Part shown: one piece after another, positions 1 to 64,000 of the stretch
Layout: each line of letters opens with the position of its first letter
Position numbering within the stretch: the stretch's first letter is position 1
Assembly (NCBI RefSeq): GCF_003634275.1
Contig: NZ_RBWY01000003.1
Span: 186,001-250,000 of the forward strand
Length of the DNA: 64,000 nucleotides
Origin: Orbus hercynius
GTDB lineage: Bacteria > Pseudomonadota > Gammaproteobacteria > Enterobacterales > Orbaceae
Direction of reading: 5' to 3'
Program-made: the position numbers and the translations under genes
The notes under the pieces: model-generated
Seen by the model: only the letters and a program-made list of their open reading frames with translations
Databases searched by the model: none
What the model was told of the DNA's origin: nothing

Positions 1-1764
1 ATCTTATCGCTTTATGCCTTGATTAGGCGCCGTTATCGCTGGGCTTTTGTGGTAGCCATTATTGGAGCGGCAGCGTTACTTGCCGATGGTGCAATTACGC
101 CCGCGATTACTATCATTACCGCCGTTGAGGGATTAAATTCCCTGTACTCAAATATTCCTATTATTCCGGTGACTTTACTGATTATTTTCGTATTATTCCT
201 GATTCAGCCATTGGGCACTGCTGCGCTTGGTCGTTATTTTGGGGTTGGGATGACGATTTGGTTTAGTACCTTAGCGATTTTAGGTTTAAATCGGTTATTA
301 CCGAACTTAGATGTGCTTGCGGCCTTTAATCCAATGTATGCCATCGAATTTATCATTAAAGCACCTGATGCGCTGGTGATTCTTGGTGCGATTTTTATGT
401 GTACAACCGGTGCAGAAGCACTTTACTCCGATCTAGGTCACTGTGGACTAAAAAATATCCGTATTTCATGGGGCTTTGTTAAAGTGTGCCTCATCGTGAA
501 CTATTTAGGGCAAGCGGCATGGATTATTCATAATCCAGAACTGGTTGATCCAACGATTAACCCGTTTTATATGATGATGCCTGAGTGGTTTAGATTAATC
601 GGTATCATTATGTCGACCGTCGCTGCGTTTATTGCTTGCCAGGCACTAATTAGTGGTGCATTTACGATTATTAGTGAAGCGATCTCACTGGAACTCTGGC
701 CAAATGTACATATTCGATATCCGACCTTGATTAAAGGACAAATGTATATCCCGTCAATTAACTATACGCTGTTTGTGTTATGTGCATTGATGGTGATAGG
801 ATTTGGTTCATCAGTCAACCTCGAAGCGGCCTATGGTCTGGCAATTACGCTGAGCATGCTCATGACAACGATTTTATTATTTTTCTATTTTATGAAAAAT
901 AATAAGCCGCTATGGTATAGCGTGCCATTAACATTTTTCTTTTTGTTAATTGAGAGCGGTTTTTTTGTTGCTAATGCACAGAAGTTCTTCCACGGTGGTT
1001 ATGCTTCCATTTTGATTGCTGGATTGATCTTCGTTATGATGTATGCGTGGTATTGCGGTCGACGGATAAAACGCGAATATAATACCTTCGATAGGCTCGA
1101 TAAAGATTATTTAGCCAAGATTGTGGCGGTAAGCCATGATAAAACCATTGAGAAAGTGGCAACGCATCTGTTTTACTTAACCCGAGCACAAAGCCCGCAT
1201 TCGATCGAGAGTAAAATCAGCTTTTCGTTGTTTGAGAAAAAACCAAAGCGGGCTGATACTTACTGGTTCGTCGGTATTAACCGAATGGATGAACCTTATC
1301 AGTTTGATTATGAAATCGAAATTTTGGTGCCTTATAAGGTTTTTAGAATCAATATTAATCTCGGTTTCAAAGTCGATATGCATGCTGAGCAATATATCCA
1401 ATTAATTGCGACTAAAATGGAACAGCAAAATTTAGTCTGCTTATCTTCCAGGTACTCTTCATTAAAAGAGAAACGGGGCGATAGCTTGTACGTTATTGTG
1501 GAGCGTACATTACGTAATGTTGATATCTATTTTGTGCAAAAACCGTTGTTAGTACTTTATACATTTATTAAACGTAAATTTACCTCAGATACGGAAATGT
1601 TCGATCTCGATCCAACGTCAACGTTGATTGAGTATGTACCGATTGTGGCTAATGAGTATGAGAATGACTGTGATACCTTAAAGCAGCTTATTGAGCAATC
1701 GCACATGAGTATTACCGGCCAGTTACCAGAAGAAGAGATTAACGAAAATCCTCAGCAATCTTAA
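1..1764 (+). CDS. kup: Kup low-affinity potassium transporter, 5' end cut by window edge
   Basis: Proton-coupled K+ uptake protein of the inner membrane (KUP/HAK/KT family). The frame stays open to base 1, so the N-terminus lies outside the window; a TTG at 19 is not the real start. The conserved family segment with ADGAITPAI lies near the visible start, followed by repeated hydrophobic helices up to about base 1060. A hydrophilic cytoplasmic C-terminal domain of roughly 230 residues follows, as in E. coli Kup. About 587 residues are visible, so only a few tens of residues are missing compared with the usual length of about 620. The stop codon falls inside a 7-bp inverted repeat. Confidence 0.93.
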   Translation: MLSLYALIRRRYRWAFVVAIIGAAALLADGAITPAITIITAVEGLNSLYSNIPIIPVTLLIIFVLFLIQPLGTAALGRYFGVGMTIWFSTLAILGLNRLLPNLDVLAAFNPMYAIEFIIKAPDALVILGAIFMCTTGAEALYSDLGHCGLKNIRISWGFVKVCLIVNYLGQAAWIIHNPELVDPTINPFYMMMPEWFRLIGIIMSTVAAFIACQALISGAFTIISEAISLELWPNVHIRYPTLIKGQMYIPSINYTLFVLCALMVIGFGSSVNLEAAYGLAITLSMLMTTILLFFYFMKNNKPLWYSVPLTFFFLLIESGFFVANAQKFFHGGYASILIAGLIFVMMYAWYCGRRIKREYNTFDRLDKDYLAKIVAVSHDKTIEKVATHLFYLTRAQSPHSIESKISFSLFEKKPKRADTYWFVGINRMDEPYQFDYEIEILVPYKVFRININLGFKVDMHAEQYIQLIATKMEQQNLVCLSSRYSSLKEKRGDSLYVIVERTLRNVDIYFVQKPLLVLYTFIKRKFTSDTEMFDLDPTSTLIEYVPIVANEYENDCDTLKQLIEQSHMSITGQLPEEEINENPQQS

Positions 1765-1771
1765 GCTGAGG
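1750..1771 (+). repeat. Inverted repeat across the kup stop codon
   Basis: CCTCAGC, 8-nt loop, GCTGAGG. The stem is perfect, but no T-run follows, so it is at best a weak or Rho-assisted terminator for kup. Confidence 0.4.
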
Positions 1772-1889
1772 CGCTCTGGGCATTGAAATAAAATTGCCAC
1801 TAAAATAGTAATCAACCGGTGATTAAGTTATACTAGAACAATGATTAATTCTAAGCATATCTTTAGTCAAGAATGTTATGAGGTGATGT

Positions 1890-2183
1890 ATGTCAAATTT
1901 AAATAAATGTAAAAGCAATGAAACCGCAGCGTGTTGTTGTACTGATATTGGCACAATCATTGACAATGATGATTGTGTTGCTGAATATGAGAACGTGTTT
2001 GCAACACAAGCGTTAGCGCAAGAAAAATTACAGCTTTTAACGCAAGCGGCGCGAGATATTGAATCCGAACCGTGTGAAATCATCAGCCAAATTGATAAAG
2101 TCAATAGTGGCTATCAGTTAGCGGCAAAATTTCATTTTTGCTGTGGCGCTGAATGTTTGATTTTTCAACTAAAGTTACGTTAA
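1890..2183 (+). CDS. yfcZ: YfcZ/YiiS family protein (DUF406)
   Basis: Small 97-residue soluble protein of the DUF406 family, function unknown. The family hallmarks are visible: the Cys cluster ACCCTDIGTI near residues 14-23, a central helical stretch with SEPCEI, and a C-terminus with CGAECLIFQL ending in LKLR. These match E. coli YfcZ nearly in register. A GAGG-type ribosome-binding site precedes the ATG at good spacing. It is probably a single-gene unit; a TATACT -10-like element lies at 1829-1834. Confidence 0.9.
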   Translation: MSNLNKCKSNETAACCCTDIGTIIDNDDCVAEYENVFATQALAQEKLQLLTQAARDIESEPCEIISQIDKVNSGYQLAAKFHFCCGAECLIFQLKLR

Positions 2184-2274
2184 TCAATTTATAATTGATC
2201 CTAAGCTTAAGATGTAATTTGATTCAGTTATTGAATGTGTTGATTACATCTTTCTATCTGCGAGTATTATCATA

Positions 2275-2733
2275 ATGAAAGTTTATGTTATGCGACATGG
2301 TGAAGCGGGTTACAGTGCTTCATCCGATTCAAGTCGTCCTCTTACTCCTTTTGGCGAAAAGCAATGTCAGTCAGTAGCGCATTGGTTTAATGAGCAACAG
2401 ATTACCTTTGATCTTGGCTTAGCAAGTCCTTACGTTCGCGCCCAGCAAACCTATTCGATTATTGCTGATTTAGTACCCATTAAACAGACTGAAACAAATG
2501 AATTACTAACACCGAGTGGATGTGCAATGCATGTTGTTGATAATTTATCGATACTATCCTTAACAGGGATTCACTCAGTGCTCATTGTGTCACATTTACC
2601 TTTAGTTGGCTATTTGGTGAATGAGTTGTGTCCCCATGTCTCGCCACCTATGTTTTCAACTGCAGATGTTGCCTGTATTTCATTATCTCCTAATGTGCAA
2701 GGTGTATTGGAATGGCATCATCACTGTGTTTAA
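2275..2733 (+). CDS. sixA: SixA phosphohistidine phosphatase
   Basis: Small histidine-phosphatase-superfamily enzyme that removes phosphate from phosphohistidine residues. In E. coli it acts on ArcB and on the nitrogen-PTS phosphotransfer protein. The catalytic RHG motif is at residues 8-10 (VMRHGEA), and a second conserved His is in VSHLPLVG near residue 107. At 152 residues it is slightly shorter than E. coli SixA (161). It overlaps the recB start by 22 nt in another frame, suggesting translational coupling. In E. coli sixA follows fadJ and is not next to recB, so this adjacency is a lineage-specific rearrangement. Confidence 0.92.
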   Translation: MKVYVMRHGEAGYSASSDSSRPLTPFGEKQCQSVAHWFNEQQITFDLGLASPYVRAQQTYSIIADLVPIKQTETNELLTPSGCAMHVVDNLSILSLTGIHSVLIVSHLPLVGYLVNELCPHVSPPMFSTADVACISLSPNVQGVLEWHHHCV

Positions 2734-5700
2734 ATCAGTCTGATGAACTGAATCTTTTTTCGTTACCGCTAATTGGGCGCTCACTTATTGAAGCGTCAGC
2801 GGGGACGGGGAAAACTTATTCTTTAGCGTTTATTTATTTACGTCTGTTACTCGGTATTGGTCAGCATGGTGATTTGCGGCCTTTGTCGGTTGACGAAATT
2901 TTGGTGGTTACTTTTACGAAAGCGGCAACCGAAGAATTACGTTATCGTATTCGGCAAAATATCCATCAATTACGCCTAGCTTGTGTACAAGGGTATCATC
3001 AAGACGATGACTATCAACAATTAATCCATCTAATTGAAGATAAAAACCAAGCTTTAAAACGCTTAACTTATGCTGAACAAAGCATGGATGAGGCGGCAAT
3101 TTTTACCATTCATGGCTTTTGCCAGCGTATATTAACGACGTATGCGTTTGAAGCGGGTATTTTATTTAATCAAACCTTAGTAAAAGATGAAAGTTCGCTC
3201 TACCTGCAAGTGGTGAGTGATTTTTGGCGCACTTATTTTACCCCCTTACCCGAAGATATTGCGCGCATGATTTGGGTGTATTGGGCGGATCCGAACGCCT
3301 TATTAGATGATATTTCGCTTTATCTTAACCAGCCTTTGCCGGATAACATTCATGTGTCGTCTGAACCGTTGGGGCAACGTATTGAACTGTTTCATCAACA
3401 AGCCATCAGCCAAATTGAAGCCATTAAGCAGCAGTGGTTAGCGGCTGTTGCTGATTTGGCGCCGATTATTGTCAGTTCAGGCGTGAGTAAGCGCTCGTAC
3501 AGTAAAGCTAATTTACCCAGATGGTTAGATAGCGTGACATGCTGGGCGCAGTTACCTACCGTTGATTATGCTATTGTTGATGAGCTGGCTAAATTCAGTC
3601 AGGCTGAGCTAGATAGCAAAACGGACGATAATAAGATGGCACCAGCCCATGCGATATTCCTTGAGATTCAACAATTTTTAACGCAGCACTTTAGCCTGCG
3701 TGATCATATTTTATTTGATATTGTCAACATGGTGGCAAAGCTGATTGATAAGCAAAAGCAGCATTTGTCTCAAATGGGTTTTAATGATTTAATTAACCAT
3801 CTTCATCATGCGTTATCAACCGATAAGAGCAACGTTTTAGCCGAGCAGATCATGCGGCAGTACCCAGCTGCAATGATTGATGAGTTTCAAGATACCGACC
3901 CGATTCAATACCAAATTTTTAACGCGATTTATCGCGATAGGCAGCAATCTTGCCTGCTGCTAATTGGTGATCCTAAGCAGGCGATTTATGGTTTTCGTGG
4001 CGCCGATATTTTTACCTATATTAAGGCCAAGTCGTCGGTAGATCATCAGTTTACCATGCTAACTAATTGGCGTTCTAGTGAGAGTATGGTGCAAGCGGTA
4101 AATCGTTTATTTAGTCGTAAAGCAAATCCTTTTATATTTGAGGCGATCCCCTTCGTGCCGATGAAAAGCGCGCCGAAGAATCATCACAAAGGATTGTATG
4201 TTAATCAGCAAGAAGTCGCTGCTTTGCAAGGCTATTTACTGCCGCCAGAGATTACTTCAAGTAGTGAATATTTTGACTCTTCTGCCGAGTATTGTGCTGA
4301 GCAAATTTCTACATGGTTATCACAACAGGCGTATTTCAGCGATGGTCATGATCTCAAGCCAAGGCCATTACAATCAGCGGATATTGCGATTTTAGTGCGC
4401 ACAGGCCGCGAAGCTGAAATTATTCAACAAAAACTAAACAAGCGTAATTTGAAAAGTATTTATGTTTCTAATCGCAAAAGTGTTTTTGAAACGTTAGAGG
4501 CAAGAGAAGTACTGCGGATCTTGCAAGCTGCTTTGTCGCCAACCAATGAAAGTTATGTGCGTAGCGCACTGGCAACACAGTTAGTTGGTGTGTCGATGGC
4601 AGAGCTCGACATGCTGTCAGATTCACAAGATCGCTTTGAAACGGTGATCGAAGAATTTAAAGATTATCAAGCTATTTGGCTTCGTTATGGCGTTTTAGTA
4701 ATGCTGCGTCGATTGATGAACCGTCGTCATCTTGCGGAAAATTTATTACGTTATCACGATGGTGAACGCATTATTACCAACTTCATGCATTTGGGCGAGT
4801 TATTGCAAGAAATTGCGCAAGATATTGATACGCCTTATGGCATTATTCGTTGGTTAACCAAGCAAATCAATGAGCCCGATCGCAATTTGGACAATCATGA
4901 ACAGCGCTTAGAAAGTGATGAGAACTTAATCAATATTATTACGATTCATAAATCAAAAGGGCTTGAGTATCCAATTGTTTTTCTACCTTTTATCGGTTCA
5001 TATCGGGAGTCCGATAGTGTGATTTATCACGATCGTCAGAGCTATCAAGTCAACTATGCTTATCGTCTCTCGCCAGAAATTAAAGCATTAATTGAGCAAG
5101 AGCGTTTGGCTGAAGATTTACGCTTATTATATGTTGCATTAACCCGTTCAATATATCATTGTAGTTTTGGGCTTGCGGGCATAAAAAGAGGTAATAGCCG
5201 CGAACTGACGCTAAAGCACTCTGCTATTGGCTATTTACTCTCAGAGCCCGATGAGAACGATTATTCCGCACTTGAGAAACAAGTGCAACAAGTCACCCAT
5301 ATTGATAATCCAATTATCGCACTGCCCGTGCCGCTATCGTCAGTCAAAGCTAAAAAGCACAGCGCGAGCGAACATTTGGCTGCCAATCGATTTAAGCGGC
5401 AGCTTGATAGTAGTTGGCGCGTGACCAGCTATTCGGGGTTATTGCACTCGACACACTACGATGACAATCAAGCGACTGAATTTTTGCTAGACAGACTACC
5501 TGCTTTTGATAGTGAAGTTTTGCAAGAGCGTATTGAGCGTGATGAATCGTTAATCACGATCGATAGTCAATCGGTAATTTATGATATCCACCATTTCCCC
5601 AAAGGGGCAATTGTGGGTACGCTTTTGCATGAATGCTTTGAAAATAGTGACTTTACCCAGCCTGATAGCACGGCTGTTGCCGCGCAGCTAATCACGAAAT

Positions 5701-6281
5701 TAAACTTAGATGAAGCATGGCAAGCACCATTAAGCGATTGGTTTTTGGGCGTGTTACAAGCTCCACTTCATGATGGCTTAGCATTAGCCGATATATCGCT
5801 TGATCAGCGCTTGAATGAATTCCAATTTTATTTACCGATTCGCCAAGATGTATCAGCATTACAACTTGATCAACTTTGTAAGCACTATGATCCACTATCA
5901 AAACGGTGCGATGCATTGAGCTTTACCACGGTGAAAGGCATGCTCAAGGGCTTTATTGATTTGGTATTTGAGTGGCAGGGAAAATACTATATTGTCGATT
6001 ATAAATCTAATTATTTAGGTTGCGTTGAACACGAGTATCAGCGCAAGGCGATAGAACTAGCAATGTGTGAGCACCGTTATGATTTACAGTATCAGCTCTA
6101 TTCATTAGCACTACATCGTTATTTAAAAAGCCGTATTAGCAATTATCAATACCAAACTCATTTTGGTGGTGTCTATTATTTATTTATTCGCGGAATGGGT
6201 CAATCTGATTCACCGCACGGTATTTTTTATACTAAACCAGAAATAAAATTTATTGAACAGCTCGATAAACTTTTTGGTTAA
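2712..6281 (+). CDS. recB: RecB, exodeoxyribonuclease V beta subunit
   Basis: UvrD-type 3'-5' helicase fused to a RecB-family nuclease, the engine of RecBCD double-strand-break resection. Walker A ASAGTGKT is at residues 28-35. Helicase motifs IDEFQDTDP and GDPKQAIYGFRGADIFTY sit mid-protein, and LLYVALTRS lies further on. The nuclease site GFID...VDYKS gives Asp1083, Asp1096 and Lys1098, with the same spacing as E. coli Asp1067, Asp1080 and Lys1082. It has 1189 residues and is full length. E. coli has recC-ptrA-recB-recD; here recB sits after sixA, and neither recC nor recD is adjacent. They must lie elsewhere if the complex is functional. Confidence 0.96.
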   Translation: MASSLCLNQSDELNLFSLPLIGRSLIEASAGTGKTYSLAFIYLRLLLGIGQHGDLRPLSVDEILVVTFTKAATEELRYRIRQNIHQLRLACVQGYHQDDDYQQLIHLIEDKNQALKRLTYAEQSMDEAAIFTIHGFCQRILTTYAFEAGILFNQTLVKDESSLYLQVVSDFWRTYFTPLPEDIARMIWVYWADPNALLDDISLYLNQPLPDNIHVSSEPLGQRIELFHQQAISQIEAIKQQWLAAVADLAPIIVSSGVSKRSYSKANLPRWLDSVTCWAQLPTVDYAIVDELAKFSQAELDSKTDDNKMAPAHAIFLEIQQFLTQHFSLRDHILFDIVNMVAKLIDKQKQHLSQMGFNDLINHLHHALSTDKSNVLAEQIMRQYPAAMIDEFQDTDPIQYQIFNAIYRDRQQSCLLLIGDPKQAIYGFRGADIFTYIKAKSSVDHQFTMLTNWRSSESMVQAVNRLFSRKANPFIFEAIPFVPMKSAPKNHHKGLYVNQQEVAALQGYLLPPEITSSSEYFDSSAEYCAEQISTWLSQQAYFSDGHDLKPRPLQSADIAILVRTGREAEIIQQKLNKRNLKSIYVSNRKSVFETLEAREVLRILQAALSPTNESYVRSALATQLVGVSMAELDMLSDSQDRFETVIEEFKDYQAIWLRYGVLVMLRRLMNRRHLAENLLRYHDGERIITNFMHLGELLQEIAQDIDTPYGIIRWLTKQINEPDRNLDNHEQRLESDENLINIITIHKSKGLEYPIVFLPFIGSYRESDSVIYHDRQSYQVNYAYRLSPEIKALIEQERLAEDLRLLYVALTRSIYHCSFGLAGIKRGNSRELTLKHSAIGYLLSEPDENDYSALEKQVQQVTHIDNPIIALPVPLSSVKAKKHSASEHLAANRFKRQLDSSWRVTSYSGLLHSTHYDDNQATEFLLDRLPAFDSEVLQERIERDESLITIDSQSVIYDIHHFPKGAIVGTLLHECFENSDFTQPDSTAVAAQLITKLNLDEAWQAPLSDWFLGVLQAPLHDGLALADISLDQRLNEFQFYLPIRQDVSALQLDQLCKHYDPLSKRCDALSFTTVKGMLKGFIDLVFEWQGKYYIVDYKSNYLGCVEHEYQRKAIELAMCEHRYDLQYQLYSLALHRYLKSRISNYQYQTHFGGVYYLFIRGMGQSDSPHGIFYTKPEIKFIEQLDKLFG

Positions 6282-6466
6282 TGGTATTGAAGGTAAAACT
6301 GACTTTGCTGTAGCTAACCGATGTAATTGATATGATCTATGAAAACTGTACTGAAAAAATAACAATAACACATTTCAGTTTGTCGCTAGTTAGTTTCAAC
6401 GATTATGGCGCATTTTTATATTAATGCATATAGCGGTCAGCCTTGGTGCGGGCGTTAAATCAGCTA

Positions 6467-7780
6467 TCAGTCAGGTAATTCGCAATAAGGTTTAATGATA
6501 TAGATACAGCTTGCGGCAATTAACAGTGGTAAGGCTAAAATGAAAAAGTAGCAACCACGAGGTAATTCAGCCGCAATCAATAATCCTGCAATATACGGCC
6601 CTAACGCAGCGCCTAATCGCGCAAGTCCTAAGACGATGCCGGTTCCTGTTGCTCTGATTTGCGGTGGAAAGACAATAGGCGCTGTCGCATACAGTCCCGC
6701 CATTGCGCCATAAATAGTAAAGCCAATAAACGCAATTAACGTGAAGAGTAATGGTAATAGATTGGCACTAAAGCCAAAGAGTGTCACGGCAATAAATGCA
6801 ACAATTAGCATGAGCGCTGACGCTTTTTGTACTGAGTATTTTTTTGAGAACCAACCCAGTAATATCCCGCCAGCAATACCAAAGATATTCATCAGTAATG
6901 AACCGGTGATACTCAATGCATTAGAATAGCCTAAATTGACTAAAATTTTAGGGGTCCAATTCGCAAGAAAATAGAAAGAGCACATGAGCATAAAGTTACT
7001 GACACACAGCAAAATCGTTGCTTTTAACATTTTAGGGGTAAGTAGTAAGTTAAAGTGCTGCACTTCAGCTTGTGATGTTGCGGCTTTTGGAAAACTATCA
7101 CAACGCTGTAAACCGAGTTTGCCTAGAAGGTGATTAAGTTTAGTTAAGTTTTTATGACTGTTTTTACCTAAGATAAAATCAAGGGACTCCGGTAGCTGGT
7201 AAAATACCACACCGATCATTATGGCGGAAAATATACCGCCAAAATAGAAAACAGATTGCCAACCAAAGTATTTAATCAAATAAATTGAGAACACTCCACC
7301 GATTAAAGCGCCAACAGTATAGCCTGCAGCCATAAAACTAATCGCTAAGGAACGATAGCGATTTGATGAGTACTCTGCCACAACCGTATTAATACCGGGC
7401 AGTATTGCCCCCATACCAAGTCCCGTAAAGATGCGGGCAATCACTAATTCTGTATGGCTCATTGCAAGGCCAGAGGCAAACATACCGATGGTTAAAATCA
7501 CTAAGCAACATAAGATAATAACGCGTCGGCCTAATTTATCAGCAAACGGGGAGATAACTAATGCACCGAGCACCATGCCAACTAAACCAGCACTAAATAA
7601 CACGCCTAATTGTTCTGGGGACAGCTCCCACTGGGTTGAAATTGATGGTGCAACAAACGCGATAGTTAATACATCAAAACCATCGATTAGACTAATTAAA
7701 ACACAAATAGTAATAACAAGTATTTGAAAATGATTCATTTTGCCATGGTAAATAGTCTGTTTTATTTCACTAACATCCAT
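6467..7780 (-). CDS. MFS transporter, AAHS (aromatic acid:H+ symporter)-like family
   Basis: A 437-residue major facilitator with 12 hydrophobic segments. Family features seen: LIDGFDVLTIAFVAPSI in helix 1, the loop motif SPFADKLGRR between helices 2 and 3, and the helix 4 region FTGLGMGAILPGINT. These are typical of the AAHS group (PcaK, BenK, MhpT), which carries small acids with protons. The real substrate is unknown. It lies 78 bp downstream of the MetE-like gene on the same strand with no terminator visible between them. The MetJ-type operator upstream of that gene probably controls both, so a methionine-related substrate is as plausible as an aromatic acid. The start at 7780 has only a weak ribosome-binding site; Met15 is an alternative. 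Confidence 0.85.
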   Translation of the reverse strand: MDVSEIKQTIYHGKMNHFQILVITICVLISLIDGFDVLTIAFVAPSISTQWELSPEQLGVLFSAGLVGMVLGALVISPFADKLGRRVIILCCLVILTIGMFASGLAMSHTELVIARIFTGLGMGAILPGINTVVAEYSSNRYRSLAISFMAAGYTVGALIGGVFSIYLIKYFGWQSVFYFGGIFSAIMIGVVFYQLPESLDFILGKNSHKNLTKLNHLLGKLGLQRCDSFPKAATSQAEVQHFNLLLTPKMLKATILLCVSNFMLMCSFYFLANWTPKILVNLGYSNALSITGSLLMNIFGIAGGILLGWFSKKYSVQKASALMLIVAFIAVTLFGFSANLLPLLFTLIAFIGFTIYGAMAGLYATAPIVFPPQIRATGTGIVLGLARLGAALGPYIAGLLIAAELPRGCYFFILALPLLIAASCIYIIKPYCELPD

Positions 7781-7858
7781 ATCGGTCTCTATTGGGTAAA
7801 TGTGGACAAAAAATTAATGGCAATGAGTCTCACTGCCATCTTAATGAGTTAATTAAGG

Positions 7859-8983
7859 CTATTTTATATCAATAGATCCCCAAACGTCTTTAGCAATATT
7901 AACGGTTAATTGTAATTTAGCACGTTGATCCTCTGCTGTAACATTATTACCGTGAATGGTACTACTAAAACCGCATTGTGGTGATAAAGCGAGCTGTTCA
8001 AGTGAGGCGAACTTCGCTGCTTGATCAATGCGGCGCTTGATATCATCAGGGTTTTCTAGCTGTGAGAATTTACTTGAAATCAAACCTAAAATTGCAATTT
8101 TTCCTTTTTGCAGATATTTTAATGGTTCAAAACTACCGCTTCTTTCATCATCATATTCTAAGAAGTATCCATCAAGTTTCATTTCACTTAACAACGCTTC
8201 TGCAACTGGGTCATAGTTACCGCTAGCGGCGAAAGTACTCTTAAAATTACCACGACATAAATGGATCGATAACACTAAATCTTTTGGTTTTAGGTCAACA
8301 ACTTTATTAATGAAGTTAGCATACTTATAAGGTAGCTCATTAGGATCATCACCGCGCTTACGAGTGGCTTCACGCATTTTTTCATCACATAGGTAAGCTA
8401 AATTGGTATCGTCCATTTGCACATGACGGCATCCGGCTCGGTATAATGACTCAAGCTCGAGTGCATAGGCTTTGGCAACATCATCATAAAAATCGGGCTC
8501 AAGAATTGGATAAGCCATTTCATCAATGCCACTTCGACCTCCACGAAAGTGTAACATGGTGGGGGATGGAATCGTGACTTTAGGTACTGATGTTGACGCG
8601 GACTGGCTTTTTAGAAAGTTGAAATCAGCCAGTTGAATATCTTTAATATGCTTCACTTTGCCCGTCACGCGAATATTAGGTGGTAAGAGCTTTTCCTTAC
8701 CATCGCTATCAATAACCGTGCCTGGCGCATCAGTTGTGACGCCACCGAGCTGTTGTAAAAAATCTAAATGAAAGTAAGTACGTCGGAATTCACCATCGGT
8801 TACACTGCGAAGACCAACAGCTTCTTGGAACTTGATAATTTCAGTAATCGCTTTATCTTCAATGAGTCGTAATTGTGCAAAAGAGATCTGTTGATTGGCA
8901 AACTGTTCACGCGCCTGTAGAAGAAACTTTGGACGTAAAAAGCTACCAACATGATCGGCGCGAAAAATCGGGTACGTACTCAT
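7859..8983 (-). CDS. MetE-like cobalamin-independent methionine synthase family protein (YxjG/YxjH type)
   Basis: This 374-residue protein corresponds to the catalytic C-terminal barrel of MetE and lacks the MetE N-terminal half, as in YxjG/YxjH-type proteins. The start RADHVGSFLRP is the family signature. The zinc-ligand set is visible: His and Cys in SIHLCRGNF, Glu in FLEYDDE and Cys in SPQCGFSS. It probably transfers a methyl group to homocysteine or a related thiol; the methyl donor cannot be told from sequence. An AGGA ribosome-binding site precedes the ATG. The promoter carries a perfect MetJ box, supporting a role in methionine supply. The MFS gene follows. Confidence 0.88.
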   Translation of the reverse strand: MSTYPIFRADHVGSFLRPKFLLQAREQFANQQISFAQLRLIEDKAITEIIKFQEAVGLRSVTDGEFRRTYFHLDFLQQLGGVTTDAPGTVIDSDGKEKLLPPNIRVTGKVKHIKDIQLADFNFLKSQSASTSVPKVTIPSPTMLHFRGGRSGIDEMAYPILEPDFYDDVAKAYALELESLYRAGCRHVQMDDTNLAYLCDEKMREATRKRGDDPNELPYKYANFINKVVDLKPKDLVLSIHLCRGNFKSTFAASGNYDPVAEALLSEMKLDGYFLEYDDERSGSFEPLKYLQKGKIAILGLISSKFSQLENPDDIKRRIDQAAKFASLEQLALSPQCGFSSTIHGNNVTAEDQRAKLQLTVNIAKDVWGSIDIK

Positions 8984-9020
8984 ATTATGTTCCTTTTCAT
9001 ATTTTGTCGTTAATGCTTAT

Positions 9021-9074
9021 AGATGGATAGACGTCTAAATCATGATTATAAAGTGATGAGATGTTATTATCCAA
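9021..9074 (-). promoter_or_regulatory. Promoter of the metE-like/MFS operon with MetJ-type met boxes
   Basis: On the minus strand: -35 TTGGAT (9074-9069), 18-nt spacer, -10 TATAAT (9050-9045). Directly downstream, AGACGTCT at 9029-9036 matches the 8-bp MetJ consensus exactly, with an adjacent 5-of-8 box (AGATGGAT, 9021-9028) and a 4-of-8 box (9013-9020). MetJ binds tandem 8-bp boxes. Bound here it would cover the transcription start. The boxes lie about 38-53 bp upstream of the metE-like ATG. Confidence 0.75.
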
Positions 9075-9186
9075 TATAATTTTTTTATAGTTAAATATAG
9101 TTTTTATCTATATACCAATAAATGATGATCTCATTTAGGCGCTTATCGCTTCATTTTTTTCGTTGAGGTTTAGTAAATAATTCGAT

Positions 9187-9202
9187 TGTAGTATGCACTA
9201 CA
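9187..9202. repeat. Short inverted repeat in the metE-like/sstT divergent intergenic region
   Basis: TGTAGT-ATGC-ACTACA, a perfect 6-bp inverted repeat in the 393-bp region between the divergent genes. Nearby, TGTCATAAT occurs twice (9250-9258 and 9260-9268), one helical turn apart. Both look operator-like. No regulator is identified. Nothing else is evident in this gap beyond the metE-like promoter and the sstT ribosome-binding site (TAGGA). Confidence 0.35.
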
Positions 9203-9376
9203 TCAGACAAAAGTACGAAAAATAAGCAGATTGTGCTGGAATGGCACGATGTCATAATTTGTCATAATATCAACGTATTGTTGTATAAAAAAACATTATT
9301 TTAACGATTTTTTGCTATAAAAATGCGATTGATGATGATAGAGTTTTGCCTCAAATTATGAATTAGGAAAACAAGC

Positions 9377-10633
9377 ATGGTTCGTCGTCAGCACCCATTA
9401 GTAAAATTGTATTTTAAAGTTGGGTTAATTCCGCAGATTTTATTGGGTCTGGTATTGGGTATCATTGTTGCTTTTGTTTCAAAAGAAACGGCAATGAATG
9501 TTGGTTTATTCGGTCAACTTTTTATTAATGCGCTTAAGTCAGTCGCGCCAATACTTGTTTTAATGTTAGTTGCCGCTTCAATAGCTAATCATCAACAAGG
9601 TAAAAAATCAAATATTAATTTATTGGTTATATTGTATTTTTCCGGCATGATTTCGGCGGCATTGATAGCAACTATCGCCAGTTTTATTTTCCCATCACAA
9701 ATTACGCTGGTGGATGATGTGCAAGCGATTGGTTTAACACCGCCGAGTGGCGTTAAAGAAATTTTATCCACTTTGCTTTACAAAATGATTGATAACCCCG
9801 TTAATGCTTTGGTTCAAGCAAACTATATTGGGTTAATTGTGTGGGGCATTGGTATCGGGCTTGCACTGCGTCATGCGAGTCAAACCACCAAAACCATGAT
9901 GACAGATTTATCGTATTCGATTTCTTATATTGTTAGAATTATTATTCGCTTTGCGCCATTAGGTATTTTTGGCCTTGTTGCATCAACATTAGCTGAAGCC
10001 GGGTTTGGTGAATTGCTTAATTATATCCATTTATTAGTGGTGTTAGTCGGTTGTATGTTGCTAGTTGCTTTAGTGATTAATCCGTTGCTAGCATTTTTTG
10101 TCATGCGTAAAAACCCTTATCCGTTGGTATTTGCCTCGTTGAGAGAGAGTGCGATTCCGGCTTTTTTTACGCGGAGTTCCGCGGCAAATATTCCGGTTAA
10201 TATGGAATTATGTAAAAAACTGAAAATGGATGAAGATACCTACTCCGTTGCAGTGCCACTTGGTGCGGCAATTAACATGTCAGGTGCTGCGGTGACGATT
10301 ACAATTTTAACACTTGCGGCAGTATATTCAATGGGCATTGAGGTTGATATTTATTCTGCGGTGTTATTGTGCATTGTCACATCAGTATGTGCATGTGGCG
10401 CTTCGGGAATCGCTGGAGGCTCTTTATTGTTAATTCCTGTGGCGTGTAGTATGTTTGGTATTCCCAATGAGATTGCCGTTAAGGTCATTGCGATAGGACT
10501 GACGGTTGGTGTGATTCAAGATTCGGTTGAAACAGCGATTAACTCATCAAGCGATATTGTTTTCATCGGCGCGATTTCATCCGCTTTAAGCACGAAAAAT
10601 GACAAGACAGTGAACGTTAAAGTTGAGTCTTAA
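9377..10633 (+). CDS. sstT: SstT serine/threonine:Na+ symporter
   Basis: Inner-membrane sodium-coupled symporter for serine and threonine (dicarboxylate/amino acid:cation symporter family). At 418 residues it matches E. coli SstT (414). Visible family features: the N-terminal [14 protein letters not shown] helix, the serine-rich re-entrant loop [13 protein letters not shown], the NMSGAAVTI helix and [19 protein letters not shown]. It is preceded by a 393-bp divergent intergenic region and followed by a strong hairpin, so it is probably monocistronic. Confidence 0.95.
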
Positions 10634-10650
10634 TCAGTTTAATCGCCTTT

Positions 10651-10680
10651 TATTCCCTTATTGTTCTGAATAAGGGAATA
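10651..10680 (+). terminator. Hairpin after sstT
   Basis: A perfect 12-bp stem: TATTCCCTTATT, loop GTTCTG, AATAAGGGAATA. The following T-rich tract is imperfect (cctgtttaattgtttt), so termination strength is uncertain. Confidence 0.5.
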
Positions 10681-10730
10681 CCTGTTTAATTGTTTTGTGC
10701 TTGCAATAAAAACATTGGCTTTCTTGCTGT

Positions 10731-10750
10731 TACTGTATATAATCACAATA
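10731..10750. promoter_or_regulatory. LexA (SOS) box 1 upstream of lexA
   Basis: TACTGTATATAATCACAATA has CTGT-N8-ACAA, one mismatch from the CTGT-N8-ACAG consensus. It is the first of two overlapping boxes in front of lexA, the same tandem arrangement as the E. coli lexA promoter. Confidence 0.8.
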
Positions 10751-10769
10751 TATGTATAAATAGACAGGA
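10750..10769. promoter_or_regulatory. LexA (SOS) box 2 upstream of lexA
   Basis: The core is ATGT-ATAAATAG-ACAG (10752-10767), one mismatch from consensus. It ends 7 bp before the lexA ATG, so bound LexA would block both transcription and start-site access. Confidence 0.8.
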
Positions 10770-10776
10770 TTTTAGT

Positions 10777-11391
10777 ATGAAGCCACTTACAGAGCGACAG
10801 CAGCAAATTTATGATTTAATTAAAGCCCATATCCATTCAACGGGCATGCCACCCACTCGTGCCGAAATTGCTAACCAACTTGGATTCCGCTCTGCGAATG
10901 CTGCTGAAGAGCACCTAAAAGCATTGGCACGTAAAGGGGCGATTGAGATGATCGCAGGATCATCTCGTGGTATTCGATTATTACTCGAAGAAGACGCCGA
11001 AGAAGGACTACCGCTAATTGGCCGTGTTGCCGCGGGATCGCCAATTTTAGCTCAAGAGCATATTGAAGGGTATTATCAAGTTGATCCGAGTTTGTTTAAA
11101 CCTTGTGCTGATTTTTTGCTGCGTGTGAATGGGATGTCAATGAAAGATATCGGCATTTTGGATGGTGACTTGTTAGCGGTGCATAAAACTCAAGAGGTTA
11201 GAAATGGGCAAGTTATTGTTGCAAGAATTGGCGAAGAGGTGACAGTAAAACGATTGGAAAGAAAAGGTGCAAAAGTTCGTTTAATCGCTGAAAATGGTGA
11301 TTTTAGTCCTATTGATGTTAATCTACAAACACAAGAATTTTCGATCGAAGGATTAGCTGTTGGAGTCATTCGTAACGGAACATGGATGTAA
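10777..11391 (+). CDS. lexA: LexA, SOS response repressor
   Basis: A 204-residue SOS repressor and self-cleaving protease. The N-terminal winged helix spans residues 1-70, with PPTRAEIAQ-like [13 protein letters not shown]. The cleavage site VAAG puts Ala86-Gly87 in place of E. coli 84-85. The catalytic dyad is Ser121 (GMSMKD) and Lys158 (VTVKR). I chose the ATG at 10777 because it gives the family length (E. coli 202) and leaves the two LexA boxes upstream. A longer in-frame reading from 10690 would place the boxes inside the gene. It is autoregulated. The small membrane-protein gene 64 bp downstream lies before the next terminator, so it is probably cotranscribed. Confidence 0.97.
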
Positions 11392-11455
11392 TTTTGTTCG
11401 ATTTCGTATAGACTAACCAAAATACAACGCAATCAGATAAAAAGGGGTAAAAAGA

Positions 11456-11824
11456 ATGTGGTTATTTTGGTTATATGAGTTTTTAGGTCTAGTTGCCGTT
11501 ATTGTTCTAATATTTGCTTATTGCCGTTTTCGTAAACAAGGTTTTTGGTCATTCGTTTGGCATCAATTAAAGTGGGTTTCACTAGCTGTTGTCGCTATAT
11601 GGTTGATTATTGCAATATTGTGTTGGAATCATCTTTACAGCGCAACGCAATGCTATTTTAGAGGTGTTAGTATGAAGGCAAATACCAAGTACTCAATTTA
11701 TTTAGGTGAATGTCAAATTGAAACGCCACGGGGTGCTTATATTCCAATTAATAAAACCCGTTCACTACCTGATGGTCACAATGGTAACGATACTGATAAT
11801 GTGGATGAATATTTTGGTAATTAA
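11456..11824 (+). CDS. Unknown small membrane protein cotranscribed with lexA
   Basis: This 122-residue protein was not recognised. It shows two hydrophobic helices, about residues 5-23 and 41-57. The loop between them is basic (Arg24, Arg26, Lys27, Lys39), so by the positive-inside rule both ends should face the periplasm. The C-terminal 65 residues are polar, with Cys66 and Cys86 that could form a disulfide, and a low-complexity acidic/Asn tail. An AGGGG ribosome-binding site lies upstream. It starts 64 bp after lexA with no terminator between, and a good terminator follows at 11851. This is the position of dinF in E. coli, but it is not DinF. SOS induction is inferred from context. Confidence 0.75.
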   Translation: MWLFWLYEFLGLVAVIVLIFAYCRFRKQGFWSFVWHQLKWVSLAVVAIWLIIAILCWNHLYSATQCYFRGVSMKANTKYSIYLGECQIETPRGAYIPINKTRSLPDGHNGNDTDNVDEYFGN

Positions 11825-11850
11825 CTTAACCCTTTTTTAACTAATCAATG

Positions 11851-11874
11851 GCGATCAATTTGGTCGCTTTTTTA
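11851..11874 (+). terminator. Intrinsic terminator of the lexA unit
   Basis: GCGATC, loop AATTT, GGTCGC (one T-G pair), followed by TTTTTTAT. It closes the lexA plus membrane-protein unit. Confidence 0.75.
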
Positions 11875-11910
11875 TTCGTAAGCATTTTTATCGTAACGGT
11901 TTATTTATAC

Positions 11911-12480
11911 CTAAGTTAAACTTCCGAGTTCCAATTTAAGCCAAGTAAATATAATATTACCCGTATTGCGTTTAACGCCCGGTATATAGGTACTTTGAAT
12001 TGAAAGTCTGTCATATTCAAATGATAATAGTGGTAATGGGGCAGGGAAGGGAATCCAGTTATAGTCTTTGCGCGCGGTAATACTTAATGTATAGCCAATG
12101 CCAATACGAAATTTATCACTATTGCTCGGTCGCCAATATGTCTGGTAGGCATATCCACCGATGGGTTCAATCACATTATGTGAATCTTGAAACTCCATTA
12201 CGTACAGGGCATGCCAATCACCATCTTGATCAAAACGATAAACCCCCATCCCAATACCCCATGGCCTTTCATTGTATCCCTTAATGTTTTCGCTATCGTA
12301 GGTTGCACGGTTATGCCATGTATTGACCGGCACATACAGCTCATAGTTATCTGAATGCCATGTATCGGATAAGCGCTGTTTAATTTTGTGCCATAAGCTT
12401 AAATTATTATTATCTGCCAAAACAGAATATGAGCTTAAAAATAAAAAAAATAGAAAATATATTTTTAACATATCATTCAT
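11911..12480 (-). CDS. pagP: PagP lipid A palmitoyltransferase
   Basis: Outer-membrane 8-strand beta-barrel enzyme that moves a palmitoyl chain from phospholipid to lipid A, lowering recognition by host immunity and cationic peptides. From the chosen start the protein has 189 residues: a hydrophobic signal peptide ending near SVLADNN, an amphipathic N-terminal helix, then the barrel. The catalytic residues of the family appear: His in NTWHNRA and Asp-Ser in EFQDSHN. YNERPWGIG and the TYIPG near the C-terminus also match E. coli PagP. An in-frame extension to 12531 would put a polar leader before the signal peptide and was rejected. No clear ribosome-binding site is seen. Confidence 0.93.
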   Translation of the reverse strand: MNDMLKIYFLFFLFLSSYSVLADNNNLSLWHKIKQRLSDTWHSDNYELYVPVNTWHNRATYDSENIKGYNERPWGIGMGVYRFDQDGDWHALYVMEFQDSHNVIEPIGGYAYQTYWRPSNSDKFRIGIGYTLSITARKDYNWIPFPAPLPLLSFEYDRLSIQSTYIPGVKRNTGNIIFTWLKLELGSLT

Positions 12481-12549
12481 TTTGTTAGTTGTTAATAGGG
12501 TGTTTTTTGGCGTTGATGAGTAAAAATACACGATTATTTATTTAACATA

Positions 12550-12576
12550 CAGCCTTTAAATTTAATTTAAAGGCTG
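12550..12576 (-). terminator. Hairpin after ybdG
   Basis: A perfect 12-bp stem (CAGCCTTTAAAT, loop TTA, ATTTAAAGGCTG) begins 6 bp after the ybdG stop on the minus strand. The T-tract beyond it is poor, so it may stop or stabilise transcripts. Confidence 0.5.
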
Positions 12577-12581
12577 GGTAA

Positions 12582-13835
12582 TTATCGTTTAATGTATTCA
12601 CCTAGCGCTCTAACGTCATTTCCTGTTGGTGTTTGGTGCACACGCAAGCCAAATTCTGGAATGATTGCAAAAATATGGTCGAAAATATCAGCTTGAATAT
12701 TTTCGTAAGCGACCCATTGTGTTGTATTCGTAAAGGCATAAATTTCAATCGGTAATCCGTTTGAAGTCGGCGCTAATTGCCTGACCATTAGGGTCATATT
12801 TTGATGAATTTGCGGATGATTATGCAAGTATGCTTCTAAATAGGCTCTAAATGTACCTAAGTTCGTTAATCGTCTACCATTTATTTGATAACCCGTATCG
12901 ATTTGACGTTCACGGTTATACTGCGTTATTTCATTGATTTTATTATCAATATAAGGTGCTAGTAATTGAGCTTGTTTCAATGTATCACAATCATGTTGTG
13001 TTAAAAAATACACACTTGTTGTATCAATAAAAATACTTCGCTTAATCCTACGTCCGCCTGATTCACTCATGCCTTGCCAGTTTTTAAATGAATCGGAGAT
13101 TAACGCATAAGTCGGAATAGTTGAGATAGTTTTATCCCAATTTTGGACTTTCACTGTAGTTAGTGTGATATCAATAACATCGCCATCTGCACCATATTTC
13201 GGCATTTCTAGCCAGTCACCTACATTGAGCATTTTATTAACTGATAATTGGATACCAGCAACTAGGCCTAGTAACGGGTCTTTAAATACTAACATTAATA
13301 CTGCTGTCATTGCACCTAATCCACTCAATAATAAAATAGGAGAACGATTGATGAGTAATGAGATGACTAAAATAGCAATAAACACAGTAACGATAAGTTT
13401 AATACTTTGATTAATTCCTCTGATCGGTAATCTTTTTGCTAAACCATTTTTTTGCGTGATGCTCAGCCATATATCTAAAATGGAAAAGAAAGAGAGTGTA
13501 ATAAAAATCAAGATCCAGATCTGAGAAACAACTAACAATATTGTTTGAATTAATTCATCATTATTTAGCCAAACTTTGGCTTGTATATAAACGACAAGGC
13601 CTTGTAATGTTAGAATAATACGATTAAAAAATTGATGTTTTATAAAAAGATTCATCCATTTGTCACGCCCTTTTTGGGCATAATGACATTCAATACTTTT
13701 TAAGATTACTTTGTGCAGTATTAAGTGGGTAATAATCGTAATTACCACGATTAAACAAATGATCAAGCCTAAAGCGACAAGATCTGGATATGAAAATTCA
13801 TTACGTTTAAAGATATCGAAAAGATAATTTTGCAT
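12582..13835 (-). CDS. ybdG: YbdG/MscM-type mechanosensitive channel
   Basis: A 417-residue MscS-superfamily channel of the inner membrane, the same length as E. coli YbdG (415), which gates under membrane tension during osmotic downshift. About five N-terminal hydrophobic helices are seen. The pore-lining helix is in the segment LLSGLGAMTAVLMLVFKDPL, followed by the beta domain with VGDWLEM and GDVIDITLTTVKVQNWDKT, typical of MscS proteins. It is probably monocistronic: pagP, further downstream on the same strand, lies beyond a hairpin. Confidence 0.92.
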   Translation of the reverse strand: MQNYLFDIFKRNEFSYPDLVALGLIICLIVVITIITHLILHKVILKSIECHYAQKGRDKWMNLFIKHQFFNRIILTLQGLVVYIQAKVWLNNDELIQTILLVVSQIWILIFITLSFFSILDIWLSITQKNGLAKRLPIRGINQSIKLIVTVFIAILVISLLINRSPILLLSGLGAMTAVLMLVFKDPLLGLVAGIQLSVNKMLNVGDWLEMPKYGADGDVIDITLTTVKVQNWDKTISTIPTYALISDSFKNWQGMSESGGRRIKRSIFIDTTSVYFLTQHDCDTLKQAQLLAPYIDNKINEITQYNRERQIDTGYQINGRRLTNLGTFRAYLEAYLHNHPQIHQNMTLMVRQLAPTSNGLPIEIYAFTNTTQWVAYENIQADIFDHIFAIIPEFGLRVHQTPTGNDVRALGEYIKR

Positions 13836-13952
13836 TACGTTTTTTCCCGCTGATTCCTTAAATAATTAAAAGATGAATGAACCATTCTAGGGATATCGCG
13901 CCTAGATCGCAATGATAAAATTATTTATAGGTATTAACGTGATAAAAAATTC

Positions 13953-13988
13953 TTGACAAACACTTGAAATTTATCTAATAGACCATAT
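13953..13988 (+). promoter_or_regulatory. Putative clpB promoter (sigma-70 with overlapping sigma-32-like elements)
   Basis: TTGACA (13953-13958), 17 nt, TAATAG gives a housekeeping promoter. Overlapping it, CTTGAAA (13963-13969) and GACCATAT (13981-13988; consensus CCCCATNT) resemble a heat-shock promoter, with a spacer at the short end of the usual range. clpB is a heat-shock gene in E. coli. Confidence 0.5.
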
Positions 13989-14057
13989 TTAGTCACTAAG
14001 CAAAGGTTTAGCTATTTAAAATAGTCAAGCCAAATTATTGCAAAGGAGATATTAAAT

Positions 14058-16628
14058 ATGAGGTTAGATAAACTTACTAATAAATTTCAGCAGGCATTGG
14101 CTGATGCTCAGTCGATGGCGTTAGGTAAAGATAATCAATATATTGAACCGGTTCATGTATTAGCGGCAATGCTTAATCAAGAAGGCAGTAGCGTAAAACC
14201 GTTATTAGCATCAGCAGGCGCAAATCTGAATTTATTGCAACAAGAATTGATAAATGAGATCGATAAATTACCACAAGTACAAGGTATTGGTGGCGAAATT
14301 ATTCCATCACAACACTTTATTCGTGTATTAAATTTATGTGACAAATTGGCGCAAAAAGGCGGTGATAGCTTTATTTCGTCAGAATTATTTATTTTAGCAG
14401 CATTAGAGGATAAAGGAGTACTTGCCGATATATTACAAAAAGCAGGTATTACTAAAGCGCGATTTACTCAAGCGGTTAATCAAGTAAGAGGAAATGATAA
14501 CGTGAATGATGCTAATGCAGAAGATCAACGTGAAGCGTTGAAAAAATATACTATTGACTTAACTGAGCGCGCAGAGCAAGGTAAATTAGATCCGGTGATT
14601 GGCCGTGATGAAGAGATTCGCCGTACGATTCAAGTGTTACAACGTCGAACGAAAAATAACCCGGTATTAATTGGTGAGCCTGGCGTGGGTAAAACGGCTA
14701 TCGTTGAAGGGCTTGCGCAACGTATTGTTAATAATGAAGTGCCTGATGGGTTACGTCATAAACGTGTTTTATCGTTAGATATGGGTGCATTAATTGCGGG
14801 CGCTAAATACCGCGGTGAGTTTGAAGAGCGCCTTAAAGCGGTATTGAAAGATATCTCTAAAGAAGAAGGCAATGTTATTTTGTTTATTGATGAAATCCAC
14901 ACGATGGTTGGTGCGGGTAAATCAGATGGTGCGATGGATGCTGGTAATATGCTCAAACCGGCATTAGCACGTGGTGAGTTACACTGCGTTGGCGCAACAA
15001 CTCTGGATGAATATCGCCAATATATTGAAAAGGATCCAGCATTAGAACGTCGTTTCCAAAAAGTGTATGTCGCCGAACCAACGGTTGAAGATACTATTGC
15101 CATTTTACGTGGCTTAAAAGAGCGTTATGAGCTGCATCATCATGTGCAAATTACTGATCCAGCGATTGTCGCTGCTGCAACATTATCGCATCGTTATATT
15201 TCTGATCGCATGTTACCAGATAAAGCGATTGATTTAATTGATGAGGCAGCCTCAAGTATTCGTATGCAAATGGATTCAAAACCAGAGTCACTCGATCGAC
15301 TTGAGCGCCGTATTATCCAGCTTAAATTGGAACAACAAGCGCTGAAGAAAGAGACCGATGATGCCAGTAAAAAACGGTTAGAGATGCTCAATGAGGAACT
15401 CGCTGAGAAAGAGAAAGAATTTGCCTCACTTGATGAAGAGTGGAAATCTGAGAAAGCCGCGGTATCTGGCACGCAAAATATTAAAGCCGATATTGAGAAA
15501 GCACGCACCGAGCTTGAACAAGCACGCCGCGCTGGTGATTTGAATAAAATGTCTGAATTGCAATACGGTAAAATTCCAGAGTTAGAGAAAAAACTTGCAT
15601 CAGCAACGCAGCTTGAAGGTAAAACGATGAAGTTGCTGCGTAATAAAGTCACTGATCATGAAATTGCGGAAGTATTATCAAAAGCGACTGGCATTCCGGT
15701 TTCAAGAATGCTCGAAAGTGAAAAAGATAAGTTATTGCATATGGAAAGTGCCTTACATACTCGGGTTATTGGTCAAGATGAAGCGGTTGTTGCGGTGGCA
15801 AATGCGATTCGCCGTAGCCGAGCAGGCCTTTCTGATCCTAATAAACCGATTGGGTCATTCTTATTCTTAGGGCCAACGGGGGTTGGTAAAACCGAGCTAT
15901 GTAAATCCCTTGCCAGCTTTATGTTTGATAGTGAAGATGCCATGGTGCGCATTGATATGTCTGAGTTTATGGAAAAACACTCTGTTGCACGATTAATTGG
16001 TGCACCTCCGGGTTATGTTGGTTATGAAGAAGGTGGCTATTTAACCGAAGCAGTAAGACGTAGACCTTATTCAGTCATTTTACTTGATGAAGTTGAAAAG
16101 GCGCACCCAGATGTATTTAATATTTTACTACAAGTACTCGATGATGGGCGATTAACTGATGGTCAAGGTAGAACGGTTGATTTCCGTAATACCGTCATCA
16201 TTATGACATCAAATTTAGGTTCTGATTTGATTCAAGGACAAATTGAATTGAGCTATGAGGAGATGAAAGCATTAGTAATGACGGTCGTGACTCAGCACTT
16301 CAGACCTGAATTTATTAATCGTATTGATGAGACGGTTGTGTTCCATCCACTCGGTCAAGACAATATTAAAGCGATTGCCAAAATTCAGTTGGCAAGAGTT
16401 GAAAAACGCCTTGAAGAGCGCGGATATACGATGGATATTTCTGATCGTGCTTTAGAGCAGTTAGCGAAAGTTGGTTTTGATCCGCTGTATGGTGCAAGAC
16501 CACTAAAACGAGCGATTCAGCAAGCGTTAGAAAACCCATTAGCACAACAAATGTTATCGGGTAAATTGATTCCAGGTAAAACGATTCACTTGGATTTAGA
16601 TGGTGATAATATTGTTGCGACGCAATAA
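14058..16628 (+). CDS. clpB: ClpB, protein disaggregase
   Basis: Hexameric AAA+ chaperone that rescues aggregated proteins together with DnaK. It has 856 residues (E. coli 857): N domain 1-145, AAA-1 with Walker A GEPGVGKT at 206-213 and Walker B FIDEIHT, coiled-coil M domain about 405-525, AAA-2 with Walker A GPTGVGKT at 605-612 and [13 protein letters not shown], then the C-terminal domain. A strong AAGGAG ribosome-binding site precedes the ATG. It is followed by an intrinsic terminator, so the gene stands alone, probably under heat-shock control. Confidence 0.98.
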
Positions 16629-16658
16629 TCGCAACAAGTGATTAATAGCTAAATTTTT

Positions 16659-16685
16659 AAACCGACCTTTGGGTCGGTTTTTTTA
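16659..16685 (+). terminator. Intrinsic terminator of clpB
   Basis: AAACCGACC, loop TTTG, GGTCGGTTT, followed by TTTTT. The stem is strong and perfect. Confidence 0.88.
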
Positions 16686-16741
16686 TTGTGTTTTTTCAAT
16701 CTGACTCATTTACCTGTATTTAAATAAAAATTCACTTTATG

Positions 16742-16755
16742 TGCATAAAAATGCA
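16742..16755. promoter_or_regulatory. ARG box (ArgR operator) upstream of argC
   Basis: TGCATAAAAATGCA is a perfect palindrome that fits the ARG core TGAATwwwwATTCA with one symmetric change in each half (GCA for GAA). It lies about 75-88 bp upstream of the argC start, between the clpB terminator and argC. A second tandem box could not be aligned well. Confidence 0.6.
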
Positions 16756-16829
16756 AATTTAAGTTGAAATTGTGCATACAATCCATTATTCTATTCCACA
16801 ATGATGGCGATAAGATAATGGGAATAATT

Positions 16830-17840
16830 ATGTTAAAAGCGTTAATTGTGGGAGCGAGCGGTTATGCTGGTGCACAGCTGGCTTTCTATCTGAGTAAACA
16901 TCCTCATATTGAAATAGCAGGCTTAACCGTATCAGAGAAAAGCGCTGATGCCGGTAAGTTACTTTCTGATTTTGAGCTACATCCACAATTAAAAGGCCTA
17001 GTCGATCTGCCGCTATTACCGATGGCAGATTACACGGCGATTATTCAAGATATTGATATCGTTTTTTTAGCCACAGAACACTCCGTTAGCCACGATATTG
17101 CCCCTTACTTTTTAGAACAAGGTTGTATTGTTTTCGATTTATCGGGGGCATTTAGAGTCAATTCTTTAGGCTTTTATACTGAATTTTATGGCTTTAATCA
17201 CCAACATCAAACGTGGCTGGATAAAGCTGTTTATGGGCTTGCCGAATGGAATGACAAGCTGATTAAACATGCGCAGCTTATTGCGGTGCCAGGTTGTTAC
17301 CCAACCGCTGCACAGTTACCGTTAAAACCCTTGATTGCAGAGGGGCTATTAGACGATACTCAGTGGCCGGTTATTAATGCGGTGAGTGGTGTGAGTGGCG
17401 CTGGTCGCAAAGCATCATTAAAAAATCATTTTTGTGAAGTGAGTTTACATGCTTATGGTCTATTTTCACACCGTCATCAGCCTGAAATTGCTACACATCT
17501 AGGTCAAGAAGTTATTTTTACTCCACATTTGGGGAGTTTTAAACAAGGTATTCATGCCACTATAACATGCCGAGTCAAAGACGGTGTCACCACGGATGAT
17601 ATTTTGGCTGCATTAAATAAATACTATGCGCATAAACCGTTAGTCAGAGTGTATCAACAAGGTTGGCCAGCATTAAAATCTGTTGTTGGTTTACCTTATT
17701 GCGATATTGGTTTTGCTTTGAAAGATCGCCATTTAATTTTGATTTCAGTTGAAGATAATCTGTTAAAAGGCGCGGCGGCACAAGCGGTTCAATGTATGAA
17801 TATTCGTTTTGGTTTTGATGAAACGACGTCGTTAATTTAA
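16830..17840 (+). CDS. argC: ArgC, N-acetyl-gamma-glutamyl-phosphate reductase
   Basis: NADPH-dependent third step of arginine synthesis, reducing N-acetylglutamyl phosphate to the semialdehyde. It has 336 residues (E. coli 334). The Rossmann start is [14 protein letters not shown]; the active-site Cys156 is in [19 protein letters not shown] and HRHQPEIA are conserved. I chose the ATG at 16830 because GGGA lies 6 nt upstream and the protein then starts like E. coli ArgC. Extra upstream codons from 16764 are not conserved. It is first in argC-argB, with 14 bp before argB. argE, divergent from argC in E. coli, is absent here. Confidence 0.96.
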
Positions 17841-17854
17841 TAATAGGAAAGTTT

Positions 17855-18628
17855 ATGAATCCGTTAGTGATTAAATTAGGTGGCGTATTACTTGATACGA
17901 AAGAAGCACTAAATAATTTATTTGCTGTGATGAGTGAATATAAATCACAGTATCAAAGACCGCTGGTGGTTGTGCATGGTGGTGGCTGCGTGGTTGATGA
18001 ATTGATGAAGAAATTGGCTTTACCCGTTGTGCGCCGTAATGGTTTACGCGTTACGCCAGAAGATCAAATTGATATTATTGTTGGTGCGCTATCTGGTAGT
18101 GCCAATAAAACTTTGCTGGCACAAGCGGCAAAGCACCAATTACGAGCTGTGGGTTTATCATTAGCTGATGGCAATAGCATTACTGTTCGGCAAATTTCCG
18201 CTGAACTTGGCTGCGTTGGTGAGGCCGCGGTTGGTGATGGTCACTTATTAAACTTATTGCTACAAAATGGCTATTTACCCATCATCAGTTCTATTGGTAT
18301 CACCCCTCAGGGGAAATTAATGAATGTGAATGCCGATCATGCAGCTGTCGCGATTGCAAAAACCATTAACGCCGACTTAGTCTTATTATCTGATGTTGCG
18401 GGAGTGTTAGATGCTAATAAACAGCGAATTGAATCATTGACACAAGAGCAGGCTGATACCTTGATTGAGCAAGGTGTTATCACTGATGGCATGGTTGTAA
18501 AAGTACAATCGGCATTTGAAGCCGCACAGATGTTACAACGACCAATCGATATTGCGAGTTGGAAAGAGAGTGAAAAATTAATCACACTATTTAACGGTAC
18601 ACCAACGGGCACAAGAATCATTGCCTAA
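17855..18628 (+). CDS. argB: ArgB, N-acetylglutamate kinase
   Basis: Phosphorylates N-acetylglutamate, the second step of arginine synthesis. It has 257 residues (E. coli 258). Amino-acid-kinase features are clear: VIKLGGVLL at the N-terminus, the glycine loop [13 protein letters not shown], and [13 protein letters not shown]. No N-terminal extension of the arginine-inhibited type is present, so control is probably transcriptional through ArgR, as in E. coli. It follows argC by 14 bp and so lies in the same operon; argG follows after 111 bp. Confidence 0.96.
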
Positions 18629-18714
18629 TCGTTATTGAACAAGTATATTAAATTACATTTGTTGATTTTATTAGCAAATATTGTGTTAATTCATTGAGTA
18701 CTTTTAATTTAAAG

Positions 18715-18728
18715 TGCATAAATACATA
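18715..18728. promoter_or_regulatory. Weak ARG-box-like site upstream of argG
   Basis: The left half TGCAT is identical to the argC box, but the right half (ACATA) is degraded. It ends 11 bp before the argG ATG. It suggests separate ArgR control of argG but is not convincing alone. Confidence 0.3.
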
Positions 18729-18739
18729 AAGGGTATAAC

Positions 18740-19963
18740 ATGAAACAAAGTGGAATCAAAAAAGTCGTTTTAGCCTACTCGGGTGGTTTGGATACATCAG
18801 CAATTATTCCTTGGCTTAAAGAAAACTATGTTGGTTGCGAAGTGTATGCATTTGTTGCCAATGTTGGACAAGATCCCAATGAGCTGATTGATGTTGAGAA
18901 GAAAGCAAAAGCTTCTGGCGCGGTTGCTTGTCGTATTGTTGATTTGCGTGAAGAATTTGTTAAAGATTATGTTTATCCTGTACTAAAAACAGGGGCGCTT
19001 TATGAAGGCACTTACTATTTAGGTACCTCAATGGCTCGTCCTATTATTGCTAAGGCACAAGTTGAATATGCCCTTGAAGTCGGTGCGGATGCACTTTGCC
19101 ATGGTGCAACGGGTAAAGGTAATGATCAAGTGCGTTTTGAAACCACTTATACGGCACTTGCACCGCAGTTAAAAGTGATTGCACCTTGGCGCGAATGGGA
19201 TCTTCGTTCGCGTGAAGCGTTGATTGATTATCTTAAGCAGCGTAATATTCCAACGACGGCAACCATCGAAAAAATTTATAGCCGTGATGAAAATGCTTGG
19301 CATATTTCAACCGAGGGCGGGGTACTTGAAAGTACTTGGAATCAAGCTAATGTGGATTGCTGGGCTTGGACTGTATCACCAGAAGATGCGCCAAATGAAG
19401 CTGAACTCGTCACAATTGGTATCGAGAAAGGTGAAGTGGTTTCCGTCAATGGCAAGGTTCTCTCTCCTTATAACTGTGTTGCTACGCTCAATCAAATTGG
19501 TGCTAAGCATGGAGTTGGCCGTGTTGATATTATCGAAAATCGCCTTGTTGGGATTAAATCCCGCGGCTGTTATGAAACACCCGGTGGCACAATCATGATG
19601 ACGGCATTACGTGGACTTGAGCAGCTAGTGCTTGATCGTGATAGCTTTAAATGGCGTGAGCAATTAGGTTTGGAAATGGCTTATGTTGTTTACGACGGTC
19701 GTTGGTTTGCACCTTATCGTCGTTCATTACAAGCGTCAGCTGAAGTGTTAGCTGAAGATATGAATGGTGAAGTGGTCGTTAAACTCTATAAAGGTAATGC
19801 CAGCGCGATTCAGAAAAAATCACTAAATAGTTTATATAATGAAGATTTTGCAACATTTGGTGAAGATGACGTGTATGATCATAGTCATGCTGGCGGCTTT
19901 ATTCGTTTATTCTCACTATCTTCTCGTATTCGGGCATTAAATAGTGAAGCAAATAAAAAATAG
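18740..19963 (+). CDS. argG: ArgG, argininosuccinate synthase
   Basis: Joins citrulline and aspartate using ATP. The N-type ATP pyrophosphatase loop is [10 protein letters not shown] (residues 12-21), with conserved SMARPIIAK and [13 protein letters not shown]. At 407 residues it belongs to the shorter argininosuccinate synthase subclass widespread in bacteria, not the 447-residue subclass of E. coli. It ends in a slightly variable lysine-rich tail. It is placed between argB and argH, making argC-B-G-H, whereas E. coli keeps argG elsewhere. A 217-bp gap to argH shows no recognised element. Confidence 0.96.
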
Positions 19964-20180
19964 CCGATAAATTTGCACTCAGATAATACAGTTCATTTTA
20001 GTGCAACAAAAACTTAATTCGGTATAGCAATTAATAAGGCGATGTAATAGTTGCCTTTGTTTATTTTATCGAGATCATTGAAATGGATCGATTGAACCGA
20101 ATCATTGTAAGCAATGCGTACATAGACAGTCATACGCGATAGATAATAACATTTAGATTAAATAAGAGATTGAGGTAATT

Positions 20181-21566
20181 ATGGCATTATGGGGTGGGCG
20201 TTTTAGCCAAGCAGCAGATCAGCGTTTTAAATATTTTAATGATTCGCTGCGTTTTGACTATCGTTTAGCTGAGCAAGATATTATTGGCTCAATTGGATGG
20301 TCCAAATCATTAGTCACTGTTAATGTCTTATCTATCGATGAACAAAAACGTTTAGAAAGTGCGTTGAATGAATTACTCGTATCTGTACGCGATAATCCTG
20401 AACAAATTTTACAAAGTGATGCCGAAGATATTCATAGTTGGGTCGAACAAAAACTGATTGAAAAAGTCGGGGATTTAGGTAAAAAGTTGCACACTGGACG
20501 CAGCCGTAATGATCAAGTGGCTACGGATCTCAAGTTATGGTGTAAAGATGAAATTGCGGTATTGCTACAAGCTATCGGTCACTTACAGTTGCGACTTGTT
20601 GATACCGCTGAGCATTATCAAGATACAGTTATGCCAGGCTATACGCATTTACAACGTGCGCAGCCCGTTACCTTCGCACATTGGTGTCTGGCCTATTTTG
20701 AAATGTTAGCACGCGATAAAAGCCGTCTACAGTCAACATTAGCGCGTCTTGATGTTTGTCCTTTAGGTTCTGGAGCTTTAGCAGGCACTGCTTATCCAAT
20801 TGACCGTGATGAGTTAGCGCAAAACTTAGGTTTTGTCTGTGCAACTAATAACAGCTTAGATTCCGTATCAGATCGGGATCATGTGATGGAACTGTTATCG
20901 AACGCCGCGATGGGGATGAATCATCTATCACGTTTTGCTGAAGATTTAATTATTTTCAATAGTGGTGAAGCCAATTTTGTAGAATTGTCTGATAAAGTGA
21001 CCTCAGGCTCCTCATTAATGCCACAGAAAAAAAATCCCGATGCTTTAGAGCTTATTCGGGGTAAATCGGGCCGAGTGATGGGGGCATTGACTGGCGCAAT
21101 GATAACTTTTAAAGGTTTGCCTCTTGCTTATAATAAAGATATGCAAGAAGATAAAGAAGGGCTATTTGATGCACTAAGTACATGGCATGAGTGTTTAGAC
21201 ATGGCGCATTTGGTATTAGAAGATATCCAACTCAATAAACAAGTTTGCCTGCAGGCGGCGAAGCAAGGTTATTCAAATGCGACAGAGTTAGCAGACTATT
21301 TAGTGGCGAAAGGCGTGCCATTTAGAGAAGCACACCACATTGTTGGCGAAGTTGTGGTTGCAGCTATTAGCGAGCAAAAAGCTTTAGAGGAGCTATCGAT
21401 TGATCAATTTAAACAATTTAGTCAGGTGATTGAGCAAGATGTTTATACTATTTTATCGATAGAATCGTGTTTAAATAAACGCAGTGCTAAAGGCGGTGTC
21501 TCACCAGAGCAAGTTTCAATGGCGATAAAGCAAGCTAAAGATAGTTTAAATAATTTGACTAAATAA
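20181..21566 (+). CDS. argH: ArgH, argininosuccinate lyase
   Basis: Splits argininosuccinate to arginine and fumarate, the last step of the pathway. It has 461 residues (E. coli 457). N-terminal [23 protein letters not shown] and the fumarase/aspartase signature [11 protein letters not shown] (near residue 276) are intact. There is no C-terminal ArgA fusion, unlike some marine gammaproteobacteria. A GAGG-type ribosome-binding site lies 5' of the ATG. oxyR follows, as in E. coli argCBH-oxyR. Confidence 0.97.
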
Positions 21567-21660
21567 GACTGTTGTAATTAAAAACTTCTTTATAATATAG
21601 GTAATTAGCAGTTAATTTATACCGTTCAATCATGTATAATATTAGATAAATATAATGATG

Positions 21661-21692
21661 TAGTTATAAAAATACGTTATAATTTATAACTA
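21661..21692. repeat. Palindromic element in the oxyR promoter region
   Basis: TAGTTATAA (21661-21669) and its exact reverse complement TTATAACTA (21684-21692) flank 14 nt that contain TATAAT (21678-21683). The element sits 46-77 bp upstream of the oxyR ATG, where an autoregulatory operator over the -10 would be expected. It does not closely match the E. coli OxyR consensus. Confidence 0.4.
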
Positions 21693-21737
21693 ATTGTATG
21701 TTCACTTTATAACAAACAGGTTCATTGAGGGCAGATT

Positions 21738-22661
21738 ATGAATATTCGCGATCTAGAATATTTTGTTGCATTAGCTGATTACCGTCATTTTCGTAAAGCA
21801 GCAGAGTCGTGTAATGTTAGTCAACCAACGTTGAGTGGGCAAATTCGCAAGTTAGAAGATGAACTTGGCGTGATGTTACTTGAACGAACAAGTCGCAAAG
21901 TTTTATTTACGCAAACGGGATTAATGTTAGTTGAACAGGCGCAAGAAATTTTACGCAATGTTCAAATTTTCAAAGAAATGGCGTGTAAGCAAGGTGAGGA
22001 TATGTCTGGCCCGATACATATTGGGTTAATTCCAACACTTGCTCCTTATTTATTACCTCATATCGTCACGTTATTACATGATACCTACCCATCATTAGAA
22101 TTATATTTACACGAAGCACAAACGCATGTGCTCGTCTCTCAGCTAGAACAAGGCCGACTGGATTGTGTGATTTTAGCAAAAGTTAAAGAAGCTAGCCCAT
22201 TTATAGAATTGCCGCTATTTGATGAAGAGATGGTGATTGCTATGCCAGAAAGTAATCCACTATGCAAAAATAACGTTATTGACTTATCTACCTTAGGTGG
22301 CGAAAAATTCTTAATGCTTGAAGACGGTCACTGCTTACGCGATCACGCTATGGGATACTGCTTTAGTGCCGGTATCGATGAGGATAAACGTTTTAAAGCA
22401 ACCAGTCTTGAAACATTGCGTAGCATGATTTCTGCTGGGCGCGGTATTACTTTATTTCCAGAATTGGCCGCACCAAACGAAAGAATTCGGGATAATATTT
22501 GTTATATTCCGTGTATTAATCCGACGCCCGTACGTACGATTGAATTAATTTATCGACCAGGTTCGCCATTGCGCGCGCGTTATGAGCAATTAGCCAAAAA
22601 AATTAGTGCACATATGCCAAAAGTATTTGTGAAGAAGAAGAAGTTATTGCAGGTAGGTTAA
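21738..22661 (+). CDS. oxyR: OxyR, hydrogen-peroxide-sensing LysR-type regulator
   Basis: A 307-residue LysR regulator that is activated when peroxide forms a disulfide. The N-terminal helix-turn-helix NVSQPTLSGQIRKLEDELG is nearly identical to E. coli. The redox pair Cys199 (DGHCLRD) and Cys208 (GYCFSAG) is conserved at the same spacing. The gene follows argH by 171 bp and precedes fabR by 12 bp. E. coli has sthA between oxyR and fabR; it is absent here. Confidence 0.97.
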   Translation: MNIRDLEYFVALADYRHFRKAAESCNVSQPTLSGQIRKLEDELGVMLLERTSRKVLFTQTGLMLVEQAQEILRNVQIFKEMACKQGEDMSGPIHIGLIPTLAPYLLPHIVTLLHDTYPSLELYLHEAQTHVLVSQLEQGRLDCVILAKVKEASPFIELPLFDEEMVIAMPESNPLCKNNVIDLSTLGGEKFLMLEDGHCLRDHAMGYCFSAGIDEDKRFKATSLETLRSMISAGRGITLFPELAAPNERIRDNICYIPCINPTPVRTIELIYRPGSPLRARYEQLAKKISAHMPKVFVKKKKLLQVG

Positions 22662-22673
22662 AAATCCATTGTA

Positions 22674-23330
22674 ATGAAAAATACTAAATACTGTCAGTCA
22701 TCTGGTGTTAGGGCTATTCAAAAAGAGCGTACGAGGCGTTCTTTAATTGACGCGGCATTTAATCAGTTAAATGCCGAGCAAGGGTTTGCGAGTTTAAGCT
22801 TACGAGAAGTCGCGCGAGAAGCTGGTATTGCACCGACCTCGTTTTATCGTCATTTTCGTGATATGGGTGAACTGGGTTTAGCAATGGTTGATGAAAGTGG
22901 TCTCACTTTGCGTCAGTTAATGCGTCAAGCGCGTAAGCGAATCGAGAAAGGCGGGAGTGTAATACAAACTTCCGTGACTACTTTTATTGAATTTATTGAA
23001 AATAATCCTAAAATTTTTTTACTGCTATTGCGCGAAAAAGCAGGGACCTCCGCGGAGTTTCGTTCGGCAATCGCACGCGAAATTCAGCATTTTATTGTTG
23101 AGCTTGCAGATTATCTTGATAATGCTAACGATATGCCACAGCGCTATAATGAAGCGCAAGCAGAGGCAATGGTGACGTTAGTATTTAATTCGGGTGCAGA
23201 GGCGATTGATTTCGAACCCGAACAGAAGCAAAGATTGATTGATAAACTTATTTTTCAGTTACGTATGTTATCGAGAGGAGCGTATTATCTTTATCATCGA
23301 GAACTGCTCAAAAAACAAAACATACAATAA
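22674..23330 (+). CDS. fabR: FabR, TetR-family repressor of unsaturated fatty acid synthesis
   Basis: TetR-family regulator that in E. coli represses fabA/fabB according to the unsaturated acyl pool. It has 218 residues. The helix-turn-helix segment with [20 protein letters not shown] (about residues 41-60) and the following FRDMGELGL are near-identical to E. coli FabR. The N-terminus is about 10 residues longer than E. coli; the ATG at 22674 is used because it directly follows oxyR, although the ribosome-binding site is poor. It is probably cotranscribed with oxyR. Confidence 0.93.
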
Positions 23331-23380
23331 TCCGATTTGAATTTAAAATAATTATTCACATAACGATTGATATCGCTGCT

Positions 23381-23425
23381 GCACTTTAATACTTAGAATC
23401 AAAACATTCACATGGCATTAAAGTG
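23381..23425. repeat. Inverted repeat between the convergent genes fabR and ppa
   Basis: CACTTTAAT (23382-23390) and ATTAAAGTG (23417-23425) form a 9-bp stem around a 26-nt loop. It may contribute to termination for either convergent gene, but there is no T-run. Confidence 0.3.
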
Positions 23426-23441
23426 AGCATTGATCTAGGTA

Positions 23442-23969
23442 TTACTTTTTAGCGCGGTCAAATGACTCTAGGATCTCTTGGCGTGCTGCTTGTGCATTAT
23501 CCCAGCCATCGACTTTAACCCATTTACCTGCTTCAAGATCTTTGTAGTGTTCAAAGAAATGTTTGATTTGTGCTTTTAAGAGTTCAGGTAAATCATTAAC
23601 GTCTTTAATATGATCATACTCTTTCGAGAGTTTAGTGTGTGGTACGGCAACTAATTTTGCATCTTGTCCTGACTCATCTGTCATTTTTAATACACCAACG
23701 GGACGACAACGAATAACCGAACCTGGTTGGAGTGGGTATGGTGTTGGGACTAATACATCAACCGGATCACCATCTAATGATAAGGTATGGTTAATATAGC
23801 CATAGTTACATGGATAAAACATGGCGGTTGACATGAAGCGATCGACGAATAGCGCACCAGATTCTTTATCAACTTCATACTTAATTGGATCGGCATTAGC
23901 TGGAATTTCGATTACAACATAAATATCATCAGGTAATGATTTACCTGCAGGTACATTTAATAGTCCCAT
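23442..23969 (-). CDS. ppa: Ppa, inorganic pyrophosphatase (family I)
   Basis: Soluble Mg-dependent pyrophosphatase that pulls biosynthetic reactions forward by hydrolysing PPi. From the chosen start it has 175 residues (E. coli 176). The metal-binding signature DGDPVDVLV and the conserved [10 protein letters not shown] are present, with identity to E. coli almost throughout. The start MGLLNVPAG has a GAGGGAAG ribosome-binding site; an upstream in-frame ATG at 23993 was rejected. It is followed on the minus strand by the inverted repeat before fabR. Confidence 0.97.
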
Positions 23970-24029
23970 ATATTCTTCCCTCAAATTTAACACGTGTGTG
24001 CGTTTAAAAAAGTTTTTCTATTATAAAGA

Positions 24030-24554
24030 TTATTCAATTTCACTCAATTCTTTTAAGTACTGAAAAATCTGTCTTGCTGATTTGGGTGCTTTATTTTCTT
24101 CAAGCTCTTTTTTGGCAAGTCTAGCTAAGTTACGCAGTTGCTGGCGATCAGCAATTGGATAAAGGGCTAAAATCGGTTCAGCATCACCAGTCTTAATGAG
24201 TTCATCACGTAATTTTTCAACGCGATGAAATAAGGCGATTTGCTGATTATGACGATTTTTTAGTTTATCGAGTGCTTGCGTTATCGGCTCAATATCACGG
24301 CTACGTAACAGCTTGCCGATGTATTGAATTTGGCGACGATATCCCTCTTTTTTGATCTTTTGTGCTAGTTCAATTGCGCGCGCTAAACTCTCATCTAATG
24401 GAATCTTTTCTAGCTCATTTTTACTGAGTTCAACTAATTCAACACCCAGTTTTTTCAAGGCTTCGGCGTCACGTTTAATTTCACTTTTACTGACGTAGAT
24501 GATTTCATCATCGTCATCAATTATGTGGTTATTTTCATTTTCAAATGGTGTCAT
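24030..24554 (-). CDS. darP: DarP (YjgA), 50S ribosome maturation factor
   Basis: A 174-residue protein of the DarP/YjgA family, which binds late 50S assembly intermediates and helps fold the peptidyl-transferase centre. Typical features are the acidic N-terminus ([17 protein letters not shown]), a highly charged helical body with many Lys/Arg, and [12 protein letters not shown]. It is divergent from pmbA across a 200-bp gap, the same arrangement as yjgA-pmbA in E. coli. No other element was recognised in that gap. Confidence 0.92.
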
Positions 24555-24754
24555 AAGCTGTCTTTAAATAAATATTATTAAAAAATATACAACTGATAAA
24601 TCTAATTTGGGGTATTATAGCGTATCGTTTAGGTAAAAACAGAAATTAAATAGTATTTATAAGATATTTAGCATAATTTTCATGTCATTATAGACTCAGT
24701 CTTACTATTTCTATCACTTCAAATTAGTGCGAGTCGCGTATTAGGGTATTTTCA

Positions 24755-26122
24755 ATGCACACAATACAAATAAAAGAAGAATCATATCAAGAACAAAAGT
24801 ATCTTGAATCTGTTATCGCTGATGCAATTAGTATGGCGAAAAAGAAGGTTGATGCGGTTGAAGTCGCGATTAATAAATCCACCGGCATTAATGTCAGTAC
24901 GCGTTTAGGTGAAACAGAAAATATTGAATTTAATAGTGATGGTGTACTGGGCATTACGGTATATCAAAATCATAAAAAAGGCAATGCATCGACTAATGAT
25001 CTTTCGCCTAAAGCCATAGAACAAACGATTAATATGGCGATTGAGATAATGAAATATACTTCTGCAGATCCTTATTCAGGTCTAGGGGATCGATCGCAAA
25101 TGGCGTTTGAATGCCCTGATTTAGATCTTTTCCATCCTAGTGATTTCAATGTTGATCAAGCGATTAGGCAGGCGGCACAAGCAGAAGACGCCGCGTTAGC
25201 GTGCGCTGAAATTAGCAAAAGTGATGGCGGTCATTTTAATAGCCATTACGGTATTCGGGTGTATGGTAATAGTGAAGGTATGCTGCAAGGGTACCGAGCG
25301 AGTAACCATTCTTTATCGTGCTGTGTGATTGGCGAGCGTCATGGTCAGATGGAACGTAACTATGCTTATACGGCGTCTCGTGATATTAATGCATTAGATT
25401 CAGCTCAATCGATAGGCTTAAAAGCGGCTAAAAAAACGGTAGCGCATTTGGGTGCTCAGCAAGTTGCGACGATGAAGGTACCGGTGCTATTTAGCCCAGA
25501 AGTTGCAACTGGACTAATTGGTCATTTAGCTTCGGCGATTAGTGGCGGCGCAATTTATAAAAAATCCTCATTCTTATTAGACAAAGTGGGTGAGCTTATT
25601 TTGCCTGACTGGCTGACAATCAAAGAGTTACCCCATATATTGAAAGGTGTTGGTTCTGCGCCATTTGATAGTGATGGTATTTTAACGATGAATAAAGATA
25701 TTATTACGGCAGGCGTGTTGCAAACCTATCTTCTTAGCAGCTATTCTGCTAAAAAACTGTCGACGGCTGATAAACCATTAAAAAGCACCGGTAATGCGGG
25801 TGGTATTCACAACTGGCGTTTACAATCTTCTAATGGCGCTGCTGATTTTGCATCATTAGTGAAAATGATGGATAAAGGCATTATTGTCACATCATTGATG
25901 GGACAAGGGGTGAATTTAGTCACAGGCGATTATTCTCGAGGTGCCAATGGTTTTTGGGTCGAAAATGGCGAAATTCAGTATCCGATTAATGAATTTACGA
26001 TAGCGGGCAACCTCAGTGATATTTATCGTAATATTGTGACAATTGGTAGTGATATTGAGCTAAAAACCAATATTCAATGTGGCTCAATATTAGTCGAACA
26101 AATGAGCATTGCAGGAAAATAA
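24755..26122 (+). CDS. pmbA: PmbA/TldE, metalloprotease partner subunit
   Basis: TldE subunit of the TldD/TldE protease, which in E. coli matures microcin B17 and degrades the CcdA antitoxin. It has 455 residues (E. coli 450). The conserved DPYSGL region, GERHGQMERNY and the C-terminal GANGFWVENGEIQYPINEFTIAGNL-type block (interrupted here for brevity) are clear. As in other TldE proteins the catalytic metal motif is expected in TldD, which is not in this window. SulP starts 10 bp downstream, which suggests cotranscription. Confidence 0.94.
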   Translation: MHTIQIKEESYQEQKYLESVIADAISMAKKKVDAVEVAINKSTGINVSTRLGETENIEFNSDGVLGITVYQNHKKGNASTNDLSPKAIEQTINMAIEIMKYTSADPYSGLGDRSQMAFECPDLDLFHPSDFNVDQAIRQAAQAEDAALACAEISKSDGGHFNSHYGIRVYGNSEGMLQGYRASNHSLSCCVIGERHGQMERNYAYTASRDINALDSAQSIGLKAAKKTVAHLGAQQVATMKVPVLFSPEVATGLIGHLASAISGGAIYKKSSFLLDKVGELILPDWLTIKELPHILKGVGSAPFDSDGILTMNKDIITAGVLQTYLLSSYSAKKLSTADKPLKSTGNAGGIHNWRLQSSNGAADFASLVKMMDKGIIVTSLMGQGVNLVTGDYSRGANGFWVENGEIQYPINEFTIAGNLSDIYRNIVTIGSDIELKTNIQCGSILVEQMSIAGK

Positions 26123-26132
26123 GTGATTTAGT

Positions 26133-27878
26133 ATGGAACAGATTCAAAACCGATTATTTTTTCAAAAATTATTTAAATGGATACCTGGGCTTGAAAATTT
26201 TTTCAATTATCGTAAAGAGTACTTAAGTTACGATATTCGAGCGGGTTTGTCTGTTGCGGCTGTTGCTTTACCTGTTTCAATAGCTTACGCTGAATTAACC
26301 GGTGTTGGTGCAATTGCAGGTCTTTATTCTACGATCTTACCATTGATTGCTTATGCGTTATTTGGTTCTTCCAAGCAGCTCATTGTCGGACCTGATACGG
26401 CAACGTGTGCGGTAGTTGCCGCTGTTGTCATGCCTTTAGCGCTTGATAATCCAGTGTTAAGATGGCAATTAGTGATTATCATGACGATTATGATCGGTAT
26501 ATGGTGTTTGATTGCAGGTAAACTTCGCCTTGGGGCATTAGCTGACCTACTTAGTCGACCTATTTTAATCGGTTTATTAAACGGCATATCAATTACCATT
26601 ATTGTTGATCAATTTGCTAAAGTTTGTGGTTTTAATTACGACTATGCCAATTTATTTCAACGCGTAATTTATATACCGTTTAAAATACCAGATATGCACA
26701 TTGTCACTGTGATTATTTCCATTGTGACACTACTTTTATTAATTACGATCAAAAAATTTCGTCCGCGCTGGCCTGCACCATTAATTGTCGTGGTTTTAAT
26801 GACAATTGCTTCGTGGCTAATTGGTTTTGATCAATATCACGTCAAAATTATTGGTCAATTTAGCAATGAAATGATCCCATTTTCGTCATGGGTGGATTTT
26901 GATCCCGGACTGATGAGTGAATTAGTGGTACCTTCAGTTAACATTGCAGTTATCTGTTTTGTCAGCATGATGATAACCGTACGTAGCTTTGCTGCTAAAA
27001 ATAATTATGATACTGATGCTGATACTGAGTTTAAAGCGCTCGGTATTGCAAACATTGTTGCAGGCTTATCAAATGGATTTGTTGTAAGTGGCACATCATC
27101 ACGAACGGCGGTAAATGATGTTAATAGCGGAAAAACCCAGCTCGTGTCAATTATTGCCGCGGGCACAATCGCATTAGTGGTATTCTTTTTATTATCACCA
27201 TTACAGTATATTCCAACCGCTGTACTTGGGATCATTTTAATTTATTCTTCTTGGTCTTTAATTGATATCCACTCTATCGCTCGATTTTTTAAACTGAATC
27301 GCGATGCTTTTTATCTGAGTCTTGTGACTTTTATTGCCGTTTTACTGATTGGGATCATTCCCGGCATGGCTTTATCGGTTTTACTGGGGTTATTTTTATT
27401 TTTAAGAACCGTGTTTAGACCATCTGATCAATTATTGGGTGTTGATGGTGATGGACGAATTCATTCATTAAGTAATAACGTCACACCCATTGATAATGTT
27501 ATTATGTACCGTTTTAATTCGCCACTGACTTATTTTAATATTGCTTACTTTAAAAAACGTTTAGTGTCACTCGTGGATGAATCCCATCATCAAGTCAACT
27601 ATGTGATTGTCGATGCGATTCCTTGTTTTACTTACCAAGATGTCAGTGTATTACTCGGTATTGAAGAGTTGGTTAAAGCATTGAAAGTACGCAATACCAT
27701 TTTAATTCTTGCCGGACGGCGTAAAACCTTAAAACGTTGGTTTAAAGATATGAATATTCATATGGATAAAGCGTATATTGAATTTGCCTATGATCTTTAT
27801 TTTGCCGTTAAGTCAGTACAAAGTAAGGAACATATGGCTGATTTGGAGGATGCAGATGAGTCGAACAATGAAAATTGA
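26133..27878 (+). CDS. SulP/SLC26-family anion transporter with STAS domain
   Basis: A 581-residue inner-membrane transporter. About 10-12 hydrophobic helices occupy residues 25-430, including the helix-1 family motif AGLSVAAVALPVSIAYAEL. A C-terminal cytoplasmic STAS domain spans roughly 450-565. The family carries sulfate, bicarbonate or dicarboxylates; the substrate here is not determined. In some bacteria SulP proteins supply bicarbonate, in E. coli YchM/DauA carries C4-dicarboxylates. Its 3' end overlaps yfaY by 23 nt, and pmbA ends 10 bp upstream. Confidence 0.92.
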   Translation: MEQIQNRLFFQKLFKWIPGLENFFNYRKEYLSYDIRAGLSVAAVALPVSIAYAELTGVGAIAGLYSTILPLIAYALFGSSKQLIVGPDTATCAVVAAVVMPLALDNPVLRWQLVIIMTIMIGIWCLIAGKLRLGALADLLSRPILIGLLNGISITIIVDQFAKVCGFNYDYANLFQRVIYIPFKIPDMHIVTVIISIVTLLLLITIKKFRPRWPAPLIVVVLMTIASWLIGFDQYHVKIIGQFSNEMIPFSSWVDFDPGLMSELVVPSVNIAVICFVSMMITVRSFAAKNNYDTDADTEFKALGIANIVAGLSNGFVVSGTSSRTAVNDVNSGKTQLVSIIAAGTIALVVFFLLSPLQYIPTAVLGIILIYSSWSLIDIHSIARFFKLNRDAFYLSLVTFIAVLLIGIIPGMALSVLLGLFLFLRTVFRPSDQLLGVDGDGRIHSLSNNVTPIDNVIMYRFNSPLTYFNIAYFKKRLVSLVDESHHQVNYVIVDAIPCFTYQDVSVLLGIEELVKALKVRNTILILAGRRKTLKRWFKDMNIHMDKAYIEFAYDLYFAVKSVQSKEHMADLEDADESNNEN

Positions 27879-29055
27879 GATGGTGAGTACCGGTGATGAA
27901 GTTCTGTATGGGCAGATAACAGACACTAATGCGGCCTGGTTATCTGACTTTTTATTTCAGCAAGGTTTTTTAGTTTCATCACGGTTTACGGTTGGCGATG
28001 ATCTGACGCAATTAATTCATACACTACAAACACGTAGTAAAGAGAACGATATTCTAATTGTCAATGGTGGACTTGGACCAACTAGTGATGACTTGACTGC
28101 TTTAGCGGCGGCTAAGGCAAATAATGATGAGCTTATCTTGCATCAAGAATGGGTTGCCAAGATGGAGCAATATTTTGCATGTCGTGGTAATAATATGTCA
28201 CCGAAAAATTTAAAGCAGGCTATGTTACCTGCCAGTGCCACATTAGTGGATAACTCGGTTGGCACTGCGTGTGGATTTAGAATGGTGATGAATGGCTGCC
28301 ACCTATTTTTTACGCCAGGCGTGCCATTTGAATTTCAAGAGATGGTTAAGACGCAGATTCTACCAGAGATTCGTCAATTATTTCCAGATGTTGATAAACC
28401 ACTTTGTTACCGATTGACTACAATGGGTCGCAGTGAAAGTGATTTAGCTAGTGAGATCGAGCAAAGGTTATCCATCCCAGCAAATATTAATGTAGGTTAT
28501 CGCTCAGCGATGCCAATTATTGAATTAAAATTGACCGCGAGGCAGTCATTACAAGCGCAAATGAATTCACTATGGGCAGAATTAGCTTCGCTAGTGAGCG
28601 ATAATTTGCTTTATGAAGGTACGATAGGTCTGGCGCGACTCGTTTCAACATTATTAAAGCAGCAGTCGCTGCAGCTGCTTGTCCTGACTGATAAATTAGC
28701 GGCAGCGGTTGTTTCTCAGTTATATGATGCCGATGCACCACTTATCAAAGCGGAAATATTCGGCGATAACGATCCGCTTAATGCTCAAATCTTAACCTGG
28801 CAAATGCATTATCCACATGCGATCATACTTAGTCTAACGGGCTTTAGTGCTGAAGAACCCATATTTACGTTACAACTCATCACACCTAAACAAGCATACC
28901 ATTACACCTTGAAGTATACCGGTCGAATTCATAATAATCAGATTCAGCAGGAGATATTTTCCGCCGTTGGACTTGATGCTCTCAGACGTTATTTAACGCA
29001 GCAGCCATTAGTGGGGCCAAATATTTGGCTAGACGTTATCGAAGCGGGTAAATAG
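27856..29055 (+). CDS. yfaY: YfaY, CinA-like nicotinamide-nucleotide amidase family protein
   Basis: A 399-residue CinA-family protein close to E. coli YfaY (400). The N-terminal MoCF-like domain carries STGDEVLYGQITDTNAAW and VNGGLGPTSDDLTALAA. The C-terminal region is diverged from the active PncC-type deamidase domain, as in YfaY, so NMN deamidase activity is doubtful. The ATG at 27856 has GGAGG six bases upstream; an in-frame reading from 27778 lies within the SulP gene and was rejected. It overlaps SulP by 23 nt. Confidence 0.9.
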   Translation: MSRTMKIEMVSTGDEVLYGQITDTNAAWLSDFLFQQGFLVSSRFTVGDDLTQLIHTLQTRSKENDILIVNGGLGPTSDDLTALAAAKANNDELILHQEWVAKMEQYFACRGNNMSPKNLKQAMLPASATLVDNSVGTACGFRMVMNGCHLFFTPGVPFEFQEMVKTQILPEIRQLFPDVDKPLCYRLTTMGRSESDLASEIEQRLSIPANINVGYRSAMPIIELKLTARQSLQAQMNSLWAELASLVSDNLLYEGTIGLARLVSTLLKQQSLQLLVLTDKLAAAVVSQLYDADAPLIKAEIFGDNDPLNAQILTWQMHYPHAIILSLTGFSAEEPIFTLQLITPKQAYHYTLKYTGRIHNNQIQQEIFSAVGLDALRRYLTQQPLVGPNIWLDVIEAGK

Positions 29056-29125
29056 CTTAACGATTCGTACAATCTTCTAGTCTAATGCTAATTATTGTAT
29101 TTTTTTATCTTATAGTTTGTTTTAG

Positions 29126-29170
29126 GTGACTTTTGTTTGTTGATTTAATATACTGTTGTTATATACAGTA
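29126..29170 (+). promoter_or_regulatory. SOS-controlled promoter with consensus LexA box for the radical SAM operon
   Basis: TACTGTTGTTATATACAGTA (29151-29170) is TACTGT-N8-ACAGTA, a full match to the gammaproteobacterial LexA consensus including the flanks. It overlaps a promoter: -35-like GTGACT (29126-29131), 17 nt, -10 TATACT (29149-29154). Bound LexA would therefore cover the -10 and start point. The box ends 13 bp before the ATG at 29184. Confidence 0.9.
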
Positions 29171-29183
29171 TATTGGAGTTGAG

Positions 29184-30446
29184 ATGATGAAAGATAGCAC
29201 CATGAATAAACTCGAAATTCTAGCTGAATCGGCTAAATACGATGTCTCTTGTGCATCAAGCGGAACAACACGTAAGAACGCGCACGGTGGTATTGGTAGT
29301 GCGAATGGCTGGGGAATTTGCCATAGCTATACGGCCGATGGGCGATGTGTTTCATTATTAAAAATAATGCTTACAAACTTTTGTTTATACGACTGTGCTT
29401 ATTGCATTAATCGTCGCAGTAATGATATTCGGCGAGCGGCATTTTCGCCTAAAGAACTGACTGAACTCACTATTGAATTTTATCGTCGTAACTATATTGA
29501 AGGGTTGTTTTTAAGCTCAGGCATTATCAAGAACGCTGATCATACTATGGAAAGGATGCTCAGAGTTGTTAAAGATTTACGTACAGTTCATCAATTTAAT
29601 GGTTATATCCATATGAAAGCCATCCCAGGCGCTAGCAGTGAATTGATCTATCAAGCCGGGCTTTATGCTGATAGGTTAAGTGTCAACCTTGAAATTGCAA
29701 CAGAGTCAAATTTACAACGCTTGGCGCCTGAAAAAGATCATCAGAGTATTTATTTACCAATGCGCCATATTCAGCAGCATTTAATGGAAAATAAAGATGC
29801 CCGTAAAAAATATCGCCATGCCCCGCAGTTTGCATCGGCAGGGCAGAGCACGCAAATTATTGTGGGCGCAACGGATGAAACGGATCACCAGATTTTGGCA
29901 TTGAGCGCTAAATTATATAAACGGCCAAGTATGAAACGCGTCTATTATTCAGGGTTTATTCCGGTAAATGGTTATGACAAACGTCTACCGGTGGTCAAAG
30001 ATGTGCCCCGTATGCGTGAAAATCGGCTTTATCAGGCTGATTGGTTACTGCGTTTTTACCATTTTGATGTGAATGAGATTGTTAATGATCAGCACCAAGA
30101 TCTCGACTTAGATATGGATCCTAAATTAAGCTGGGCAATACGTAACCCACAGTTTTTCCCTGTTGATATCAACCGTGCGAGTTATGAACAGATATTGCGC
30201 GTTCCAGGAATTGGCATTAAATCGGCAAAATTAATCGTATCTGCACGTAAGCACAGTAAGCTCAATCTTGATGTTTTAAAACGAATCGGTGTTGTACTAA
30301 AAAGAGCTCGGTTTTTTATTGTATGCAGTGAGATGCGATCATTTAAATTCGTGCAGTCATCGGAGGCGTTTATTCGTTTATCCCTGCAAGAAGCCCCAGC
30401 CTTGGGAGCAATACCCCAACAACAACTATCAATGTCATTAGAGTAG
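29184..30446 (+). CDS. Putative DNA modification/repair radical SAM protein (TIGR03916 type)
   Basis: A 420-residue radical SAM enzyme. The iron-sulfur motif CX3CX2C is Cys67, Cys71 and Cys74 (NFCLYDCAYC). A helix-hairpin-helix DNA-binding motif, VPGIGIKSAKLI, lies near residues 337-350, as expected for a nucleic-acid-targeting protein. The family is known as a radical SAM protein genetically linked to a uracil-DNA-glycosylase-like protein; its reaction is unknown. The ATG at 29184 has GGAG five bases upstream; a longer reading from 29133 would run through the promoter and LexA box. The partner gene follows by 7 bp. SOS induction is inferred from the LexA box. Confidence 0.9.
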   Translation: MMKDSTMNKLEILAESAKYDVSCASSGTTRKNAHGGIGSANGWGICHSYTADGRCVSLLKIMLTNFCLYDCAYCINRRSNDIRRAAFSPKELTELTIEFYRRNYIEGLFLSSGIIKNADHTMERMLRVVKDLRTVHQFNGYIHMKAIPGASSELIYQAGLYADRLSVNLEIATESNLQRLAPEKDHQSIYLPMRHIQQHLMENKDARKKYRHAPQFASAGQSTQIIVGATDETDHQILALSAKLYKRPSMKRVYYSGFIPVNGYDKRLPVVKDVPRMRENRLYQADWLLRFYHFDVNEIVNDQHQDLDLDMDPKLSWAIRNPQFFPVDINRASYEQILRVPGIGIKSAKLIVSARKHSKLNLDVLKRIGVVLKRARFFIVCSEMRSFKFVQSSEAFIRLSLQEAPALGAIPQQQLSMSLE

Positions 30447-30453
30447 ATATGTT

Positions 30454-31239
30454 ATGATTATTTTTCGTTATGATGACAGTTTTGAAGGCTTACTTTCTGC
30501 GGTATTTGATGCTTTTACCTTAAAACAATGGCCACAGCAGATACTCGGACCTGATGAGGTGCAACCATTACTGAGCGAACACGTGCATCAAGTTGAAACA
30601 ACTCAAGAGAAATATTACCGCGTAAGCCAAGCGATGGAAAAACGGCTGTCGCCAGTTGTGTTAAAGCAATTGACCTATGTTTGGTTCTCACAGCAGATAG
30701 AGCGAGCAACGCTAATATTCAACTATCTCTGTAAGGTGTTTAAAAGTCGACAAGATATTACAACTAATTACGCTGATGCTGATATTTTAGCAATTCGTAA
30801 GTTAGCCAAAAAAGTCTCGCATGAACGGCATTATTTAATGATGTTTGTTCGTTTCAACGCGATAGATAATCACGGCGATAAAGTCTATTTTGCAACAGTG
30901 ACACCAAGGTACGATACCTTACCACTGACGGTCGATTTTTTTCAAGATCGCTTTGCCGATCAAAAATGGGCAATTTTTGATACGAACAGACGTTATGGTT
31001 ATGTTTATGATTTAAAGCAAAGGCATATGATGGAGATTGACGAACAAAGTGATCTTATTTGTGACGGCCATATTAATGATATTTATCTTGGTGAAAATGA
31101 AAAACAATTTCAAAAAATGTGGTATCGATATTGTCAAGCATTAACCATTAAAGAACGGATTAATCCAAAGTTACAACGGCAGTTGATGCCGGTGCGTTTT
31201 TGGCAACATTTGCCGGAAACATGGCATGATAGTCACTAA
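30454..31239 (+). CDS. TIGR03915-family putative DNA metabolism protein (DUF4130)
   Basis: A 261-residue partner of the radical SAM gene. Family hallmarks: the N-terminal YDDSFEGLLSAVFDAF, central LAKKVSHERHYLMMFVRF, and the C-terminal LQRQLMPVRFWQHLPE. In many bacteria this domain is fused to a uracil-DNA-glycosylase-superfamily domain; here the protein ends right after the TIGR03915 part, so no glycosylase domain is attached. Function is unknown; its constant pairing with the radical SAM protein suggests a joint DNA or nucleotide repair step. It starts 7 bp after its partner, so it is controlled by the same LexA-box promoter. It is convergent with recG. Confidence 0.88.
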   Translation: MIIFRYDDSFEGLLSAVFDAFTLKQWPQQILGPDEVQPLLSEHVHQVETTQEKYYRVSQAMEKRLSPVVLKQLTYVWFSQQIERATLIFNYLCKVFKSRQDITTNYADADILAIRKLAKKVSHERHYLMMFVRFNAIDNHGDKVYFATVTPRYDTLPLTVDFFQDRFADQKWAIFDTNRRYGYVYDLKQRHMMEIDEQSDLICDGHINDIYLGENEKQFQKMWYRYCQALTIKERINPKLQRQLMPVRFWQHLPETWHDSH

Positions 31240-31253
31240 CTTATTTTATGGTA

Positions 31254-33341
31254 TTACGCGTTAATATATTTGGTTTTAGCCGGTAGCCAGCTGTTAACTA
31301 GGCTAATGACTGAAGCTGGATGATTGGCAAGCATGTCGATAGAGACGGATTGTATTAGACGGATTAAATGTTGATCGCGCATTAGATCAACGACTTTAAA
31401 GTCAGCGATACCAACTTGCCTTGTACCCAATATTTCACCGCCACCACGAATTTCGAGATCTTTTTGCGCAATAACAAACCCATCATTACTGTCACGCATG
31501 ACATTTAAACGCGCTTTGGTAACTTTGCTAAGTGGCGTTTGATACATCAGCACGCAGTGTGATGCCTCGCTACCCCGTCCGACCCGTCCGCGTAATTGAT
31601 GCAGTTGTGATAGCCCAAGGCGCTCAGCATTTTCAATCACCATTAAACTTGCATTAGGTACATCGACGCCGACTTCAATAACGGTTGTGGCAACGAGTAA
31701 TTGAATGAGACCTTGTTTAAAATTTTGCATGACTGCTTGTTTTTGCGACGGTTTCATCTTGCCGTGTATTAAGCCAACGTGCACCGTCGGTAATAAAGCT
31801 TGTAGTTCTTCATAAGCCACTTCTGCGGCCTGAGCTGCAAGTATGTCTGATTCCTCAACTAATGTGCATACCCAGTACACTTGCTTACCAGATAAACATG
31901 CCTGCTCGATACGTTCAATTACTTCATAACGACGAGTATTAGGTAATACCACGGTGGTAATTGGTGTTCGGCCCGGTGGTAATTCATCGATTGTTGAGAC
32001 ATCCAGATCGGCATAGACCGTCATCGCAAGGGTTCTTGGTATTGGCGTTGCAGTCATGATCAATTGATGTGGATGAATATTGTCCTTTATGCCTTTTTCC
32101 CATAATGTTAAGCGCTGATCAACACCAAAACGGTGCTGTTCATCAATAATCACTAAGCCTAAATGAGCAAATTTAACTTGTTCAACAAAGACAGCATGTG
32201 TACCAATTAATATATCAGTTTGCCCTGCGGCCACCGCTTCGTAGCATTCTCGTTTCTTTTTAGCGGTTAATTTGCCGGAAAGCAGATTAACACTTAAGCC
32301 CAAAGGTTCGAACCAATGGCTAAAATTAATCGCATGTTGCTCGGCTAAGATTTCAGTTGGTGCCATGAGCACAACTTGTTTTTGATTTTCTAAGGCACCA
32401 AGCGCAGCAAGTGCTGCAACGAGCGTTTTGCCAGATCCCACATCACCTTGTACTAATCGCATCATCGGGATATGTTTGGCCATATCTTGCCAAATTTCTT
32501 GCACAACGCGTTGCTGCGCATTGGTGGGTGAAAAGGGTAGTGCCTGTAAAAATGGCTTAATATAGTCATTAGTCACCACACATGGCGTAGCTTGTTGACT
32601 TTGGTTATGCGATTTAGTGATTTGCATACTTAAATGATAGGCTAAAAGCTCTTCGAAAATAAGCCGTTTTTTAGCTGGATGTTCGGCAAGTTCAAGCTGA
32701 GTAATATCAACATCCAAAGGAGGCTGATGAACAATCGTTAATGATTCTTCAACACTGGGTAGAGCTTTAATAAATGCCGCAGGAATGAGCTCTGCCGATG
32801 GATTACGATTGAGCAAAGCCAGCGCCAAATGAATAAATTTGCGCAGCATGGTTTGTGTTAATCCAAAGGTTGTTGCATAAATGGGTGTGTAGCGTTCACT
32901 TTGACTATCATCAAAAGACTGTGCCGCTTCACGAATCTGTATTTGCGGGTGAATCATCTCATAATAGGTTTTACTGGCTTTAACTTCACCATAAGCTTTG
33001 ATCCATTTGCCCATCGCCATGCTTTGTTTCATGGTAGGATAAAAGTTCATAAAACGCAGCTGAATAATACCGGTTTCATCTTTGACGGTACAAATCAGCA
33101 TCCGTCTTTTAGCTTGTATCAATTCTGTTTTAATAATTTGGCCTTCAATCGTCGTATGTTCGCCAATCGATAACTGGGCAATCTGTTTTGAAGTTGAGCG
33201 ATCCTCGTAGCGCATAGGCAGATGCAAAAGTAGATCGCGAATGGTATAAATACCCAAATGATTAAATTTTTTGGCTAGTGCGTCACCAAGCCCTGGTAAG
33301 TGACTGATTGTAAGGTGGCTCAGTAATCGTTTATAGGACAT
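31254..33341 (-). CDS. recG: RecG, ATP-dependent branched-DNA helicase
   Basis: A 695-residue monomeric helicase that regresses stalled forks and processes Holliday junctions and R-loops. The N-terminal wedge/OB domain contains LPGLGDALAKKF and LPMRYEDRS. Superfamily-2 motifs are intact: Walker A GDVGSGKT near 298-306, IIDEQHRFGV, TATPIPRTLAM, and the motif VI segment QLRGRVGRG. It starts 3 bp after spoT and so is in the gmk-rpoZ-spoT-recG order. E. coli has trmH between spoT and recG; here it is missing. Confidence 0.97.
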   Translation of the reverse strand: MSYKRLLSHLTISHLPGLGDALAKKFNHLGIYTIRDLLLHLPMRYEDRSTSKQIAQLSIGEHTTIEGQIIKTELIQAKRRMLICTVKDETGIIQLRFMNFYPTMKQSMAMGKWIKAYGEVKASKTYYEMIHPQIQIREAAQSFDDSQSERYTPIYATTFGLTQTMLRKFIHLALALLNRNPSAELIPAAFIKALPSVEESLTIVHQPPLDVDITQLELAEHPAKKRLIFEELLAYHLSMQITKSHNQSQQATPCVVTNDYIKPFLQALPFSPTNAQQRVVQEIWQDMAKHIPMMRLVQGDVGSGKTLVAALAALGALENQKQVVLMAPTEILAEQHAINFSHWFEPLGLSVNLLSGKLTAKKKRECYEAVAAGQTDILIGTHAVFVEQVKFAHLGLVIIDEQHRFGVDQRLTLWEKGIKDNIHPHQLIMTATPIPRTLAMTVYADLDVSTIDELPPGRTPITTVVLPNTRRYEVIERIEQACLSGKQVYWVCTLVEESDILAAQAAEVAYEELQALLPTVHVGLIHGKMKPSQKQAVMQNFKQGLIQLLVATTVIEVGVDVPNASLMVIENAERLGLSQLHQLRGRVGRGSEASHCVLMYQTPLSKVTKARLNVMRDSNDGFVIAQKDLEIRGGGEILGTRQVGIADFKVVDLMRDQHLIRLIQSVSIDMLANHPASVISLVNSWLPAKTKYINA

Positions 33342-33344
33342 AGC

Positions 33345-35468
33345 TTAGTTGATATTGCGAGTAATATTGATGATATCTTGTTGATGGCTGATCTTGCGAA
33401 TAATTTCATTAAGTTGGTGTGAATTTTTGACTTCAATATGCAAAATTACCGTATAGATCCGAGAATCTTTTTCTTCGGTATTTAACCATTGGACATTAGC
33501 TGATTCGCTAGTAATGGTTGAAATAATATGCGCTAATGCGGTGGCTGCATTATTGGTAATATCAATCCAAATTTCGGCAATAAACAGATTATCTGACGCG
33601 GGATCCCACTTAAGTGGAATGTATTTATCGGGATGATTTTGATAACCGATAATATTACGACAAGACTCATGATGAACTGAAAGGCCTTTTTCTGGGCTGA
33701 CTCGGCCAACAATAGGATCATCAGGAATCGGGTGGCAGCATTTTGCAAATGAGACCAGCATTCCTTCACTACCGGTTATCGTCAGCTTTTGATCCAAGCT
33801 AGCTATATGACTGGCTTTATCGCTGTGTTCAATACCTTTCACCACAAATTGACTCATAATATTGCCTAGACCGATCTCGGCAAGTAGATCATTAAATGAA
33901 TTCAATTTGGTGTAGCTAACTAGTTGATCTATTTTATAGTGTGGAATTGCTTCAATCCCACCGCGATCACTCAGCGAATAGTTTAATAATCGTTTGCCCA
34001 AGGCTACCGCATCATCATATTTAAGATTTTTTAGAGCTTGACGGATACGTGAGCGGGCTTTGGAGCTAACCACAAAATTTAACCAACCCGCATTTGGTCG
34101 ACTATTTGGTGAAGTTAAGATTTCGACGGTCTGGCCATTTATTAGCGGTTGCGATAATGGGTAGGGCTTACGATCAACCATGGCTCCAATGCATTGATGA
34201 CCAATATCGGTATGTACAGCATAAGCTAAGTCAACAGCTGTAGCACCTTCTGGTAGCTCAACAATACGCCCCTTTGGGGTAAAAACATAAATTTCTTTGG
34301 GGAACAGATCTGATTTGACACTTTCGATAAATTCAAATGAATTACCGACATTTTGTTGCAGCTCAAGAATATTTTGCATCCAACGCTGTGCTTTAATTTG
34401 CGCTGTTGTATTGTTACGCTCATCATTTTTGTTATATACCCAATGTGCAGCAACGCCCATCTCGGCCATTTTTTCCATATCTTCAGTGAGAATTTGCACT
34501 TCAACCGGAACGCCATGAGGGCCAATTAATGAAGAGTGTAGCGACTGATAACCGTTGACTTTAGGAATCGCGATATAATCTTTGAATCGATTGAGACGTG
34601 GTTTATATAAATTGTGTACTAACCCTAAAACTCGATAGCAACTATCGATATCTTTGACAATAATGCGAAAGACATAAATATCCATAATTGAATGAAAACG
34701 CTGTTCTCGCAGTTGCATTTTTTGATAGATGGAGTAAATGTTTTTTTCAATACCTTCGACTTTGGCATTGATATTCGTGAGGAGCAAACGATCTTTGATA
34801 TCGAGTAAAATTTGTTGAATTAATTCTTTGCGCGTTTGCCTAGCTTCCTCAATTACCTTCTCAATAACATGAGCACGATTTGGATGCATAGCTGTAAATG
34901 CTAACACCTCAAGCTCCGTTTTGATATGATGAATACCTAGACGATGGGCTAATGGTGTATATATTTCCAACGTTTCTTTGGCAATACGTCGGCGTTTATC
35001 AGGCCTTAGTGAACCAAGTGTTCGCATATTATGCGTGCGGTCCGCCAATTTGATTAAGATGACCCGAACATCTTTAGCCATCGCTAGCACCATTTTACGA
35101 AAATTTTCGGCTTGGGCTTCTTGGCGATTGCGAAATTTGAGCTTATCTAGTTTTGATACGCCTTCGACGAGTTGGGCAACATCTTCACCAAACTGTTCTA
35201 CCACATCTTGATAAGTAACGGGTGTATCTTCAATGGTATCATGCAATAAAGCTGCGGTAATTGCCTCAAAATCAAGTTGCATATCGGCAAGTATGCAAGC
35301 AACAGCGACAGGATGAGTAATATAAGGCTCACCGCTGCTACGAAACTGACCATTGTGCGCATCATAAGCAAACACATAAGCATCCCGGATTTTTTTAACC
35401 TGCTTATCGGGAAGGTAGAGTGTTATTAACTGTTCTAATGGTGCAAAATATTGCATATTAGCTGGCAT
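33345..35468 (-). CDS. spoT: SpoT, bifunctional (p)ppGpp synthetase/hydrolase
   Basis: Controls ppGpp levels under carbon, fatty-acid and other stress. It has 707 residues (E. coli 702). The HD hydrolase domain has His76-Asp77 (LLHDTIEDT), so hydrolysis should be active. The synthetase region contains KDYIAIPKVNGYQSLHSS, followed by TGS (about 390-450), helical and zinc-finger-like regions with FAKCCHPIP, and a C-terminal ACT domain. It starts 22 bp after rpoZ. Being the gammaproteobacterial SpoT type, it would have weak synthetase activity; RelA is not in the window. Confidence 0.97.
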   Translation of the reverse strand: MPANMQYFAPLEQLITLYLPDKQVKKIRDAYVFAYDAHNGQFRSSGEPYITHPVAVACILADMQLDFEAITAALLHDTIEDTPVTYQDVVEQFGEDVAQLVEGVSKLDKLKFRNRQEAQAENFRKMVLAMAKDVRVILIKLADRTHNMRTLGSLRPDKRRRIAKETLEIYTPLAHRLGIHHIKTELEVLAFTAMHPNRAHVIEKVIEEARQTRKELIQQILLDIKDRLLLTNINAKVEGIEKNIYSIYQKMQLREQRFHSIMDIYVFRIIVKDIDSCYRVLGLVHNLYKPRLNRFKDYIAIPKVNGYQSLHSSLIGPHGVPVEVQILTEDMEKMAEMGVAAHWVYNKNDERNNTTAQIKAQRWMQNILELQQNVGNSFEFIESVKSDLFPKEIYVFTPKGRIVELPEGATAVDLAYAVHTDIGHQCIGAMVDRKPYPLSQPLINGQTVEILTSPNSRPNAGWLNFVVSSKARSRIRQALKNLKYDDAVALGKRLLNYSLSDRGGIEAIPHYKIDQLVSYTKLNSFNDLLAEIGLGNIMSQFVVKGIEHSDKASHIASLDQKLTITGSEGMLVSFAKCCHPIPDDPIVGRVSPEKGLSVHHESCRNIIGYQNHPDKYIPLKWDPASDNLFIAEIWIDITNNAATALAHIISTITSESANVQWLNTEEKDSRIYTVILHIEVKNSHQLNEIIRKISHQQDIINITRNIN

Positions 35469-35490
35469 GTTTATGATGCTTAATTATCAA

Positions 35491-35781
35491 TTAGTCGTAT
35501 GAAGGCGTATTTTCAAATAAAATTGTTTCATGCAGGATTGAGCGAGTATCGGCAGTTTCTTCCTGACGAGCTTGATAATCTGCGGTATCAAGAATTTGTT
35601 TATTAATAAGTCCTTCTTCAATTTCACGTAAAGCAATGACTGTCTCTTTGTCATTTTCTTCTGCGACCAAAGGTGCTTTACCTTCTGCCTGTAACTGATG
35701 GGCACGTCTTGCCGCAACTAAAACTAAATCAAATCGATTACCAATTTTATCCACCGCATCTTGAACTGTTACGCGAGCCAT
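35491..35781 (-). CDS. rpoZ: RNA polymerase omega subunit
   Basis: A 96-residue assembly and ppGpp-site subunit of RNA polymerase. [20 protein letters not shown] and [10 protein letters not shown] are near-identical to E. coli omega, including the N-terminal residues that help form ppGpp site 1. It sits between gmk (153 bp upstream) and spoT (22 bp downstream), the conserved stringent-response cluster. An AGAGGTAAG ribosome-binding site precedes the ATG. Confidence 0.96.
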
Positions 35782-35934
35782 ACTTACCTCTATAATTTAT
35801 TAATTAATATTTTTTCAAAATCAATCGTCAATTTTACTTAAATTTACTTAAGAATGCTATGGTTATTTAAATTTATATCCAAAATCTTTAACTTATACTG
35901 ACAAAAGGCCATTATCAAGCTCAATCAATACTCT

Positions 35935-36558
35935 TTAATTCGTTAATAATTGGTCAATAATTGCCTGATTAACTAAATTTTGTTTATCTGTTGATAAACT
36001 TTCTGCTTTGATAATAGCAGACAAGTTTGCAAGAGAATCATCAAAATCATCATTAATAATTAAATAATTATACTCGTTATAATGAGACATTTCAGATTGT
36101 GCTTTTGCCATTCTTTTGGCTATGATCTCAGCGGAGTCTTGTTCACGTTTAATCAGCCTTTTTTCGAGTTCGATTAACGATGGCGGCAGAATAAAAATAC
36201 TTTTTGCTGTCGGCATTTTATTCCTGACTTGCCGCGCACCTTGCCAGTCAATATCTAAAAATACATTAATTCCATTTTTAAGATACTGGTTAATCGCTGC
36301 TTTTGAAGTGCCATAATAATTGTCGAAGACTTTAGCATATTCGATAAATTCATCTTGTTGAATTAACGTTTCAAACTCATGATGGTCGACAAAATAGTAA
36401 TGCTCAGCGTGATTTTCACCGGGTCTTGCGCTGCGAGTAGTATGCGAAATTGATACGCGTGCAGCGGGTGAATTAAGTTGTTTCAAATAAGCATTAATAA
36501 GGCTGGATTTGCCTGCACCACTTGGTGCAGAGACAATAAAAAGTGTTCCTGTATACAT
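35935..36558 (-). CDS. gmk: Gmk, guanylate kinase
   Basis: Phosphorylates GMP to GDP with ATP. It has 207 residues, the same as E. coli. The P-loop is [10 protein letters not shown] (residues 10-19), followed by [11 protein letters not shown] and [13 protein letters not shown]. It is a target of ppGpp inhibition in some bacteria. It leads the gmk-rpoZ-spoT-recG cluster; a 173-bp gap separates it from cydC upstream on the same strand, with no recognised element. Confidence 0.96.
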
Positions 36559-36731
36559 ACGTTTCTTTCTTTTATTAACTTGACGTTATTATTCATGAAA
36601 TTGTGGCAAAATAAAAGAATTTGCGGTTAAAACCTGAATAAATAATTACTACGGTGATTAAAACGGCAACTACTTTCAATAATAGTAACTCTTAAGTTGA
36701 TGTTAATTACATCATAAACATACTGTGTTGA

Positions 36732-38405
36732 CTAATTAGCACTTACTTCTGTTAACTGCCTATTTTCTAACATCAATGTCCGGTCAAATAACGTGTTTTG
36801 AATCAATCTATGGGTGACTAAAATTAACGTTTTCTCGCTGTAACATTTTTCTAAAATGGCCAAGATTTGTTGTTCTGTCTGGGCATCTAAACTCTCAGTG
36901 GGCTCATCCATTAACACTAATGGCGCATTATGTAATAGCGCCCTTGCTATACCAATACGGCGCTTTTCACCACCAGATAGTGCTCGGCCACTCTCACCAA
37001 GCCAGAGATTAAGCCCATCACGACTCTCAATTAATTTGTCGAGTTCAACACTTCTTAGCACGTCAATGAGCTGCTCATCAGTCGCGTGTTGATTGCCAAT
37101 AAGTAAGTTATTACGTAGCGTATCACTAAAGATAGTAATTACTTGTGGAATGACGACTATTAACTGACGTAAGGTGCTTTCATCAAATTGATTGATATTG
37201 ATATCATTTAATAAAATATTGCCTTTTGTTGGTTGCCAAGCACGAGTAAATAAACTCAATAAGGTCGATTTACCACATCCTGTTTTACCTATCAAAGCAA
37301 TATGTTCGCCTTGTTTGATCGTGACATTAACTGCTTCAAATACATGAAAAGGCTGATTAGGGTATGTAAAAGCAAGATCATCAATTTTAATATTACAGCG
37401 CGTCATATCGGTTACTTTCCCATCATCAGGAAAAATAATATCGGGGGATTGTTCCATCAGTTCATTCATACGTTTGGCTGAACCTAATACTTGGCCTAAA
37501 AATAAAAACGCGCCAGGAATCGGTGCCAGAATTTCAGTGCACGATAAGCCCAGAAAAATGAATAATGCAATAATTGGTCGATCAAAATTAGCAATACCAT
37601 TTGCAGTTAAGCTAATTATTAGTAGAGTCATAAAACCAATGATTAATAAAATAAGTGCTGTCGATAAACTCAGTAAATTCGCCTGTTTCTTTTGATTCAA
37701 TAACCAATTTTGTTCGATAGCGTCAAGTCGCTGACGATAATGAGATCTAGCATTAAATAACGTTAACTCCGCTTGCCCTTGTAAGTAACTCACTAAGCTT
37801 TGGCGGTATTCGCGCTGTTGCTGTGTAATTTGCCCACCGAGTGATTTACCTGCTTGATAAAAGATAAGCGGCACCGCTAAGATTGTTGCTAGTAAAATCA
37901 AGGTAATGACTAAGGCGACGGTTTGGTCGAAATAACTCAGCGAAAAATAGATCGCAGCAGTAATCAATAAACCGCTAATAATTGGCATAAATAATCGCAG
38001 ATAGAGATGATCTAAGTGATCAATATCGGCGATGAATCGATTGAGTAAATCAGCTTTTTGGTACTGTTGCAGCTGCAATGCACTAAGTGGCAAGATCTTT
38101 TGAAAAGCGGTGGTTCTTAAATATGATAAAATTTTAAAGGTCGTATTATGATTGACTAACCGCTCAAAATAGCGCGCTGCGGTTCTGATAATTGCCGCTC
38201 CTCTTACGCCTGCGGCTGGTAGCATATAGTTAAATGTGTATAAACCGGCCACACCAACAAAGGCAGTAGCCGATAAAAACCAACCGGATAAGGAGAGTAA
38301 AAAAATACTAGCACCTAACGCCATCAGCACTAAAACGACACCGAGAATAATTAACCCTACATAGTGTCGATAAAGTTTAATATAAGGTAAAAGGGTTTTT
38401 AACAT
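36732..38405 (-). CDS. cydC: CydC, heterodimeric ABC exporter subunit (cysteine/glutathione, cytochrome bd assembly)
   Basis: One half of CydDC, which exports reductant (glutathione, cysteine) to the periplasm and is needed for cytochrome bd assembly. It has 557 residues: six transmembrane helices in the first 300, then an ABC domain with Walker A GKTGCGKST, signature LSGGEKRR, and VLMDEPTESLD. The ATG at 38405 has GGAG upstream and lies 4 bp after the cydD stop; a TTG-initiated reading from 38426 overlapping cydD was rejected. Confidence 0.95.
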   Translation of the reverse strand: MLKTLLPYIKLYRHYVGLIILGVVLVLMALGASIFLLSLSGWFLSATAFVGVAGLYTFNYMLPAAGVRGAAIIRTAARYFERLVNHNTTFKILSYLRTTAFQKILPLSALQLQQYQKADLLNRFIADIDHLDHLYLRLFMPIISGLLITAAIYFSLSYFDQTVALVITLILLATILAVPLIFYQAGKSLGGQITQQQREYRQSLVSYLQGQAELTLFNARSHYRQRLDAIEQNWLLNQKKQANLLSLSTALILLIIGFMTLLIISLTANGIANFDRPIIALFIFLGLSCTEILAPIPGAFLFLGQVLGSAKRMNELMEQSPDIIFPDDGKVTDMTRCNIKIDDLAFTYPNQPFHVFEAVNVTIKQGEHIALIGKTGCGKSTLLSLFTRAWQPTKGNILLNDININQFDESTLRQLIVVIPQVITIFSDTLRNNLLIGNQHATDEQLIDVLRSVELDKLIESRDGLNLWLGESGRALSGGEKRRIGIARALLHNAPLVLMDEPTESLDAQTEQQILAILEKCYSEKTLILVTHRLIQNTLFDRTLMLENRQLTEVSAN

Positions 38406-38409
38406 GATC

Positions 38410-40134
38410 TTACTCCCTTTTCTCAAGGTTAATTTGGTGATTATGAAGACGCCAAATCTGGTTAAATGACATCTCTTGGGTCATTTGGTGAGTGACCATT
38501 ATCATATTACAGGCTTGATAATTATTAGCTAAAATCGTTTCAATCTCGTGCGCAGTTTGTTTGTCTAAGCTTGCTGTTGGCTCATCAAGTAAAAGTAAGT
38601 GACAAGGCTTAAGTAGCGCTCTGGCTATTGCGATACGCTGAGCTTGACCAACGGATAATCTAACTGAGTCTTCGCCAATTGCGGTATTTATTCCGTTCGG
38701 TAGCTGATTGATAAAATCTTTTAGCTGTGATTGTTTAATCACATTGTCGATCATCTGCTCAGTTGCGTTTGGATTGGCAAGTAAAATATTATTGCGAATG
38801 GTATCATTAAGTAAATAAGGACTTTGACCAATCCAACTTAACTGCCTACGCCATTTTTCAATATCGAGTGTTTCAAATTCAATGCCATTGATCTTAAGTG
38901 AACCCTGATAAGGTAAAAATCCGAGTAAGACATTGAGTAAAGAGCTTTTACCTTCACCACTTATCCCCATTAAGGCTAGGCGAAAAGGGGATTGTAACTC
39001 GAAGTTTAACGGTCCAACAATCGGCTGTTGATCCGGCGATAAAATCACTAAATCTTGTGCGAAAATGGTATTGATGTTATCAATGGTTAAGCCCGCTTGC
39101 ACACTGTCATCATGGACGTTTTGCTGATGATTTTGTGTTAAAAAGGTTTCGATATTATCACTCGCCGCAATAGCTTGTGCTTTAGCATGATAATAGGTAC
39201 CCAAATCACGTAAAGGTTGAAAAAATTCAGGCGCTAATATCAATGCAAAAAAACCGGCAAATAAAGTTATAACGCCATTATAAGCGCCAAAATTGAGTTC
39301 ACCGAGATAGGAAAAACCAAAGTATACCGCAACGACTGCGATGGAGATTGAAGCAAAAAACTCTAACACCGCCGAGGATAAAAATGCCATTTTAAGCACA
39401 CTCATGGTTTTATGGCGAAAATCTTCCGCTGCTTGATGAATTTCCTCAGTTTGTTTTTGGCCTTGATTAAATAGGCGAATTGTTTGTAAGCCTTTTAAAC
39501 GATCTAAAAAATGACCGCTTAAATATGCCAATGCTTTGAAATTTTTACGGTTAACATCGGCAGCGCCCATACCCACAAAAATCATAAAAATAGGAATTAA
39601 AGGGGCAGTGCAAAGTAAGATTAACGCAGCAGCCCAGTTGAAGGGCACAATTGCAATTAAGATGAGCATCGGTACGATTGTGGCTAGGCGCATTTGTGGT
39701 AAATAACGTGCATAGAAATCTTGCAAATCTTCCACTTGTTCAATCAATAATGTACTTAAACCGCCACTAGTATGTTGGTTTATCGTCGCAGGCCCACCTT
39801 GCTCTATTTTATTAATGAGTTGTTGGCGAATACTTTGACGTAGGTTTTGTCCTAACAAAAAATTGACCTGTTCGCGCGCATAACTTAATACAGCTCGAAA
39901 GATAAATAGACTTGCAAGTATTATTAATGGCGTAAATATAGCGCTGACATTTACTTGATTTATAATTAAATCTTGTAAGATTAGCGCGAATAACGCGGCT
40001 TGAGCAACGATACATAAAGCAGAAATAAAGCCAGTTAAAACAGAAAGCTTCAATAAGTGCTTATGCTGCTTTGCTTGTTGTTTTAACCAACTTAATAAAT
40101 GCTTTTGACGTTTTTTATCTAAAGATGTCGACAT
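38410..40134 (-). CDS. cydD: CydD, heterodimeric ABC exporter subunit
   Basis: Partner of CydC. It has 574 residues (E. coli 588): transmembrane region to about 310, with LSGHFLDRLKGLQTIRLF, then an ABC domain with Walker A GISGEGKSS, signature LSVGQAQR and LLLDEPTASLD. The Walker A serine-for-threonine variant (GEGKSS) is like E. coli CydD. It sits 16 bp after trxB, giving trxB-cydD-cydC as in E. coli; the three genes link cytosolic and periplasmic thiol balance. Confidence 0.95.
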   Translation of the reverse strand: MSTSLDKKRQKHLLSWLKQQAKQHKHLLKLSVLTGFISALCIVAQAALFALILQDLIINQVNVSAIFTPLIILASLFIFRAVLSYAREQVNFLLGQNLRQSIRQQLINKIEQGGPATINQHTSGGLSTLLIEQVEDLQDFYARYLPQMRLATIVPMLILIAIVPFNWAAALILLCTAPLIPIFMIFVGMGAADVNRKNFKALAYLSGHFLDRLKGLQTIRLFNQGQKQTEEIHQAAEDFRHKTMSVLKMAFLSSAVLEFFASISIAVVAVYFGFSYLGELNFGAYNGVITLFAGFFALILAPEFFQPLRDLGTYYHAKAQAIAASDNIETFLTQNHQQNVHDDSVQAGLTIDNINTIFAQDLVILSPDQQPIVGPLNFELQSPFRLALMGISGEGKSSLLNVLLGFLPYQGSLKINGIEFETLDIEKWRRQLSWIGQSPYLLNDTIRNNILLANPNATEQMIDNVIKQSQLKDFINQLPNGINTAIGEDSVRLSVGQAQRIAIARALLKPCHLLLLDEPTASLDKQTAHEIETILANNYQACNMIMVTHQMTQEMSFNQIWRLHNHQINLEKRE

Positions 40135-40150
40135 AACGATTTAAATAGAC

Positions 40151-41502
<1,352 letters not shown>

Positions 41503-42414
41503 ATGCCTATATTTTTTATCGTTATTTTAGTATTAGTGTTACTAGCATTAGTTACAGTATTTAAAGCAATTACTATTGTTCCACAGGGATATCAATATAC
41601 TATTGAACGATTTGGTAAATATACCCATACTTTAGAGCCAGGTTTAAATATTCTTGTTCCGTACATGGATGGAATAGGTCGTAAAATTAATATGATGGAA
41701 CAAGTGCTTGATATTCCTTCTCAGGAAGTGATTTCAAAAGACAACGCCAATGTGACTATTGATGCGGTATGTTTTATTCAAGTGCAAGATGCAGCGCGCG
41801 CAGCTTATCAAGTTAATCATTTAGAACGTGCGGTCATTAATCTAATGATGACAAATATTCGTACAGTTTTAGGGGGTATGGAACTTGATGAAATGTTGTC
41901 ACAACGTGATCATATTAATACTCGTTTACTGGGTATTGTTGATGAAGCGACAAGCCCATGGGGCATTAAAATTACCCGTATTGAAATTCGTGATGTGCGC
42001 CCACCCGCTGAGTTAATCGCAGCGATGAATGCGCAGATGAAAGCGGAACGTAATAAACGTGCTGAAATTTTAGATGCTGAAGGTGTTCGTCAAGGTGCCA
42101 TTTTACGTGCTGAAGGTGAAAAACAATCAGAAATTTTAAAAGCTGAAGGTGAACGACAAGCAGCATTTTTGCAAGCAGAAGCGCGTGAACGTGCGGCAGA
42201 AGCTGAAGCGAAAGCAACGCAGATGGTATCGGAAGCAATTGCGGCGGGTAACATCAATGCCATTAACTATTTTGTTGCACAAAAATATACTGATGCTTTA
42301 CAAGCCATTGGCTCAGCAGAAAACAGCAAAATCATTATGATGCCACTTGAAGCGTCCAATTTAATGGGTAGCATTGGCGGTATTGCTGAATTAATAAACG
42401 AGTCAAAAAAATAA
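41503..42414 (+). CDS. qmcA: QmcA, stomatin/SPFH-domain membrane protein
   Basis: A 303-residue SPFH protein (E. coli QmcA 305) forming large membrane-anchored assemblies linked to membrane protein quality control. One N-terminal membrane helix (about residues 2-26) is followed by [19 protein letters not shown] at the start of the SPFH domain. A long helical segment of near-repeated units ([22 protein letters not shown]) spans 185-245. The NfeD partner follows by 27 bp, the usual SPFH-NfeD pair. Confidence 0.94.
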
Positions 42415-42441
42415 TATCGAATAATATTTGAGAATCATGTA

Positions 42442-42903
42442 ATGAATGAATTTTTATCAGCAATATACACAAGCCCTCATTGGGTATTTATTGCCCTAGG
42501 GGGCGTGTTACTGATTATTGAATTACTTGGTACGGGTGGTTATTCACTCTGGAGTGGCATTTCAGCATTGATTGTTGGAATAATTGCTTGGGTAATACCG
42601 GTCTCATGGGCATTTTTGTGGATTTTATTTGCCATTTTCACTTTACTCACGGCTTATGTATGGTGGGTGTGGTTAAAAAAACATGGCGGCGATAAAGCTC
42701 AAAAAGGGACACTCAATCAACCGCAAAATGATCTGCTGGGCATTACAACGGAGGTCGTTGAGGCTATCCATCACGGACGTGGTCGCGTAAAGATCAAAGA
42801 TGGTACGTGGTCTGCAACTTGTGATCATGATGTAGCTGTCGGTGAAATGGTGACCGTTGTTGGTGTTGATGGGATTATCCTAAAAGTTGTTCGAGTCAGT
42901 TAA
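42442..42903 (+). CDS. NfeD-family membrane protein (YbbK/NfeD1b type)
   Basis: A 153-residue partner of QmcA. Hydrophobic helices occupy about residues 10-85, with GTGGYSLWSGISAL, and a C-terminal OB-fold domain (about 95-150) contains VVEAIHHGRGRVKIKDGTW. It lacks the N-terminal ClpP-like protease of long NfeD proteins. NfeD OB domains bind their SPFH partner; the pair is implicated in membrane quality control. An intrinsic terminator follows, ending the two-gene operon. Confidence 0.92.
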   Translation: MNEFLSAIYTSPHWVFIALGGVLLIIELLGTGGYSLWSGISALIVGIIAWVIPVSWAFLWILFAIFTLLTAYVWWVWLKKHGGDKAQKGTLNQPQNDLLGITTEVVEAIHHGRGRVKIKDGTWSATCDHDVAVGEMVTVVGVDGIILKVVRVS

Positions 42904-42908
42904 TCAAT

Positions 42909-42936
42909 AAAAAGGTCACCTATGGGTGACCTTTTC
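42909..42936 (+). terminator. Intrinsic terminator of qmcA-nfeD
   Basis: AAAGGTCACC, loop TATG, GGTGACCTTT, then TTCT. A perfect 10-bp stem. Confidence 0.82.
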
Positions 42937-42991
42937 TATTCTAGGGTATCTATATTTTTATCAATATGTAAATAAAAGGTAGGGTAATTTA

Positions 42992-44593
42992 ATGTCATAT
43001 AAGCGTCAATTTATGTTGAGTATTGGCCTGCTTGCAATGATGGCAAGTAGTCAGGTTTATGCTGCTGGAACGCTAGTTTATTGTGCTGAAGCATCACCGG
43101 AAAGTTTTAATCCTCAGTTAGTTTCAAGCGGTATTTCAATGGATGCTGGTGCTGTGCCGGTCTATAACCGTTTAGTCGATTTTAAGTTGGGGACTACTGA
43201 TATTGAGCCAAGTCTAGCTAAATCATGGGATATTAGTGAAGATGGAATGACTTATACCTTTCATTTACGCGATGACGTCAAGTGGCATAGCAATAAAAGC
43301 TTTAAACCCAGCCGAAATTTAAACGCTGATGATGTGATCTACTCTTTTATGCGACAAAAAGACAGTAACCACCCTTACCATAAAGTCTCTGGTGGGCAGT
43401 ATGAATATTTTACCAGTATGGGGATGGATACGTTAATCACCAATATTGAAAAAGTTGATGATTATACGGTTGTGTTTCACCTTTCTCAACCAGAAGCGCC
43501 ATTTTTAGCGGATATGGCAATGCCATTTTCTTCAATTTTATCCGCAGAGTATGCGGATGCAATGATGAAAGCCGGCACACCTGAAAAAGTTGATTTAGTG
43601 CCAATTGGTACCGGTCCTTTCAACTTTGTACAGTATCAAAAAGATTCGCGTATTTTATATAAAGCAAACGACAGTTATTTTGGACCAAAAGCAAAATTAG
43701 ATCGTCTGGTTTTTACTATTACACCTGATGCTGCGGTTCGTTATGCTAAATTGCAAAAAGGTGAATGTCAGGCAATGCCATATCCGAACCTTGCCGATCT
43801 TGAACGTATGAAGCAAGATCCCAATATTGTGGTTAACGAAATGGCAGGGCTAAATATTGGCTATTTAGCTTATAATATGGATAAACCACCGCTAGATAAC
43901 GTAAAAGTCCGTCAAGCCTTGAATATGGCCGTTAATAAGCAAGCGATTATTGATGCGGTATTCCAAGGCGCAGCTGAGCCGGCTAAAAATCTTATTCCAC
44001 CAACGATGTGGGGATATAACGATAAAGTCGAAGATTATCCATATGATACAGCGAAAGCAAAACAATTATTAAAAGAAGCTGGATTAAGCGATGGTTTTAC
44101 CATTGATATATGGGCAATGCCTGTGCAGCGTCCTTATAACCCAAATGCACGCCGCATGGCAGAGATGATTCAAGCGGATTGGGCAAAAATTGGTGTGACA
44201 GCGAAAATTGTTACTTATGAGTGGGGTGAGTATCTCAACCGTATTCGTAATGGTGAACACGATACCGTATTAATCGGCTGGGCTGGCGATAATGGTGATC
44301 CTGATAACTTCTATTCGGTTGTCATGAGCTGTGATGCGGTAAAAGCGGGTTCAAACTATTCCCATTGGTGTGATAAATCATTTGATGACTTATTACAACA
44401 AGCTCGCGTTGAACCAGATCATAACAAGCGTATTGCCATTTATGAGCAAGTGCAAGTGGATATGAAAGAACAAGCACCAGCACTAATGATTGCACATTCA
44501 ATGGTGTATATGCCAATTCGTAAAAACGTAAAAGGATACATTATGGATCCTTTATCGTTACATAATTTTAATCAAGTAAGTCTTGAAAAATAA
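42992..44593 (+). CDS. dppA: DppA, periplasmic dipeptide-binding protein
   Basis: Binds dipeptides (and haem in E. coli) for the Dpp ABC transporter. It has 533 residues: signal peptide 1-24 with predicted cleavage VYA/AGT, then an SBP family 5 fold with AGTLVYCAEASPESFNPQL and HLSQPEAPFLADMAMPF. C-terminal WAGDNGDPDNFYS is typical of dipeptide-type SBPs. It is separated from dppB by 176 bp including a terminator, which favours more binding protein than permease. Confidence 0.95.
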   Translation: MSYKRQFMLSIGLLAMMASSQVYAAGTLVYCAEASPESFNPQLVSSGISMDAGAVPVYNRLVDFKLGTTDIEPSLAKSWDISEDGMTYTFHLRDDVKWHSNKSFKPSRNLNADDVIYSFMRQKDSNHPYHKVSGGQYEYFTSMGMDTLITNIEKVDDYTVVFHLSQPEAPFLADMAMPFSSILSAEYADAMMKAGTPEKVDLVPIGTGPFNFVQYQKDSRILYKANDSYFGPKAKLDRLVFTITPDAAVRYAKLQKGECQAMPYPNLADLERMKQDPNIVVNEMAGLNIGYLAYNMDKPPLDNVKVRQALNMAVNKQAIIDAVFQGAAEPAKNLIPPTMWGYNDKVEDYPYDTAKAKQLLKEAGLSDGFTIDIWAMPVQRPYNPNARRMAEMIQADWAKIGVTAKIVTYEWGEYLNRIRNGEHDTVLIGWAGDNGDPDNFYSVVMSCDAVKAGSNYSHWCDKSFDDLLQQARVEPDHNKRIAIYEQVQVDMKEQAPALMIAHSMVYMPIRKNVKGYIMDPLSLHNFNQVSLEK

Positions 44594-44607
44594 TGTCACC
44601 TTAAAAG

Positions 44608-44632
44608 CGCTACCAAGTTGGTAGCGTTTTTT
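44608..44632 (+). terminator. Terminator/attenuator between dppA and dppB
   Basis: CGCTACC, loop AAGTT, GGTAGCG, then TTTTTT. It lies 14 bp after the dppA stop; read-through or a separate promoter is needed for dppBCDF. Confidence 0.82.
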
Positions 44633-44769
44633 AAATATGTTTGATGTTATACGTTATTCGACAATCCTATCATATAGTTCATTTTTAGGGTTCATATACT
44701 CTTAACGTGTTGATAGTTGAATAATACGATAAGTAAAATGATTAATAATAAAGCAAGAGCAAAGTCCCT

Positions 44770-45789
44770 ATGTTGCAATTTATTCTCAAACGTTTAAGTC
44801 TGGTGATTCCCACATTTTTGGGGATTACGATTCTTACTTTTATTTTTGTCCATCTTATTCCCGGTGATCCGGTATTAATTATCGCGGGTGAACGCGGATT
44901 ATCGCCAGAGCGACACGCGGAACTCATCGCTCAATTAGGCCTTGATAAACCGCTTTATGTCCAATATTTTGACTATTTAGTCGGCATTTTACATGGCGAT
45001 TTAGGTGTCTCTTTTAAAAGCCAAGTCCCTATTTGGGATGAGTTTTTACCAAGATTTAAAGCCACGATGGAGCTAGGCATTGGCGCTATGATCTTTGCTG
45101 TCGTTTTGGGGATCCCTATCGGAGTCTTAGCGGCGGTCAAACGCGGCTCGGTTTTTGATCATACCGCCGTTGGCTTATCGTTGACTGGCTATTCAATGCC
45201 GATATTTTGGTGGGGAATGATGCTGATTTTATTGGTGTCAGTACACTTTGACTTAACCCCTGTTTCCGGCCGAGTGAGTGATATTATTTTTCTTGATGAT
45301 GAAAATCCATTAACCGGCTTTATGCTAATTGATACTTTTATTTGGGGGGAAAGCGGCGATTTTACCGATGCACTCTTGCATCTGATATTGCCTTCGATTG
45401 TGCTAGGCACCATTCCCTTAGCTGTCATTGTTCGCATGACGCGTTCATCTATGCTTGAAGTACTCAGTGAAGATTATATTCGTACAGCTAGGGCAAAAGG
45501 GGTTAGCCATTTGCGTATTGTGTTAGTGCATGCACTACGTAACGCCATGATTCCGGTTGTGACGGTGATCGGTTTACAGGTGGGCACCATGTTATCTGGC
45601 GCTATTTTAACTGAAACTGTTTTTTCATGGCCCGGTATCGGCCGATGGTTAATTGAAGGCCTACAACGACGTGACTATCCCGTTGTACAAAGCGGCGTAT
45701 TGATTATTGCGACATTAATTATTGTCGTTAATCTGGTGGTTGATGTGCTATATGGCCTGATTAACCCACGCATTAATCATAGAAAATAA
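44770..45789 (+). CDS. dppB: DppB, dipeptide ABC permease
   Basis: A 339-residue inner-membrane permease with about six helices and the binding-protein-dependent transport motif EDYIRTARAKGVSHLRIVLVH-like EAA loop (near residues 238-255), which contacts the ATPases. It begins MLQFILKRL, as in E. coli DppB. It is first in dppB-C-D-F, 8 bp before dppC. The ribosome-binding region (AAGAGCAAAG) is moderate. Confidence 0.95.
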   Translation: MLQFILKRLSLVIPTFLGITILTFIFVHLIPGDPVLIIAGERGLSPERHAELIAQLGLDKPLYVQYFDYLVGILHGDLGVSFKSQVPIWDEFLPRFKATMELGIGAMIFAVVLGIPIGVLAAVKRGSVFDHTAVGLSLTGYSMPIFWWGMMLILLVSVHFDLTPVSGRVSDIIFLDDENPLTGFMLIDTFIWGESGDFTDALLHLILPSIVLGTIPLAVIVRMTRSSMLEVLSEDYIRTARAKGVSHLRIVLVHALRNAMIPVVTVIGLQVGTMLSGAILTETVFSWPGIGRWLIEGLQRRDYPVVQSGVLIIATLIIVVNLVVDVLYGLINPRINHRK

Positions 45790-45797
45790 GAGTATTT

Positions 45798-46730
45798 ATG
45801 CAGATGAATAAAGAAACGTTAGTTACAAAAGCAACGCTTTCTCAAGAGGTTGCGGGTAATGCACCTCAAGCGATGACGCCTTGGCAGGAGTTTTGGTTTT
45901 ATTTTACTAAAAATAAAGGCGCAGTCGTTGGGCTAGTCTATATTATTATCGTTATTTTAGTGGCTATTTTGGCGAATTTTATTGCCCCTCATTCACCTTC
46001 TGAGCAGTTTCGTGATATGCTGCTGGCGCCACCAGCTTGGATGAATGGTGGGAGTTGGCATTTTATTTTAGGCACTGATGATGTAGGCCGAGATATTTTA
46101 TCAAGATTGATTTATGGTGCGAGATTATCCTTACTCGTTGGTTGTTTGGTAGTCGTTATCTCCTTAGCGATTGGTATTACCCTTGGTTTAGTTGCGGGCT
46201 ACGTCGGTGGATGGATTGATAACGCGATCATGCGCGTCGTCGATATTATGCTCGCTTTACCAAGTTTATTATTGGCGTTGGTATTAGTTGCGATATTTGG
46301 TCCTTCGATTATTAATGCATCGGTAGCACTGGCATTTGTTGCCTTACCACATTATATCCGCTTAACTCGAGCCGCTATGCTCTCTGAAGTCAATAAAGAT
46401 TATGTGATTGCCTCTAAAGTAGCAGGCGCAGGCGCATTAAGACAGATGTTCATTAATATTTTACCTAATTGCTTAGCCCCACTTATTGTACAAGCGTCTT
46501 TGGGTTTCTCTAATGCGATTTTAGATATGGCAGCATTAGGGTTTTTAGGTATGGGCGCTCAGCCACCCACACCAGAATGGGGCACGATGTTAGCGGATGT
46601 TATGCAGTATGCCCAAAGCGCTTGGTGGATTGTGGCATTTCCGGGACTGGCAATTTTGATGACAGTGCTCGCCTTTAACTTGATGGGTGATGGTTTACGT
46701 GATGCCCTCGATCCTAAATTGAAACAATAG
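45798..46730 (+). CDS. dppC: DppC, dipeptide ABC permease
   Basis: A 310-residue permease partner of DppB. N-terminal cytoplasmic stretch of about 35 residues, then helices; LGTDDVGRDILSRLIYGARLS is the family signature (split: LGTDDVGRD, RLIYGARLS), and the EAA loop holds NKDYVIASKVAGAGALR. It is followed at 12 bp by dppD. The extra residues before TPWQEFWFYF are consistent with E. coli. Confidence 0.95.
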   Translation: MQMNKETLVTKATLSQEVAGNAPQAMTPWQEFWFYFTKNKGAVVGLVYIIIVILVAILANFIAPHSPSEQFRDMLLAPPAWMNGGSWHFILGTDDVGRDILSRLIYGARLSLLVGCLVVVISLAIGITLGLVAGYVGGWIDNAIMRVVDIMLALPSLLLALVLVAIFGPSIINASVALAFVALPHYIRLTRAAMLSEVNKDYVIASKVAGAGALRQMFINILPNCLAPLIVQASLGFSNAILDMAALGFLGMGAQPPTPEWGTMLADVMQYAQSAWWIVAFPGLAILMTVLAFNLMGDGLRDALDPKLKQ

Positions 46731-46742
46731 GGAGGGATAGTC

Positions 46743-47717
46743 ATGGCTTTATTAGAGATAAATGAATTATCTGTACAGTTTGGTGAGTTTAAGGCGGTCG
46801 ATCGCATTAGTTACCAAGTTGAGCAAGGACAGGTGGTTGGTATTGTTGGTGAATCGGGTTCAGGCAAATCGGTGAGTTCTCTGGCTATTATGGGATTGAT
46901 TGATTTGCCTGGTAAAGTCAATGCCCATGCGCTGCATTTTGATGGGCGTAATTTAAAAACTATTTCGGCAAAAGAGCGGCGCAAAATCGTCGGCGCTGAT
47001 GTCGCGATGATTTTTCAAGATCCGATGACTAGCTTAAATCCTTGCTTTACGGTTGGCTATCAAATTATTGAAGCATTGAAAATTCATCAAGGTGGCAGTA
47101 AAAAAGCGTTAAAATTACGAGCCATTGAGCTGCTTAATTGTGTTGGGATCCCCGATGCCGAAAATCGTTTAAATGTTTATCCACATCAATTATCAGGGGG
47201 AATGAGCCAGCGTGTAATGATTGCTATTGCAATTGCTTGTAATCCTAAACTGTTAATTGCGGATGAACCAACAACCGCATTAGATGTGACGATTCAAGGG
47301 CAAATTATCGAGCTACTACTCAATTTACAACGTGAGAAGAATATGGCATTGGTGCTCATTACCCATGATTTGGCATTAGTATCAGAAGCAGCTGACAAGA
47401 TTATTGTGATGTATGCTGGGCAAGTGGTTGAAGTGGGTAGCGCTGATCAGATCTTTAAGTTACCTCGGCATCCTTATACGCAAGCGTTATTGCGCTCTTT
47501 GCCTGAATTTACGCAAGATAAAGCTCGGCTTGATTCGTTACCTGGCGTGGTACCCGGCAAGTATGACAGGCCGGTAGGATGCTTATTAAATCCACGTTGT
47601 TTATATGCTAACGATAAATGCAAAACGCAAGAACCGATGCGACAAGATGATGGTCAAGGGCGGCAAGTGAAATGTCATTATCCCTTGAATGATGAAGGCA
47701 AGCCAAGATATGAATAA
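46743..47717 (+). CDS. dppD: DppD, dipeptide ABC ATPase
   Basis: A 324-residue ATPase. Walker [11 protein letters not shown]-loop [12 protein letters not shown], signature LSGGMSQRV, Walker [13 protein letters not shown]. The C-terminal oligopeptide-transporter extension contains the Cys-rich region [15 protein letters not shown], a likely iron-sulfur cluster ligand set seen in this family. It overlaps the dppF start by 8 nt. Confidence 0.95.
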
Positions 47718-48705
47718 AATGGATACTAATGACCAATTATTACTAGATGTGAGAGACTTGAAAAAATATTATCAAGTTAAAACTGGTATATTTAACAAAC
47801 AAGTTCAGCAAGTTAAGGCTGTTGATGGCGTATCATTTACGCTGGAAAAGGGCAAAACGCTGGCCATTGTGGGTGAATCGGGTTGCGGTAAGTCGTCGTT
47901 AGCTCGCTTATTAACGATGATTGAAACCCCTACATCGGGTGAGTTATATTTTAAAGGTCAGAATTTACTCACATCCGATCATCAGGCCGAAAAATTACGT
48001 CGACAAAAAATTCAAATTGTCTTTCAAAATCCCTATTCATCGCTTAATCCGCGTAAAAAAGTCGGTGCGATTTTAGAAGAACCATTACTGATTAATACCG
48101 ATTTATCAAAAGATGATCGTAAAGCGAAAGTGCTGTCAATGATGGCGAAAGTCGGATTGAAAGAGGAGTTTTATTCACGTTATCCGCATATGTTCTCTGG
48201 CGGCCAGCGTCAACGTATTGCGATTGCAAGAGGATTGATGCTTGAGCCTGAGATTTTAGTTGCAGATGAGCCTGTGTCTGCGCTCGATGTCTCTGTGCGC
48301 GCCCAAGTATTGAACTTAATGATGGATTTACAAGATGAATTAGGTTTGTCATATGTGTTTATATCGCATGACTTGTCTGTTGTTGAGCATATCGCTGATG
48401 AGGTGATGGTGATGTACTTAGGGCGCTGCGTTGAACAGGGCACAAAAGCCATGATTTACGATAGTCCTAAGCACCCTTATACTCAGGCCTTATTATCGGC
48501 AACGCCACGATTAAACCCTGAGTTACGACGAGAACGTATTAAGTTAGAAGGGGAGCTACCTAGTCCATTGACCCCCCCAAAAGGCTGTGCATTTAATGCA
48601 CGCTGCCGTTTAGCGTTCGATAGGTGCACGCTAGAGCAACCCCACTTAGTCGATTATCAACAGCATCAAGTTGCTTGTTTTTACATTGATGAGCAGCGCG
48701 GCTAG
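47710..48705 (+). CDS. dppF: DppF, dipeptide ABC ATPase
   Basis: A 331-residue second ATPase. Walker [11 protein letters not shown]-loop [17 protein letters not shown], signature FSGGQRQRI, Walker [14 protein letters not shown]-loop [11 protein letters not shown], and the C-terminal Cys-rich segment [15 protein letters not shown]. The ATG at 47710 overlaps the end of dppD with a GAAGG upstream; an earlier in-frame ATG at 47689 has no ribosome-binding site. It ends the dpp operon. Confidence 0.95.
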
Positions 48706-48722
48706 CAATTAGGCAATTACGT

Positions 48723-48753
48723 ATAACCATTACCATGAAAAGGTAATGGTTAT
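48723..48753. terminator. Symmetric hairpin between convergent dppF and yajQ
   Basis: ATAACCATTACC, loop ATGAAAA, GGTAATGGTTAT, a perfect 12-bp stem. No T-run on either side; it may act as a weak two-way terminator. Confidence 0.45.
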
Positions 48754-48782
48754 GGCACAATCATGCTAAGTGTGAGTGGATA

Positions 48783-49274
48783 TTAATCTCTGAAATTATT
48801 AAATTGAAAGGGTTGCTCAAGATCAGCATTTTTAACTAGTGCGATAGTCGCTTGCAGATCATCGCGTGCTTTACCGGTGACGCGTACTTGTTCACCTTGT
48901 ACTTGTGCTTGCACTTTTATTTTACTGTCTTTGATTAATTTGATCAGTTTTTTAGCGATTTCTTTATCGATACCTTGTTTGAGCTTTACTGTTGTCGAAT
49001 AGGTTTTACCACTATGTTCGAGATCTTCTGGTATCTCAAGTGCTCCGCCATCGATGCCACGTTTAGCTAATTTATCGCGCAAAATATCGAGTAGCTGCTG
49101 AACTTGGAAGTCTGATTCACTCGATACTTTGATGCTTTCATCTTTTTCATTCAATTCAAATGATGCCGGTATATTGCGAAAATCCCAACGAGTCGTCAGT
49201 TCTCGCGTCGCATTTTCAACTCCATTACGAACTTCTGGCATATCAATTTCTGATACAATATCAAAAGAAGGCAT
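48783..49274 (-). CDS. yajQ: YajQ-family nucleotide-binding protein
   Basis: A 163-residue protein of the YajQ/DUF520 family, with two ferredoxin-like folds. [20 protein letters not shown] and TTRWDFRN are family signatures. Homologues bind nucleotides or RNA, and one in Xanthomonas binds cyclic di-GMP; the role here is unknown. An AGGAGTAAATC ribosome-binding site precedes the ATG. It follows dapD by 56 bp on the same strand. Confidence 0.95.
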
Positions 49275-49330
49275 ATGATTTACTCCTGTAAATTAAATTA
49301 TCGCCATATAATATGGCGATAAGATCGAAA

Positions 49331-50155
49331 TTAATCAATAGTACGAAGTAATTCGTTAATACCCACTTTGCCACGTGTTTTGGCATCGACTTTTTTCACG
49401 ATAACGGCGCAGTATAAGCTATATGAACCATCTTTAGATGGTAAGTTACCTGATACCACCACTGAGCCAGCAGGCACTCGACCATAAAAAACTTCGCCTG
49501 TTGCACGGTCATAAATTTTGGTACTTTGGCCAATGAAAACACCCATTGAAATCACACTGCCTTCTTCAACAATAACGCCTTCAACAATTTCACTACGCGC
49601 GCCGATAAAACAGTTATCTTCAATGATTGTTGGATTAGCTTGTAATGGTTCTAACACACCGCCAATACCTACGCCGCCTGATAAATGAACATTTTTACCA
49701 ATTTGCGCACATGAACCCACTGTCACCCATGTATCAACCATGCTCCCTTCATCAACATAAGCACCAATGTTAACGTATGATGGCATTAGTACCGTATTAC
49801 GTGCAACATAAGCACCTTTACGTGCAATCGCCGATGGGACAACCCGGAAACCTTCTTGTTTAAAACGCGCTTCGTCGTAATCAGCAAATTTTAATGGCAC
49901 TTTATCGTAATAATTTGTCTCACCACCATCAATAAGTTGGTTTTCATTAATACGGAATGATAGTAACACGGCTTTTTTTAACCATTGATGGGTAACCCAG
50001 TCGCCATTAATTTTTTCGGCAACGCGCATTTTTCCGCTATCGAGTAAATTGATTGATTGGTTAATGGCATCGCGAGTAACGCTATCAACGTTGCTTGGAG
50101 TAATGTCGGCACGACGTTCAAATGCCGCTTCAATGATAGTTTGTAATTGTTGCAT
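49331..50155 (-). CDS. dapD: DapD, tetrahydrodipicolinate N-succinyltransferase
   Basis: Succinylates tetrahydrodipicolinate in the lysine/diaminopimelate pathway, for cell-wall and lysine supply. It has 274 residues (E. coli 274). The C-terminal half is a left-handed beta helix of hexapeptide repeats with [20 protein letters not shown] (two units) and [15 protein letters not shown]. Near-identity to E. coli runs throughout. It has an AAGGAT ribosome-binding site and is divergent from frdC. Confidence 0.97.
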
Positions 50156-50449
50156 GGTTCTTAATCCTTTTACTACGCAAGATGTTTGCGTGGGTTTAGT
50201 GAGTCTAGCTTAATAGTATAATATAAAACACGTTACTTTTTAATCATTCACATTTTTTTCTTATAATAGTTGGCAGATCATAATAGAAAATAATTATGTA
50301 CATTTATTTTTTATATTTAACGGCTAATTTAAATTTTATATTGTTATTTAGCAGTTTTTTAAAACTGACTATATGATCGTGCATAAAGCAATTACAGCTG
50401 TCATATGTTACAATATGCGTTAAGAATCATTTTAATGGAACTCTCTTCA
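50156..50449. other. 294-bp divergent intergenic region between dapD and frdC
   Basis: Very AT-rich. A TATAAT is present at 50262-50267 on the plus strand, but no good -35 was found. No FNR (TTGAT-N4-ATCAA) or NarL-type palindrome was seen, although fumarate reductase genes often have one. No sign of frdA or frdB remnants. Confidence 0.4.
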
Positions 50450-50863
50450 ATGCGTTACAATCGGCCAGATAAACCCGTTGAGCAATCCGCTTTTATCAAA
50501 CATTCCGCATTACGTCATCATGTATACTATCTAATTGGGCAATCTAATGCTTTTTTTATGCTTTGGATCAGCATTATACTGATGTTTGGCGTTATCTGTG
50601 CTCGCCCCAATGAAATTGGGCAAACCGAGTTTTATCGCTTTATTTTTTTCTTACAAAACCCAATTGTGGTTGTGCTCAATAGTTTGGCGTTACTTGCGGC
50701 ATTATATCACTCAATCATGTGGTTCAATTTATTTCCGAATGTGTCTTTGCTAAAGCCGACAGCATCCAAGCAACGAAGTATTTTATTGATAATATCTGTA
50801 TGGCTATTTGCCATCGTTGTGTCTGTAATATTGCTTTTGCTCGTTTTTGGTTATTTTAAATAA
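50450..50863 (+). CDS. frdC: FrdC-like fumarate reductase membrane anchor subunit
   Basis: A 137-residue protein (E. coli FrdC 131) with three hydrophobic helices. FLQNPIVVVLNSLALLAAL and YHSIMWFNLFP align with E. coli FrdC, including the conserved His82 equivalent. At the quinone site, E. coli Arg28-Glu29 aligns with Gly-Gln. FrdC normally anchors FrdAB and carries menaquinol oxidation, but here no frdA or frdB is adjacent. I use the ATG at 50450 (GGAA upstream); ATGs at 50435 and 50405 are possible. frdD follows by 9 bp. Confidence 0.8.
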   Translation: MRYNRPDKPVEQSAFIKHSALRHHVYYLIGQSNAFFMLWISIILMFGVICARPNEIGQTEFYRFIFFLQNPIVVVLNSLALLAALYHSIMWFNLFPNVSLLKPTASKQRSILLIISVWLFAIVVSVILLLLVFGYFK

Positions 50864-50872
50864 GGAACAGGT

Positions 50873-51229
50873 ATGATGAAAAATAAGCAACGACAGCTAA
50901 CCAATCCCAATCAATCAGACCCAAGTTTATTCTTAAAACTTTGTGGCTTCTGGGCAGCGATTTTTGCGCCGGCGATGATTGTTATTATTGCTTTTATTAT
51001 TCCGTTTGGCGATGTGATGACGCGTAGTTATATTTTAAAGTTGATGGGCATGCCAGCGGTTAAATTGTTTTTGTTCTTGATGATTAGCCTGCCGATTTGG
51101 TATGGATTGTACCGCGTGTTAGCTGTTTTACATTATTTTAATCTTTACCCGCACCGTGAAAAATTGCTGACTTATGGATTAGCGTTGGCATGGACATTAC
51201 ATGCCGGGTATATTTTATTTATGAGCTAA
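50873..51229 (+). CDS. frdD: FrdD-like fumarate reductase membrane anchor subunit
   Basis: A 118-residue protein, the same size as E. coli FrdD (119), with three hydrophobic helices. The pattern FWAAIFAPAMIVIIAFIIPFG, KLFLFLMISLPIWYGLYRV and an HH-poor final helix matches FrdD, where E. coli has APVMILLVGILLPLG and RVFLFLMIVLPLWCGLHR. An AGGAAC ribosome-binding site precedes the ATG. With frdC it forms an isolated two-gene unit, convergent with manA. Confidence 0.8.
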   Translation: MMKNKQRQLTNPNQSDPSLFLKLCGFWAAIFAPAMIVIIAFIIPFGDVMTRSYILKLMGMPAVKLFLFLMISLPIWYGLYRVLAVLHYFNLYPHREKLLTYGLALAWTLHAGYILFMS

Positions 51230-51242
51230 AGGTGATTATCTG

Positions 51243-51264
51243 GCAATGCTGCTTAGCGTATTGC
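51243..51264. terminator. Weak hairpin between convergent frdD and manA
   Basis: GCAAT-GCT, loop GCTT, AGC-(GT bulge)-ATTGC. Imperfect, with only a short T-run; suggested only because the genes converge here. Confidence 0.3.
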
Positions 51265-51289
51265 TTTAGCTCAGTTTAACGATGATATG

Positions 51290-52486
51290 TTAATTGGTAT
51301 GATTGAATGCTCTGGCGAGCAAACCTTTGCCTTGATAGTCAAATTTACCAGCACAGTAGGCAATAAAAACTGACTCTCCTGCCGTGATAGTCACGCGATT
51401 AGTTACAGTTGATAGTGTCACTTTGCCTTCTAGACAAAAAATAATTTCGGCACTGCGAATGAATTGTGAGCATTGTTGCTCATCGCTATTGATGATTTCA
51501 AACGCAAAATCGTTCACCGGCACGGGAAAATCAACTTTATTATCCTGTTGAACTGGTGTTGTCAGTAATTGCTCAGGTACAATGCTGTGAAATGTTGTGT
51601 TATCAAACAGCTCATCAATATCAATATGTTTACTCGTTAGCCCAGCTCGTAGTACATTATCAGAGTTGGCCATAATTTCTAGCCCAGTCCCTTGCAGATA
51701 GGCATGGGGCGTTTGCGCCTTTAAAAACATCGCTTGATGGGGTTCTAATCGAACGAGATTGAGAATTAAAGGTGAAAATAGCCCACTATCATTTGGGTAT
51801 TGTAAGGCCATGTTTTTGATTGTTGTAAACGCAATCTCATGTTTATGTTCAATACTGGATAACAAGGCGGATATTGCGTGTTGCTTCTCATCATAATTTA
51901 AAGACAATATGCTATGAAAAAACGTCTTTAACCCATTATCCGTACGATCGTTTGCAAAGGTCTGAATATATTTCTCAAGCACTGGAATCGTTAATTGTGT
52001 GAATAATTCGATAATTTCAGCTATTGGCCGAAATCCATTCATCGCCCAAAATGGCGTTAAGGCATAGATTAACTCCGGTTTATGATTCGCATCTTTGTAA
52101 TTTCGCGTAGCTGAATCTAAAGGGATACCTAATTGGTTTTCCTTGAGATAACCGAGTTTTGCTTTTGATAATTCTGGGTGCACCTGAACCGATAGTGGCA
52201 TTTGTGCAGACAACACTTTAAATAAATAGGGCAGCCCATGATAACGATGATAGGTTTGTGCGCCAAGTATTGCTAATGGATCGTCAGCAATTAGTTGGTC
52301 GAGTTTTATTTTTGAACCATCGGCGCTTATTGCTGTTGATGTGCCAGCAGGGTGTGCGCCCATCCATATTTCTGCTTGTGGTAGATTGGTTGGATTACTG
52401 ATGTTAAATAGCTCAGACAATGCTGTTTTAGAGCCCCAGTCGTAATTTTTTATGGTGTTATCTAATTTCCACATTGTATATTGCAT
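51290..52486 (-). CDS. manA: ManA, mannose-6-phosphate isomerase (class I)
   Basis: Zinc enzyme that turns mannose 6-phosphate, the product of the mannose PTS, into fructose 6-phosphate for glycolysis. It has 398 residues from the chosen start. The type I signature is seen: metal ligands in VQVHPELSKA (Gln, His), NHKPELIYAL (Glu) and TPHAYLQGTGLEIMANSDN (His, plus active-site Arg in LRAGLTSKH). The ATG at 52486 has GGGGA at good spacing; a reading to 52525 has none. It lies 39 bp downstream of manO in the man locus. Confidence 0.95.
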   Translation of the reverse strand: MQYTMWKLDNTIKNYDWGSKTALSELFNISNPTNLPQAEIWMGAHPAGTSTAISADGSKIKLDQLIADDPLAILGAQTYHRYHGLPYLFKVLSAQMPLSVQVHPELSKAKLGYLKENQLGIPLDSATRNYKDANHKPELIYALTPFWAMNGFRPIAEIIELFTQLTIPVLEKYIQTFANDRTDNGLKTFFHSILSLNYDEKQHAISALLSSIEHKHEIAFTTIKNMALQYPNDSGLFSPLILNLVRLEPHQAMFLKAQTPHAYLQGTGLEIMANSDNVLRAGLTSKHIDIDELFDNTTFHSIVPEQLLTTPVQQDNKVDFPVPVNDFAFEIINSDEQQCSQFIRSAEIIFCLEGKVTLSTVTNRVTITAGESVFIAYCAGKFDYQGKGLLARAFNHTN

Positions 52487-52525
52487 AGTATTCCCCATAA
52501 GTATTGAAATAGATGGCGATGGCAC

Positions 52526-52900
52526 TTAATTTTTCGGTTTTTTCTTTTTAAAGGCACGAATGATGATATCAAAGAATCCTAATGATCTCACCATTTTAGG
52601 GCCTTCAATATAAACTCGGATTGCCCTTAGCACTTTTTTAGACTCTTTTGATGCGAATGTAAATGAACCATTGCGTTTAGTTTGAATTGTGTAACGAGGA
52701 ATCCATCGACCACCAAACATGACCGATGCGATAACATAGTCGACTTCTTCCCAGGGGATTTGAATATATTTACGGCTATCACGGCTATGGTAGAATTCAA
52801 AAGCCTGATCGCCAACCATGATCTCGCCATATTCGGATAAGCCCATAAAAGCGGTTCCTTTAATAACCAAGTCCACTTTTGTATTTAATGATTGAACCAT
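52526..52900 (-). CDS. manO: ManO/DUF956 family protein of the mannose PTS locus
   Basis: A 124-residue cytoplasmic protein of the DUF956 family, encoded after manXYZ in many Firmicutes and some gammaproteobacteria. Family features include IKGTAFMGLSEYGEIMVGD, FEFYHSRDSRKYIQIPWEE and GGRWIPRYTIQT. It is thought to modulate the Man PTS; recent work in Gram-positive bacteria suggests a plug-like protein for ManYZ, protecting against bacteriocins. The tail is very basic (FKKKKPKN). An intrinsic terminator lies between manZ and this gene, so it may be expressed below the PTS genes. Confidence 0.85.
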   Translation of the reverse strand: MVQSLNTKVDLVIKGTAFMGLSEYGEIMVGDQAFEFYHSRDSRKYIQIPWEEVDYVIASVMFGGRWIPRYTIQTKRNGSFTFASKESKKVLRAIRVYIEGPKMVRSLGFFDIIIRAFKKKKPKN

Positions 52901-52926
52901 TGTTACTCACTTTGATGATAAAGACG

Positions 52927-52953
52927 ATAAAAAAGCCTAGATAAACTAGGCTC
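52927..52953 (-). terminator. Intrinsic terminator between manZ and manO
   Basis: On the minus strand AGCCTAG, loop TTTAT, CTAGGCT, then TTTTT. It lies 24 bp after the manZ stop and would partly separate manXYZ from manO-manA. Confidence 0.8.
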
Positions 52954-52976
52954 TATATTATTATGGTACTAATGAA

Positions 52977-53888
52977 TTATAAAAGACCAATTAGGTGACC
53001 TGCAATACCGACGATAAATAATCCAAGGATGATAGCGATCGGTGACACTTTACGTTTTAATAACCACATGCACAAAAATGTTAACAGTAATGGCATGAGC
53101 CCTGGAATGAGCTGATCTAAGTTATTTTGCAAGGTTGTGACCTTGTCTTGGGTAAGCGCTAAACCTTGTTTAACTTGCAGGAATGCATCTTGTATCCCTT
53201 GACCACCTGCTGGTAATTGATCCCAATCAATAACTGCTTTGGGATCGAGTTTCACCACCGAGATGATTGGCTTAAAGTCAATTGATACCCATCTTTGTAC
53301 CAAAGCGGCTAGCACAAACATACCCAGTATAGAGGCGCCTTTAGTAATTTTTTGCAGTAAACCACCAGACAGATTGTCGGTAATTTTAGAACCGGTACGA
53401 TAACCAAACTCTTGGGTGTACCACATAAAGCCCCAACGAATGATATTCCATAAGACGAAAAATAGAATGGGTCCCATAATATTACCGCTCATGGCAAGTG
53501 ATGCGCCAAGTGCGCCAAGCATAGGTCTGACTGTAAACCAGAATACCGGATCACCAACACCGGCTAAAGGCCCCATCATCCCAACTTTAACCCCTTGAAT
53601 GGCAACATCATCGACAGCCGCGCCATTCGCGCGCTCTTCTTCTAGTGCTAAGGTTACACCTAATATTGGCGAGGCAAGATAAGGATGCGTATTAAAGAAC
53701 TCTAAGTGACGTTTTAATGCCGCAGAGCGATCTTCTTGTGTTTTATACAGCTTTTTAATAGCCGGGATCATAGAAAATGCCCAACCGCCATTTTGCATGC
53801 GTTCGTAATTCCAAGAACCTTGTAAAAAAGTTGAGCGCCACGCAACAGACAGACGATCACCTTTAGTTAGTTTAATTTTTTGTTCCAT
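52977..53888 (-). CDS. manZ: ManZ, mannose PTS IID component
   Basis: Membrane IID subunit of the mannose/glucose/glucosamine phosphotransferase. It has 303 residues. Visible family elements: the N-terminal RSTFLQGSWNYERMQNGGW (split: RSTFLQGSWNYE, MQNGGWAFSMIP), GVKVGMMGPLAGVGDP, and a C-terminal helix before the end. Together with IIC it forms the sugar channel, which is also a phage-lambda and bacteriocin target in other bacteria. It starts 17 bp after manY. Confidence 0.95.
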   Translation of the reverse strand: MEQKIKLTKGDRLSVAWRSTFLQGSWNYERMQNGGWAFSMIPAIKKLYKTQEDRSAALKRHLEFFNTHPYLASPILGVTLALEEERANGAAVDDVAIQGVKVGMMGPLAGVGDPVFWFTVRPMLGALGASLAMSGNIMGPILFFVLWNIIRWGFMWYTQEFGYRTGSKITDNLSGGLLQKITKGASILGMFVLAALVQRWVSIDFKPIISVVKLDPKAVIDWDQLPAGGQGIQDAFLQVKQGLALTQDKVTTLQNNLDQLIPGLMPLLLTFLCMWLLKRKVSPIAIILGLFIVGIAGHLIGLL

Positions 53889-53905
53889 TTTTTATCCTCC
53901 AGTTC

Positions 53906-54706
53906 TTAGTAATCATTTAAAATATCATCAAGTGGATCACCAGTGTTGCCACCGTTCGATGAATTACCACGTTCTGAAAGATTGAGATAAATAAGTGCTA
54001 AAGCAATACCTAAGGCACCAAGTGCAATCAAGGTTAATTGTGATATTGCCGCGACAACAAAACCAATGATAAAAAATGGCCAGACTTCTCTATTTGCCAT
54101 CATGTTAATTACCATCGCATAACCAACAGCAACTACCATACCGCCACCAATAGCCATACCTGTTGTTAACCATTCTGGCATAGAATTTAGTGCTGCTTGC
54201 ACCGCTTCAGCCGGAATAAATATGAGTGCCGTTGCCGGAATTGCGATACGTAATCCCTGTAAACAGATAGCTAAAATTTGTAATAATTCGATTTTGCGAA
54301 TACTACCGTGTTCAGCCGCGGAATCCATCATATGCACGAGTGGAACCGCAATGGTACGCACAATCATCGTTAAGAATAATCCTGCTACAGCAAGTGGAAT
54401 CGCAACCGCGATAGCTGTTGATACACCGGCAACACCTTGACCACTTAATACTAAAATAATGGCCGAGGCAACCGATGCGAGTGCAGCATCGGGCGCGACA
54501 GCGGCACCAATGTTAGCCCATCCTAAGGCAATCATTTGTAATGTACCGCCGAGGATAACACAGGCGGTAAGATTGCCAGTGACTAATCCAATTAGGGTAC
54601 ACGCAACGAGTGGCTGATGGAATTGAAATTGGTCTAAGATGCCTTCCATTCCTGCTAAAAAGGCAACAAATATAACCAATATAATTGAAATAATTGATAA
54701 ATCCAT
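53906..54706 (-). CDS. manY: ManY, mannose PTS IIC component
   Basis: Membrane IIC subunit with about 8-10 hydrophobic helices in 266 residues (E. coli 266). Family features: FQFHQPLVACTLIGLVTGN, GGTLQMIALGWANIGAAVAPD, and LAICLQGLRIAIPATA. It translocates mannose, glucose or glucosamine while IIB phosphorylates them. It lies 15 bp after manX. It ends in a hydrophilic Gly/Asn/Asp tail (NSSNGGNTGDPLDDILNDY), as in E. coli. Confidence 0.95.
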   Translation of the reverse strand: MDLSIISIILVIFVAFLAGMEGILDQFQFHQPLVACTLIGLVTGNLTACVILGGTLQMIALGWANIGAAVAPDAALASVASAIILVLSGQGVAGVSTAIAVAIPLAVAGLFLTMIVRTIAVPLVHMMDSAAEHGSIRKIELLQILAICLQGLRIAIPATALIFIPAEAVQAALNSMPEWLTTGMAIGGGMVVAVGYAMVINMMANREVWPFFIIGFVVAAISQLTLIALGALGIALALIYLNLSERGNSSNGGNTGDPLDDILNDY

Positions 54707-54721
54707 AATTAACCTCTTGAG

Positions 54722-55696
54722 TTATTTTTTTTGCTCAGCTAATTCCGTTTTCGCTTTTTTCAATAATTCATCAAGATTATCTTGTGAGTCATTGGGTACT
54801 TTACGAATATCGAATTTCACATTTTTTTGTTTGAGTTGTTCGAAAGCAGCAATATCATTGTTATCTAATGAAATCACTTTACTTACCACCACTTTACCAA
54901 CAGAGTGCGCCATTGATCCAATATTAAGTTCGTTAATTTCAAGGCCACCATCCATTGCACGTACCACATCTTGCGGGTTTTCAAATAATAGTAATGCTTT
55001 TGTTGCGCCAAAACGCGGATCGTTGGCAACTTCAATGATTTTACTAATTGGAACGACATTAGCTTTTACGCCTGGGGGGGCCGCTTCTTCAATTAATTTT
55101 TTACGCAGAGTATCTTTTGCCACGCCATCGGATACAACAATGATCCGATTTGGATTGGTTGCTTTTGTCCAAGCGGTTGCGACTTGGCCATGTAATAGAC
55201 GAGAATCGACTCGAGCAAGTACGATATTGATTTTACCATTACCAACAACGGTACTCGTTGATGCACGTTCTTTATTGGTTGCGGATTTATCACTCTTTGC
55301 GATAACTGCATTAGTATTAATACCGTCTTTTGCGGGCTCCAGAATTTGTGTTGCAATTTCAAGTGCTGATTCAGATGAAAGCCGAGCGGAATAAGCTTCG
55401 ATAAGCATCGGGAGATTTAAACCAGAAACAATAAGCCATTTACCTTGGTGTGAATCACACAAACCATTAGCCTGATTAAATGGCGTTCCTCCCCATAAAT
55501 CAACTAAAAATAGCACTTCATCTTGATTATCGAAAGTTGCGATTGCATCTTTCATTCTTTCTTTTAAACTTTCAGGACTATCACTTGGGTGTAAAGTAAC
55601 GGCTTTAACGTTTTCTTGTTCACCAAATATCATTGAACCTGATTGTAGAATACCATCAGCAAAGTCACCATGACTTGCCAGGATTATTCCTACCAT
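54722..55696 (-). CDS. manX: ManX, mannose PTS IIAB component
   Basis: Cytoplasmic phosphocarrier of the mannose PTS, taking phosphate from HPr. It has 324 residues: IIA domain 1-130 with phospho-His9 (LASHGDFADG), an Ala/Ser/Lys linker to about 153, and IIB domain 155-320 with phospho-His169 (RVDSRLLHGQVA). An AGGAGG ribosome-binding site precedes the ATG. It is the first gene of manX-Y-Z-(terminator)-manO-manA. The leader contains a CACCG...CGGTG hairpin at 55719-55733. Confidence 0.96.
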   Translation of the reverse strand: MVGIILASHGDFADGILQSGSMIFGEQENVKAVTLHPSDSPESLKERMKDAIATFDNQDEVLFLVDLWGGTPFNQANGLCDSHQGKWLIVSGLNLPMLIEAYSARLSSESALEIATQILEPAKDGINTNAVIAKSDKSATNKERASTSTVVGNGKINIVLARVDSRLLHGQVATAWTKATNPNRIIVVSDGVAKDTLRKKLIEEAAPPGVKANVVPISKIIEVANDPRFGATKALLLFENPQDVVRAMDGGLEINELNIGSMAHSVGKVVVSKVISLDNNDIAAFEQLKQKNVKFDIRKVPNDSQDNLDELLKKAKTELAEQKK

Positions 55697-55892
55697 TTTA
55701 CCTCCTATTTATACACATCACCGATTGGCGGTGTAAATTGTCTGAATTTCAAAATTGTGATGACTTTAATAAAAGTATTTGTTGTACAGCTTTAAATATG
55801 GCATCGCCATTTTTACAACAGATTCACAACTTATACTTATAATATACTCTTTTAAAAGTTAAAATGCTGTTAACTATGTCATAAAACGGCTA
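55697..55892. other. Intergenic region between divergent manX and thrS, manX side
   Basis: Contains the manX ribosome-binding site, a CACCG-ATTGG-CGGTG hairpin (55719-55733) in the manX leader, and a half CRP-like site (TGTGA at 55757-55761). Catabolite control of manX is known in E. coli, but the other half site is not recognisable here. Confidence 0.4.
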
Positions 55893-55921
55893 TTTAAATA
55901 CTGTAAAATAAGTGCTATACT
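55893..55921 (+). promoter_or_regulatory. Putative thrS promoter
   Basis: -35-like TTTAAA (55893-55898), 17-nt spacer, -10 TATACT (55916-55921) with an upstream TGC (extended -10). The predicted start near 55928 gives a leader of about 95 nt that just contains the operator stem-loops. Confidence 0.6.
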
Positions 55922-55932
55922 GCGCGGTCATA

Positions 55933-55994
55933 AAATTTGTATTCAACAGAATTTAAAACTGAGCTTATTATATGTGCGCTTTCGTGTGGCGCAC
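55933..55994 (+). promoter_or_regulatory. thrS translational operator with a tRNA-Thr anticodon-arm mimic
   Basis: Stem-loop 55974-55994: GTGCGC pairs GCGCAC, closed by a U-G pair, leaving the 7-nt loop UUCGUGU. In tRNA numbering this is U33, anticodon CGU at 34-36 and purine 37, a threonine anticodon loop. A second stem-loop at 55933-55954 (AAATTTGT with ACA-(G)-AATTT) lies 19 nt upstream. The two-arm layout resembles the E. coli thrS operator, where ThrRS binds its own mRNA and blocks the ribosome. The ribosome-binding site AAGGA follows at 56012. Confidence 0.75.
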
Positions 55995-56022
55995 CACTGT
56001 AGTAAATCGTTAAGGAATTACC

Positions 56023-57951
56023 ATGCCAATTATTACTCTTCCTGACGGAAGTCAACGTCAATTTGAACAAGCAGTTACTATTCTTGAAGTTGCTCAAAGC
56101 ATTGGAGCTGGGCTTGCTAAAGCCTGCATCGCGGGTGTTGTTAATGGTGAGCGCAAAGATGCTTGTGATTTAATTAACCAAGATGCGACACTTGCCATTA
56201 TTACCGCTAAAGATGATAACGGACTGGAAATTATTCGCCACTCTTGTGCTCATTTGCTCGGGCACGCTATCAAGCAACTTTGGCCAAATACCAAAATGGC
56301 CATTGGTCCAACGATTGATAATGGTTTTTACTACGATGTTGATTTAGATCACACGCTAACACAAGAAGATCTTGATGCGCTTGAAAAGCGTATGTTGGAA
56401 CTGGCTAAAACAAATTATGATGTTGTGAAAAAAGTGGTAACGTGGCAAGAGGCATATGATGTGTTTACACAGCGTAATGAGCCTTATAAATTAGCTATTT
56501 TAGATGAGAATATTGCTAAAGATGCAACGCCGGCTTTATATCATCATCAAGAATATATTGATATGTGTCGCGGTCCTCACGTGCCTAACATGCGTTTTTG
56601 TCATCATTTTAAATTACAAAAAATTGCAGGTGCCTACTGGCGGGGTGATAGTGATAACAAAATGTTACAACGTATTTATGGTACGGCATGGGCGGATAAG
56701 AAACAACTTGATGCATACCTGCAATTTTTAGAAGAAGCCGCTAAACGTGATCACCGCCGTATTGGTAAACAACTTGATTTGTATCATATGCAAGAAGAAG
56801 CACCCGGCATGGTGTTTTGGCATAATGATGGTTGGACTATCTTTAGAGAACTTGAAGCATTTGTACGCTTAAAGTTAAAAGAGTATCAATATCAGGAAGT
56901 AAAAGGTCCATTTATGATGGATCGTGTGCTGTGGGAGAAAACCGGGCACTGGGCAAATTATAAAGATCTAATGTTTACCACATCATCGGAGAACCGCGAA
57001 TATTGCATTAAACCAATGAACTGCCCTGGTCATGTCCAGATTTTTAATCAAGGCTTAAAATCATATCGCGATTTACCATTAAGAATGGCTGAATTTGGTA
57101 GCTGTCATCGTAACGAGCCATCGGGGTCTTTACATGGCTTAATGCGTGTTCGTGGCTTTACGCAAGATGATGCCCATATATTTTGTACAGAAAGCATGAT
57201 TCGCCAAGAAGTGAACAGCTGTATTAAGATGGTTTATGATATGTACAGCACTTTTGGATTTAAAGATATTACTGTTAAGTTATCTACTCGCCCTGAAAAA
57301 CGTATTGGTCGTGAAGAAGCGTGGGATATTGCGGAAAGAGATTTAGCTGAGTGCTTAACTGAAAATGGTATTGAATTTGAGTATCTTCCCGGTGAAGGTG
57401 CATTTTACGGTCCAAAAATTGAATTTACACTTCACGACTGCTTGGGCCGTGCTTGGCAGTGTGGTACGGTTCAGTTAGATTTCATGTTGCCAGATCGCCT
57501 TGACGCCAACTATGTTGGTGAAGATAATGATAGACATACTCCAGTAATGATTCACCGAGCTATTTTGGGATCAATGGAGCGCTTTATCGGTATCTTAACT
57601 GAAAACTGTGCAGGATTTTTCCCTACCTGGCTGGCACCGACTCAAGTGGTGGTGATTAATATTACTGATAATCAAGCGGAATATGTTAAAACGTTAACTG
57701 AGAAACTACAGCAAGCAGGTATTCGCGCCAAGGCTGATCTCAGAAATGAAAAAATGGGTTTTAAAATTCGTGAGCATACTTTAAAACGTGTTCCTTATAT
57801 GTTGGTGTGTGGTGATAAGGAAGTTGAGACCGGAAAAGTTTCAGTTCGTACACGCCAAGGTAAAGATCTTGGTAGCTTTGAAGTCGAACATGTTGTAGAA
57901 TTGCTACAAAACGAAATTCGTACTCGTTCTTTGGATCAAATCGGTGAATAG
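56023..57951 (+). CDS. thrS: ThrS, threonyl-tRNA synthetase
   Basis: Class II synthetase charging tRNA-Thr, with editing of serine. It has 642 residues, exactly the E. coli length. N-terminal TGS domain (1-62), editing domain with His73-SCA-His77, class II catalytic core with [10 protein letters not shown] and the FRNEPSGSL-type motif 2 ([19 protein letters not shown], split: [16 protein letters not shown]), and C-terminal anticodon-binding domain. It leads the conserved cluster thrS-infC-rpmI-rplT-pheM-pheST-ihfA. Confidence 0.98.
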
Positions 57952-57995
57952 GCTGATTTGATTTTATTATTGTTATTTGATTGGAGGATTTAGGT

Positions 57996-58535
57996 ATTAA
58001 AGCTGGTAAACGTATTCAAACAACTCGTGCACATAAGATCAATGATGAAATAGCTGCACAGGAAGTCCGATTGACGGGTGTCGAAGGTGAACAGCTCGGT
58101 ATCGTTAGTTTACATGAAGCGATAAAACAGGCTGAAGAACTTTCTTTAGATCTGGTCGAGATTAGCCCTAATGCCGAACCACCCGTTTGTCGTCTTATGG
58201 ATTACGGCAAATTCATCTATGAAAAGAGCAAGGCAACAAAGGAACAGAAGAAGAAACAAAAAGTTGTTCAGGTTAAGGAAATTAAATTCCGACCTGGTAC
58301 AGATGAAGGTGACTATCAGGTAAAACTCCGCAGCCTGATTCGCTTTCTTGAAGATGGTGATAAAGCCAAAGTTACACTACGATTCCGTGGTCGTGAAATG
58401 GCTCACCAACAGCTAGGCGCTGAAATGCTTGATCGCATTAAAGATGATTTAGCTGATTTGGCTGTCGTTGAATCGTTTCCAACTAAGATTGAAGGACGTC
58501 AAATGATTATGGTGCTTGCACCGAAGAAGAAATAA
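57996..58535 (+). CDS. infC: InfC, translation initiation factor IF-3 (AUU start)
   Basis: IF-3 checks start codons and keeps 30S subunits free. The reading frame has no ATG at its start. ATT at 57996 lies 8 nt after a strong GGAGG (57983-57987) and gives IKAGKRIQ (fMet-initiated), aligned with E. coli MKGGKRVQ, whose infC also starts at AUU. The 179-residue product is near the E. coli length (180). AUU is a poor start that IF-3 itself rejects, giving autoregulation. A TTG at 57981 has no upstream ribosome-binding site and would place GGAGG inside the gene. Confidence 0.96.
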
Positions 58536-58624
58536 TAAGGTTTTAGCAAGTTTACTGTTATTTTTTTGATAATTGTAACACCTTTTATTTTATATCATTA
58601 ACAATGCGGATGTGGAAGTATATT

Positions 58625-58822
58625 ATGCCAAAAATTAAAACTGTACGAGGCGCAGCAAAACGCTTCAAAAAAACAGCTTCTGGTGGGTTTAAACACAAGC
58701 AAGCAAACAAGAGTCATATCTTAACTAAGAAATCGACAAAACGTAAACGTCATCTACGTGGTCTTACCATGGTTTCAAAGGGTGATTTAGGTTTAGTCAA
58801 AGCGTGTATTCCACACGTTTAA
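58625..58822 (+). CDS. rpmI: Ribosomal protein bL35
   Basis: A 65-residue 50S protein, the E. coli length: [17 protein letters not shown] and [16 protein letters not shown] are diagnostic. The ATG at 58625 has GGAAG six bases upstream; an in-frame GTG/ATG reading from 58604 is not conserved. In E. coli, L20 represses rpmI translation through folded mRNA reaching into infC. The 89-bp infC-rpmI gap with T-rich runs here was not folded in detail. Confidence 0.97.
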
Positions 58823-58826
58823 TTAA

Positions 58827-59198
<372 letters not shown>

Positions 59199-59206
59199 TG
59201 TTTGGA

Positions 59207-59240
59207 TTGAGGCCGAGTTATTTCGGCCTCAATTTTATTT
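59207..59240 (+). terminator. Intrinsic terminator after rplT
   Basis: TTGAGGCCGA, loop GTTATT, TCGGCCTCAA, then TTTTATTTT. A perfect 10-bp stem just after rplT, before the pheM leader. Confidence 0.88.
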
Positions 59241-59268
59241 TGATAATAAATGTGGACTAGTTGATTAT

Positions 59269-59313
59269 ATGAATGCAGTTTTTTTTCGTTTCTTTTTTAG
59301 CTTAATGAAATGA
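59269..59313 (+). CDS. pheM: PheM, phenylalanine leader peptide
   Basis: A 14-codon frame reads MNAVFFRFFFSLMK, with five Phe codons, and aligns with E. coli PheM ([14 protein letters not shown], also 14 residues). It lies directly upstream of pheST and its attenuator. The ribosome stalls here when charged tRNA-Phe is low. Too short for automatic gene finders. Confidence 0.93.
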   Translation: MNAVFFRFFFSLMK

Positions 59314-59379
59314 GTTCATTTTGAGGCAGAATGAAAACGAAAACGAATTGTAAAGGCCTCAGTTAGAGGCTTTTTTTTT
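59283..59379 (+). promoter_or_regulatory. pheST attenuator
   Basis: Terminator stem: GCCTC (59356-59360), loop AGTTA, GAGGC (59366-59370), followed by nine T residues. Antiterminator: TGAGGC (59322-59327) can pair with GCCTCA (59356-59361). Protector: TTTTCGTTT within the leader (59283-59291) can pair with AAACGAAAA (59335-59343). Stalling at Phe codons would free the antiterminator. Classic amino-acid-type attenuation. Confidence 0.88.
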
Positions 59380-59449
59380 ATCAAACGTTTATAAATTAAG
59401 TCAAATAGTTAAATCAAGATCACTCGATAAAAAGAGTAACCCAAATTAA

Positions 59450-60448
<999 letters not shown>

Positions 60449-60464
60449 TCAGGGAGAACCAAAC

Positions 60465-62852
60465 ATGAAATTTAGTGAAAGCTGGCTACGTGAATGGGTA
60501 AACCCAAATATTCGTAGCGAACAATTATCGGATCAGCTAACAATGGCAGGTCTTGAAGTTGACGGCATTGAAAAAATTGCCGGCGATTTTAGCGGTGTGG
60601 TTATTGGTAAAGTGGTTGAGTGTGAGCAGCACCCAAATGCCGATAAATTACGTGTTACCAAAGTGGATATTGGTCAAGACACCTTATTGAATATTGTCTG
60701 TGGTGCACCAAATTGTCGAAAAGGGCTTGTGGTTGCTTGTGCCACAATTGGCGCAGTTTTGCCGGGCGATTTTCAGATTAAAGCGGCCAAATTACGTGGC
60801 GAGCCTTCGGAAGGAATGCTGTGTTCCTACTCAGAATTAGGTATTGCCGATGATCATAATGGTATTATTGAATTACCGGAAGATGCACCATTAGGTGAAG
60901 ATATTCGCCAATATTTAAAACTCAATGATAACGCAATTGAAATTAGTGTGACGCCTAACCGCGCTGATTGTTTTGGTATTATCGGTATCGCGCGTGATAT
61001 TTCTGCCGTTAATAATATCAATGTTACTGAGCCTGAGTTTAAAGTTTCACCGGCCACCATTAATGATCAAATTAGTATCAAAGTATTGGAACCTGAAGCT
61101 GCACCAAGATATTTAGGTCGCGTAGTTAAAGGTATTAATGTTAAAGCGGCAACGCCATTATGGATGAAAGAGAAACTGCGTCGCAGTGGCATTCGCTCAA
61201 TTGATGCGGTCGTTGATATTACCAATTATGTTTTACTTGAATTGGGTCACCCAATGCATGCTTTTGATCTGCAAAAGATTACGGGCGGTATTACGGTCCG
61301 ATATGGTAATCCGCAAGAAAAATTAACCTTACTTGATGGTAATGAAATTGAGATTAAAGCCAATACTTTAGTGATTGCGGATGATCAAAAAGCGCTAGCG
61401 TTAGCGGGGATATTTGGTGGAAAAGAGTCAGGTGTATCATCTGATACGCAAGATATTTTACTTGAAGCGGCTTTCTTTTCACCGTTGGTTATTGCTGGTA
61501 AAGCGCGCGAATATGGATTACATACTGATGCATCGCATCGTTATGAGCGCGGCGTCGATCCGGCTTTACAACATAAAGCCATGGAGCGAGCAACGGAATT
61601 AGTTTTAGCGATGTGTGGTGGAGAAGCTGGACCGATCATTGATGTCACAGCACCAAACTCAATGCCGCAGCAAGCAACGATCTCACTACATCGTGACAAA
61701 ATCGATCGATTAATTGGCTACCATATTGATGGCCACCGTATTGAAGATATTCTTACCAAATTAGGTTGTGACGTGGTATCACACGATAACGTTTGGCAAG
61801 TGACTGCGCCAACTTGGCGATTTGATATTCAAATTGAAGAAGATTTGGTTGAAGAAGTGGCGCGAATCTATGGTTACAATAATATTCCAAATCAGAATTT
61901 GAATATTGAAATCGTGATGCAACCAAACTCTGAAACGAATATTCCATTAAAACGTGTCAAAGATTTATTGGTTGATCGTGGCTATCAAGAAGCGGTGACT
62001 TATAGCTTTGTGGATCCAAAAATTCAATCATTATTACATCCAAGTCAAGATGCAATGAGATTACCTAATCCTATTTCAACTGAGATGTCAGTGATGCGAT
62101 TATCACTTTGGAGCGGATTACTGAGTGCGGCTATATACAATCAAAATAGGCAGCAACAACGCGTACGCTTATTTGAAACCGGACTTAGATTTGTGCCTGA
62201 TGAACATGCTGACCTCGGTATCAAACAAGAAACTATGCTAGCGGGTATAATTACGGGTAATCTATATGATGAACATTGGTCGATTCCTAAACAGCCAGCT
62301 GATTTTTTTGATTTAAAGGGCGATATTGAAGCGATTTTGGCAATGTCAGGGATTAATGAATCGATCCAGTTCAAGAAATCCCAAAATCCGGCTTTACATC
62401 CAGGGCAAAATGCGGCTTTATATATTAAAAACGAATTAGTGGGTTATTTAGGTGTATTGCACCCAGAGATTGAAAATAAATTGGGTTTAAATAGTAAAGC
62501 GCTTGTGTTTGAATTGATTTTAGATAAAATTAGTCATAAGCAAGTTCCGTCAGCCGGTGATATTTCGAAGTATCCTGCTAACAGACGAGATATTGCAATT
62601 ATTGTTGATAAGTGTGTATGCGCAGCTGATATTTTAAATACCTGTAAAATCATCGGTGGTGAAAAGCTAGTTGATGTTAATTTATTTGATATGTATCAAG
62701 GAAGCAACATCAAAGAAGGTCAAAAAAGTTTGGCTATCAGTTTGATATTGCAAGATAAAACGCGTACACTAGAAGATGAAGATATAAATAATATTGTAAG
62801 CCAGTGTATCACTGCATTACAGAATCGTTTTAAAGCCTTATTAAGAGAATAA
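60465..62852 (+). CDS. pheT: PheT, phenylalanyl-tRNA synthetase beta subunit
   Basis: A 795-residue subunit (E. coli 795). Domains: [14 protein letters not shown] start, tRNA-binding OB fold (about 40-150) with [14 protein letters not shown]3/B4 editing domain near 210-400, B5 helix-turn-helix, the catalytic-like core, and a C-terminal anticodon-binding (FDX-ACB) domain from about 700 ([14 protein letters not shown]). Stops 5 bp before ihfA, as in E. coli pheST-ihfA. Confidence 0.98.
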
Positions 62853-62857
62853 TAACT

Positions 62858-63151
62858 ATGACATTAACGAAAGCGGATATCGCAGAAAGTCTAACAGAGA
62901 AACTTAATATAGATAGACAAGAAGCCAAAGTTCTTGTTGAGCTTTTCTTCGAGGAGATTAGAGTTGCCTTAGAAAAAGGTGAAATAGTGAAATTATCTGG
63001 ATTTGGAAATTTTACTGTTCGTGATAAAAACTCTCGCCCAGGCCGAAATCCTAAAACGGGTGAAAATGTTGCTATTACAGCTCGTCGAGTCGTCACGTTT
63101 CGTCCCGGCATTAAGTTTCGAGAACGTATTGAACAGAACTTGAAAGCTTAA
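62858..63151 (+). CDS. ihfA: IHF alpha subunit
   Basis: A 97-residue DNA-bending protein, half of the integration host factor. [16 protein letters not shown], the beta-arm region [13 protein letters not shown] and the tip proline are conserved (E. coli 99). It follows pheT by 5 bp and is followed by an intrinsic terminator, closing the cluster. Confidence 0.97.
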
Positions 63152-63170
63152 TTGTTGTTATAATTATTGG

Positions 63171-63199
63171 AAAGCACTGATATTATTAGTGCTTTTTTT
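63171..63199 (+). terminator. Intrinsic terminator after ihfA
   Basis: AAAGCACT, 9-nt loop, AGTGCTTT, followed by TTTT. It separates ihfA from the queF leader. Confidence 0.85.
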
Positions 63200-63203
63200 G
63201 ATC

Positions 63204-63240
63204 TGTGGTTCGTAATCCCCCCACATAAAAAAACTAAGGA
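63204..63240 (+). promoter_or_regulatory. PreQ1-I riboswitch, translational type, for queF-queC
   Basis: P1: TGTGG (63204-63208) pairs CCACA (63221-63225). L1 is TTCGTA. The 3' A-rich strand is TAAAAAAACTAAGGA, which matches the preQ1-I consensus tail (AUAAAAAACUAAGGA). TCC (63216-63218) can pair with GGA (63238-63240) to form the P2 pseudoknot. This GGA is the ribosome-binding site of queF, five bases before its ATG. So preQ1 would hide the site. The genes it controls make preQ1, which closes the feedback loop. Confidence 0.85.
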
Positions 63241-63245
63241 ACACT

Positions 63246-63728
63246 ATGAGTACCCATCACAATCTAGCTTTATTGGGCGATAAGTCAGCCCGTTATTTAA
63301 TTGATTATACCCCTGATGTATTAGAAACTTTTGATAATAAACATTTAAATAATGACTATTTTGTCAAATTTAATTGCCCAGAATTCACCAGCCTTTGTCC
63401 TGTAACAGGACAACCTGATTTTGCCTCTATCTACATCGCTTATGTTCCGAATATCAAAATGGTGGAGAGTAAATCATTAAAGTTTTATCTATTTAGTTTT
63501 CGTAATCATGGCGCTTTTCACGAAGACTGCATTAATATTATTATGCAGGATCTCATTGCGTTGATGGATCCTAAATATATTGAAGTTTGGGGTAAATTTA
63601 CACCTCGAGGCGGTATTTCAATCGATCCTTATGCCAATTATGGTAAGCCTAATACGCGCTGGCAAGATATTGCTGTAAACCGATTAGCCAATCACGATCT
63701 CTATCCAGAGAATATTGATAATCGTTAA
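63246..63728 (+). CDS. queF: QueF, NADPH-dependent 7-cyano-7-deazaguanine reductase (type I)
   Basis: Reduces preQ0 to preQ1 on the way to queuosine in tRNA. At 160 residues it is the short unimodular (YkvM-like) form, unlike the 282-residue bimodular E. coli QueF. The catalytic Cys51 lies in [12 protein letters not shown], Asp58 follows, and the QueF motif is ESKSLK (residues 74-79). It is preceded by a preQ1-I riboswitch. queC follows by 22 bp. Confidence 0.95.
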
Positions 63729-63750
63729 TTCATTTTACTACCGTGATAAT

Positions 63751-64000
63751 ATGATGACACAAAATAAAAAGGCTTTAGTGATCTTTTCTGGTGGTCAGGA
63801 CTCGACTACTTGCCTAATACAAGCCATTAAGCATTATGGAGCTAACCAAGTTGAAGCGATCAGTTTTAATTACGGTCAGCGGCATAAAGTTGAGTTAGAG
63901 TGTGCGGTTGCTATTACAAAACACTTCGGTGTTGGGCACACAATTATTGATACAGTCACATTACAACAGACAACGCATAATGCTTTACTTGATAATACAT
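63751..64000 (+). CDS. queC: QueC, preQ0 synthase, 3' end cut by window edge
   Basis: ATP-dependent enzyme turning CDG into preQ0, one step before QueF. The first 83 codons are visible: the ATP-pyrophosphatase loop [11 protein letters not shown] and the following [14 protein letters not shown] are QueC signatures. No clear ribosome-binding site precedes the ATG at 63751 (a second ATG is at 63754), so translation may be coupled to queF. The stop lies beyond the window. Confidence 0.93.

Follow-up and report, generated by a model that had tools for sequence, protein, structure and literature searches.

A radical SAM gene pair under a conserved LexA box in Orbus hercynius as a candidate SOS-induced DNA repair system

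The sequence comparisons and structure models suggest that two adjacent genes of Orbus hercynius encode an SOS-induced radical SAM enzyme, tethered to the beta sliding clamp, that repairs a DNA lesion with a DUF4130 protein as its DNA-handling partner, a reading to which we give a probability of about 0.6. The pair is found again in many other bacteria, where the damage-response switch in front of it varies, and this points to a genuine, as yet uncharacterised enzyme of DNA repair. Both genes lie in the window (the whole 64-kb stretch of DNA analysed here) on the forward strand, as do all features described below: the radical SAM gene (TIGR03916, 420 aa) at 29184-30446 and the partner gene (TIGR03915/DUF4130, 261 aa) at 30454-31239, with a measured gap of 7 bp as given in an earlier, sequence-only reading of this DNA. 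The clamp-like tail of the enzyme, its extra invariant cysteines and the DHH-like model of DUF4130 are new here.

The LexA (SOS) box TACTGT-TGTTATAT-ACAGTA at 29151-29170 overlaps the -10-like element of a putative sigma-70 promoter (29126-29154; -35-like GTGACT at 29126-29131, -10-like TATACT at 29149-29154), which has 9 of 12 matches in a promoter scan that was overall at chance level. An RBS-like GGAG is read at 29175-29178, and the ATG of the radical SAM gene (29184) stands 13 bp past the box; the perfect box overlapping the -10 and its distance from the gene are thus as the earlier reading had them. In many Orbaceae relatives a TTGC...TATAAT pair abuts the box, as judged by eye. In the window, TACTGTTGTTATATACAGTA at 29151-29170 is the sole exact match to the LexA box, and with up to two mismatches there are 6 matches versus 2.12 expected. 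The whole genome has 18 sites with the bare core CTGT-N8-ACAG and 12 with its reversed control, and for a core that is not rare a single box would be weak evidence. Among these 18 sites the full 20-mer is found only at recA and at 29151-29170, and lexA, recA, recN, uvrD and ruvA of the host genome have similar boxes (names other than lexA assigned by eye). The proposed regulator, LexA (204 aa; PF01726, 102.2 bits), is encoded at 10777-11391 downstream of two adjacent LexA boxes (10731-10769), each with a single mismatch in its core (10733-10748 and 10752-10767, respectively). We suggest that DNA damage would lead to cleavage of LexA and in that way free the promoter at 29126-29154.

The exact LexA core is intact in all 42 orthologous promoters of the host's bacterial family, the Orbaceae, the chance of a core being ~0.00025 per shuffled 60-base upstream, and the mean majority-base fraction in these promoters drops from 1.00 in the half-sites to 0.78 in the spacer and to 0.46-0.55 in the flanks. 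SOS control had been proposed earlier on the understanding that orthologous loci should carry LexA boxes as well, and at the level of sequence this proposal is borne out. Among ten loci of other Gammaproteobacteria, CTGT-N8-ACAG is present at six (0.013 expected), and the exact core is absent at four (L065, L066, L068 and L070, the last being one base off). Alphaproteobacterial loci carry GAAC-N7-GAAC at 6 of 6 among the matches listed, versus 0.010 expected. In the 82 upstreams of the genome and viral scans, the genome scan covering the 80 top-ranking among 590 or more relatives, CTAA-N5-TTAG occurs in 16 (0.24 expected), the gamma core in none, and GGA-N5-TTC in 5 versus 2.04 expected, which is no signal. 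GGA-N5-TCC is found three times in each of the upstreams of L149, L152 and L160. Most Bacteroidales promoters within these 82 upstreams have none of the known SOS operators, and SOS control is therefore not universal. None of the operators tried was found in the Acinetobacter promoters L133 and L137 and none was recognised by eye at L077; at four clostridial or fusobacterial loci the exact GAAC-N4-GTTC is absent, with looser forms in L080 and L083. As far as these motifs tell, many distant orthologues are under a LexA-type operator of their own lineage.

The first protein scores 634.6 bits against TIGR03916 (rSAM_link_UDG; curated cut-off 343.5), the sole NCBIfam family passed at E 0.001, and its Pfam domains are Radical_SAM and HHH_3. 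Both motifs on which the earlier assignment had been based are found: the radical SAM motif C67-X3-C71-X2-C74 (29382-29405) and the helix-hairpin-helix DNA-binding motif at residues 326-357 (HHH_3, 30159-30254; 30.3 bits, cut-off 27). Six cysteines are invariant in 141 of 141 homologues (143 enzymes minus the incomplete L115 and L165), namely the three of CX3CX2C and, N-terminal of it at 29250-29348, C23, C46 (with H47) and C55. The AF2 model (m0bb00f7cf22b, pLDDT 79.1) is a radical SAM barrel for which the best VIA-align match is lipoyl synthase 4u0o (Z 15.9, rmsd 3.5 over 227), nearly tied by HydE (Z 15.8); in a search of solved structures by sequence, the HHH segment matches 2duy (E 0.003) and three others have E 0.5 or worse. 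We suggest that the [4Fe-4S] cluster of CX3CX2C would cleave SAM, that C23/C46/C55, as possible auxiliary-cluster ligands, probably hold a further iron-sulfur cluster or include a catalytic cysteine, and that the helix-hairpin-helix would bind DNA. By analogy with spore photoproduct lyase, the enzyme would likely use its radical to reverse a base lesion or to convert it. To our knowledge, radical SAM chemistry is rare among DNA-repair enzymes, spore photoproduct lyase being the established case.

The enzyme carries a beta-clamp-binding-like motif, QLSMSL (residues 414-419 of 420; 30423-30440), in a low-confidence, probably flexible tail (pLDDT <50 in the AF2 model). Lying near the C-terminus, QLSMSL fits the longer QLxLxL/F form of the clamp motif, and the DinB of the host genome ends in QLLLTL. 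In the available text of PMC3716654 the clamp-binding consensus is QL[SD]LF, with QLxLx-type motifs at the extreme C-terminus in Pol II and Pol IV. Within the final 20 residues, QL[SD]LF is found in 18 and QLxLF in 41 of the 141 homologues versus 0 of 450 control ORFs for either, the homologues being mutually related and the control ORFs mechanical calls. An earlier strict tail pattern was found in 92 of 141 (mean of 2.5 in shuffled tails), missing 33 of the 42 Orbaceae members, in most cases owing to a terminal W, and a loose one in 134 of 141 (18.3 in shuffled tails). A wide pattern, chosen after these two had been tried and written post hoc with the tails inspected, has a match within the last 20 residues in 135 of the 141 homologues, as opposed to 1 of 519 control ORFs and 0 of 131 partners, and within the last 30 in 137 of 141 homologues versus 3 of 450 controls (RecJ loci are included in the 519 and left out of the 450). 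Literature searches returned no report of a clamp motif in TIGR03916 enzymes. The QLxLxF-type tail may dock on the beta sliding clamp, and because of this proposed docking the place of action would be the replication fork or the repair patch; the tail would in this way offer a concrete handle on the site of action of the enzyme.

The second protein scores 232 bits against TIGR03915 (cut-off 112.25) and 161.1 bits against PF13566 (DUF4130; cut-off 27). Its AF2 model (m8737291108cd, pLDDT 92.7) most resembles DHH (RecJ/Cdc45-like) folds, a resemblance without sequence support: 49 of the 50 VIA matches listed are what we take to be DHH-type proteins, the best having a VIA-align Z of 8.9 (rmsd 5.5 over 198), near the level that the tool calls common, and the best Foldseek E is 1.2e-3. 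The comparison of the DUF4130 and RecJ profiles gave no support (E 0.4), and structure is therefore the sole source of the DHH-like assignment; solved structures searched by sequence gave nothing better than E 0.27. As for the DHH metal-binding motif, no histidine is more than 70% conserved among 131 partners in the columns present in the window protein. We infer that the DUF4130 protein contacts DNA as the partner of the enzyme, perhaps with a RecJ/Cdc45-like fold that has no conserved metal site, and that it may recognise or present the damaged nucleotide. At the 82 scanned loci (the genome scan covering the 80 top-ranking among 590 or more relatives) the partner lies on the same strand at 73, at 56 of them within 100 bp, and no partner was detected at 9; two of these 9, L115 and L165, are without one because the contig ends inside the enzyme gene. 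Three alignments were used, of 16 chosen enzymes (A1), of all 73 plus the window (A2) and of 72 of 80 complete loci plus the window (A3).

If the pair served uracil base-excision, the radical SAM protein and its partner would act with a UDG, here with Ung in trans. The available text of PMC8565304 labels a COG1573-COG4277 operon in this sense, UdgX fusions or partners are annotated in Alphaproteobacteria, where, as in some Gammaproteobacteria, DUF4130 appears fused to the uracil-binding UdgX, and four of the ten loci from other Gammaproteobacteria contain UDG sequence. However, DUF4130 is the only Pfam domain of the window partner, which has no UDG domain (PF03167), none of 74 aligned partners (67 of them Bacteroidota by title) has this domain, and UDG-like sequence is found at just 5 of 142 loci scanned (L066, L069, L070, L073 and L081). 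The sequence-only reading had recognised that the domain is missing from the partner but had taken its loss as a departure from the usual form, which it is not: the Bacteroidota loci examined and those of Acinetobacter, Clostridia and Fusobacterium are glycosylase-free as well. Its proposal that the two genes form the unit agrees with the lack of a UDG domain in the partner and of a TIGR03914-type UDG in the host genome and in 12 of 12 related genomes. A separate UDG-like partner elsewhere in the genome, which it had also envisaged, was thus not found as TIGR03914, but the PF03167 search of the host genome gave one match, an ordinary Ung with GQDPYH on another contig. On balance, we regard uracil base-excision as quite improbable. 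That most loci examined are without a glycosylase domain speaks against uracil repair as the core function, and the label merits a second look.

Alternatively, the enzyme might modify undamaged DNA or nucleotides in the SOS response, for instance marking or protecting DNA, rather than repair lesions. DNA modification had been offered earlier as a second possibility and is possible, if unlikely: the NCBI family is named 'putative DNA modification/repair radical SAM protein' and lipoyl synthase, an enzyme whose auxiliary cluster supplies sulfur, ranks among the closest solved radical SAM folds, but the clamp-like tail and the damage-type regulation suit repair better and, with HydE so close, the likeness to lipoyl synthase is one of the general barrel. 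We give very little credence to the idea that the pair serves phage defence or a mobile element and has simply taken over an SOS box. Relatives are present in 158 plasmid-collection records, some of them chromosome-sized, and in 10 and 11 phage-collection records, and in a tree built from 400-residue cuts of 15 of the 42 Orbaceae members and of 41 of the 79 complete loci of the genome scan (80 top-ranking among 590 or more relatives), the Orbaceae gene nests inside Bacteroidales, which suggests its horizontal transfer into Orbaceae. The pair is nevertheless present in 39 of 39 near-complete Orbaceae genomes, there is no match in the PADLOC defence library at E 0.01, a viral contig scan limited to two short peptide patterns confirmed 2 relatives only, and the neighbouring genes in the window look housekeeping by eye. 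E. coli genomes gave no match by blastn. With respect to the tail, a role of QLxLxF in hydrophobic packing or as a degradation signal instead of a clamp motif would be compatible with the post hoc origin of the wide pattern and with the low confidence of the tail in the model, but is improbable given its fit to the consensus in the available text of PMC3716654 and to the host DinB tail, and given the control counts for the three patterns in the last 20 residues.

We favor the model of an SOS-induced, clamp-tethered repair enzyme with a DUF4130 partner. Several lineages unrelated to one another have the enzyme family behind LexA-type operators of their own, so that it must be of use during DNA damage, and it has apparently been re-captured by a new LexA following horizontal transfer. 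More tentatively, and at somewhat less than even odds, we suggest a clamp-tethered radical SAM pathway that acts on lesions at the replication fork with a RecJ/Cdc45-like partner. The glycosylase-free pair would be its core, to which the uracil-binding domain was added later, and the UDG label in Bacteroidetes would be a naming artefact.

We take COG4277 to be the TIGR03916 family, and the COG1573-COG4277 operon is very probably the TIGR03916-TIGR03915 pair. In the available text of PMC8565304 this two-gene operon is SOS-regulated in Bacteroidetes by comparative genomics and described as a UDG system, and SOS regulation is also cited for Verrucomicrobia and Alphaproteobacteria; the earlier description of the module as undescribed therefore goes too far. 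The window pair resembles this operon in having two genes and LexA-type operators, and the operators reported in that text, CTAA-N5-TTAG and GGA-N5-TCC, occur upstream of Bacteroidota orthologues of the pair. It differs in that a glycosylase is described there whereas neither the window partner nor the Bacteroidota partners examined have a UDG domain, and in its clamp-like tail, of which the available text makes no mention. A link of DUF4130 to radical SAM proteins and to UDGs in an SOS setting was drawn in 2013 (PMC3765255, available text); TIGR03915 and TIGR03916 were not found by name in the literature searches, nor the enzyme's names in PMC12700426 and PMC4689574. The TIGR03916 gene with a TIGR03915-UdgX fusion in Rhizobium leguminosarum (L081) shares the enzyme family, the gene order and an alignable DUF4130 part, but the partner there has ~484 aa with a C-terminal UDG-like domain, in contrast to 261 aa without one in the window. 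SplB, a radical SAM DNA repair enzyme reported to be under LexA in Alpha- and Betaproteobacteria (PMC3323433, available text), is similar in its class and control. Unlike SplB, the window enzyme belongs to TIGR03916 and has extra cysteines, a helix-hairpin-helix and a clamp-like tail; spore photoproduct lyase is not among the 50 structural matches listed for the enzyme model, an absence that rules nothing out. Pol IV and UmuC are SOS proteins. The clamp-like tail of the window enzyme resembles the QLxLx-type clamp motif of these translesion polymerases, as described in the available text of PMC3716654 and as seen in the host DinB, but they are polymerases and the window protein is a radical enzyme.

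The pair consists of a radical SAM gene (29184-30446, forward strand) that matches TIGR03916 with 634.6 bits (NCBIfam cut-off 343.5) and, 7 bp downstream on the same strand, a partner gene (30454-31239) that matches TIGR03915 with 232 bits (cut-off 112.25), in agreement with the arrangement described in the sequence-only reading. The enzyme has the Pfam domains Radical_SAM and HHH_3. The LexA box TACTGT-N8-ACAGTA at 29151-29170, the sole exact match in the 64 kb, overlaps TATACT at 29149-29154, which bears out the perfect box over the -10 element noticed before the radical SAM gene. The gamma core, CTGT-N8-ACAG, occurs at 18 sites in the whole genome (2.36 Mb) versus 12 for the reversed control and is, therefore, by itself little proof of regulation; several of the 18 sites fall within reading frames, probably by chance. 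Among these sites the full 20-mer box is present only at recA and the enzyme gene, and other core sites lie upstream of genes identified by eye as recN, uvrD and ruvA. A CTGT-N8-ACAG site of this genome between ftsK-looking and lolA-looking reading frames (G000:C3:88153-88168) is a possible further SOS target. lexA itself (10777-11391; 10731-11391 with its boxes) lies within the window and is preceded by two adjacent LexA boxes with one core mismatch each; E. coli lexA has the same double-box arrangement.

TIGR03916 is present in 42/44 genomes of the bacterial family to which the genome belongs, probably Orbaceae-like, and in all 39 with a completeness of 90% or more and a contamination of 5% or less. 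A scan for LexA boxes upstream of TIGR03916 genes, on which the sequence-only reading had partly staked SOS control, found the exact gamma core at 41/41 further family loci (42/42 with the window), with 15-24 bases between the end of the core and the start codon; downstream of the enzyme gene, DUF4130 is encoded in 41/41 (42/42 with the window). In a shuffled 60-base upstream region the core is expected with a probability of ~0.00025; the 42 loci are kin and, hence, not 42 independent events. Because the half-sites are identical in 42/42 loci while spacer and flanks drift (mean majority fractions 0.78 and 0.46-0.55), the unchanged palindrome bears, as judged from the aligned upstreams, the mark of selection. 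The pair lies between a cinA-like gene (27778-29055) and a convergent recG (31254-33341), both named by eye; since cinA-like sequence occurs at 3 and recG at 5 of the remaining 41 family loci, in flanks limited to ~1.5 kb, its genomic place seems not generally kept within the family.

The enzyme was found in 11 of a sample of 369 genomes of the class, the window's own included. The gamma core precedes it at 6 of the 10 other gammaproteobacterial loci (0.013 expected; reversed pattern at 0); L070 is one base off, and the upstreams of L065, L066 and L068 have no core within one mismatch. GAAC-N7-GAAC is present at 6/6 alphaproteobacterial loci from the top listed plasmid-collection matches (0.010 expected), and the copy in L200 lies up to 140 bases upstream. 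In 82 upstreams, 80 from a genome scan and two from a viral scan, CTAA-N5-TTAG was found in 16 (0.24 expected), GGA-N5-TCC in four (1.26 expected; three copies each in L149, L152 and L160) and the gamma core in none. The CTAA and GGA motifs are reported as SOS motifs of Bacteroidetes in excerpts of PMC8565304. Most Bacteroidales loci show none of these operators. Given lineage operators at many loci and none at most Bacteroidales, SOS-type control of the enzyme genes appears to be widespread, yet not universal. In Acinetobacter (L077, L133, L137) a copy of the pair groups with Bacteroidota and is without UDG; no LexA-type operator was recognised in its upstreams, and another damage regulator may act there.

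In a midpoint-rooted tree of 76 enzymes that includes 15 of the 42 family members, the family is recovered as a single clade (100/97) far from other Gammaproteobacteria. Together with Bacteroidales it sits within a group of 37 rows (100/97); other Bacteroidales rows lie outside that group. The best plasmid-collection matches are Bacteroidales (65-68%), followed by Acinetobacter (59%). The genome scan, which may leave out records near the window's own genome, gave at least 590 relatives, of which the best 80 are mostly Bacteroidota. The simplest reading of these relationships would be transfer from Bacteroidales, then capture under the local LexA. The enzyme of L127 (1701-3113), from a deltaproteobacterial MAG, has a long branch and groups with the family clade (93/90), possibly through misbinning.

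The sequence-only reading also held that the partner lacks a glycosylase domain, and DUF4130 is indeed its sole Pfam domain. In an alignment of 74 partners (that of the window plus those of 73 scanned loci; by title 67 are Bacteroidota, the others Acinetobacter, Moraxella, Fibrobacter, a deltaproteobacterium and one unnamed bacterium) DUF4130 matched in 74/74 and PF03167 (UDG) in 0/74. UDG sequence is present at 5 of 142 loci scanned, with family flanks of ~1.5 kb only (L066, L069, L070, L073, L081), and annotated UdgX partners occur at L197, L199 and L201; in L197 (Azospirillum sp. TSA2s plasmid p2) a TnpB-family gene (3258-4400) lies between the radical SAM and UdgX genes. A separate UDG-like partner, for which that reading had suggested searching this genome, was sought as TIGR03914; the family is absent from the genome and from 12/12 relatives spanning 5 genera. 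A same-strand partner is present at 73 of 82 scanned loci (56 within 100 bp, 11 at 100-700 bp, six further off) and was not detected at nine; at two of these, L115 and L165, the contig stops within the enzyme gene. Prevotella L109, L112, L114 and L116 have the enzyme and no partner in ~2.9-3.4 kb downstream; it may lie elsewhere or be lost.

C23, C46, C55, C67, C71, C74 and H47 are invariant in 141/141 enzymes. Three of these cysteines lie outside the radical SAM motif, which points to an additional cluster or to a thiol with a catalytic role. As modelled with AF2 (pLDDT 79.1; poor at 24-45 and 47-55), the enzyme has a radical SAM barrel, and VIA-align ranks lipoyl synthase 4u0o (Z 15.9, rmsd 3.5, 227 aligned) in a tie with HydE 7o1o (Z 15.8, rmsd 2.5, 212 aligned). 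For DUF4130 the model is of good quality (pLDDT 92.7); Foldseek gave no match at E ≤0.001 (best 1.2e-3, 8a8k), and VIA-align places the PAP phosphatase 8a8k at the top (Z 8.9, rmsd 5.5, 198 aligned), followed by RecJ and Cdc45 (Z ≤7.8). We take 49 of the 50 rows listed to be DHH-type proteins. The partners have no conserved histidine and profile comparison with RecJ gave no support, and a degenerate DHH-like fold is a lead from modelling, not a result.

What we consider most interesting, and what was absent from the earlier reading, is an apparently clamp-type tail conserved on a putative DNA-repair radical SAM protein. After a linker of variable sequence the aligned enzymes end in a short motif such as QLSLF, QLNLF, QLTLDF or QLVMGW, and in the window QLSMSL; excerpts of PMC3716654 give the beta-clamp consensus as QL[S/D]LF, often terminal. 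A wide pattern, drawn up after the tails had been inspected, matches the last 20 residues of 135/141 complete enzymes versus 1/519 control ORFs (other ORFs of at least 200 aa from the same DNA) and 0/131 partners; for the last 30 residues the counts are 137/141 versus 3/450, and outside the last 60 residues the pattern occurs in 2/141 enzymes. The unaltered consensus is found in the last 20 residues of 18/141 enzymes and QLxLF in 41/141, each versus 0/450 controls. In two of the six misses the motif begins further inward (L127, QLSLF, 24 residues before the end; L083, QLSFF, 29 residues); the others have QGSLF (L066), QQAFDF (L070), QQTFDF (L073) and QTVLIF (L102). As positive controls from the same genome, identified by family match or by eye, a DinB-like protein ends in QLLLTL, a UmuC-like protein has QFDLF and MutS has QLSLM. 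Tail residues 404-420 have pLDDT <50 in the AF2 model. Among the literature matches listed (15 of 33 and 15 of 45), none evidently joins radical SAM with clamp binding.

Combining the observed gene order, box and its conservation, domain content and conserved tail and cysteines, we suggest that DNA damage would derepress the pair, that the enzyme would dock on the sliding clamp and perform radical chemistry on a DNA lesion, and that the DUF4130 protein would be its DNA-handling partner. Less probably, the pair could act in uracil repair together with Ung, in base modification or in defence. The first observation was right, and SOS control of the pair is well supported by sequence.

The designation of the module as undescribed was too strong. 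SOS regulation of a COG-labelled pair is in print, in excerpts of PMC8565304 that cite work on Verrucomicrobia and Caulobacter, and this operon is very probably the present pair; TIGR03915 and TIGR03916 were not found by name in the literature searched. The Bacteroidetes operon appears in those excerpts as a uracil-DNA-glycosylase system, a label that, given partners without UDG, probably reflects the name of an orthologous group. Excerpts of PMC9380542 and PMC7739468 place under LexA, in Streptomyces and further bacteria, an otherwise unspecified radical SAM protein that could, but need not, belong to TIGR03916. An excerpt of PMC3765255 presents DUF4130 itself as an enzyme with a predicted role in mutagenesis and links it with UDGs and with radical SAM proteins of the SplB-like kind.
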